Origin: Gammaproteobacteria bacterium
GTDB taxonomy: Bacteria > Pseudomonadota > Gammaproteobacteria > Ga0077536
Length of the DNA stretch: 32,584 nucleotides
Assembly (NCBI GenBank): GCA_019747795.1
Contig: JAIEQK010000069.1
Coordinates: 1-32,584 of the forward strand
Reading direction: 5' to 3'
Shown: in pieces, positions 1 to 32,584 of the stretch
Position numbering within the stretch: the stretch's first letter is position 1
How the letters are laid out: each line of letters opens with the position of its first letter
The notes under the pieces: generated by a model
The model's database searches: none
The model's input: only the letters and a program-made list of their open reading frames with translations
Told to the model about the DNA's origin: nothing
Made by a program: the position numbers and the translations under genes

Positions 1-858
1 GTCGACTGGCGCGGCGGGCTGTCGCTGGCGGCGCTCGAACTCGAGCCGCGCATCGCCTGGGCGGACGGGATCCGCGCCCGCTGGCCGGCCGGTGAGCACG
101 CCGCGCACCTCGCGCTGGACACGTTTCTCGACGAGCGCGTGGGTGAGTACGCCGCGCGCCGCGATCGGCCGGCCATCACCGGGACGTCAGCACTGTCGCC
201 CTACCTGGCGGTGGGCGCGCTCAGCGCGCGCAGCGCCTGGCACGCAGCGGGGCAGGGCGGGCGCGCCGCCGCCGATGCCTGGCTGCGGCAACTCGTGTGG
301 CGCGAGTTCGCCTACCACCTGCTGTTCCATTTCCCGCACACGCCGACCGCGCCATTTCGTCCGGAGTGGTCGGCATTCCAGTGGTGCGAGGCGCCTGTGG
401 CCCTGGCGCGCTGGCAGCGCGGCGAGACCGGTATTCCGCTGGTGGACGCCGGCATGCGCGAACTGTGGGTCACGGGATACATGCACAATCGAGTGCGCAT
501 GGTGGTGGGGTCGCTGCTGTGCAAGCACCTCGGCGTGCACTGGCTGGAAGGCGCACGCTGGTTCTGGGACACCCTGGTCGACGCGGACCTGGCCAACAAC
601 ACACTCGGCTGGCAATGGACCGCCGGCTGCGGCGCGGACGCGGCGCCCTATTTCCGCATCTTCAACCCGGTGAGCCAGGGCGTGAAGTTCGACGCCGACG
701 GCGCCTACGTGCGCCACTGGCTGCCGGCGAGGGCGCACCTGCTGGACGCGGCGGTGCACGACCCCGCCGTGCCGGCGCCCGGCTACCCTGCGCCCATCGT
801 CGATCTCGCCGCGGGACGCGAGGCCGCCCTGGCGCGCTACGCAGACCTCAAGCGGTGA
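1..858 (+). CDS. phr: Deoxyribodipyrimidine photolyase, 3' part (5' end outside window)
   Basis: Frame 1 is open from the first base, so the gene is cut at its 5' end; the 285 codons seen are about the C-terminal 60% of a usual 450-480 aa photolyase. The visible part is the helical FAD-binding domain: a GEHAAHLALDTFL stretch, then GTSALSPYLAVGALSAR, the WVTGYMHNRVRM block, and the family signature NNTLGWQWTAGCGADAAPYF followed by RIFNPVSQG. These are hallmarks of the cryptochrome/photolyase family, which repairs UV-induced cyclobutane pyrimidine dimers using FADH- and blue light in the cytoplasm. The stop overlaps the GTG start of the next gene (GTGA), implying cotranscription. The N-terminal antenna domain cannot be seen. 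A CPD photolyase is most likely; a cryptochrome-like paralogue cannot be fully excluded. Confidence 0.93.
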   Translation, partial: VDWRGGLSLAALELEPRIAWADGIRARWPAGEHAAHLALDTFLDERVGEYAARRDRPAITGTSALSPYLAVGALSARSAWHAAGQGGRAAADAWLRQLVWREFAYHLLFHFPHTPTAPFRPEWSAFQWCEAPVALARWQRGETGIPLVDAGMRELWVTGYMHNRVRMVVGSLLCKHLGVHWLEGARWFWDTLVDADLANNTLGWQWTAGCGADAAPYFRIFNPVSQGVKFDADGAYVRHWLPARAHLLDAAVHDPAVPAPGYPAPIVDLAAGREAALARYADLKR

Positions 859-1298
859 GCGCGCCTCGCGCCGCGCTGCTGCTGTGCCTGCTGCTCGGCG
901 CCGAGGCTGGCGCTGACGAGCACGGCGCGCTGCGCATCGAGCGCGCCGATGGCGTGCAGGTGGTGTTCGAAGTCGAACTCGCGCGATCGCTCGCGGCGCG
1001 CCGCACGGGCCTGATGGGGCGCCAGGTGCTGCCCGCGCGCCACGGCATGCTGTTCGACTTCGCGCGACTCGGCACGGTCACGATGTGGATGAAGGACACG
1101 CCGCTGCCGCTCGACATGCTGTTCCTGGACGAGTCCGGACGGGTACTGTGGCTGTACGCCGATGCCGCGCCAGGTTCGCTCACGCTCATTTCCGCGCCGA
1201 TGCCGGCGCGTTACGTGCTCGAGATCAACGGTGGTGAGGCGCGGGGACTCGGTATCGCGGTGGGCGATGTGGTGCTCGGCGCGCCCCTGCGGCGCTGA
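855..1298 (+). CDS. DUF192 family exported protein
   Basis: This is a 147-aa protein. The start is the GTG overlapping the photolyase stop (GTGA), not the far-upstream ATG of the ORF track, because it puts a hydrophobic signal-peptide-like stretch (AALLLCLLLGAEAGA) at the N-terminus. The mature part has the DUF192 pattern: RRTGLMGRQVLP, HGMLFDF, MWMKDTPLPLDMLFLD, then RYVLEINGGEARGLGIAVGD. DUF192 proteins are small, probably periplasmic, beta-rich proteins without an established biochemical role. Translational coupling to phr is suggested by the 4-base overlap, but the functions look unrelated. The family assignment is secure; the function is unknown. Confidence 0.88.
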   Translation: MSAPRAALLLCLLLGAEAGADEHGALRIERADGVQVVFEVELARSLAARRTGLMGRQVLPARHGMLFDFARLGTVTMWMKDTPLPLDMLFLDESGRVLWLYADAAPGSLTLISAPMPARYVLEINGGEARGLGIAVGDVVLGAPLRR

Positions 1299-1440
1299 CA
1301 GGCTGATGAAAAACTACTGCGCTCGTCATTTTGCGTTCACGGCGGTGCTCGGAATCCTCACGTCGTCCGTATGCGCTACGGTTCCTCCGCGCCGGCGTGA
1401 ACGCAAACTGCCGTCGCTCGCGAGGTTTTTCTTCAGCCTG
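1299..1440. repeat. 142-bp MITE-like palindromic element filling a convergent intergenic gap
   Basis: The ends are CAGGCTGATGAAAAAC (1299-1314) and GTTTTTCTTCAGCCTG (1425-1440), inverted repeats matching at 15 of 16 positions. A second, inner inverted repeat TTTGCGTTCACGGCGG / CCGGCGTGAACGCAAA matches at 15 of 16, and the centre holds a CCGTA-N5-TACGG hairpin. The element begins right after the TGA stop of the DUF192 gene and ends next to the TAG stop (CTA on plus) of the IalB-like gene. No transposase ORF is inside and no clear target-site duplication is visible. It could be a non-autonomous transposon remnant, a dispersed intergenic repeat, or a structure serving as bidirectional terminator, since the end repeats carry T-runs. 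No second copy was found in this window. Confidence 0.6.
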
Positions 1441-1953
1441 CTAGCCGGTCTTGGCCATGAAGGCCTTGAACGCCGCGCCGAAGCCGTCCAGGGAAAGCGG
1501 TACCTTGATGGGCTTGCGCGCGCCGTCGTAGAAGGTGATTTCGAGCTGACGTCCCTGCGCGAGCTGCTGCGCGGTGCTGTCGCGTAGTTTCATCGCGGCG
1601 CGGCAGCCGTCCGGTTCACATCGCTCGATGGGAAAGGTGGCGGGCGTACCGGCGTCAATGCGTATGGTCACGCCCGGCGGCAGCGCGATGCCGAGCGGCA
1701 GGCTCAGCAGCACCGTCGGCTGGGTGTCCGGCGGCACGCGACCGACGCCGAACTGCAGCACGGGTTCGCCACCGGTCTTCAGAACCAGGTTCTGGAACAG
1801 GATGCACTCGGGCCGGCCGTCCTGGTCGGCGCAGCGCAGGGTCCAACTGCCGAACACGTCCTGACTGTCCTCCGCAAATGGCGCCGGCGGCGCGGCGAGC
1901 AGCACGAGGAGCAGCAGCAGGGACAGGTGGCGGTGCATCGGCGCGATACGCAT
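1441..1953 (-). CDS. IalB-like (invasion-associated locus B family) exported protein
   Basis: This is a 170-aa protein with an N-terminal signal peptide (HLSLLLLLVLLAAPPAPFA). The mature part has the IalB family layout: FGSWTLRC near the N-terminus, a PECILFQ segment, the SLPLGIALPPGVTIRID core, a second cysteine pair in ERCEPDGC, and a C-terminal PLSLDGFGAAFKAF. Members are small periplasmic or surface-exposed proteins, named after Bartonella ialB; outside pathogens their role is not defined. Starts at 1953 and 1938 (MHRHLS) are both possible and neither has a good Shine-Dalgarno. A TAGAGT -10-like box lies about 12 bp before 1953. The TrmO-like gene lies 24 bp upstream on the same strand. 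Confidence 0.83.
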   Translation of the reverse strand: MRIAPMHRHLSLLLLLVLLAAPPAPFAEDSQDVFGSWTLRCADQDGRPECILFQNLVLKTGGEPVLQFGVGRVPPDTQPTVLLSLPLGIALPPGVTIRIDAGTPATFPIERCEPDGCRAAMKLRDSTAQQLAQGRQLEITFYDGARKPIKVPLSLDGFGAAFKAFMAKTG

Positions 1954-1964
1954 GAGGATGGCGC

Positions 1965-1970
1965 ACTCTA
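1965..1970 (-). promoter_or_regulatory. -10-like box (TAGAGT) close to the IalB-like start
   Basis: Reading the minus strand, TAGAGT ends 11 bases before the ATG at 1953, so a transcript would start with a leader of only about 5 nt. No convincing -35 hexamer is seen. It is one of several such boxes close to starts in this window. Confidence 0.3.
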
Positions 1971-1977
1971 CCGCAGT

Positions 1978-2439
1978 TCACCCCCGCCCGGCAGCGCGCG
2001 CGCGCCACCACGCCGGCACGCGCGGGGCCTCGACCACGTCGTAATCGTCGTAGGGCTTCAGATCCAGCACCGGACTGCCGTGCCAGGCGTCCAGGCGCCG
2101 CACCGTGAGGCGTGCACCGTCCACCGCCAGCAGTTCCACCACCGCGAGCCCTATGCCGTTCGGATGGTTGCGCCCGCGCGCCGCGAACACACCCACCGGC
2201 GGTCGTTGCGGGTCGTGGCGCAAGTTCACGCGCAGATCCGGCGCTGGAGTGGCGCGATCCAACCCGAACAGCACGAACAGGTGCGAGTAGTCGCCGATGC
2301 CGACCAGGCCCTGGTCGTAGGGCGGGAACATCTCGATGGTGGAGATCATCTCCCTGCGTCGACGCGCCACTTCGTCATTGGGCACATCGGTCAGGATTCG
2401 GCCCAGCGGGCGCCAGTGGAAGCTCTGCTCGGGATGCAT
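1978..2439 (-). CDS. TrmO/TsaA-like SAM-dependent tRNA methyltransferase domain protein
   Basis: This is the downstream part of a long minus-strand ORF whose upstream portion is only a shadow of the HDOD gene. I place the start at the ATG at 2439 (MHPEQSFHWRPLGRIL), which matches the usual N-terminus of the family (PIGxI). The 153-aa product contains GIGDYSHLFVLFGLD, GVFAARGRNHPNGIGLAVVEL and DAWHGSPVLDLKPYDDYD, corresponding to the GLxxFSH, GVFATRSPxRPNPIGLS and DxxxGTPVLDIKPY motifs of TrmO (YaeB, UPF0066), which methylates N6-threonylcarbamoyl-A37 in some tRNAs using SAM. It lacks the C-terminal extension of E. coli TrmO, like short archaeal forms. The RPNPIG core is altered to HPNGIG, so exact activity is uncertain. 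Confidence 0.75.
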   Translation of the reverse strand: MHPEQSFHWRPLGRILTDVPNDEVARRRREMISTIEMFPPYDQGLVGIGDYSHLFVLFGLDRATPAPDLRVNLRHDPQRPPVGVFAARGRNHPNGIGLAVVELLAVDGARLTVRRLDAWHGSPVLDLKPYDDYDVVEAPRVPAWWRARAAGRG

Positions 2440-2531
2440 GTCGCGTCGTCCGTCGTCGAGGTAAAGGCGCCGCGGCACCAGGCCGATAAGGCGGTCACGG
2501 CCGAGGATGCGGCCGTTGACCACGCACACTG

Positions 2532-2537
2532 TATAAG
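2532..2537 (+). promoter_or_regulatory. -10-like box (TATAAG) upstream of the HDOD gene
   Basis: TATAAG lies 43 bp before the preferred ATG at 2581 and 13 bp before the alternative ATG at 2551. A TTGACC at 2516-2521 is too close (10-bp spacer) to be its -35 partner. Transcription from here would give about a 37-nt leader to 2581 and would contain the AGGA Shine-Dalgarno. Confidence 0.3.
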
Positions 2538-2580
2538 ACCGCGACGACGCATGCTGCCCGCCCGCAACCAGGAATCGGTG

Positions 2581-3795
2581 ATGCCCGGACGGCTGCGGCC
2601 GTTCGCGCCCTTCGCGCGGCTGCCGGCCGACCAACTGATCCTGGCCGCAGGACGCACGTTGCTGAAGCGCTTCCGCGACGGCGATGTGCTGCTCCCGCGT
2701 GGCAGCCGCGACGCGGCCGACTTCTTCCTGCTCGAGGGGCGCGTCAGCCTGCTCGACGCGGACGGCAACTCGCGCCTGATCGCGAGCGGCACGCCGGAGG
2801 CCGCCAACCCGCTCTCGCCGCTGCGACCCTCGCTGTTCGAGGTGCGCGCGCTCGGTCCGGTGGCCTGCGCCAAGGTGGCGCGCGACGACATCGAGGTCCT
2901 GCGCGGCGTGGCTCTGCGACTGTCCAACGCGCCACCGAGCGCGGCGCCGGAGCCCGACGCGACCATCGGTCTGTTCGATTCGCTCGAAGCGGACATCGCC
3001 GCCGAGCGGCTCAAGCTCCCCAGCCTGCCCGATCATGCGCTGCGCGTGCGCGCCGCGATCGCCGACGCCAACTGCGACGCGCGACGCATCGCCGACCTGC
3101 TCGCGGCAGACCCGGCGGTGGCCGCCAAGATTCTCAAGATTGCCAACAGTCCGCTGTGCCGAGGCGCGACCGCGGTGAATTCCCTGCGTGAAGCGGTCAA
3201 TCGCATCGGGCTCTTCACGGTCGGCGAACTGGTGGTGTGCTTTTCGCTCAAGGATCTGTTCAAGACCAGCGCGCCCGGGCTGCGCGAGCGTTTCGGCGAA
3301 CTCGTCATCGAGGCCGTGCGGGTCGGTGCCGCGGCGAACGTGGTCGCGGCGCGCGTGCGCGGCGTCGGCGGGGAACAGGCGCTGGTCGCCGGCTTGCTCA
3401 GCAATATCGGCGACTACGTGGTGCTGGAGCGCCTCGCCAGTCAGCCGTCGCTGCTCGCCGATGCGTCGCGCCTGGAACGCGCGCTGGCGCAGCACGGTCC
3501 GCGCATCGGGGCGCTCGTGTGCCGGCACTGGCAGCTTGGCGACGACGTCGTGGAGGCGGTGGCCCGCGCGCACGACTGGGGTCATCAGGCCGACGGCGCG
3601 CCCTCCCTCGCAGAGGTGGTGCTGTGCGCGCGCTACCACGCGCTGCTCAGCCTGCAGAAGACGGCGCAGCTGGTGAAGTCGGCCGAGATTCCCGCGCTGC
3701 GGGTGCTGGGGGAGACACTCACGCCCCAGGTGAGCGTGGAAATCATTCGCGAGTCGCGCGCGCGGGTCGAGGCGCTGCAACAGGCACTCGGCTGA
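2581..3795 (+). CDS. cNMP-binding-like plus HDOD domain regulatory protein
   Basis: The true gene is the 3' part of the 622-aa ORF. The ATG at 2581 (MPGRLRPF) has an AGGA seven bases upstream; an ATG at 2551 is the alternative. Residues of roughly 15-105 resemble a cyclic-nucleotide-binding fold (LKRFRDGDVLLPRGSRDAADFFLLEGRVSLLD, then VRALGPVACAKV), without the obvious phosphate-binding cassette needed for confident ligand binding. Roughly residues 135-330 are an HDOD domain (LPSLPDHALRVRAAIAD, LLAADPAVAAKILKIANSPL, LREAVNRIGL, LVAGLLSNIGDYVVLERL). HDOD proteins are non-catalytic relatives of HD phosphohydrolases used in bacterial signalling. There is no GGDEF, EAL or kinase domain. It sits alone between the divergent TrmO-like gene and lhr. 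Confidence 0.82.
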   Translation: MPGRLRPFAPFARLPADQLILAAGRTLLKRFRDGDVLLPRGSRDAADFFLLEGRVSLLDADGNSRLIASGTPEAANPLSPLRPSLFEVRALGPVACAKVARDDIEVLRGVALRLSNAPPSAAPEPDATIGLFDSLEADIAAERLKLPSLPDHALRVRAAIADANCDARRIADLLAADPAVAAKILKIANSPLCRGATAVNSLREAVNRIGLFTVGELVVCFSLKDLFKTSAPGLRERFGELVIEAVRVGAAANVVAARVRGVGGEQALVAGLLSNIGDYVVLERLASQPSLLADASRLERALAQHGPRIGALVCRHWQLGDDVVEAVARAHDWGHQADGAPSLAEVVLCARYHALLSLQKTAQLVKSAEIPALRVLGETLTPQVSVEIIRESRARVEALQQALG

Positions 3796-3838
3796 GTATC
3801 ACCGGCGGTCGCGCATGGCCGCCCGCCCGCGAAAGCGC

Positions 3839-3844
3839 TACCCT
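3839..3844 (+). promoter_or_regulatory. -10-like box (TACCCT) immediately before lhr
   Basis: TACCCT ends six bases before ATG 3851; with standard geometry, transcription would start at or next to that ATG, giving a leaderless mRNA. No -35 is evident. If real, it favours the 3851 start over 3815. Confidence 0.25.
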
Positions 3845-3850
3845 CGGCGC

Positions 3851-6800
3851 ATGCTCCCCGAGTTCTTCGATCCCGCGGTCGCGCGCTGGTTCACGGCGAC
3901 ATTCCCGGCCGCCACGCGCTGCCAGCTGCGCGCCTGGGCCGCGCTTGCCGACGGTCGCCACACCCTGGTCGCGGCGCCCACCGGCTCGGGCAAGACGCTC
4001 GCCGCCTTCCTGGTCGCGCTGAACACGCTCGCCGAGTCCGCGCGGCGCGGCGCGCTGGCGCAGGAGACGGCAATCCTCTACGTCTCGCCGCTGAAGGCGC
4101 TCGGCAACGACATCCAGCGCAACCTCGAGCAGCCCCTCGCCGCCATCCAGGCCCTGCTCGCCGAGGACCTGGGCGAGGCGCCGGCCATCACCACCGCGGT
4201 GCGCAGCGGCGACACCTCCCCATCCGCGCGCCAGCTGATGCGCAAGCGCCCGCCGCACATCCTGGTCACCACGCCCGAATCGCTCTACATCCTGCTGACC
4301 AGCGAGCGTGGTCGCGAGACCCTGCGCACGGTGCGCACGGTGATCATCGACGAGATTCACGCCGTGGTCGGCAACAAGCGCGGCGCGCACCTCGCCTTGA
4401 GCCTCGCGCGGTTGGACGCCTGCGCCGCGAACCCGCCCCAGCGCATCGGCCTGTCCGCCACCCAGCGGCCCATCGAACGGGTGGCCGAGTTCCTGACCGG
4501 CGGACAGGCGCCGTGCGCGATCGTCGACGAGGGTCACGCGCGGGCGCGGGACCTTGCCATCGAGATGCCGCCTTCACCGCTGGAAACGGTGGTGTCCGCC
4601 GAGGTCTCGGCCGAGATTCGCGCGCGCATGGTCGAACTCATCGAGGCCCATCGCAGCACGCTGGTGTTCGTCAACACGCGACGCATGGCCGAGCGTCTCG
4701 CGCGCGCGCTCGCCGACGAACTCGGCGACGGCGCGGTGTGCGCGCACCACGGCAGCATGGCACGCGAGCGGCGCCTGGACGCTGAAACACGCTTGAAGCG
4801 CGGCGAACTGAAGGCCCTGGTGGCGACCGCCTCGCTCGAACTCGGCATCGACGTCGGCGACATCGACCTCGTGTGCCAGCTCGGCACCACGCGCACGCTG
4901 GCGATGATGCTGCAGCGTGTGGGACGCGCCGGCCACGCGGTCGATGGTGTGGCGCGCGGCCGCCTGTTCCCACAGACCCGCGACGAACTGGTGGAGTCCA
5001 TCGCGCAGCTCGACATGGTGAGCCGCGACGAACTCGACAGCGTCGAGATCCCGCCCGGTCCGCGTGACGTGCTGGCGCAGCAGATCGTCGCCGAGGTCGC
5101 GATGGGCGAGCGCGGCTGCGACGAGCTCTACGGCCTGTGCCGGCGCGCCTGGCCCTACCGCGCGCTGGCGCGCGAGGCCTTCGACGGCATCCTGCGCATG
5201 CTGGCCGAAGGCTTCAGCCTGGCCCACGGCCGGCGTTCCGCCTACCTGCATCTCGACGAGGTCAACGGGCGGGTCAGCGCGCGGCGCGGCGCACGCCTGA
5301 CCGCCGTGACCTGCGGCGGCGCGATCCCCGACAACGCCGACTACGACGTCATCGCCGAGCCCCAGGGCGAACTGGTCGGCACGGTGAACGAGGACTTCGC
5401 CATCGAGAGCCTGCCGGGCAACATCTTCCAGCTCGGCAACACCGCGTGGCGCGTGCTGCGCGTCGAGCCCTCGGGGCTGCGCGTCGAGGACGCCGCCGGG
5501 CAACCGCCCAACATGCCCTTCTGGCTGGGCGAGGCGCCGGCACGCAGCGCGGAGTTCTCCTCCGCCGTGGCGCGGCTGCGGCAGCGCGCGGCGGACGCCA
5601 TCGACGCTGGCGCACGCGATCCCGCGGGCCTCGCTGTCGAACTCGCCACCATTCCCGGCGTGGGCGCAGTCGCCGCGCGCCAGGCCGCCGAGTACCTGCT
5701 CACCGGTTACCTGGCGCTCGGCGCGATGCCGACCCAGGACACGCTCGTGATGGAGCGCTTCTTCGACGAGTCGGGCGGCATGCAACTCGTCATCCATTCG
5801 CCTTTCGGCAGCCGGCTCAACAAGGCCTGGGGACTCGCGCTGCGCAAACGCTTCTGCCGCACCTTCAATTTCGAACTGCAGGCGGCGGCGGTGGAAGACG
5901 CCATCGTGCTGTCGCTGGGCGCGGTGCACAGCTTCGATCTCGCCGAGGTGTGGCGCTACCTGCACCCGACCAGCGTGCGCGACGTGCTGGTGCAGGCGGT
6001 GCTGACCGCGCCAATGTTCACCGTACGCTGGCGCTGGGTGGCGGGCTGCGCGCTCGCCATCGAGCGCTTTCGCGCGGGGCGCAAGACGCCGCCGCGCCTG
6101 CTGCGCATGAACGCCGAGGATCTCGCCGCGGTCGTGTTCCCGGACCAGCTCGCGTGCGCGGAGAACCTGGCCGGCCGCCGCGAGGTCCCCGATCACCCGC
6201 TGGTCAACCAGGCGCTGGACGACTGCCTGTTCGAGGCGATGGACATCGCCGCGCTCGAGCAATTGCTGGACGACGTCCACGCCGGACGCAAGCGACTGGT
6301 GGCGCGCGATCTGACCGAGCCATCGCCCTTCGCGCTGCAGGTGCTGAACGCCAACCCCTACGCGTTCCTCGACGACGCGCCGCTGGAAGAGCGGCGCACC
6401 CAGGCGGTGAGCAGCCGGCGCTGGTTGGACGCGGGCAGCGCACGGGATCTCGCCGCGCTCGATCCGGCCGCCATCGAACGGGTGCGGGACGAAGTGTGGC
6501 CACGCGCGCGCGGCCTGGACGAACTGCACGACGCCGTGCTGCTGCTCGGGCTCGTGAGCGACGCTGAACTCGCGAGCTGCGCCGAGCCGGACGCGGTGCC
6601 GCGCCTGCGCGCCTGGCTGGACACGCTGTACGAACAGGGCCGCGTGCTGCGCGTGCGTGGCGCGCGGGCGACGTGGTGCGCGACCGAGAGGCAGCACGAA
6701 GCGCGCGCGCTGCTGGCGAGTGATGCCCTCAGCGGCAGCGCCGCCGCCGAGGCTTTTCGCGCGCCGCCGACGCCACCGCGCGAGGTTGCGCTCGCCGCCC

Positions 6801-8185
6801 TGGTGCGCAGCCGCCTGGAGCTCTGCGGGCCGGTCACGCTGGAGACGCTCGCCGAACATGTACCCGCGACGCCGCGCGAGATCGAGCACGCGCTGCTCGG
6901 TCTCGAACAGGCCGGCATTGCGCTGCGCGGCCAGTTCACGCCGGGCGAGACCGGTCGCGAATGGTGCGATCGGCGTCTGCTCGCGCGCATCCATCGGCTC
7001 ACGCTCAACCGTCTGCGCCAGGAGATCGAGCCGGTCCCGAGCGGCGCCTTCCTGCGCTTCCTCGCCGACTGGCAGCATGTCGCGCAGGACGCCCGCGTCG
7101 AAGGCGCCGGCGGCCTCGGCGCGGTGCTCGCCCAGTTGTCGGGCTTCGAAGCCCCGGCCAGTGCCTGGGAGAGCGACCTCCTGCCGGCGCGGGTGCGAGG
7201 CTACGACGGCCGCTGGCTGGACGATGCGCTGCGCGCCGGGCGCGTGGTGTGGCTACGCCTGAGTCCCAAGCGCAGCGCGGCGCCGCGTCTCGCCGGCACG
7301 CTGCGCTCGACGCCCGTCAGCCTCGTTCTGCGCAGCGAGTTGCCTGCGTGGCTGGCGCTGGCCGGGCAGGACGAGGCGCCGCCGCTCAGCGCGGCGGCGC
7401 GCCAGGTGCTGGCCCACATCGAGAGCCGCGGCGCGGCCTTCTTCGACGACATCGTCGCTGCCGGTGGGCTGTTGCGCAGCCAGGTGGAGAATGCCCTGGA
7501 CGAACTCGCCGCCGCGGGGCTCGTGACCTGCGACAGCTTCACCGGGCTGCGCGCGCTCACCACGCCGGTCGCCAAGCGCAATCCGCTTGGTCGCCGCGCG
7601 CGACGCACGACCTTGCCCGGCATCGAGGATGCGGGGCGCTGGGATCGGGTGCCGCGTCCGGCGAGCGTGGACGAGTCCGCGCTCGACGAGGCCAACATCG
7701 AGGTGCTGGCGCGTGCGCTGCTGCGTCGCTATGGCGTGGTGTTCCGCCGCGTACTCGAGCGCGAAGGCGGCGCGCCGCCCTGGCGCCTGCTGGTGCGAGT
7801 GCTGCGCCGACTGGAAGCGGCGGGCGAGGTCCGTGGTGGACGCTTCGTCGCCGGTGCCACGGGCGAGCAGTTCGCGCTGCCGGAAGCGGTCGGCGCGTTG
7901 CGCGAGTGCGCCCGGCGTGAAGCCGTCGCCGCGCCGCTGCGTCTGAGCCTCGCCGATCCGCTCAACCTCACCGGCGGCGTCCTGCCAGGAGAGCGGCTGG
8001 CGGCGCTGCCCGGCGGGCATTTCGCGCTGCTGCACGGCGAAGCCGTGGCGGTGAAGCAGGGCGCGGAGGTGCGGCTCCTGCGCGAACTGGATGCGGCCGC
8101 CGCGCTGCGCGTCCGCACCGCGCTCATCGGTGGGCTGGGCGGCTCGAGCGCCGGCCTCGGTCCGCGACGCCGGCGTCTGCGCTGA
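3851..8185 (+). CDS. lhr: Lhr-type large DEAD/DEAH ATP-dependent helicase
   Basis: A protein of 1444 aa from the ATG at 3851 (MLPEFFDPAVARWF); the ORF track starts 12 codons earlier at 3815. Neither start has a Shine-Dalgarno, but the family usually begins close to this motif. It shows Walker A APTGSGKT, YVSPLKALGNDIQRNL, VTTPESLY, the DEIH box in VIIDEIHAVVGNKRG, LSATQRP, HHGSMARERR, ASLELGIDVGDIDLV and QRVGRAGH: a complete superfamily 2 motor. It continues through the winged-helix/beta-barrel Lhr core into about 600 further residues, as in the long Lhr of E. coli and Mycobacterium. Lhr is a 3'-5' helicase/translocase linked to DNA repair. It lies 55 bp after the HDOD gene and just before glycerate kinase. 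The reading frame looks intact. Confidence 0.95.
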   Translation: MLPEFFDPAVARWFTATFPAATRCQLRAWAALADGRHTLVAAPTGSGKTLAAFLVALNTLAESARRGALAQETAILYVSPLKALGNDIQRNLEQPLAAIQALLAEDLGEAPAITTAVRSGDTSPSARQLMRKRPPHILVTTPESLYILLTSERGRETLRTVRTVIIDEIHAVVGNKRGAHLALSLARLDACAANPPQRIGLSATQRPIERVAEFLTGGQAPCAIVDEGHARARDLAIEMPPSPLETVVSAEVSAEIRARMVELIEAHRSTLVFVNTRRMAERLARALADELGDGAVCAHHGSMARERRLDAETRLKRGELKALVATASLELGIDVGDIDLVCQLGTTRTLAMMLQRVGRAGHAVDGVARGRLFPQTRDELVESIAQLDMVSRDELDSVEIPPGPRDVLAQQIVAEVAMGERGCDELYGLCRRAWPYRALAREAFDGILRMLAEGFSLAHGRRSAYLHLDEVNGRVSARRGARLTAVTCGGAIPDNADYDVIAEPQGELVGTVNEDFAIESLPGNIFQLGNTAWRVLRVEPSGLRVEDAAGQPPNMPFWLGEAPARSAEFSSAVARLRQRAADAIDAGARDPAGLAVELATIPGVGAVAARQAAEYLLTGYLALGAMPTQDTLVMERFFDESGGMQLVIHSPFGSRLNKAWGLALRKRFCRTFNFELQAAAVEDAIVLSLGAVHSFDLAEVWRYLHPTSVRDVLVQAVLTAPMFTVRWRWVAGCALAIERFRAGRKTPPRLLRMNAEDLAAVVFPDQLACAENLAGRREVPDHPLVNQALDDCLFEAMDIAALEQLLDDVHAGRKRLVARDLTEPSPFALQVLNANPYAFLDDAPLEERRTQAVSSRRWLDAGSARDLAALDPAAIERVRDEVWPRARGLDELHDAVLLLGLVSDAELASCAEPDAVPRLRAWLDTLYEQGRVLRVRGARATWCATERQHEARALLASDALSGSAAAEAFRAPPTPPREVALAALVRSRLELCGPVTLETLAEHVPATPREIEHALLGLEQAGIALRGQFTPGETGREWCDRRLLARIHRLTLNRLRQEIEPVPSGAFLRFLADWQHVAQDARVEGAGGLGAVLAQLSGFEAPASAWESDLLPARVRGYDGRWLDDALRAGRVVWLRLSPKRSAAPRLAGTLRSTPVSLVLRSELPAWLALAGQDEAPPLSAAARQVLAHIESRGAAFFDDIVAAGGLLRSQVENALDELAAAGLVTCDSFTGLRALTTPVAKRNPLGRRARRTTLPGIEDAGRWDRVPRPASVDESALDEANIEVLARALLRRYGVVFRRVLEREGGAPPWRLLVRVLRRLEAAGEVRGGRFVAGATGEQFALPEAVGALRECARREAVAAPLRLSLADPLNLTGGVLPGERLAALPGGHFALLHGEAVAVKQGAEVRLLRELDAAAALRVRTALIGGLGGSSAGLGPRRRRLR

Positions 8186-8199
8186 GCGCGCAGTCCGGC

Positions 8200-9348
8200 A
8201 TGAAGATCGTTCTCGCCCCTGATTCGTTCAAGGAGAGCTTGCCAGCCGCCGAGGTCGCCGCCGCGCTGGCCGAAGGCCTGGCACTGGCCCTGCCCGACGC
8301 GCGCCTGGTGTGCGTACCGGTGGCGGACGGTGGCGAAGGCACGTTGGACGCGCTGCTCGCGGCCACCGGCGGCCACGCGTACCCGGTGACCGTGCAAGGC
8401 CCGCTCGTCGGCACGGTGACGGCGCGCCTGGGCGTGCTGGGTGACGACGAAGTGGCGGTGATCGAATCGGCGCAGGCCGCCGGCTTGGCGCTCGTACCGC
8501 AAACTCTCAGGGACCCGATGCGGACCACGTCTTTCGGCATCGGCGAACTCGTGCTCGCGGCCCTGGACCGCGGACTGCGGCGCTTCGTGGTGTGCCTGGG
8601 TGGCACGGCCACGGTCGATGGAGGCGCCGGCATGCTGCAGGCGCTGGGGGCGGTGTTCCTGGACGCGCAGGGACGGCCGCTGGCGGCGCCCTTGCGCGGC
8701 GCCGACCTGGACCAGGTGGCGGGCGTGCGATTGGACCGCTTCGACCCACGCGTCGTCGCGAGCGACTTTCAGATCGCCTGCGACGTCGACAATCCTCTCA
8801 CCGGGCCACTGGGCGCCGCCGCCGTGTTCGGTCCGCAGAAGGGCGCGACGCCGACGCAGATCCCGCGCCTGGACGCGGGGCTCGACAAGCTCCACCGCGC
8901 GCTTGCAGTCAGTACCGGCCGACAGGTGGCCGAGTTGCCCGGCGCCGGTGCGGCAGGTGGCCTCGGTGCCGCCGCCCTGGCCTGCCTCCCCGGAGGACTG
9001 CGTCCAGGCATCGACCTGGTGATGGACGCGGTCGGTCTCGCCGGCCATCTCGTCGACGCCGACCTTGTGGTGACGGGGGAGGGCAGGGTGGACAGCCAGA
9101 CCCTCCACGGCAAGGCGCCGGCCGGCGTTGCCCGCCTTGCGCGCTCGCTCGGCGTGCCGGTGATCGCGGTCGGCGGCAGCCTGCCGGCCGACCGGAACCT
9201 GCTGCTGGACGAGACCTTCGACGCCTTCGAATCAGTCGTCACCAACCCCTGTGACCTGGCCGAGGCCCTGGCAAATGCCCGTCCGCAACTGGTGGCGGCC
9301 GGTGTACGTGTCGGCCGCTGGCTGACTCTGCTCGACACCCGCCCCTAG
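8200..9348 (+). CDS. Glycerate kinase (GarK/GlxK family)
   Basis: The 382-aa ORF begins MKIVLAPDSFKESLPAAEVA, the canonical N-terminus of type I glycerate kinases. Other family blocks are VPVADGGEGTLDALLAATGG, a GGTATVDGGAGMLQALGA glycine-rich block, CDVDNPLTGPLGAAAVFGPQKGA, and VVTGEGRVDSQTLHGKAP near the C-terminus. The enzyme phosphorylates D-glycerate (usually to 2-phosphoglycerate in this class), feeding glyoxylate, tartronate or serine-derived carbon into central metabolism in the cytoplasm. It starts 14 bp after the lhr stop, so it is probably cotranscribed. No tartronate semialdehyde reductase or hydroxypyruvate isomerase genes are adjacent, so the upstream pathway cannot be read from context. 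Confidence 0.94.
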   Translation: MKIVLAPDSFKESLPAAEVAAALAEGLALALPDARLVCVPVADGGEGTLDALLAATGGHAYPVTVQGPLVGTVTARLGVLGDDEVAVIESAQAAGLALVPQTLRDPMRTTSFGIGELVLAALDRGLRRFVVCLGGTATVDGGAGMLQALGAVFLDAQGRPLAAPLRGADLDQVAGVRLDRFDPRVVASDFQIACDVDNPLTGPLGAAAVFGPQKGATPTQIPRLDAGLDKLHRALAVSTGRQVAELPGAGAAGGLGAAALACLPGGLRPGIDLVMDAVGLAGHLVDADLVVTGEGRVDSQTLHGKAPAGVARLARSLGVPVIAVGGSLPADRNLLLDETFDAFESVVTNPCDLAEALANARPQLVAAGVRVGRWLTLLDTRP

Positions 9349-9450
9349 AACGTTCCTTCGCTCTGATGATGTTCTGATCACCCGTTCGGGCAAAAAAATT
9401 TTGTTCGAGGTTTGCATACGGGAAGAAATGGGGCGTGCGGTCCGGTTCCC

Positions 9451-9521
9451 GAACTTCGAAGGTGGTTCGCATCCTTCGTGTTCGAGATGTATCTTGCGAA
9501 GATTATCCATGCGTACGGGAA
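9451..9521 (+). promoter_or_regulatory. Candidate hipBA control region: inverted repeats and -35/-10-like pair
   Basis: The 177-bp gap before hipB (9349-9525) is AT-rich relative to its surroundings. It holds an imperfect inverted repeat GAACTTCGAAGG...CCTTCGTGTTC (9451-9483), a weak TTCGCA-N18-TATCTT promoter-like pair (9466-9495), and TATCC-N8-GGGAA (9504-9521), which matches 8 of 10 fixed positions of the E. coli HipB operator TATCC-N8-GGATA. TACGGGAA also occurs twice (near 9417 and 9514). The GGGA next to the start doubles as Shine-Dalgarno. HipB-family autorepression is the family expectation; binding here is inference. Confidence 0.4.
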
Positions 9522-9525
9522 ATTT

Positions 9526-9744
9526 ATGTCTCCGGAAGAGTTCGGTCGCCTCGTTCGTGCCGAAAGGCGGCAACAGAAACTCAGGCAGGGCGAATTGGCC
9601 GCGCTGGCGGGGGTCGGTAATCGTTTCCTGTCCGACCTCGAGAACGGCAAGCCGACGGTCGAACTGGGGCGGGCGCTCCAGGTGCTGGGCATGCTGGGCC
9701 TCACGATGAGTGTCAGGCCTCGCGACTGGCGGGACGTCGAGTAA
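9526..9744 (+). CDS. hipB: HipB-like XRE family transcriptional regulator (antitoxin-type)
   Basis: A 72-aa protein starting at ATG 9526 (MSPEEFGRLVRAERRQQK), preceded by GGGA at suitable spacing; the longer 110-aa ORF has no such site and its extra N-terminus does not look like protein. It is essentially one helix-turn-helix of the Cro/CI (XRE) type: LRQGELAALAGVGNRFLSDLENGKPTVELGRALQVLGMLGL, close to HipB of hipBA modules. HipB dimers bind operators upstream of the pair and bind HipA. The hipA ATG follows its TAA stop by five bases. In classical modules HipB is the antitoxin and repressor; here its partner looks catalytically inactive, so the antitoxin label is only by family. Confidence 0.88.
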   Translation: MSPEEFGRLVRAERRQQKLRQGELAALAGVGNRFLSDLENGKPTVELGRALQVLGMLGLTMSVRPRDWRDVE

Positions 9745-9749
9745 GGGAC

Positions 9750-11051
9750 ATGCAATACACGCAACTCGATGTCCATCTCGCCGGGCGGCGCGTCGGCCGC
9801 TTGAGCGAATCGCCGTCGGGCCAATGGTCCTTCGTGTATGCCGCCGCGCCGGCCGACCCGCCGCCGGCGCCCATCTCGCTCGCGCTGCCGCGGCACCAGA
9901 ATGCCTACCACGGCGACCGCGTGCGGGCGGTGTTCGCCAACCTGCTGCCGGAGGGGGAAATCCGGCTACGGCTGACCCAGAGTCTCGGCATCTCGGAACG
10001 CAACGACTTCGCTCTGCTGGCACGCCTGGCTGGCGACTGCGCAGGGGCTCTCAGCCTGCGCGCGCCCGACGCCCCGCCCGCGGATCGCCGCCCGCCCCGT
10101 GCGTTGAACGACGCGGAACTGCGCAACGCCATGGCCATCCTGCCGGTGCATCCGCTGCTCGCGGAGGCCGACGGCCTGCGCGTCACCTTGCCTGGCGAGT
10201 TCGACAAGCTGCCGGTGCGCTTCGCGGACGGTCAGGCGACGCTGATGCTGGACGGCGGACTCACCACCCACATCCTCAAGCCGGCGCGGCCCGGGCTGCG
10301 CGAGTCGGTGGTGAACGAGGCCTACACCAGCGAACTGGCGGCGGCCTTTGGTCTGCCCGTGGCGCGTTGCGAAGTGATCCACGGCCAGGTCGCCGTGCTG
10401 TGCGTGACGCGCGTCGACCGGGAGTCCGACGCGGACGGCGTACGTGCGCTCCCGATGGAAGACTTCTGCCAGGTGGCGGGCCTCAGCCCCCATCAGAAGT
10501 TCACGCGCGAAGGCGGACTGGGCCTGCCGGCCATCGCGCGCATCCTGCGCGATGTCAGCGCGCGCCCGGCGGCCGATCTCCGCGCCCTGATCCAGTGGAC
10601 CATCTTCTGCTTCCTGGTCGGCTTCGGCGCTGCGCATTGCAAGCAGATAGCCCTGCGTCACGGGCCGCGCGCGCCACGCCTGGCGCCGTTCTTCGGGCTG
10701 TGGTCGACCCACGTCTACCCCGGCATGAACTACCGCATGGGCTTTCCGGTCGGCGGGGAGGATCGTCCGGACTGGATGACCGCCGGTCGGTGGCTGGAAT
10801 TCGGACGTCAGATCGGTGTGCGGCCGGTGTATGTGCTGGAGTCGCTGCGTGATGCCGCTGCGAGCCTGCCGCGCCTTGCCGCGGACGTGGAGGAACGCTT
10901 CCAGAAGCAGAACGGCTACGCGGCCATCGTCAAACAGATCCGGGCACTGATCGATCAGCGCGCGCGCCAGGTGCTGGTGTCGATCGAAGCGGAGACCGCG
11001 CGCGGCGAGGAGATGCCACTCGCGGAGGCGGAGGGGCCGACGTCGGCCTGA
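9750..11051 (+). CDS. hipA: HipA-family protein with degenerate active site (predicted pseudokinase)
   Basis: 433 aa, full HipA length, with AAGGGA just before the ATG. Family blocks are clear: FANLLPEGEIRLRL, ISERNDFALLARLAGDCAGAL (N-terminal subdomain), TTHILKP carrying the ATP-binding Lys (about residue 177), NEAYTSELAAAFGLPVARCEV, MEDFCQVAGL. Canonical HipA is a Ser/Thr kinase (E. coli HipA phosphorylates GltX) whose catalytic loop reads IGxxDAHxKN and whose metal site reads APFYD. Here these are VGFGAAHCKQ and APFFG: Asp309, Asn314 and Asp332 of E. coli correspond to Ala294, Gln299 and Gly316. The autophosphorylated Ser150 aligns with Thr146. The frame is uninterrupted, so this is not a simple pseudogene. 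It probably binds HipB but should not phosphorylate by the usual mechanism. Confidence 0.9.
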   Translation: MQYTQLDVHLAGRRVGRLSESPSGQWSFVYAAAPADPPPAPISLALPRHQNAYHGDRVRAVFANLLPEGEIRLRLTQSLGISERNDFALLARLAGDCAGALSLRAPDAPPADRRPPRALNDAELRNAMAILPVHPLLAEADGLRVTLPGEFDKLPVRFADGQATLMLDGGLTTHILKPARPGLRESVVNEAYTSELAAAFGLPVARCEVIHGQVAVLCVTRVDRESDADGVRALPMEDFCQVAGLSPHQKFTREGGLGLPAIARILRDVSARPAADLRALIQWTIFCFLVGFGAAHCKQIALRHGPRAPRLAPFFGLWSTHVYPGMNYRMGFPVGGEDRPDWMTAGRWLEFGRQIGVRPVYVLESLRDAAASLPRLAADVEERFQKQNGYAAIVKQIRALIDQRARQVLVSIEAETARGEEMPLAEAEGPTSA

Positions 11052-11054
11052 GAC

Positions 11055-11933
11055 TCAGGACGCGAGCGCGGTGGGCGGCACGTAGGTGCCGTGGGCGGAG
11101 ACGTCGGTCAGCACGATCACGTCGCCGTCCAGCGGTTGCGCGAGCAGGTGCTTGCGCGAGACGTTGCGGAAGTCGGCGTCGAGCGGCACGTCGTTGTCGC
11201 GACCGCGACCGACCGAATTGACGCCCGGGTGCAGCGTGTAGCACTTGCCGTCGTCGGTCATGAGGCTCCAGCCGCGCTGGTGGCTCAGTGAGAACCGGTG
11301 ACGCGCGAGCTTGAGCGAGATGCTGGCGCCGCGCGCGAGCTTGATGGTCACGGCTTCGCCTGGCGGCAGCCGACGAAGCTCGTCGCGCTCGAACTGGGCC
11401 GTGGTCTGGTCCGCGCTGAACACCAGGGTCGGCTGAGGATGGGCCATCGCGGGCGCCGGCCGCCTCGAGTCACGCACCAGCGCGAGCACATCGCGCCGTG
11501 CGGCGAGGTAGGCGAGATAGGCGTCGACGGCGACGCGCAGATAGCTTTCTTCGGCGCGCGGGCGCTCCAGCAGCGCCGCGAACATCACCCGCCAGTCATG
11601 GTCCTTGCTGAACACCGCCACGCCGAGTTCATCCAGCGCCGCGGCGTAACTGCCCGCGCCCGCTTCGCAGCGCGCGCGCAATTCGGTGAGACGCCGCTCC
11701 AGGGCGACGATGCCGCGCGCTTCTTCCTCCAGGTCGGCGGCCGCGCGGTGCTGCCAGTCATGGATCCGGGCCGGCGTCACACCGGTGCGCGCAGCCAGCG
11801 CGAAGGCGAAATCGGCCGGCGCGTCGAAGCGCAGGCGCTGTCCGCCCAGGCGTAACTCCACGGCCGGTCCGGCCTTGGCGAACCAGCCGGCGAGACCGCC
11901 CTTCAGGAAGTTCTTGAGGAGAGTGAAAACCAT
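11055..11933 (-). CDS. FHA domain-containing protein
   Basis: A 292-aa protein convergent with hipA, three bases between the stops. The last ~65 residues are a forkhead-associated domain: LHPGVNSVGRGRDNDVPLD, NVSRKHLLAQ and LTDVSAHGTYVPP match the FHA GR, SxxH and DxSxxGTxV motifs that contact phosphothreonine peptides. Upstream is an alpha-helical, Arg/Glu/Ala-rich region (HRAAADLEEEARGIVALERRLTELRARCEAG, coiled-coil-like). The N-terminus FTLLKNFLKGGLAGWFAKAG is amphipathic, not a signal peptide. No kinase or other catalytic domain is seen. FHA proteins recruit phosphorylated partners; the partner kinase is unknown. The adjacent HipA-like protein is tempting but looks kinase-dead and is on the other strand. 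No strong Shine-Dalgarno at 11933. Confidence 0.8.
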   Translation of the reverse strand: MVFTLLKNFLKGGLAGWFAKAGPAVELRLGGQRLRFDAPADFAFALAARTGVTPARIHDWQHRAAADLEEEARGIVALERRLTELRARCEAGAGSYAAALDELGVAVFSKDHDWRVMFAALLERPRAEESYLRVAVDAYLAYLAARRDVLALVRDSRRPAPAMAHPQPTLVFSADQTTAQFERDELRRLPPGEAVTIKLARGASISLKLARHRFSLSHQRGWSLMTDDGKCYTLHPGVNSVGRGRDNDVPLDADFRNVSRKHLLAQPLDGDVIVLTDVSAHGTYVPPTALAS

Positions 11934-12054
11934 GTGGCTCAGATGCTTGAGAGAACAACCTCAGACTGCATCGATGATGCTAGTCCCAGGCTAGTCAAGA
12001 TTCAAGGTGATGTCTGTGACCCGGTTGGAGAATCCCGCCGGGCGGCGGCGCGCG
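11934..12054 (-). promoter_or_regulatory. Intergenic region upstream of the FHA gene with ATCGAT repeat
   Basis: This 121-bp gap carries GCATCGATGATGC (11968-11980), repeated GCTAGTC units, and on the minus strand a TTGACT that could act as a -35 element with a poor -10 (ATCGAT) 17 bp downstream. No gene is evident. The promoter call is weak. Confidence 0.25.
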
Positions 12055-12387
12055 TCAGTCGAGCGGCCAGAAATCCATGAGCTTCAGCATGAATGGTGTC
12101 CAGGCCAGTACCAGCAGGACGAACACCACCAGTTCGGCGCGAATCGCGCGGGACAGGCGATGCTTCTCGGCGGCGACGGCATCGCTCATGAAGACCTTGG
12201 CCATGCACACGTCGAGTGGAATCGCGAACACCAGCATCATCATCACCGACGGCGCGATGACGGTGGGCAACAGTCGCCAGTCGTGCAGCTGCGCCGAGCC
12301 ATCGGCGAACGGCGCCGCCGCGATGCAGGCCAGCGCGGCCGCGAGCAGCAGGCTGCGCAGAGTGCCGAGGTCGTGAATGAGCTTCAT
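12055..12387 (-). CDS. Small conserved-looking inner-membrane protein of unknown function
   Basis: The coding part of the 162-aa ORF most likely starts at ATG 12387 (MKLIHDLGTLRS), giving 110 aa; upstream residues are Arg/Pro-rich and overlap the divergent promoter region of avtA. The sequence has three hydrophobic helices (SLLLAAALACIAAAPFA, LLPTVIAPSVMMMLVFAIPLDVCMA, AELVVFVLLVLAWTPFML) with a charged loop DAVAAEKHRLSRAIR. There is no signal peptidase motif or catalytic signature. I do not recognise a named family. No Shine-Dalgarno is seen (a T-rich stretch precedes the ATG). It is divergent from avtA with about 100 bp between starts. Confidence 0.7.
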   Translation of the reverse strand: MKLIHDLGTLRSLLLAAALACIAAAPFADGSAQLHDWRLLPTVIAPSVMMMLVFAIPLDVCMAKVFMSDAVAAEKHRLSRAIRAELVVFVLLVLAWTPFMLKLMDFWPLD

Positions 12388-12445
12388 GAAAAAGAGGAAC
12401 TGCAGGCTGGGCGGCGCTGTACGCGGGTGCCGGAACGCTGGGCGC

Positions 12446-12456
12446 GATAATACACT
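12446..12456 (+). promoter_or_regulatory. -10-like cluster (GATAAT/TACACT) upstream of avtA
   Basis: GATAATACACT lies about 33-43 bp before the avtA ATG in otherwise GC-rich sequence. It would give a leader of roughly 25-31 nt. No good -35 is present. Confidence 0.35.
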
Positions 12457-12488
12457 ACGCGCCCCACAGCCACGCGCGACGATCGTCC

Positions 12489-13748
12489 ATGGCCTACAAG
12501 TTCTCCACCCTGGCCTCGCGCTATGTCGGGCACACCGGCACACGCCTGTTGATGGATGACCTCGGCGAGGCCCTGGAAAGCGATCGCGACCTGTGCAACC
12601 TCGGGGGCGGCAATCCCGCGCGCATCCCCGCGATGGACGAAGTGTTCCGCGCGGCCATGGCGCGCGAACTGGAAAGCGGCGCGTTCACCCGACTGGCGGC
12701 GGTCTACGACGGGCCGCAGGGCTACAGGCCCTTCCTGCGTGCGGTCGCGGGCCTGTTTCGACGCCATTTCGGCTGGCCGATAACCGAGGAGCACGTCGCC
12801 GTCACCGCCGGCAGCCAATCGAGCTTCTTCATGCTGTTCAACCTGTTCAGCGGCGAGGGTGCCGACGGCGTGATGCGTCACCTGCGCCTGCCGCTGACGC
12901 CGGAGTACATCGGCTATGGAGACCTGGCGGCGCGCCCGGACGCCATCGTGTCCTCGCGCCCCAGCATCGAACTGCGCGATGGGCGCGACTTCAAGTATCA
13001 CATCGACTTCGACGCCTTGACCCTGGGACCCGAGACCGGCGCGGTGTGTGTGAGTCGCCCGACCAATCCGACCGGCAACGTGCTGTCCCAGGACGAAGTG
13101 GCGCGGCTCATGACGCTGACCGGCGAGGCCGACGTGCCGCTGATCCTGGACAACGCCTACGGCGCGCCCTTTCCCAACATCCTGTTCGCGGCCGGCGAAC
13201 CGCTGTACGCGCAGCACCTGGTGTACTGCCTGAGCCTGTCCAAGCTCGGATTGCCCGGGCTGCGCACCGGCATCGTAATCGCGCACCCGGAGCTCATCGA
13301 GGCGCTGCGCAGCTTCAATGCGATTCTCACCCTGGCCTCCAGCAGCCTGGGCGCGAGCCTGGTGACGCCCCTGTTCGAGAGCGGCGAGGTGCTGCGCCTG
13401 GCCAACGAAGTGGTGCAACCGTTTTACCGAGAGCGCGCCGCGCTGGCCGTGGCCTGGTGTCACCGCTACCTCGCGGACACGCCGTTCCGCATCCACGTGG
13501 CGGAGGGCGCGATCTTCCTGTGGCTGTGGTTTCCCGGTCTGCCGGTGAGCTCACAGCGGCTCTATGAACGACTCAAGGCGCGCAACGTGCTGGTCATTCC
13601 CGGGCAGTATTTCTTCCCGGGCCTGGCCGAACCTTGGGATCACCGCGACGAGTGCCTGCGGATCTCCTACGCGCAATCGGCGCGCGAGGTCGAGCAAGGC
13701 ATCGCGATTCTCGGCGAGGAAGTGCGTCGCGCCTACGCCGAAGGGTGA
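12489..13748 (+). CDS. avtA: Valine-pyruvate transaminase (AvtA)
   Basis: 419 aa, the length of E. coli AvtA, and similar along the whole chain: GHTGTRLLMDDLGEAL at the start, LGGGNPARIPAMDEVF, YDGPQGYRPFL, TAGSQSSFFMLFNLFSGEGADG, PLTPEYIGYGD, CVSRPTNPTGNVLS, DNAYGAPFPNILF, then the PLP lysine in CLSLSKLGLPGLRTG, and EGAIFLWLWFPGLP near the C-terminus. This fold-type I aminotransferase (class I/II) interconverts valine plus pyruvate with 2-oxoisovalerate plus alanine in the cytoplasm, linking alanine and branched-chain amino acid pools. The gene stands alone: divergent from a membrane protein, convergent with sohB six bases after its stop. Confidence 0.95.
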   Translation: MAYKFSTLASRYVGHTGTRLLMDDLGEALESDRDLCNLGGGNPARIPAMDEVFRAAMARELESGAFTRLAAVYDGPQGYRPFLRAVAGLFRRHFGWPITEEHVAVTAGSQSSFFMLFNLFSGEGADGVMRHLRLPLTPEYIGYGDLAARPDAIVSSRPSIELRDGRDFKYHIDFDALTLGPETGAVCVSRPTNPTGNVLSQDEVARLMTLTGEADVPLILDNAYGAPFPNILFAAGEPLYAQHLVYCLSLSKLGLPGLRTGIVIAHPELIEALRSFNAILTLASSSLGASLVTPLFESGEVLRLANEVVQPFYRERAALAVAWCHRYLADTPFRIHVAEGAIFLWLWFPGLPVSSQRLYERLKARNVLVIPGQYFFPGLAEPWDHRDECLRISYAQSAREVEQGIAILGEEVRRAYAEG

Positions 13749-13754
13749 AGCGGC

Positions 13755-14741
13755 TCAGGTCCGCTCGAGCGCGCGGGCGAGGCGCGACTCCAGCGGACCG
13801 AGCAGGCGCGCGGCCAGTCCACGTCGCCGCTCGCTGCGGATCTCCAGCACGTCGAACTCCGCCATCCGGTCGATCAGGAAGGCATCGCTGGTCGCCAGCG
13901 CATCGACCAGGCCGAGTTCGCGCGCGCGGGTCGCGAGCCAGTATTCGCCCGTCGCCACCTGCTCGATGTCGAGGCCCGGCCGGTGCTGGGTGATGAAGGC
14001 CTTGAACAGGCGATGGGCCTCGTCCAGCTCGGCTTGGAACTTGGCGCGACCCTCGCTGGTGTTCTCGCCGAACAGCGTCAGCGTGCGTTTGTGGCGGCCG
14101 GCGGTGACGAGCTCGAAATCGATGTCGTGCCGACGCAGCAGCCGGTTGAAGTTCGGCAGCTGCGCCACCACGCCGATGGAGCCGATGATGGCGAACGGCG
14201 CGGCGACGATGCTGTCGGCGACGCAGGCCATCATGTAGCCGCCGCTCGCCGCCACCTTGTCGACCAGCACCGTCAGGCGGAGCCCGCGCGCGCGTACCCG
14301 TTCGAGCTGCGAAGCCGCGAGCCCGTAGCCGTGCAGCGTGCCGCCCGCGCTCTCCAATACGACAGCGACTTCATCGCCGTCGTGCGCGACCCCCAGGATG
14401 GCCGAGATTTCCTCGCGCAGGGATGACACGCCGGTCGCGCGCATGTCGCCATGGAAGTTGCAGACGTACAGCCGCCGGGCGGCGGCTGGCGCGCCCTTGC
14501 GCGCCTTGGCGACCTGCTTCATGCGTGCCTTGAACTCGCGCGGCGGCAGCATGGCGGCTTCCAGGCTGAGGCGCGCGTCCTCGTGTCGCTCGTTCAGTTT
14601 GCGCACCACCAGGCGCGTCTCTTCCTGGCGGGTGGCGGCGCGACCGCGCGAGACGATGACGAGCACGAGCGGTGCGGCGAGCAGCAGCGCCACGGTCAGC
14701 GCCTTGGCCGCGAAGGGCAGGTAGTCAGCCAGAAAGTCCAT
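13755..14741 (-). CDS. sohB: SohB-type S49 peptidase, inner-membrane anchored
   Basis: 328 aa, close to E. coli SohB (about 349). It begins with an N-terminal transmembrane anchor (ALTVALLLAAPLVLVIVSRG), then a helical linker rich in Arg and Glu. The catalytic S49 fold follows: LYVCNFHGDMRATGVSSLREEI, VVLESAGGTLHGYGLAASQL, then VDKVAASGGYMMACVAD with the nucleophilic Ser, IGSIGVVAQLPNFNRLL, and the general-base Lys in GRHKRTLTLFGEN. The Ser-Lys dyad is intact. SohB is a signal-peptide-peptidase-like membrane protease with its active site thought to face the periplasm; it was found as a multicopy suppressor of degP loss. A TAGACT -10-like box lies 32-37 bp upstream. The PilZ-like gene lies 66 bp upstream on the same strand. 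Confidence 0.93.
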   Translation of the reverse strand: MDFLADYLPFAAKALTVALLLAAPLVLVIVSRGRAATRQEETRLVVRKLNERHEDARLSLEAAMLPPREFKARMKQVAKARKGAPAAARRLYVCNFHGDMRATGVSSLREEISAILGVAHDGDEVAVVLESAGGTLHGYGLAASQLERVRARGLRLTVLVDKVAASGGYMMACVADSIVAAPFAIIGSIGVVAQLPNFNRLLRRHDIDFELVTAGRHKRTLTLFGENTSEGRAKFQAELDEAHRLFKAFITQHRPGLDIEQVATGEYWLATRARELGLVDALATSDAFLIDRMAEFDVLEIRSERRRGLAARLLGPLESRLARALERT

Positions 14742-14773
14742 GAGTCGAGATGCCGGTCAGCGGGAAAGGCGCC

Positions 14774-14779
14774 AGTCTA
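14774..14779 (-). promoter_or_regulatory. -10-like box (TAGACT) upstream of sohB
   Basis: The minus strand reads GTTAGACTGG here; transcription would start near 14767, giving about a 26-nt leader to the ATG at 14741. The same TAGACT hexamer precedes the TlpA-like and HDAC-fold genes. Confidence 0.35.
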
Positions 14780-14807
14780 ACTGGCCCGCAACGGCAGATG
14801 TCCGAGG

Positions 14808-15260
14808 TCAGGCGCCGAGGTGAGCGGTCGGGCGGCCGCGCAGGGCGCATTCCGCGTGACAGATTTTCTCCACCAGTCGCGCGCGCGCCGCGTCGTCCTC
14901 GTTGGCGAACCACAGGCCGATGTCGAAGCCCTCGAGGCATTCGCGTACGAGGACCACGGTCACCGTGAAGCGCTGCGCCCGTCCGCGCAGTGGGATTTCG
15001 AGATCCAGCGTCGTGCCAGCCGGGATGTATTCGGGCGCGTGGAAGCTCAGGCCGACGGTACCGCCGACCGGCTCGCGCTTGCGGAGAAACCGCGGCATCA
15101 GTGACCGTCGCCTGGAATAGCGCAACGGAAACTGAGCCGGGTGGGAAATGAAGTCCTCGTTATTCTCGTCGAGGCGGGCTGGACCAGCACCCGCGTTCGC
15201 GCTGGGCATCATCGATGATGCAGGGAGGAGACGGCTTTCGCGGTCGCGAGCTTGCATCAT
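14808..15260 (-). CDS. PilZ-like domain protein with degenerate c-di-GMP motif
   Basis: 150 aa from the ATGATG at 15260, which has GAGG at good spacing; a later ATGATG at 15212 is the alternative. The C-terminal ~100 residues have PilZ layout: an arginine-rich RYSRRRSLMPRFLRKRE stretch, GTTLDLEIPLRG, FTVTVVLVRECLEGFDIGLWF and the ending LVEKICHAE common in proteobacterial PilZ proteins. The second c-di-GMP motif (D/NxSxxG) is not recognisable (GGTVGLSF occupies that site), so ligand binding is doubtful. It lies downstream of a receiver-PAS gene on the same strand but has its own strong-looking promoter. PilZ proteins typically control motility, biofilm or exopolysaccharide; the specific role is unknown. 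Confidence 0.65.
   Translation of the reverse strand: MMQARDRESRLLPASSMMPSANAGAGPARLDENNEDFISHPAQFPLRYSRRRSLMPRFLRKREPVGGTVGLSFHAPEYIPAGTTLDLEIPLRGRAQRFTVTVVLVRECLEGFDIGLWFANEDDAARARLVEKICHAECALRGRPTAHLGA
15206..15221. repeat. Perfect 16-bp palindrome GCATCATCGATGATGC
   Basis: A perfect self-complementary 16-mer in the 5' coding end of the PilZ-like gene, overlapping its alternative ATGATG start. A related ATCGATGATGC occurs upstream of the FHA gene (11970-11980). It could be a regulator site or a chance result of the codons. Confidence 0.4.
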
Positions 15261-15279
15261 CCAGACCTCGCAAAATCTT

Positions 15280-15335
15280 CCTATTAATAATAGGTTGCGA
15301 AGCTTATTTATAGTCAGTTCGAATTAAAACGTCAA
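15280..15335 (-). promoter_or_regulatory. Sigma70-type promoter with downstream palindrome for the PilZ-like gene
   Basis: On the minus strand TTGACG (15330-15335), a 17-bp spacer and TATAAA (15307-15312) form a near-consensus sigma70 promoter, the best in the window. The predicted transcript start is about 15300. Just downstream lies the inverted repeat CCTATTA-A-TAATAGG (15280-15294), then a GAGG Shine-Dalgarno and the ATG at 15260. The palindrome between the transcription start and the ribosome site is placed to act as a repressor operator or leader hairpin. The whole 15265-15375 stretch is strikingly AT-rich. Confidence 0.7.
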
Positions 15336-15388
15336 GTGCGGACAGTGTGCTCGAGTATTTGCTTGCAAGTAACTGATGCAGAAGGCGG

Positions 15389-16228
15389 CTAGTCGCCAGC
15401 ATCCCGGGCGCTCACATCCAGCCACGCGCCGACCACCTCGATCGTGCGGCCCTCGCCATCGCGCACCGCGCGCAACGAATCGACCACGCGCAGGTAGCTG
15501 CCGTCGCGATGCCGGACGCGATACTCCAGCACCGCGAAGCCCCGTTCCGGGCCGGCGAGCGCGAGCAGTGTCTCGCGATAGCGAGCGAGGTCGGCGGGAT
15601 GGACGAGACCGGGCCAGAAGTCCGCGTCGACGACCGCCGCGGTGCGCTCGTAGCCGGTGAGGCGGAGAAAATTCTTGCCCACGTAGCTCGGATGCAGATG
15701 ACCGCTTTCGCAGGACAGGCTGTAGAGCACGGCGGGACTGAACTCCACCCAGTACTCGAGCAGTTCATTGGCCTCGTCGAGCTCGCGCACCCGCTCGTCC
15801 AGTTCGGCGTGGATACGCTCGAGTTCGGCCCGCGCGCGGGTGTCGTCGGCCTGGCGCGCGCGCGCCTGCAGCGCTTCACGCACGGTGGCCCGCAGCGCCT
15901 CGGGCTCGGCCGGCGTCGCCACGTAGCGCGTGACGAGTCCCGACTGCAGGGCGTCCACCACACGCGCGAGGTCGGTGGGCGGCGCGGCCAGAACCACCGG
16001 CGTGGACGGCGAGTGCGCGCGAAAGTCGTTCAGCAGCGCGCGCGCATCAGGGTTCGAGAGATCCATGGCCGCAACCACGGCGCTCCATGCCGTCTGGCGC
16101 AGCCCGTCTGCTGCCTCGGTCTGGTTCGCGGCCCACTGCAGCCGCCCGAGCCGTGACAGTTCGTCCTGCGCGGCGCGCAGCGCGGACTCGGCCAGGACGT
16201 CAATGCACAGTAGCGAGGCTTGGGGCAT
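15389..16228 (-). CDS. Receiver-like plus PAS domain signalling protein without output domain
   Basis: 279 aa. Residues 1 to ~120 resemble a response-regulator receiver: hydrophobic SLLCID start, Asp in VVAAMDLSNPDARALL at the phosphoacceptor position, VVLAAPPTDLARVVDAL, then YVATPAEPEAL, where the usual Lys-Pro is Thr-Pro. The conserved Thr/Ser and Lys are therefore missing and phosphorylation-dependent signalling is doubtful. A coiled coil follows (AELERIHAELDERVRELDEANELLEY), then a PAS domain with PAC-like end (FLRLTGYERTAAVVDADFWPGLVHPADLARY, EYRVRHRDGSYLRVVDSLRAVRDGEGR). The protein stops right after PAS, with no GGDEF, EAL or kinase domain. The PilZ-like gene follows 128 bp downstream on the same strand. 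Confidence 0.8.
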   Translation of the reverse strand: MPQASLLCIDVLAESALRAAQDELSRLGRLQWAANQTEAADGLRQTAWSAVVAAMDLSNPDARALLNDFRAHSPSTPVVLAAPPTDLARVVDALQSGLVTRYVATPAEPEALRATVREALQARARQADDTRARAELERIHAELDERVRELDEANELLEYWVEFSPAVLYSLSCESGHLHPSYVGKNFLRLTGYERTAAVVDADFWPGLVHPADLARYRETLLALAGPERGFAVLEYRVRHRDGSYLRVVDSLRAVRDGEGRTIEVVGAWLDVSARDAGD

Positions 16229-16315
16229 GGTGGGGCGGACGAGCTTTCTTGCGTGGGTGCCGGATCAGCGGCCCGCCACCCGCGGGACTGTAGCCCGGAA
16301 AGCGCACGGGGCCGG

Positions 16316-16321
16316 TACTAT
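16316..16321 (+). promoter_or_regulatory. -10-like box (TACTAT) directly before the queD-like start
   Basis: TACTAT ends seven bases before the ATG at 16329, predicting an almost leaderless transcript. No Shine-Dalgarno is present before this ATG, which is consistent. No -35 is evident. Confidence 0.35.
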
Positions 16322-16328
16322 TGCACCC

Positions 16329-16685
16329 ATGGAGCTCTTCTTCCGATTTGATTTCGCCGCGGCCCGCTACCTGCCGCGTCTGCCGGACAGCCATCGTTGC
16401 AGTCGCCTGCATGGCCACACCTTCCAGGTCGAATTCGCGATCCGCGGCCAGCCAGGCGCGGACAGCGGCTGGCTGGTCGACTTCGACGAAGTGGAGGCGA
16501 GCATCGCCCAACTCAAGGGCGACCTGGACCACCACTGCTTGAATGAACTCGCCGGGCTGGAGAATCCCACGACCGAGGCGCTGGCGGCCTGGCTTTGGCG
16601 GCGACTGGTGACCTTGTATCCGGGGCTGCACCGAGTGACGGTGCAGGAGCATCCGTCACGCGGGGTGAGTTGCTTCGGGGATTGA
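16329..16685 (+). CDS. queD: QueD-like 6-carboxy-5,6,7,8-tetrahydropterin synthase with altered zinc site
   Basis: 118 aa, the usual QueD length. It aligns with E. coli QueD along its length: LPRLPDSHRCSRLHGHTF, a GWLVDFDEVEA block, LDHHCLNELAGLENPTTEALAAW and TVQEHPSRGVSCFG. The catalytic Cys (residue 24), the DHH motif and the C-terminal Glu are present. QueD converts 7,8-dihydroneopterin triphosphate to 6-carboxytetrahydropterin for 7-deazaguanine (queuosine) synthesis. The zinc in this family is held by three His, one in AAH and two in HGH; here AAH is replaced by AAARY, so the first ligand is Arg13 while His28 and His30 remain. No queC, queE or queF genes are nearby. It could be a QueD paralogue with altered activity. 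Confidence 0.82.
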   Translation: MELFFRFDFAAARYLPRLPDSHRCSRLHGHTFQVEFAIRGQPGADSGWLVDFDEVEASIAQLKGDLDHHCLNELAGLENPTTEALAAWLWRRLVTLYPGLHRVTVQEHPSRGVSCFGD

Positions 16686-16693
16686 GGCGTGCC

Positions 16694-17512
16694 TCAGGTC
16701 GGCATCGGGTGCCAGCCGGCGTCTGCCCACAGCTGGCCGCTGACGGCGGAGTTGCGGATCAGGAAGGAGATCGCGTCGGCGATTTCCTCGGGGCGGATGA
16801 GGCGCTTGATCTGCGTGGCCGGCAGCACCTGGGTCTGGATGTAGTCTTCGCCAAGCGCACGCACCATGGGTGTGTCGGTGAAGCCCGGATGCAGCACGGC
16901 GCAGCGCACGCCGTAGTAGATGGCCTCCTTCATCAAGGTCGAGGCCGCGCCCTCGAGGCCGACCTTGGTGGTCGCGTAGGAAATCTGGCCCTTGTTGCCC
17001 TGCGAGGACACCGAGCCGATGAACACGATCACGCCCTGCGTGCCTTCGTCAGGGCTCCACTGCTTGAGCCCGCGCACGAAACGGTCTTCGGCGAGCTGCG
17101 CGACCATCTCCAGCGCCCAGTACACCGGCGCCACCAGGTTGACCTCCATCACCAGGCGGAAATGCTCGATCGGATAGAGGTTGGCCTTGCCCTTTTCCTT
17201 GTTCATCTTCACGGCGAGCGCATCGCGCGTGATGCCGGCCGCGGGCACGCAGATGTTGATCGGGCCGAACTGGTGACGCATGGTCTCGAAGACTTCATGG
17301 CGAAAGGTCGCGTCGGTGGTGTCGCCGCGGAAGGCGCGCGCCACCTTGCCGCCGTGTTCGGCGTTGAGGCTGTTGGCGACCTCGACCACCGCCTCCGAGA
17401 CATCGACCAGCGCCAGACCCGACACGCCCTGCTTGTACAGTTCGGCGGCCGCGGCGCGCCCGATGCCACTCGCGGCGCCGGTGATGACCGCGACCTTACC
17501 CTTGATATCCAT
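16694..17512 (-). CDS. Short-chain dehydrogenase/reductase (SDR)
   Basis: 272 aa classical SDR. The N-terminal NAD(P)-binding motif is VAVITGAASGIGRAAAAEL; the acidic end of the second strand (LALVDVSE) suggests preference for NAD(H). VPAAGITRDA is a variant of the usual NNAG. The catalytic Ser-Tyr-Lys set is in FIGSVSSQGNKGQISYATTKVG. The C-terminal half has HPGFTDTPMVRAL and RPEEIADAISFLI. It resembles 3-oxoacyl-ACP/acetoacetyl-CoA reductase-like SDRs, but the substrate cannot be told from sequence. It is a single-gene unit with a TTGCGG-N16-TATAAT promoter upstream, convergent with the QueD-like gene (8-bp gap). Confidence 0.88.
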   Translation of the reverse strand: MDIKGKVAVITGAASGIGRAAAAELYKQGVSGLALVDVSEAVVEVANSLNAEHGGKVARAFRGDTTDATFRHEVFETMRHQFGPINICVPAAGITRDALAVKMNKEKGKANLYPIEHFRLVMEVNLVAPVYWALEMVAQLAEDRFVRGLKQWSPDEGTQGVIVFIGSVSSQGNKGQISYATTKVGLEGAASTLMKEAIYYGVRCAVLHPGFTDTPMVRALGEDYIQTQVLPATQIKRLIRPEEIADAISFLIRNSAVSGQLWADAGWHPMPT

Positions 17513-17541
17513 TGAAAAATCTCTTGTGCAACCAAAGGATC

Positions 17542-17569
17542 ATTATAGGAAGTTGATGATGCACCGCAA
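17542..17569 (-). promoter_or_regulatory. Promoter TTGCGG-N16-TATAAT upstream of the SDR gene
   Basis: On the minus strand a perfect TATAAT (17542-17547) is preceded at 16 bp by TTGCGG (17564-17569). The predicted start near 17535 leaves a leader of about 23 nt to the ATG at 17512. The surrounding bases are AT-rich for this genome. Confidence 0.6.
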
Positions 17570-17605
17570 TAACACGACCCTGCCCAAACACGCGGCAGGG
17601 CACGC

Positions 17606-18634
17606 GTGAGTCGAATGACCGGCATCGACCCTCAGCATTTGCAGGCCGCAGACTGTCCCGCGCTGCGCGCCGCCCATGCACACTCGACGCGACTGCTGAC
17701 GGCGATGGAGACGCGCTTCGCGGCACAAGCCGGGCGGCTCGAAGGCGTCGTCACCGTCGCGGTCGGCGGTTCGCTCGGGCGCCTGGAAGCAAGCGCGGAT
17801 TCGGACATCGACTGCATTGTGGTGGTGGACGATGCGGTCGAGGAGGGTGACGCGCGCGAGCTCATGCGCACCGTGCAAGCCCATCTGGCCGAGTCATCCC
17901 TGAAGCTCCCCAAGCCCGACGGCATCTACCGCGTGCCCATCGCGCCGCGAGCCTTGCTCGCACCGAGCGGGCTCGGCAGCCTCGAAGAACCACCCGCGGT
18001 GTTCGGCAAGCGCATGCAACTGCTGCTCGACGCGCGGCCGGTCTACGGTCACGCGGGATGCGTGTCGCTGCAGCGCGCGGTGCTCGACTGGTACGCGAGC
18101 GACTTCATCGCCGCGCGCGCGACGCGCGGCTGGACGCTGCTGATGAACGACCTCATGCGCTACCTGCACGCCTACGCGGGCTGGCAGCAGTTCAAGTTCG
18201 CGCGCGGCGTCGATGACAGCTGGCAACTGCGCCAGGCCAAGCTGCGCGGCAGCCGCCTGCTGACCTTCGCCGGGCTCCTGTTCCTGCTCGGCGAGAGCGA
18301 CGGCCGGGCGGACAAGCTCGAGTGGGTGGCCGCGCGCCTGGGCGCGCCGCCTCTCGCGCGCCTGGCGGAGGTCATGGCAGGCGATGACGAGGAGGCCTAC
18401 GCGCGCCTCCTCCGCGACTACGAAACGGTGTTCGCCATGCTCGCCGACCCCACCCTGCGTGCACGCCTGGTAGCGACCGGACCGGACGAGACGCGGCGTC
18501 TGGACGCGCCGCTGGACCCGACCTTCGAGCGTCTGCGCGCCGCCGGCGCGGGCATTTCCGCCGGGCTCACGCGTTTCGCGCTCAGCCGGGTCGAACGCTG
18601 GGGGCTGCGCTTCTTCGAGCGCTGGCTGCTCTGA
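17606..18634 (+). CDS. Putative nucleotidyltransferase-fold protein (Pol beta superfamily)
   Basis: 342 aa from the GTG at 17606, with AGGG five bases upstream; ATG 17615 is the alternative. The key motif is VAVGGSLGRLEASADSDIDCIVVVDD, the GGSxGR...SDxD signature of Pol-beta-type nucleotidyltransferases with both metal-binding Asp. The C-terminal ~200 residues are alpha-helical (RGWTLLMNDLMRYLHAYAG, KLRGSRLLTFAGLLFLLGE). Family relatives include GlnD-like, DUF294-like and minimal NTases; the product class (nucleotidyl transfer to protein, RNA or small molecule) cannot be told. It is divergent from the SDR gene and convergent with the LolC/E permease gene seven bases away. There is no partner antitoxin (HEPN) gene, so a MNT/HEPN module is unlikely. 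Confidence 0.75.
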   Translation: MSRMTGIDPQHLQAADCPALRAAHAHSTRLLTAMETRFAAQAGRLEGVVTVAVGGSLGRLEASADSDIDCIVVVDDAVEEGDARELMRTVQAHLAESSLKLPKPDGIYRVPIAPRALLAPSGLGSLEEPPAVFGKRMQLLLDARPVYGHAGCVSLQRAVLDWYASDFIAARATRGWTLLMNDLMRYLHAYAGWQQFKFARGVDDSWQLRQAKLRGSRLLTFAGLLFLLGESDGRADKLEWVAARLGAPPLARLAEVMAGDDEEAYARLLRDYETVFAMLADPTLRARLVATGPDETRRLDAPLDPTFERLRAAGAGISAGLTRFALSRVERWGLRFFERWLL

Positions 18635-18641
18635 GGCCCGA

Positions 18642-19889
18642 TCAGTCGAAATGTACGGCTCGCGCCGGCTCGATGGCGGCCGCGCGCAGCGCCGGGTACA
18701 CGGTCGCGAGGAGCGACAGCGCGAGGCTCGCCGAACTCACCGCGAGCAGGTCGGGCAGGCGCAGCTCCGCCGGCAGGTAGTCGAGGAAGTAGACGTCGGG
18801 ATTCAGCAGGTCGACGCCGAGCAGACCCTCGAGGAAGTTCATCACCGTCTGGCTCTCGCTCGCGCCCCAGGCGCCCAGTCCCACGCCGAGTGCCGCGCCC
18901 AGCGCACCGAGCAGCAGCCCGTTGACCAGGAACAGGCCGAGGATCTGCCCGCGGCTGGTGCCGATGGTGCGCAGGATGGCGATATCGCGAGTCTTCTCGG
19001 TGACCGTCATGATCATGTTGGCGGCGATGTTGAACGCGGCCACGGCGATGATCAGCACGAGAATCACGAACATGATGCGCTTCTGCGACTCGAGCGCGAG
19101 GAAGAAATTGCGTTCGTACTGGGTCCAGTCCACCGCGCGCAGGCCGTCGCCCAGACGCGCGGCCAGCGCGGCACTGCGTGCCGGGGCCTCGGCGGCGTCG
19201 GCGAAACGGGTGCGTACGCCGGAGATGGCCGTGCCGAAGTTGAACAGCACGCGGGCGCGGTCGATGTGGGTCAGGAGCAGGCGGCCGTCGTACTGGTGCA
19301 TGCCGGTGTGGAAGGTGCCCGCGATCGTCAGTCGCTCGTAACGCGGCGGCGCGCTGCGGCCGTCGGCCAGCCACTGCGGCACGACCAGCGTGACGGTGTC
19401 GCCGACCTTGGCCTCGAGCTTGGCCGCCAGCGTGTCGCCCAGGAGCACGCCCTGACCGGTCGGTGAGAGGGTCTCCAGCAGGCCGGGCGCCAGGTAGTGG
19501 GCGAGGTCGGTCACCTGGATCTCGCGCTGCGGGGCGATACCCTCGACCATCACGCCCGTGACCTTGCCCTTGCGCGTCAACATGCCGCTCGCGCGCAGGT
19601 AGGGCGTGGCCGCCACCAGGCCGTCCTCGCCGCGCAGACGCGCATCCAACTCGGGCCAGTCGAGGATGACGCCTTGCGCGCTGAGCAGTACGGCGTGGGA
19701 CGACATGCCGAGCACGTGGCGCACCACCTCCCGTTCGAAGCCGTTCATGACCGACAGCACGATGATCAGCGCGGCGACGCCGAGCGCGATGCCCGCCACG
19801 GACACCACGCTGACGAAGCTCGCGAAACGATTGCGACGCTTGGTCGTGACGTAGCGCAGGGCGACGAACAGCGGAAAGGGTTGGAACAC
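18642..19889 (-). CDS. lolC: LolC/LolE-family lipoprotein-releasing ABC transporter permease
   Basis: 415 aa if started at GTG 19889 (VFQPFPLFVALRYV), matching the usual LolC N-terminus; the ORF track start 57 codons upstream runs through a terminator and is unlikely. FVALRYVTTKRRNRFASFVSVVSVAGIALGVAALIIVLSVMNGF is the family N-terminal segment. A large periplasmic domain follows, then IMFVILVLIIAVAAFNIAANMIMTVTEKTRDIAILRTIG (FtsX core) and two more membrane helices before the C-terminal AIEPARAVHFD. Lol permeases with ATPase LolD extract lipoproteins from the inner membrane for transfer to LolA. No lolD is adjacent; the downstream gene is convergent. A CATAAT box (19918-19923) sits about 30 bp before the GTG. 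Confidence 0.9.
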   Translation of the reverse strand: MFQPFPLFVALRYVTTKRRNRFASFVSVVSVAGIALGVAALIIVLSVMNGFEREVVRHVLGMSSHAVLLSAQGVILDWPELDARLRGEDGLVAATPYLRASGMLTRKGKVTGVMVEGIAPQREIQVTDLAHYLAPGLLETLSPTGQGVLLGDTLAAKLEAKVGDTVTLVVPQWLADGRSAPPRYERLTIAGTFHTGMHQYDGRLLLTHIDRARVLFNFGTAISGVRTRFADAAEAPARSAALAARLGDGLRAVDWTQYERNFFLALESQKRIMFVILVLIIAVAAFNIAANMIMTVTEKTRDIAILRTIGTSRGQILGLFLVNGLLLGALGAALGVGLGAWGASESQTVMNFLEGLLGVDLLNPDVYFLDYLPAELRLPDLLAVSSASLALSLLATVYPALRAAAIEPARAVHFD

Positions 19890-19917
19890 AGGCGGGCCGG
19901 GTTGGGCGACTGCGTGG

Positions 19918-19923
19918 ATTATG
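19918..19923 (-). promoter_or_regulatory. -10-like box (CATAAT) upstream of lolC
   Basis: On the minus strand GACATAATCC gives a predicted start near 19911 and about a 22-nt leader to the GTG at 19889. It lies downstream of an intrinsic terminator, consistent with an independent promoter. The -35 is poor. Confidence 0.35.
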
Positions 19924-19944
19924 TCACGGCGCGCGACTGCGGTT

Positions 19945-19976
19945 AAAAACGAGGGGGCGTCTTTCGACGCCCCCTC
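19945..19976 (-). terminator. Rho-independent terminator (minus strand)
   Basis: GAGGGGGCGTC-GAAA-GACGCCCCCTC forms a perfect 11-bp GC-rich stem with a GAAA tetraloop, followed on the minus strand by GTTTTT. There is no T-run on the other side, so it acts on minus-strand transcripts arriving from above 19976, that is, from the GFA/DUF2237 genes or a small RNA between. Confidence 0.85.
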
Positions 19977-20045
19977 AGAAGGGTCGCACTTAGAGAGGAG
20001 TAACACCCGACCATTGGGCAGAGCCGCGTGTTGGGTGTGATTCTG
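19945..20045 (-). ncRNA. Candidate small RNA ending in the intrinsic terminator
   Basis: Between the GFA stop (20158) and the terminator no ORF is convincing. The minus strand reads a stem ACACCC...GGGTGT, then an unpaired CU-rich stretch TACTCCTCTCTAAG (Shine-Dalgarno-complementary), then the strong terminator. A stem, CU-rich linker and terminator is a common layout for trans-acting sRNAs. No clear promoter is found, so it may instead be just the 3' UTR of the DUF2237-GFA transcript. Confidence 0.3.
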
Positions 20046-20157
20046 CAGCAAGTGTGCCAATGCGCACTTAGCCGTGGATCAGTCACTTGAGCGCGGCGCC
20101 TGCCGAGGCTCTGCACCGCCGACGCACAGCGCGGCACAGCGCTGGTGCGCCGCGCGT

Positions 20158-20571
20158 TCAATCGACAGTTCGCGCGGCGAGGGTGCCGCCGTGGCGTTCC
20201 CAGTCACGGCCGTCGAACGCGTCCACCCACACGGTTTCGAGTGTCCCTGGGGCGATGCAGCGCAGGTTGACGCTGTAGCCATCGGGGTTGGAGCGTGGGA
20301 CGTAGAACGGCTTGACGCCGCAGTGGCGGCAGAACGTATGCCGAGCGGTGCCGGTGTTGAACGTGTAGGTGACCAGCGCCTCGGCCCCGCGGAGAAGCGT
20401 GAAGCGCCGTGCGGCCACCAGCCAGTGCAGGTAGCCGGCCTTGCGACAGATGGAACAATTGCAGTCTTCGACGCGAATCTCGCTCGGCCCGAGCACTTGG
20501 AACTGCACGGCGCCGCAGTGGCAGGCACCGAGGTGCGGGCGCAGGTCAGCGCCTGGCCGCGCCTCAGGCAT
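20158..20571 (-). CDS. GFA family (CENP-V/GFA domain) zinc protein
   Basis: 137 aa. It has the three zinc-binding blocks of the glutathione-dependent formaldehyde-activating enzyme family: CHCGAVQFQV, CNCSICRKAGYLHWLV and FCRHCGVKPFYVPRSNPDGYSVNLRCI. The founding Gfa of Paracoccus was reported to promote S-hydroxymethylglutathione formation, but most members have no proven activity. Its ATG overlaps the stop of the upstream DUF2237 gene by eight bases, so the two are translationally coupled. No formaldehyde dehydrogenase gene is nearby. A strong terminator lies about 180 bp downstream. Confidence 0.9.
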   Translation of the reverse strand: MPEARPGADLRPHLGACHCGAVQFQVLGPSEIRVEDCNCSICRKAGYLHWLVAARRFTLLRGAEALVTYTFNTGTARHTFCRHCGVKPFYVPRSNPDGYSVNLRCIAPGTLETVWVDAFDGRDWERHGGTLAARTVD

Positions 20572-20935
20572 CGCGGATCGCGCAGCGCTCCAGCACTTCC
20601 AGCGGCACCATGCCGAGCACCGAGCGGTGCGTCGCGCCCAGGTGCACGCGGGCGATGATGCCGGCCTCGAAGGCCTCTATCCAACGCGAAAGACACACGC
20701 ACCAGCGATCGCCGGGAAGCAGGCCGGGAAAACCGATCTCGAGCCGCGGCGCGATGAGGTCGTTGCCGCGCGCGCGAGAGAACAGCAGGAACTCCTCGCT
20801 CATCTCCACGCAGATGGTGTGCTCGCCCAGGTCCTCACCGGAGGTGTTGCAGCAGCCGTCGCGATAGTAGCCGGTGAGCGGATCGCGCGAGCAGGTCTCG
20901 AGCGGCTGACCGAGGACGTTGAGGCTGGGGTGCAT
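20564..20935 (-). CDS. DUF2237 family protein
   Basis: 123 aa from the ATG at 20935 (MHPSLNVLGQPLETCSRDPLTG); the upstream extension in the ORF track is Arg/Ala-rich and overlaps the divergent promoter. It matches DUF2237 throughout: GYYRDGCCNTSGEDLGEHTICVEM, FLLFSRARGNDL, GFPGLLPGDRWCVCLSRW, EAGIIARVHLGATH. The conserved Cys residues are kept. The family is widespread and uncharacterised; metal or redox chemistry is a guess from the cysteines. It is first gene of a two-gene unit with the GFA protein and divergent from the TlpA-like gene. Confidence 0.88.
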   Translation of the reverse strand: MHPSLNVLGQPLETCSRDPLTGYYRDGCCNTSGEDLGEHTICVEMSEEFLLFSRARGNDLIAPRLEIGFPGLLPGDRWCVCLSRWIEAFEAGIIARVHLGATHRSVLGMVPLEVLERCAIRDA

Positions 20936-20991
20936 GGGGACACTCGTGGCGGGGAAGGGCGCGCGGCGCGCGGGCCGGCGCGGGCCAATGG

Positions 20992-20997
20992 TAGACT
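20992..20997 (+). promoter_or_regulatory. -10-like box (TAGACT) upstream of the TlpA-like gene
   Basis: TAGACT would start transcription near 21004, giving about a 38-nt leader to the ATG at 21042. It is the same hexamer as before sohB and the HDAC-fold gene. Confidence 0.35.
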
Positions 20998-21041
20998 TCG
21001 ACGCACGCGAGCGGCAAGCGAGCCGCGCAGCCGCGACCATC

Positions 21042-21590
21042 ATGAGCACAGCCCGCACCCATCGCTCGCTCCTCACTTTCTGGCTTGCGCTCATGTGGCT
21101 CGCCTGTTCCGCGTGGGCGGCGCCGAGCCAGGCGCCTGACTGGATGCTGACGCGGAGCGACAGTCAACCGCTGAGCTTCCAGGAGGACGCACGCGGCCGC
21201 CACGCGGTGCTGTTCTTCTGGACGACCTGGTGCCCGCACTGCGCGCGGGCCCTGCCGCACATGGAAGCGCTGCAGCGCGAGTTCGCGCCGCGCGGCGTGC
21301 GTTTCTACGCGCTCGACATCTGGGAAGACGGCGACGCGGTCGCCTATTTCCACGCGCACGGCTACCATCTGCCCTTGTTCCTGGCGGCTGACCTGGTGGC
21401 GGAGGATTACGGCATCGAGGGCACGCCGGGCATCGTCGTGGTGGATCCCGCGGGCCGGCTCGTCGACCTCGCCCTCGATGGTCTGCCCCCGGCTCGCATG
21501 GCGGAGAAGCTGCGCGCTTACCTCGCGCAACACGTGCCGCCCGCGACGGTCGAAACTTCGTCCCCGCCGCCGCCCGGCGGCACGCACTGA
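21042..21590 (+). CDS. TlpA/ResA-like exported thioredoxin-fold protein
   Basis: 182 aa starting at ATG 21042 (MSTARTHRSLLTFW). The N-terminal signal peptide SLLTFWLALMWLACSAWA is followed by a thioredoxin fold: VLFFWTTWCPHCARALPHMEALQREF with the CPHC redox pair, VRFYALDIWEDGDAVAYF, a GIEGTPGIVVVDPAGR cis-proline region, and a Pro-rich tail. Periplasmic thioredoxins of this type reduce or oxidise disulphides in cytochrome c maturation and envelope repair; the specific partner is unknown. CPHC also occurs in DsbA, but the TlpA-like layout and length fit better. msrA follows after 15 bases with its own GGAGAAG, so the pair probably acts together in envelope thiol/methionine repair, though MsrA has no signal. 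Confidence 0.88.
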   Translation: MSTARTHRSLLTFWLALMWLACSAWAAPSQAPDWMLTRSDSQPLSFQEDARGRHAVLFFWTTWCPHCARALPHMEALQREFAPRGVRFYALDIWEDGDAVAYFHAHGYHLPLFLAADLVAEDYGIEGTPGIVVVDPAGRLVDLALDGLPPARMAEKLRAYLAQHVPPATVETSSPPPPGGTH

Positions 21591-21605
21591 ACTGGAGAAG
21601 CAAGC

Positions 21606-22244
21606 ATGATGTTCGGACGACGCAAGGCAATGAACCTGCCGGCCCCGCACGAGGCGCTGCCGGGACGCGCGGCGACCATGCCGGTGCCCGAGCGCCATTT
21701 CGTGCTCGGCACGCCGCTGGTCGGCCCGTTTCCCGCGGGCTGCGAAGTGGCGTATTTCGGTCTCGGCTGTTTCTGGGGCGCGGAGAAGCGCTTCTGGAAC
21801 ACCCCCGGGGTCTACACCACCGCGGTCGGCTACGCGGGCGGCATCACGCCCAACCCGACCTACCACGAGGTCTGCACCGGCATGACCGGGCACAACGAAG
21901 TGGTGATGGTGGTGTTCGACACCGCCAAGACCGACTTCGGCTCGCTGCTCAAGGTGTTCTGGGAGTCCCACGACCCGACCCAGGGCATGCGCCAGGGCAA
22001 CGACCTCGGCACGCAGTATCGCTCGGGCGTGTACTGCACGAGCGAGGCCCAGGCCCAGCATGCGCAGGCCTCGCTGGAGCGCTACCAGAGCGCCTTGGCC
22101 GGCGCGGGCTACGGTCCCATCACCACCGAGGTGCTGGCCGCCCCGGCGTTCTACTACGCCGAGGAATATCACCAGCAGTACCTGGCCAAGAACCCCGATG
22201 GCTACTGTGGCCTCGGCGGCACGGGCGTGCGCTGCTCGAACTAG
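21606..22244 (+). CDS. msrA: Peptide methionine-(S)-sulfoxide reductase MsrA
   Basis: 212 aa with ACTGGAGAAGCAAGC before ATGATG, a good Shine-Dalgarno. The catalytic motif [14 protein letters not shown] has the nucleophilic Cys (residue 55); [48 protein letters not shown] and [13 protein letters not shown] are standard MsrA blocks. The tail [12 protein letters not shown] has the two resolving cysteines, as in E. coli-type MsrA (length also matches). It reduces the S-epimer of methionine sulfoxide in proteins. No signal peptide, so cytoplasmic. Its TAG stop lies in the palindrome CTAG, which also gives the stop of the convergent molybdenum hydroxylase gene. Confidence 0.96.
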
Positions 22245-24487
22245 GCGCCCAGTGACAGGGGCAGCCGCCTGCGCGGGCGGCCGTCCAGCGCCAACAGGGC
22301 GTTGGCCACGGCGGGCGCGATGGGCGGCGTGCCCGGTTCGCCGACGCCGCCGGGCGGTGCGTCGCTCGGCTCGATGTGCACCTCGATACGCGGCGCGTCG
22401 GCCAGGGTGACGAGCCGATAGTCAGCGAAGTTGCGCGTGCTGATCGCGCCGTCACCGAACACCGCCTCGCCGCGCAGGGCCGCGCTCAGGCCGAACAGGA
22501 TCCCGCTCTCCATCTGCGCGGTGACGATGGCGGGATTCACCACCGTGCCGCAGTCGACCACGCACACCACGCGGCGCACGTGCACGTCGTCGTCGCGCAC
22601 TTCCACCTCGGCGCACTGCGCCACCATCGACCCGAAGGACTCGTGCAGCGCGAGCCCGCGCGCCACGCCGGCGGGCAGTTGCGCGCGCCAGTCGCTGACC
22701 TCGGCCAGGCGCGTCAGCACGCGCCACGCGCGGCTGTCGGCGGCGAGATGCGCGAGCCGGAATTCGAGGGGATCCTGCCCGGCGGCCCGCGCCAGTTCGT
22801 CCATGAAGCATTCGGTGAAGTAGGCGTTGTGGGAATGGCCCACGCTGCGCCAGAAGCCCACCGCCAGCGGCACGTCGCACACCGCGTGGGCGACGCGGCG
22901 GTCGGGGATGCGATACGGCAGCCAGGCCGCGCCCTCGACGTTGGTGCGCTCGAAGCCGAGCAGCGGCAGCCCGGGGAAGGCGCGCTGTAGCACCGCGCGA
23001 GTCACTGCCGGCGAGGCGATGAGATTCTCCCACGCGACGATGCGTCCTTCTGCGGACAGGCGCGCGCGAAAGCGTGACAGCGCCGCGGGTCGGTAGCTGT
23101 CGTGCTGCATGTCCTGCTCGCGTGAGTAGATCAGCTTGATCGTGCGGCCCGGCAGGGCGCGGGCGATGGCGAGCGCGCGCAGCATCACGTCGGGTTCGAT
23201 GCGTCGGCCGAAACCACCGCCCAGCAAGGGCGTGTGCAGCGTGACCGCCTCCTGCGACAGATCGAGCGCGCGGGCCGCGATGAGCCGCAGCAAATCCGGC
23301 GCCTGGTTGCCACACCAGATCTCCGCGCGTTCGGCATCGACCTTCGCCGTGCAGTTCATCGGTTCCATGCAGGCATGGGCGAGAAAGGGCGCGCGGTACT
23401 CCGCCGCGATCGTCTCTGCGTTCCCGGCGAGCGCGGCGCTCGCGTCGCCCAGGCTCTCGTAGGTCTGCGTATCCCCAGCGTCCAAGGCCTGCGCATAGGC
23501 GGCGAACACCGCGTCGGTCGAATCGAGTCCGACTTCACCCCTGGCGAAGCTCGGGGGCGCCGACTCGAGCGCGCGCTCTGCCTGCCACCAGCTCTGCGCC
23601 ACGACCGCCACGGCGTCCGGCAGCGTCACCACGGCGACCACGCCGGGCTGCCGCTTGAGCGCGGCTTCGTCCACCGCGCGCGGCGTGCCGCCGCCGGCCG
23701 GCGCGATGCGGATCGCCGCGTGCAGCATGTCGGGGGCGCGCGCATCGATGCCGAAGACCGCGCTGCCATCGCACTTGCCGGCGGTGTCCAGGCGAGACGC
23801 GGGTGTGCCGAGCAGGCGCCAGGCCGCGCGCGGCTTGCAGACAATGGGATCGGGCGGAGGCAGCAGGGCGGCCTCCGCCGCCAGCGCGCCGTAGTCGACG
23901 CGACGGCCGCTGGCGGCATGCAGCACGGCGCCATCGGCGGTCGTGAGCTCCGCCACCGGCACGCCGAGCCGCGCGGCGGCCGCGCGCAGCAGCATGTCGC
24001 GCACGGCGGCGCCGGCGGAGCGCATGGTCAGCCAGGCGTCGCGCACGCTGGTGCTGCCGCCCGTGGCCTGTACGCCCAGCGCGCGCGCCGCGCGCTCGAG
24101 CGCATAGCGACCGGTTGCCGCCAGGGCGCCGTCGTCTTCGTCGTCCAGCGGCAGTGACGCGACCACCGCCACGACGTTGCCGTAGACCTTCGCCACCGGC
24201 GCCTGTTCGACCGCCACCGCGGACCAAGGCACGTCCAGTTCCTCGGCGACCAGCATCGGCAGCGCGGTATAGACGCCCTGTCCCATCTCGGCGCGCGGCA
24301 CGGCGACGGTGACGCGCCCGTCGGATGCGATGCGCAGCCAGGCATTGAGCGCGTGCTCGTCGGCGGCGCCGGGCAGAACGGTGGCGTCGCCCAGCAGATC
24401 GCGCGGCGCGCGCAGGACATGACCGAGGACCAGGGCCCCGCCGAGGCCCAGGCCGGAAACGAGCAGACGTCGACGTGTGAGGCGCAT
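22241..24487 (-). CDS. Molybdenum hydroxylase large subunit, IorB-like (xanthine oxidase family)
   Basis: 748 aa. The N-terminus [22 protein letters not shown] is a twin-arginine signal, as in exported IorB-type subunits. The body follows isoquinoline 1-oxidoreductase beta and related aldehyde dehydrogenases: [68 protein letters not shown] (molybdopterin binding), [21 protein letters not shown], and [19 protein letters not shown] with the conserved catalytic Glu. Enzymes of this type hydroxylate N-heterocycles or oxidise aldehydes in the periplasm, passing electrons through a small [2Fe-2S] subunit (IorA). No iorA or cytochrome gene is next to it, so it is an orphan subunit here. The substrate is unknown. 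Confidence 0.9.
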
Positions 24488-24559
24488 GGCGCGGGCACTT
24501 TCCCTTGAACCTGGCCCACGCTAGCCGTGGGCAGCCGGCAGTGTAAAGGGTCACGCGCG

Positions 24560-24587
24560 TGGACAAGCGGCGATGCCCGGCTAAGAT
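24560..24587 (+). promoter_or_regulatory. Promoter TGGACA-N16-TAAGAT upstream of the methyltransferase gene
   Basis: A TGGACA (24560-24565), 16-bp spacer and TAAGAT (24582-24587) give a start near 24594, only about six bases before the ATG at 24600. No Shine-Dalgarno precedes that ATG, so an almost leaderless mRNA is plausible. Confidence 0.5.
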
Positions 24588-24599
24588 GCGCGCCTGTCC

Positions 24600-25364
24600 A
24601 TGACGAGCGCGGCGATGAATCACCAGACCTGGAATCCAGATGACTACATTCGCCACGCGAGCTTCGTCGCCGACATGGCCGCTGACCTGGTGGACTGGCT
24701 GGCCCCGAAGGCCGGTGAGCGGGTGCTCGATCTCGGCTGCGGTGACGGCGCGCTGACCTTGCAAGTGCAGGCCCGCGGCTGTGCCGTGCTGGCCGTCGAC
24801 AGCAGCGCAGAGCAGGTGGCGCGCGCGGCGGAGCGCGGGCTGGACGCGCAGGTGATGGACGGTGAGCGCCTCGCCTACCGCGGGGCGTTCGACGCGGTGT
24901 TCAGCAACGCCGCCCTGCACTGGATGAAGCGCCCCGCGGCGGTGATCGACGGCGTGTGGCACGCGCTCAAGCCCGGCGGACGCTTCGTCGCCGAGATGGG
25001 CGGCGCCGGCAACGTGCAGAGCGTGATCCTCGCGGCGGGCGAACTGCTCGCGGCGCGGGGCGTGGACGTGGCCGCGTGGAATCCCTGGTATTTCCCCACG
25101 CCGGAGGCCTACCGCGAACTGCTCGAAGCGCGCGGCTTCGAGGTCGACGCCATGCAGCTCTTCCCGCGGCCGACGCCACAGGGCGGCGACGTGGTGCACT
25201 GGCTGCGGCTATTCGCCCAGTCCTTCGCCGCGCCGCTGCCGGTGGCGGCGCGCGAGCCTTTCTACGCGGAACTCGCGGAGCGCCTGCGTCCCACGCTGCA
25301 GGACGCCGATGGCCGCTGGGTGCTCGACTACGTGCGCCTGCGCTTCAGCGCGCGGCGTCCTTGA
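24600..25364 (+). CDS. Class I SAM-dependent methyltransferase
   Basis: 254 aa from ATG 24600; ATG 24615 (MNHQTWNPDDYIRHASF) is an alternative. The SAM-binding motif I is GERVLDLGCGDGALTLQVQARG, with motif II acidic residue in VLAVDSSAEQV, and the post-motif region AVFSNAALHWMKRPAAVIDGVWHALKPGGRFVAEMGG. This pattern is seen in trans-aconitate 2-methyltransferase-like and other small-molecule methyltransferases (Methyltransf_11/25), but the substrate is not predictable. The crotonase gene begins 11 bases after its stop, with a Shine-Dalgarno overlapping the stop, so the two are a likely operon. Confidence 0.85.
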   Translation: MTSAAMNHQTWNPDDYIRHASFVADMAADLVDWLAPKAGERVLDLGCGDGALTLQVQARGCAVLAVDSSAEQVARAAERGLDAQVMDGERLAYRGAFDAVFSNAALHWMKRPAAVIDGVWHALKPGGRFVAEMGGAGNVQSVILAAGELLAARGVDVAAWNPWYFPTPEAYRELLEARGFEVDAMQLFPRPTPQGGDVVHWLRLFAQSFAAPLPVAAREPFYAELAERLRPTLQDADGRWVLDYVRLRFSARRP

Positions 25365-25375
25365 GGAGAATCGGC

Positions 25376-26152
25376 ATGAGCATGGAATTCGAGATGCGCA
25401 CGCTCGACGAGGGCGTCGCGCTGGTCGCCCGGCTGCGCGGCGCGCTGCGATTGAACCTGGTGGATCGCGACATCCTCGAACGCGCCGCGCGCGAACTGCG
25501 CGCAGCGCTCGAGAACCCGGAGATCCGCTGCGTGCTGCTGACCGGCGTCGATGAGCAGGCCTTCATCGGCGGGGCCAACCTGCGCGTGCTCGGCAGCCTC
25601 GACGCCGACACGGCCGAGGGCTTCATTCGCTCGATACATGACTTCTGCGCGCTGCTGCGCGAGGCCTCGGTGCCGGTGATCGCGGTGCTGCGCGGCCACT
25701 GCCTCGGCGCCGGTCTCGAGATCGCCGCCGCCTGCGACATCCGCATCGCGGACCACAGCGTGGTGTGCGGCATGCCCGAGGTGCGGGTCGGCGTGCCTTC
25801 CGTGGTGGAGGCCGCGCTGCTGCCGGGACTCATCGGTTGGGGCCGCACCCGTGAACTCGTGCTGCGCGGACATCTGATCGGCGCCGAGGAAGCCCATGCC
25901 ATAGGGCTTGTGCAGCACGTGACCGATGCGGCGGATCTCGACGCCCTGGCACTCACCATCGCCAACGACATCGCGGCCGGCGCGGCCGGCGCGCTGGCGG
26001 CGCAGAAGCGCCTCATGCTGCGTTGGGAGGAGGCGGGCATGACGGCCGCCATCGAGGCCGGGGTCGAGGCCTTCGTCGAAACCTACCGCGCGGGAGACGA
26101 ACCTCGCCGCTACACCGAGCGCTTCTTTACCCGCAGCCGCAAGCCGCGCTGA
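25376..26152 (+). CDS. Enoyl-CoA hydratase/isomerase family (crotonase) protein
   Basis: 258 aa from ATG 25376, with GAGGAGAA nine bases upstream overlapping the previous stop; the much longer ORF of the track runs out of frame through the methyltransferase. Crotonase features: FIGGANLRVLGSL (oxyanion hole and CoA site), VPVIAVLRGHCLGAGLEIAAACDIRIAD, GMPEVRVGVPSVVEAALLPGLIGWGRTREL, then LIGAEEAHAIGLVQHV. Both glutamates expected for hydratase chemistry (in GLEIA and PEVRVG) are present, so hydratase activity is plausible, though the fold also covers isomerases and hydrolases. It lies in an apparent operon with the methyltransferase gene. No other beta-oxidation genes are adjacent. Confidence 0.88.
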   Translation: MSMEFEMRTLDEGVALVARLRGALRLNLVDRDILERAARELRAALENPEIRCVLLTGVDEQAFIGGANLRVLGSLDADTAEGFIRSIHDFCALLREASVPVIAVLRGHCLGAGLEIAAACDIRIADHSVVCGMPEVRVGVPSVVEAALLPGLIGWGRTRELVLRGHLIGAEEAHAIGLVQHVTDAADLDALALTIANDIAAGAAGALAAQKRLMLRWEEAGMTAAIEAGVEAFVETYRAGDEPRRYTERFFTRSRKPR

Positions 26153-26162
26153 CCCGCGACGC

Positions 26163-27107
26163 TCACAAGGGCGCGCGCAGCCGCTCCAGGTGTGCGCTGA
26201 CGCAGTCGCCTAGCCGCGCGAGGTTGTAGCCGCCCTCGAGCACCGACAGGAGACGGCCGCCGGCGTGATCGGCGGCCACCTCCATCAGCCTCTCGGTCAT
26301 CCAGCGAAAGCAGCCGGTGGAGAGATGGACGTCGGCCAGGGGATCGTCGCGATGGGCGTCGAAGCCTGCCGAGATGATCACGCACTCGGGCTTGAACCAC
26401 GCGAGCTTGGGCAGGATCTCCTCGAAGAAGGCCCGCTCGTAGGCGGTGTCGGTCGCGCCGGCCGGCATCGGGCAGTTGAGCGTCGCGCCACGACCGCGCC
26501 CGCTGCCGGTCTCGTAGGCCGCGCCCGTGCCGGGGTAGTAGGGGTACTGATGCGTGCTGACGTAGAGCACCGAGGGATCTTCCTCGAAGCTGTGCTGGGT
26601 GCCGTTACCGTGGTGCACGTCCCAGTCGACGATGGCCACCTTGTCGAGGCCGTGCCCGCGCTGCAGGTAGCGCGCGAGTACCGCCACGTTGTTGAACAGG
26701 CAGAAGCCCATGGCCGACTCGCGTTCGGCGTGATGGCCGGGCGGACGCAGCAGCGCGAAGCCGTTGTCTATCTGGCCCTCGATCAGCGCGTCGGCCAGCG
26801 CCAGCGGCGCGCCCGCGGCGAGCAGCGCGACCTCGTAGCTGTACTCATTGATGGCGACGTCCGGCACGTCGAGGTACGCCGCGCCCGCGGCGCACACCCG
26901 CGCGGCGCGACGCAGGTAGTTCAGCGAATGCACCGCCTCGAGTTCCTCGATGGCGGCTGGGCGCGCGGTCACGTCCACGAGTTCGTCCCGCCAGGCCTGG
27001 GTGGCCAGGGCCTGGCGCACCGCGCCAACCCGCGCCGCGCACTCCGGGTGGTGGGGGCCGGTGTCGTGCAGGAGGAAACGATCGTCGTCGATGAGGCCTG
27101 TGGCCAT
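26163..27107 (-). CDS. Histone deacetylase-fold (class II HDAC / acetoin utilisation-like) amidohydrolase
   Basis: 314 aa. It shows the HDAC superfamily signature: LHDTGPHHPECAARVGAV, LLRPPGHHAERESAMGFCLFNNVAV with the catalytic His pair, VDWDVHHGNGTQHSF and SAGFDAHRDDPLADVHLS with zinc-binding Asp/His residues, and VLEGGYNLARL with the active-site Tyr. Bacterial members deacetylate acetylpolyamines, acetoin-system proteins or other N-acetyl substrates; which applies here is not clear. Zinc dependence is expected. It is convergent with the crotonase gene (10-bp gap) and divergent from mug; a TAGACT -10-like box lies about 31-36 bp before its start. Confidence 0.92.
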   Translation of the reverse strand: MATGLIDDDRFLLHDTGPHHPECAARVGAVRQALATQAWRDELVDVTARPAAIEELEAVHSLNYLRRAARVCAAGAAYLDVPDVAINEYSYEVALLAAGAPLALADALIEGQIDNGFALLRPPGHHAERESAMGFCLFNNVAVLARYLQRGHGLDKVAIVDWDVHHGNGTQHSFEEDPSVLYVSTHQYPYYPGTGAAYETGSGRGRGATLNCPMPAGATDTAYERAFFEEILPKLAWFKPECVIISAGFDAHRDDPLADVHLSTGCFRWMTERLMEVAADHAGGRLLSVLEGGYNLARLGDCVSAHLERLRAPL

Positions 27108-27137
27108 GGCGGCTGTTCCGGGCGCGAAGTCACCAGG

Positions 27138-27143
27138 AGTCTA
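27138..27143 (-). promoter_or_regulatory. -10-like box (TAGACT) upstream of the HDAC-fold gene
   Basis: The minus strand reads GTTAGACTCC; the start would be near 27131, leaving about a 24-nt leader to ATG 27107. It shares the intergenic region with the divergent mug promoter. Confidence 0.35.
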
Positions 27144-27163
27144 ACGGGCGCGGCGGGGGCTTG

Positions 27164-27169
27164 TAAGAT
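27164..27169 (+). promoter_or_regulatory. -10-like box (TAAGAT) upstream of mug
   Basis: TTGTAAGATC in GC-rich surroundings; the start would be near 27176, giving about a 35-nt leader that contains the CAGGA Shine-Dalgarno before ATG 27211. No clear -35. Confidence 0.35.
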
Positions 27170-27210
27170 CGCGGCGCGCGGCGTCCGCCTCAGCGACCAG
27201 GAACGATTGC

Positions 27211-27753
27211 ATGCCCGAGACCTTTCCCGATTTCCTGCCCACGCGCCTGGTGGTGCTGTCGGTCGGCATCAATCCCTCGCTGCACGCGCTGCGCGCCGGC
27301 TATCCCTTCGCCTTCGCGCGTAACCGTTTCTGGCCCGCGCTGAACGCCTCGCGCCTGGTGGACGCGCTGCTGACGCCGGGACTCGCGGCCATCGAGTACT
27401 TGGGCGAGGCGCAGGGTATCGGCTTCACCGACGTGGTGAAGCGCGCCACCCCCGGCATGCGCGGGCTCACGGCCCGTGACTACGACCGCGATGCGCCGCG
27501 CCTCGCCGCGCTGATCGCGGCGAGGCGGCCGGCGCTGCTGTGGTTTCACGGCAAGGTGGCGGCGCGCGAATTCCTGAAACGCGCGGTGTCGCGCGAGGTC
27601 GAGCCCGTGTGGGGCGAACAGGACTTCGATGTGAGCGGTGCGCGGGTGTTCGTCGCGCCGAACCCGAGCCCGGCCAACGCCAGCTACTCGGTGGCCGATC
27701 TCACCGCGGCCTACGACGCGCTCGCCGACCTGCGCGCGCGTCTCGGCGTGTAG
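27211..27753 (+). CDS. mug: G:T/U mismatch-specific uracil/thymine DNA glycosylase (Mug)
   Basis: 180 aa, with CCAGGAACGATTGC before the ATG. It is a UDG family 2 (Mug/TDG) protein: VLSVGINPSLHALRAGYPFAFARNRFWPALN holds the GINP motif with the catalytic Asn and the NRFW motif; GIGFTDVVKRATPG and the late PNPSPANASYS motif (insertion loop, usually NPSGLNR) are also visible. Mug removes uracil or ethenocytosine from mispairs as the first step of base excision repair in the cytoplasm. The altered late motif may change mismatch preference. The gene stands alone, convergent with prc six bases beyond its stop. Confidence 0.9.
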   Translation: MPETFPDFLPTRLVVLSVGINPSLHALRAGYPFAFARNRFWPALNASRLVDALLTPGLAAIEYLGEAQGIGFTDVVKRATPGMRGLTARDYDRDAPRLAALIAARRPALLWFHGKVAAREFLKRAVSREVEPVWGEQDFDVSGARVFVAPNPSPANASYSVADLTAAYDALADLRARLGV

Positions 27754-27759
27754 TCCGGC

Positions 27760-29949
27760 TCAGCGGACCTCGGCCGGGGTCTGGCGCGCGGGCTGCGTCA
27801 CGCCGCCACCCGGTGCGCGCTTGGCGGACTCGTTGTCGACCAGGCGTTGCTCCGTGCCGTCGCTGTGAATCCAGTCGGTGAGGACGTTGCCGGCCTCGGT
27901 CAGGACCACGTCGAGCGCCTTGTCCTTCTCGTCCGGCTTGCTGAACTCGTCGTCCTCTTCCTCGTCCTCCGGCGTCAACTGGTCGGCCGGCAGCGGCGGC
28001 AGGCCGCGCGCGACGCGGATCTGGTTCTCTCTCTCGCGCTGTTCGGTGCGCGCCTTGTCGTGCTCGGCGCGACGCTTGTCCTCGCGCAGCGACAGGCTGT
28101 GCTGCTGCTGCGCGTCGTACATCGCGCGCTCGCTGGCGAGCAGTGCCTGGAACGCGGTGTCGGACGCGACGCGCTTCTCATGCAGCGCGCGCACGCTGTC
28201 GATGCGCGCCGGCGAGAAGTTCACGGGCGTGAAGCGCGCCGGGTCGATGGCGGCCCAGGGCAGGGCGTTATCGAGCGAGCGCTCGCCGTGATCTTCGTCG
28301 TCGACGGTGGGAAAGCCGATGTCGGGCTCCACGCCCTTGAACTGGGTGCTGCTGCCGCTGACGCGGAAGAACTGCGCGATGGTCGCCTTCAACTGTCCGA
28401 GCTTGCCGTTCATGCTCTGGTCGAAGCGGTTCAGGTCGACCAGGTTCTGCACCGTGCCCTTGCCGAAGGTCGGTTCGCCCACCACCATGCCGCGGTGATA
28501 GTCCTGGATGGCGCCGGCGAAGATCTCGGACGCCGACGCGCTGTTGCGATCGACCAGCACCATCAGCGGGCCCTTGTAGGCCACCTCGGGCTCGGTGCTG
28601 CGCTCCACTTGCACCCGACCCTGGGAATCGCGCACCTGCACCACGGGTCCGGGGCCGATGAAGAGGCCCGTCAGTTCGGTGGCCTCGCTGAGCGACCCGC
28701 CGCCGTTCGCGCGCAGATCGATCACCAGGCCCTCGACGCCCTTGGCGGTCAGCTCGCCGATGATCTTGCGCACGTCGCGGGTGGTGCTGCGGTAGTTCTC
28801 GTCGCCGGCGCTGCGCGCCTCGAAATCCATGTAGAAGGTCGGCAGGGTGATGACGCCGATCTTGGCCACGCCGTTGCCGCGCTTGACCTCGAGCACCGAG
28901 CCCTTGGCCGCCTGCTCGTCGAGCTGGATGGTGTTGCGCGTGATGGCCACCATCGTGGTCGGCCCGCCGAGCGCGGTACCCTTGGGCAGCACCTGCAGGC
29001 GCACCACGGAGTTCTTCGGTCCGCGGATGAGGTCGACCACGTCGTCCAGGCGCCAGCCGATCACGTCGACCACCGGTCCCTTGTCGTCCTGGCCGATGCC
29101 GACGATGCGATCGTCGGCGTGCAGCTTGCCGCTCATTTCCGCCGGGCCGCCGGTCACCACTTCGCGCACCACGGTCAGCTCGTTGTCGCTCTGCAGGACC
29201 GCGCCGATGCCTTCCAGCGAGAGACTCATGCGGATCTTGAAGTTCTCGGACGTGCGCGGCGAGAAGTAGGACGTGTGCGGGTCGATGGACGTGGTGTAGG
29301 CGTTGATCAGCGTCTGGAACACGTCCTCGCTGTTCAGCTGCGCGGTGCGCCGGTAGAGCCCGTTATAGCGGTTCTTCAGCGTGTCGCCGATCTCCTTCTG
29401 CGGCTTGCCGGCGAGCTTCAGCGACAGGATGTCGTTCTTGACCCGCTTGCGCCACAGCTCGTCCAACTCGGCGGTGGTCTTCGGCCAGGGCGCGTCCTTG
29501 CGGTCGAAGTCGAAGGATTCGTCCACGTTGAAATCGAACTTGCCGTCGACCGCCTTGACCGCGTAGTCGACGCGTTCGCGCAGACGCTCGCGGAAGCGCA
29601 CGAACATCTCGAACAGCGGATTGAGGCTGGAGCTGCGCAGGTAATCGTCGACCCGGGTCGCGTGCTGGTTGAATTCGTCGATGTCGGCCTGGGTGAAGTA
29701 GCTGCGGGCCGGGTCCAGGGCGTCGATGTAGCGGGTCAGGATCTTCTTCGACAACGCGTCGTCCAGGGGCACGTTGCGGTAGTGGTAGTTGCTGATGACG
29801 TGGGTCGTGAGCCGCGTCGCGCGGCGGTGTTCGGGCAGCGGCTTCAGGTCCTCCAGCGGCACCATCGGCGCGTTGGCCCAGGCGACGGCGCCGGACAGCA
29901 ACGACAGCAACAGTGTCAGCGACAGGAGCGAGCGGGCCGGGTGTCTCAT
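27760..29949 (-). CDS. prc: Carboxy-terminal processing protease Prc/Tsp
   Basis: 729 aa from ATG 29949 (MRHPARSLLSLTLLLSLLSGAVAWA), with CCAGGAAATCT upstream; the 15 extra residues of the track ORF precede the Shine-Dalgarno. After the signal peptide come the Prc N-terminal domain (LLTRYIDALDPARSYF-like block, AYTTSIDPHTSYFSPRTSENF), a PDZ domain (LSLEGIGAVLQ, GGPAEMSGKLHADDRIVGIGQ), and the S41 peptidase core VEGLVIDLRANGGGSLSEA, LVDRNSASASEIFAGAI with the nucleophilic Ser, VGEPTFGKGTVQ with the catalytic Lys, then a C-terminal acidic DUF3340-like region. Prc degrades proteins with non-polar C-termini in the periplasm. It is divergent from rnd. Confidence 0.96.
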   Translation of the reverse strand: MRHPARSLLSLTLLLSLLSGAVAWANAPMVPLEDLKPLPEHRRATRLTTHVISNYHYRNVPLDDALSKKILTRYIDALDPARSYFTQADIDEFNQHATRVDDYLRSSSLNPLFEMFVRFRERLRERVDYAVKAVDGKFDFNVDESFDFDRKDAPWPKTTAELDELWRKRVKNDILSLKLAGKPQKEIGDTLKNRYNGLYRRTAQLNSEDVFQTLINAYTTSIDPHTSYFSPRTSENFKIRMSLSLEGIGAVLQSDNELTVVREVVTGGPAEMSGKLHADDRIVGIGQDDKGPVVDVIGWRLDDVVDLIRGPKNSVVRLQVLPKGTALGGPTTMVAITRNTIQLDEQAAKGSVLEVKRGNGVAKIGVITLPTFYMDFEARSAGDENYRSTTRDVRKIIGELTAKGVEGLVIDLRANGGGSLSEATELTGLFIGPGPVVQVRDSQGRVQVERSTEPEVAYKGPLMVLVDRNSASASEIFAGAIQDYHRGMVVGEPTFGKGTVQNLVDLNRFDQSMNGKLGQLKATIAQFFRVSGSSTQFKGVEPDIGFPTVDDEDHGERSLDNALPWAAIDPARFTPVNFSPARIDSVRALHEKRVASDTAFQALLASERAMYDAQQQHSLSLREDKRRAEHDKARTEQRERENQIRVARGLPPLPADQLTPEDEEEDDEFSKPDEKDKALDVVLTEAGNVLTDWIHSDGTEQRLVDNESAKRAPGGGVTQPARQTPAEVR

Positions 29950-30127
29950 AGATTTCCTGGGACTTGCGATGCCTGGGGATGTTACGGTTCGCACCGCGCG
30001 TCTAGTCTAGCGTAGTCGTTGCATTTTTCAGCATAAATCCTTGTTCCGCGCGCGCTTCGCAAGCGCGGAACGATGTGCCGCAGGACCGGTCGCGACGCCG
30101 CTTGCGGCCCGCCGGAGCAGGCCTTCG

Positions 30128-31243
30128 ATGACCCTTACACCCGCCCCCGCCTTCGATTACGTGACCGAACCCGCCGCGCTCGCCGCGCTGTGCGACGCGC
30201 TGCGCGCCGCGCCCTGGGTGGCGCTCGATACCGAGTTCGAGCGCAGCCGGACGTTCCACGCCGAGCTCTGCCTGGTGCAGATAGCGGCACCCGGCGTGCT
30301 GGCCTGCATAGACCCGCTGGCGCTGACCGACCTCACGCCGCTCGCCGCCGCGCTGGCCGAAGGCACCGGCGCCAAGCTGCTGCACGCGGCGCGCCAGGAC
30401 CTCGAGGTGCTCGCGCGTCTCGATGGCCGCCTGCCAGCGCCACTGTTCGACACCCAGGTGGCGGCCGGGCTGGCGGGCTTCGCCGACAACATCGGCTACG
30501 CCGACCTGGTGCGGCAGCTGCTCGACATCACGCTGGACAAGTCCCAGACGCGCACCGACTGGCGGCAGCGCCCGCTGACACGCGCGCAGTTGGACTACGC
30601 CGCGGCCGATGTGTTGCACCTGGAGCCCCTCGCCGCGCGGCTGAGGGAGAAACTGGCGTCACTCGGACGCCTGGCCTGGCTGGCCGAGGACTGCGCGGCG
30701 CTGCTCGACCCCGATCTCTACCGCCAGGCGCCCGAGACCGCCTGGCAGCGACTGCGCGGTCTCAATGCCCTCGCCCCGGCGGCGCAGGCGCGTGCCGTCG
30801 CGCTGGCGGCCTGGCGCGAGCGCCTGGCGCAGGCGCGCAACCTGCCGCGCGGCTGGGTGCTGAAGGACGACGAACTGCTGGCCATCGCCGCGGCCGCGCC
30901 GCACGAGGCGCGCGAGCTGACCCGTTTTGCGCCGGACAACGGCAACCTGCGCCGGCACGGCGAGGCGCTGGTGGAAATCCTGCACGGCCCGCTGCCCGAG
31001 CAGCCGCCGGCCACGCGGCGCCTGACGCCGGCCGGGCGCAACGCGCTGAAGGCGCTCACCGCCAAGGCGCAGGCCATCGCGTCGAGCCTCGGGCTGGCCG
31101 CGTCGCTGCTGGTCACTCGACGGGAACTGGAAGCGCTGGTCTGCGGCGAGGTGCCGCGACGCCTGCGCGACGGCTGGCGCGGCGAGGCGCTCGCCGCGCT
31201 GCTCGCGGAACCGCCGACGAGAGAAGTACCGCTGTGGGAGTAA
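30128..31243 (+). CDS. rnd: Ribonuclease D
   Basis: 371 aa from ATG 30128 (MTLTPAPAFDYVTEP), with GGAG/CAGG upstream; the track's TTG start at 30041 adds Arg-rich sequence and is unlikely. The DEDD exonuclease motifs are clear: WVALDTEFERSRTFHAELCLVQIA (Exo I), KLLHAARQDLEVL (Exo II) and LDYAAADVLHLEPL (Exo III). An HRDC domain follows (LAAWRERLAQARNLPRGWVLKDDELLAIA) and a second C-terminal HRDC-like region. Length matches E. coli RNase D (375 aa). RNase D trims 3' ends of tRNAs and other small RNAs in the cytoplasm. It is monocistronic, divergent from prc. Confidence 0.95.
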   Translation: MTLTPAPAFDYVTEPAALAALCDALRAAPWVALDTEFERSRTFHAELCLVQIAAPGVLACIDPLALTDLTPLAAALAEGTGAKLLHAARQDLEVLARLDGRLPAPLFDTQVAAGLAGFADNIGYADLVRQLLDITLDKSQTRTDWRQRPLTRAQLDYAAADVLHLEPLAARLREKLASLGRLAWLAEDCAALLDPDLYRQAPETAWQRLRGLNALAPAAQARAVALAAWRERLAQARNLPRGWVLKDDELLAIAAAAPHEARELTRFAPDNGNLRRHGEALVEILHGPLPEQPPATRRLTPAGRNALKALTAKAQAIASSLGLAASLLVTRRELEALVCGEVPRRLRDGWRGEALAALLAEPPTREVPLWE

Positions 31244-31276
31244 GCGGCGTGGGGCGGCCATCACGGCCGCCGCCGC

Positions 31277-31555
31277 TCACAGGTAGTTGCCGATTTCCTT
31301 CTCGAAGCGCGGGTGGGAGAGCTGGAGCACGTTCACGTCGAAGCTGGTCAGCAGATCGCCCTTGGTCTGGCGTTCGAGCAGGAAGCGGAACACGGCCTCG
31401 ATGCACGCCACCGGCGTGACCCGCCCGCCGGTCAGCCGGTGGTAGGTGTCGTCGCTCAGGGTCACGCGATGCTGAGTGCGTCCCGCGGTGTCCGACACCG
31501 TCACGCTGAACACCATCTGCGCGCCGTCGCTTTGCTTCTGTTCGACCTGGATCAT
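31277..31555 (-). CDS. Small uncharacterised cytoplasmic protein
   Basis: 92 aa (MIQVEQKQSDGAQMVFSVTV). The composition is that of a real protein: balanced charge, HRVTLSDDTYHRLTGGRVTPVACIEAVFRFLLERQTKGDLLTSFDVNVLQLSHPRFEKEI. There is no signal peptide or membrane helix. The first half looks beta-rich and the second alpha-helical. I do not recognise a named domain. It lies 61 bp downstream of the FKBP gene on the same strand, with a GAGG just before the ATG (short spacing), so it may be the last gene of that transcript. Convergent with rnd. Confidence 0.78.
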   Translation of the reverse strand: MIQVEQKQSDGAQMVFSVTVSDTAGRTQHRVTLSDDTYHRLTGGRVTPVACIEAVFRFLLERQTKGDLLTSFDVNVLQLSHPRFEKEIGNYL

Positions 31556-31616
31556 GTCCTCGACCCGCTTGTCGCCGGCAGTCTAGGGTGGGCCGTCGGC
31601 GCTGGCAAACGGCGGG

Positions 31617-32291
31617 TTACTTCACCACCTCGAGCAGTTCGATCTCGAACACCAGGGTCTCGTTCGGGCCGATGGCCGCGCCCGCACCCTCCACGCCATA
31701 GGCGAGGTCCGGCGGAATGGTCACCTGCCAGCGGGCGCCGGTCTTCATCAGCGGCAGGATCTTCTGCCAGCCGGGGATCACGCCGTTGACCGGGAAGGTG
31801 ACGGGCTGGCCTTCGCGGCGCGAGCTGTCGAACTCGCGGCCGTCGATCAGCTTGCCGGTGTAGTGCACCTTGACCGTGCTGTCCGCCGTGGGTTGCGCGC
31901 CCGTGCCTTCGCGCAGGACCTCGTACTGCAGGCCATCCGGCAGGGTGGTGACACCCTTCTTGCTCTTGTTCTTGGCCATGTAGGCCTTGCCGGCCTCCAT
32001 GTTCTTCACGGCCATTTCCTTCTTCTTGCCACCGGCTGCCTGGGCCGCGCTCTTGAGTGCGCTCTGCATGACCTCGGCACTGAGCCGCGGCTCGGAACCG
32101 CTGAGCGCGTCCTTCAAGGCCATGTACACCGCGTCGGCGTCCAAGGGCGCCCCTTGGCGCATCATGCTCTGGGCGAAATTGAGGCCGACCGCGTAGCTGA
32201 ACTTCTCGGCGTCGGTTTCGAGGGACGTACCGGCCGCCATCAGCGAGGCGCTGGCCAGGCTCAAACCGGCCGCGAGCAGGGTCTTCTTCAT
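31617..32291 (-). CDS. Exported FKBP-type peptidyl-prolyl isomerase (Mip/FklB-like)
   Basis: 224 aa from ATG 32291 (MKKTLLAAGLSLASASLMAAG), with AAGGACCCTCC upstream. A signal peptide is followed by the helical Mip/FkpA-type dimerisation region (FSYAVGLNFAQSMMRQGAPLDADAVYMALKDAL, EMAVKNMEAGKAYMAKNKSKKGV) and a C-terminal FKBP domain: TLPDGLQYEVLREGTG, VKVHYTGKLIDGREFDSS, VIPGWQKILPLMKTGARWQVTIPPDLAYG and LVFEIELLEV. These match FK506-binding and active-site residues (Tyr, Asp, Trp). It acts as a periplasmic or outer-membrane-associated prolyl isomerase and chaperone. No lipobox Cys. Named mip, fkpA or fklB in different species, so no symbol is given. Confidence 0.94.
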   Translation of the reverse strand: MKKTLLAAGLSLASASLMAAGTSLETDAEKFSYAVGLNFAQSMMRQGAPLDADAVYMALKDALSGSEPRLSAEVMQSALKSAAQAAGGKKKEMAVKNMEAGKAYMAKNKSKKGVTTLPDGLQYEVLREGTGAQPTADSTVKVHYTGKLIDGREFDSSRREGQPVTFPVNGVIPGWQKILPLMKTGARWQVTIPPDLAYGVEGAGAAIGPNETLVFEIELLEVVK

Positions 32292-32370
32292 GGAGGGTCC
32301 TTGGCTTGGATGACAGGCGCGCATTCTTCCACACCTGTTCCGCCCTGGGTATGCCGCGCGGTCCCGAGCG

Positions 32371-32584
32371 TCACGCCGTCGACGACGCCACGAGGTGCGA
32401 ACGCAGCAGCGAGATCGCCGCCGCAGCGCTGGCCTGCGTTGCGCTCGCCGCCACGAGCGATGCGGCCGCGGGCCCTAGGCGGCGATACAGCAGGCGCAGC
32501 TGGGCCAGCTGTGCGTGGCCCAGGCGCCAGCGCGCGAGCAGCGGCGCCAAGGCGTGGTCCGCGAGCGGCGCGGGGGCGGCGAGC
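32371..32584 (-). CDS. C-terminal fragment of an unidentified protein (5' end outside window)
   Basis: On the minus strand a frame open from the window edge to a TGA at 32371-32373 encodes 70 residues, Ala- and Leu-rich: LARWRLGHAQLAQLRLLYRRLGPAAASLVAAS, ending LRSHLVASSTA. The pattern suggests an alpha-helical C-terminus. It is below the ORF-track threshold because the start is missing. I cannot identify it, and in such GC-rich DNA a chance open frame of this length is possible. Confidence 0.45.
   Translation of the reverse strand, partial: LAAPAPLADHALAPLLARWRLGHAQLAQLRLLYRRLGPAAASLVAASATQASAAAAISLLRSHLVASSTA

Follow-up and report, generated by a model that had tools for sequence, protein, structure and literature searches.

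A hipBA-like operon in a conserved chromosomal neighborhood

The window analyzed here, a 32,584-nt stretch of gammaproteobacterial DNA, carries a hipA-like gene on the forward strand (9750-11051) that begins with ATG and runs uninterrupted for 433 aa. Pfam detected Couple_hipA (87.8 bits) and HipA_C (109.4 bits) in its product, both well over the cut-off, and the translation, an AlphaFold2 model, and its best PDB fold matches likewise placed a HipA N-terminal domain ahead of a HipA_C kinase fold. Directly upstream lies hipB (9526-9744, forward strand), which encodes a 72-aa HTH_3 protein of the Y4mF antitoxin type with the conserved recognition-helix region GVGNRFLSDLENGK, scored 73.0 bits against TIGR03070 (couple_hipB; cut-off 71.65), and stops 5 nt ahead of hipA. 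The first-pass annotation, made from the sequence of the window, had described an intact, full-length reading frame beside hipB, and this description was confirmed. For hipB, ATG 9526 is the probable start over longer in-frame starts, judging from the alignment with same-genus orthologues. The pair is flanked upstream by lhr, encoding an Lhr-type helicase (3815-8185), and the glycerate kinase gene glxK (8200-9348; Pfam), and downstream by avtA, encoding valine-pyruvate transaminase (12489-13748), all on the forward strand and all identified as syntenic neighbors in our comparison. Between hipA and avtA, a reverse-strand gene that only part of the family keeps (11055-11933; Pfam and synteny comparison) converges on the dead kinase gene; it encodes an FHA-domain protein of the phosphothreonine-binding type and was retained in genome G011, where hipBA is absent.

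Replacement of the catalytic residues

Alignment of the window protein with the E. coli K-12 HipA reference (MG1655 record) and about 40 homologues located the catalytic loop, VGFGAAHCKQ, and the metal site, LAPFFG, within codons 290-317 (10617-10700, forward strand). In this alignment, Asp309, Asn314, and Asp332 of E. coli HipA correspond to Ala294, Gln299, and Gly316, and the autophosphorylated Ser150 to Thr146, exactly as the first-pass annotation had claimed. Under established kinase chemistry, a HipA of the window type, which has lost the general base together with its two metal ligands, would be very unlikely to carry out phosphotransfer. A kinase fold without its key catalytic residues, as indicated by the alignment, the AlphaFold2 model, and the fold matches, defines a pseudokinase. 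The Gly-rich loop region (VTLPGEFDKL, codons 145-154; 10182-10211, forward strand, by alignment) was altered as well, with Pro148 and Phe151 in place of Ala152 and Gln155 in addition to Thr146; the change from Ala152 to Pro was found in 94% of the whole pseudokinase clade described below, and the position of Ser150 varies over the clade, with Thr, Ser, Val, and Leu among its residues. Thr146 may be phosphorylated by some other kinase.

Several other features of the old active site persist in the nearer group of 10 pseudokinase sequences, in which K177 (equivalent to Lys181) and the loop residues Gly149 and Lys153 were invariant, and His296 and Lys298 were nearly so. In this group, Asn314 had been replaced by Gln and Asp332 by Gly in 10/10, replacements too regular to be noise. 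The earlier statement that a MEDFCQ hinge is kept proved imprecise: the segment aligns to E. coli residues 252-257, where active HipAs read QED[FM]CQ, and its first residue, Gln252, which is invariant in the active set, has become Met in the window's group. Residues newly conserved in the clade include W26, R253, R278, H321, EDRPDW (337-342), and RARQ (404-407).

AlphaFold2 was run on the window protein (pLDDT 92.6, pTM 0.91) and on a strongly degenerate member from genus g4 (pLDDT 88.4, pTM 0.90), and both models had HipA as their best PDB fold match (TM about 0.8-0.86), including HipA D309Q with ADP bound (3tpt) and the Shewanella HipBA-operator complexes. The HipA fold is thus predicted to be retained in the pseudokinases; the models, predicted with HipA homologues among the aligned sequences, show a compatible fold, not a function.

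A single origin and vertical fixation

Orthologues at the lhr-glxK-hipB-hipA-avtA locus were found in 18 of the 36 family genomes examined. Their identity to the window HipA was 76-77% for two genomes of its genus and 35-58% for the family's other genera. The equivalents of Asp309 and Asn314 were absent from all 18 and that of Asp332 from 16, and the reading frame was open in every case. The two exceptions, both from g4, keep Asp332 alone (FSD at the metal site), a site that varies within this genus. Homologues with the normal residue set, which the first-pass annotation had named as counterevidence, were therefore missing among the orthologues (0/18), and the HipA tree that it had proposed united the 18 in one clade with maximum-likelihood support of 100/100, placing the loss as one change on the tree. 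For comparison, HipAs were taken from genomes of the class (369) and the phylum (399) and from four plasmids; they had intact DxHxKN and (Y)D motifs (4/4 for the plasmid proteins) with L132 as the sole exception. This HipA (G193:C117:4566-5774), which belongs to another family (f2), carries a single Asp309-to-Asn change (HNAHAKN, LAPFCD) and possibly reflects an independent, partial loss of activity. Window-clade HipAs shared just 30-40% identity with their active relatives. A mobile origin was considered and rejected, as the nearer group had no relatives among viral contigs and plasmid matches reached at most about 38% identity.

Genus g4 is a subgroup that has degenerated further: its HipAs also lack the Gly-rich loop and the Lys of the ATP site. 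In its members L011-L014, L016-L018, and L023, the Lys is replaced by Arg, the Gly-rich loop and MED segment are altered, and the catalytic loops read, for example, GNGLATARD or GNGLANGNA; hipB, synteny, and the operator are nonetheless retained. Two metagenome-assembled records titled 'Klebsiella pneumoniae' (L030 and L038) are probably mislabelled, since genome kinship places both in the window's family.

The loci of the 17 other genomes followed the order lhr-(glxK)-hipB-hipA-(FHA gene)-avtA-(sohB) up to the contig limits. In all 18, hipB lay directly upstream of hipA, overlapping it by 4 to 23 nt in most. Four genomes (G004, G009, G011, and G012) had recognizable parts of the block without both hipB and hipA but never without one alone, G025 being left out of this count because its contig stops too early. 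The absence of the two genes only as a pair suggests that their products work together. The pair is also missing, through loss or otherwise, from several members of the family and is therefore dispensable. The window's genome contained zero other HipA_C proteins, as did several other carriers, whereas some carriers had an active HipA elsewhere in the genome.

Purifying selection on both genes

Across three same-genus species, dN/dS was 0.06-0.16 for hipA and 0.04-0.13 for hipB, compared with 0.11-0.23 for lhr, 0.22-0.38 for glxK, and 0.09-0.18 for avtA, all of these values being rough because synonymous sites are near saturation. The ratio for hipA did not exceed those of its neighbors, and relaxed evolution, another outcome that would have counted against the initial reading, was not indicated in these species. 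In addition, Asp276 (E. coli Asp291) was invariant in 18/18 pseudokinases versus 67% of active HipAs, as expected if selection maintains DNA assembly rather than catalysis. Comparison of the sequences thus strongly supports a HipA pseudokinase that is catalytically dead yet maintained. Gene decay, to which the absence of the gene from some relatives might point, was rejected, and we regard its probability as practically negligible given the low dN/dS, the 18 open frames, substitutions fixed across genera, and the single ancient origin in the tree.

HipB and a candidate operator

The HipBs of the pseudokinase clade and those of the nearest active modules have in common the recognition-helix region GVGxRFxSxLENGK. 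Upstream of hipB, a TTCCCGTACGGGAA-like palindrome was found at 12-13 of 14 positions in 11/18 pseudokinase operons, a level that shuffled sequences almost never reached. The consensus was first drawn from a few pseudokinase loci, and active modules were not used in defining it; the presence of TTCCCGTACGGGAA in the nearest active hipBA modules, with 14/14 matches in three of them (L130, L215, and L218), therefore validates the site independently. Active modules with this operator type are widespread, plasmids included. The match in the window's own hipB promoter is weaker than in most of its relatives, the best candidate being an operator-like site, TTTGCATACGGGAA (9411-9424), that matches TTCCCGTACGGGAA at only 11/14 positions (shuffle frequency, 0.03), accompanied by a second half-site, CATGCGTACGGGAA (9508-9521; 10/14), immediately 5' of hipB.

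Comparison with known systems

Kinase activity is regarded as the function of HipA, the prototype among persistence toxins. The pseudokinase operon shares with the type II HipBA module (Y4mF-type HipB) its gene order, both HipA domains, a predicted full HipA fold, the HTH protein HipB, and, clearly in most relatives but only weakly in the window itself, the operator type of the nearest active modules. It differs in that all three residues of catalysis and metal binding, as well as the Ser of autophosphorylation, are replaced in the window, in the clade-specific conserved motifs (W26, EDRPDW, and RARQ), and in its vertical inheritance at one fixed locus. Single-residue versions of these losses have been engineered: HipT D233Q, in which the equivalent metal Asp is mutated, is enzymatically inactive (PMC6581861), and HipBST containing it still assembles and represses its promoter (PMC10627512), while HipA D309Q keeps its fold. 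Unlike these laboratory mutants, the pseudokinase has changed naturally at three sites plus Ser150, with the changes fixed family-wide. The hipA7 mutations of E. coli comprise G22S, held in a review to spoil the HipA:HipB:operator complex, and D291A (PMC7180214).

The concept of a regulatory toxin-antitoxin pair without activity has a precedent in MtvTA, reported to be a direct regulator (PMC11826091). MtvT/MtvA, encoded on plasmid pPAD8, lacks detectable toxicity, and its complex regulates other promoters, which matches our working model. It is, however, a plasmid-borne single system, likened here by behavior rather than by demonstrated kinship; we know of no family-wide fixation of MtvT/MtvA. 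The HipA-homologous families, including HipT, HipH, HipE, HipF, and HipL (Gerdes et al. 2021), have the HipA kinase fold in common with the pseudokinase. In the consulted passages of a comprehensive HipA phylogeny, the four kinase motifs are described as conserved in the families discussed, and the pseudokinase clade was not found there (PMC8262856). Since a full-text search of the open-licence literature likewise found no HipA 'pseudokinase' clade, a family-wide, single-origin HipA pseudokinase appears, as far as checked within that literature, to be new.

A probable domesticated toxin-antitoxin module

We consider it probable that an old toxin-antitoxin module has become a non-catalytic HipB-HipA DNA-binding regulator in which HipA serves as the architectural partner. 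The toxin kinase of an ancestral hipBA operon would have lost catalysis in one event no later than the base of the bacterial family, after which the dead hipA and its hipB would have been fixed at one chromosomal locus by vertical inheritance. HipB would still recognize operators of the ancestral kind; the HipA fold would have kept its pairing with HipB and would act as a non-enzymatic corepressor or stabilizer of the HipB-DNA complex; and the complete assembly would regulate its own operon and probably a few further genes. The data show the loss of catalytic residues, its single origin, the purifying selection, and, by prediction, an intact fold; obligate co-occurrence, gene coupling, and conserved sites suggest that HipB pairing and operator recognition are retained. 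A pseudokinase kept as the partner of HipB rather than as a classical toxin, as initially proposed, is accordingly supported by the single clade, synteny, purifying selection, hipB pairing, and predicted fold. The corepressor role is the best supported of the options offered at that stage, though unproven: HipB alone was enough for repression in HipBST (PMC10627512), implying that corepression is not a necessary role of a HipA-like protein. Against a regulator stand the lack of conservation in the pseudokinases of E. coli HipA Lys379 and Arg382, which we take to be HipA-DNA contacts, the 11/14 site as the best match in the window's own hipB promoter, the failure to find a regulon, and the dispensability of the pair.

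A bolder and more tentative version, to which we give less credence, holds that one domestication event turned the toxin kinase into a transcription factor that is family-wide and responds to a ligand. The dead HipA kinase domain would sense a partner or metabolite, perhaps a nucleotide in the nearer group, and thereby control the assembly of HipB on DNA at a limited number of promoters. A rival explanation, in which the nearer group binds a nucleotide or another metabolite in the old ATP pocket and so switches the HipB-DNA complex, draws on the conserved pocket residues of these 10 sequences and on the match to ADP-bound HipA D309Q, but we judge it unlikely, as both metal ligands are missing from this group and g4 kept hipB, synteny, and the operator after losing the Lys and the loop. 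The nucleotide sensor of the first-pass annotation thus survives as a possibility in the nearer group, where the K181 equivalent is invariant, and fails as the common function of the clade, given the loss of the ATP-site Lys in g4. The old active-site loop, with its conserved His, Lys, and Gln in the nearer group, and the appearance of motifs such as EDRPDW might also be read as signs of an unconventional enzyme that uses other catalytic residues or another transfer chemistry on the same fold. This reading is very improbable, because no acidic residue has replaced the lost general base and metal ligands at those sites and the conservation of the loop does not extend into g4.

A decoy or antitoxin that counters active HipA toxins, whether siblings or carried by mobile elements, by forming mixed dimers or by competing for the operator or HipB, would fit the wide distribution of active modules with the same operator type and the active HipAs found elsewhere in some carriers. 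We nevertheless regard it as improbable, and the immunity-type decoy suggested earlier as disfavored, because no further HipA_C protein occurs in the window's genome or in several of the other carriers; the low identity to active relatives also counts against it. Constant pairing with hipB, joint absence, and the usual gene overlap would equally suit a non-catalytic toxin that HipB neutralizes and that binds a target, for example an aminoacyl-tRNA synthetase, to stop growth, but toxicity of Legionella HipT strictly depends on kinase activity (PMC9325769), and vertical fixation at a single locus is unlike a mobile addiction module, which leaves this explanation quite improbable.

Under the regulator model, what was once a toxin now probably belongs to a complex that regulates genes in a poorly described family of Gammaproteobacteria. 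With catalysis lost once and the module, partner, operator, and locus kept, the clade offers a natural separation of the regulatory job of HipA from its toxic job, makes the role of a HipBA complex without kinase activity directly testable, and provides a clean case of a toxin-antitoxin module turned resident chromosomal system.

A regulatory role beyond autoregulation may exist, but no regulon was found: a pattern search of 16 genomes at no more than 2 mismatches yielded at most 3 sites per genome, with no strong operator-like site found genome-wide in the window's own genome. In two same-genus genomes, operator-like sites cluster 3' of a biotin-dependent carboxylase gene (L200:4118-4253 in G002:C6 and L201:1709-1797 in G001:C386), followed by different next genes; these clusters are a possible second target of HipB.
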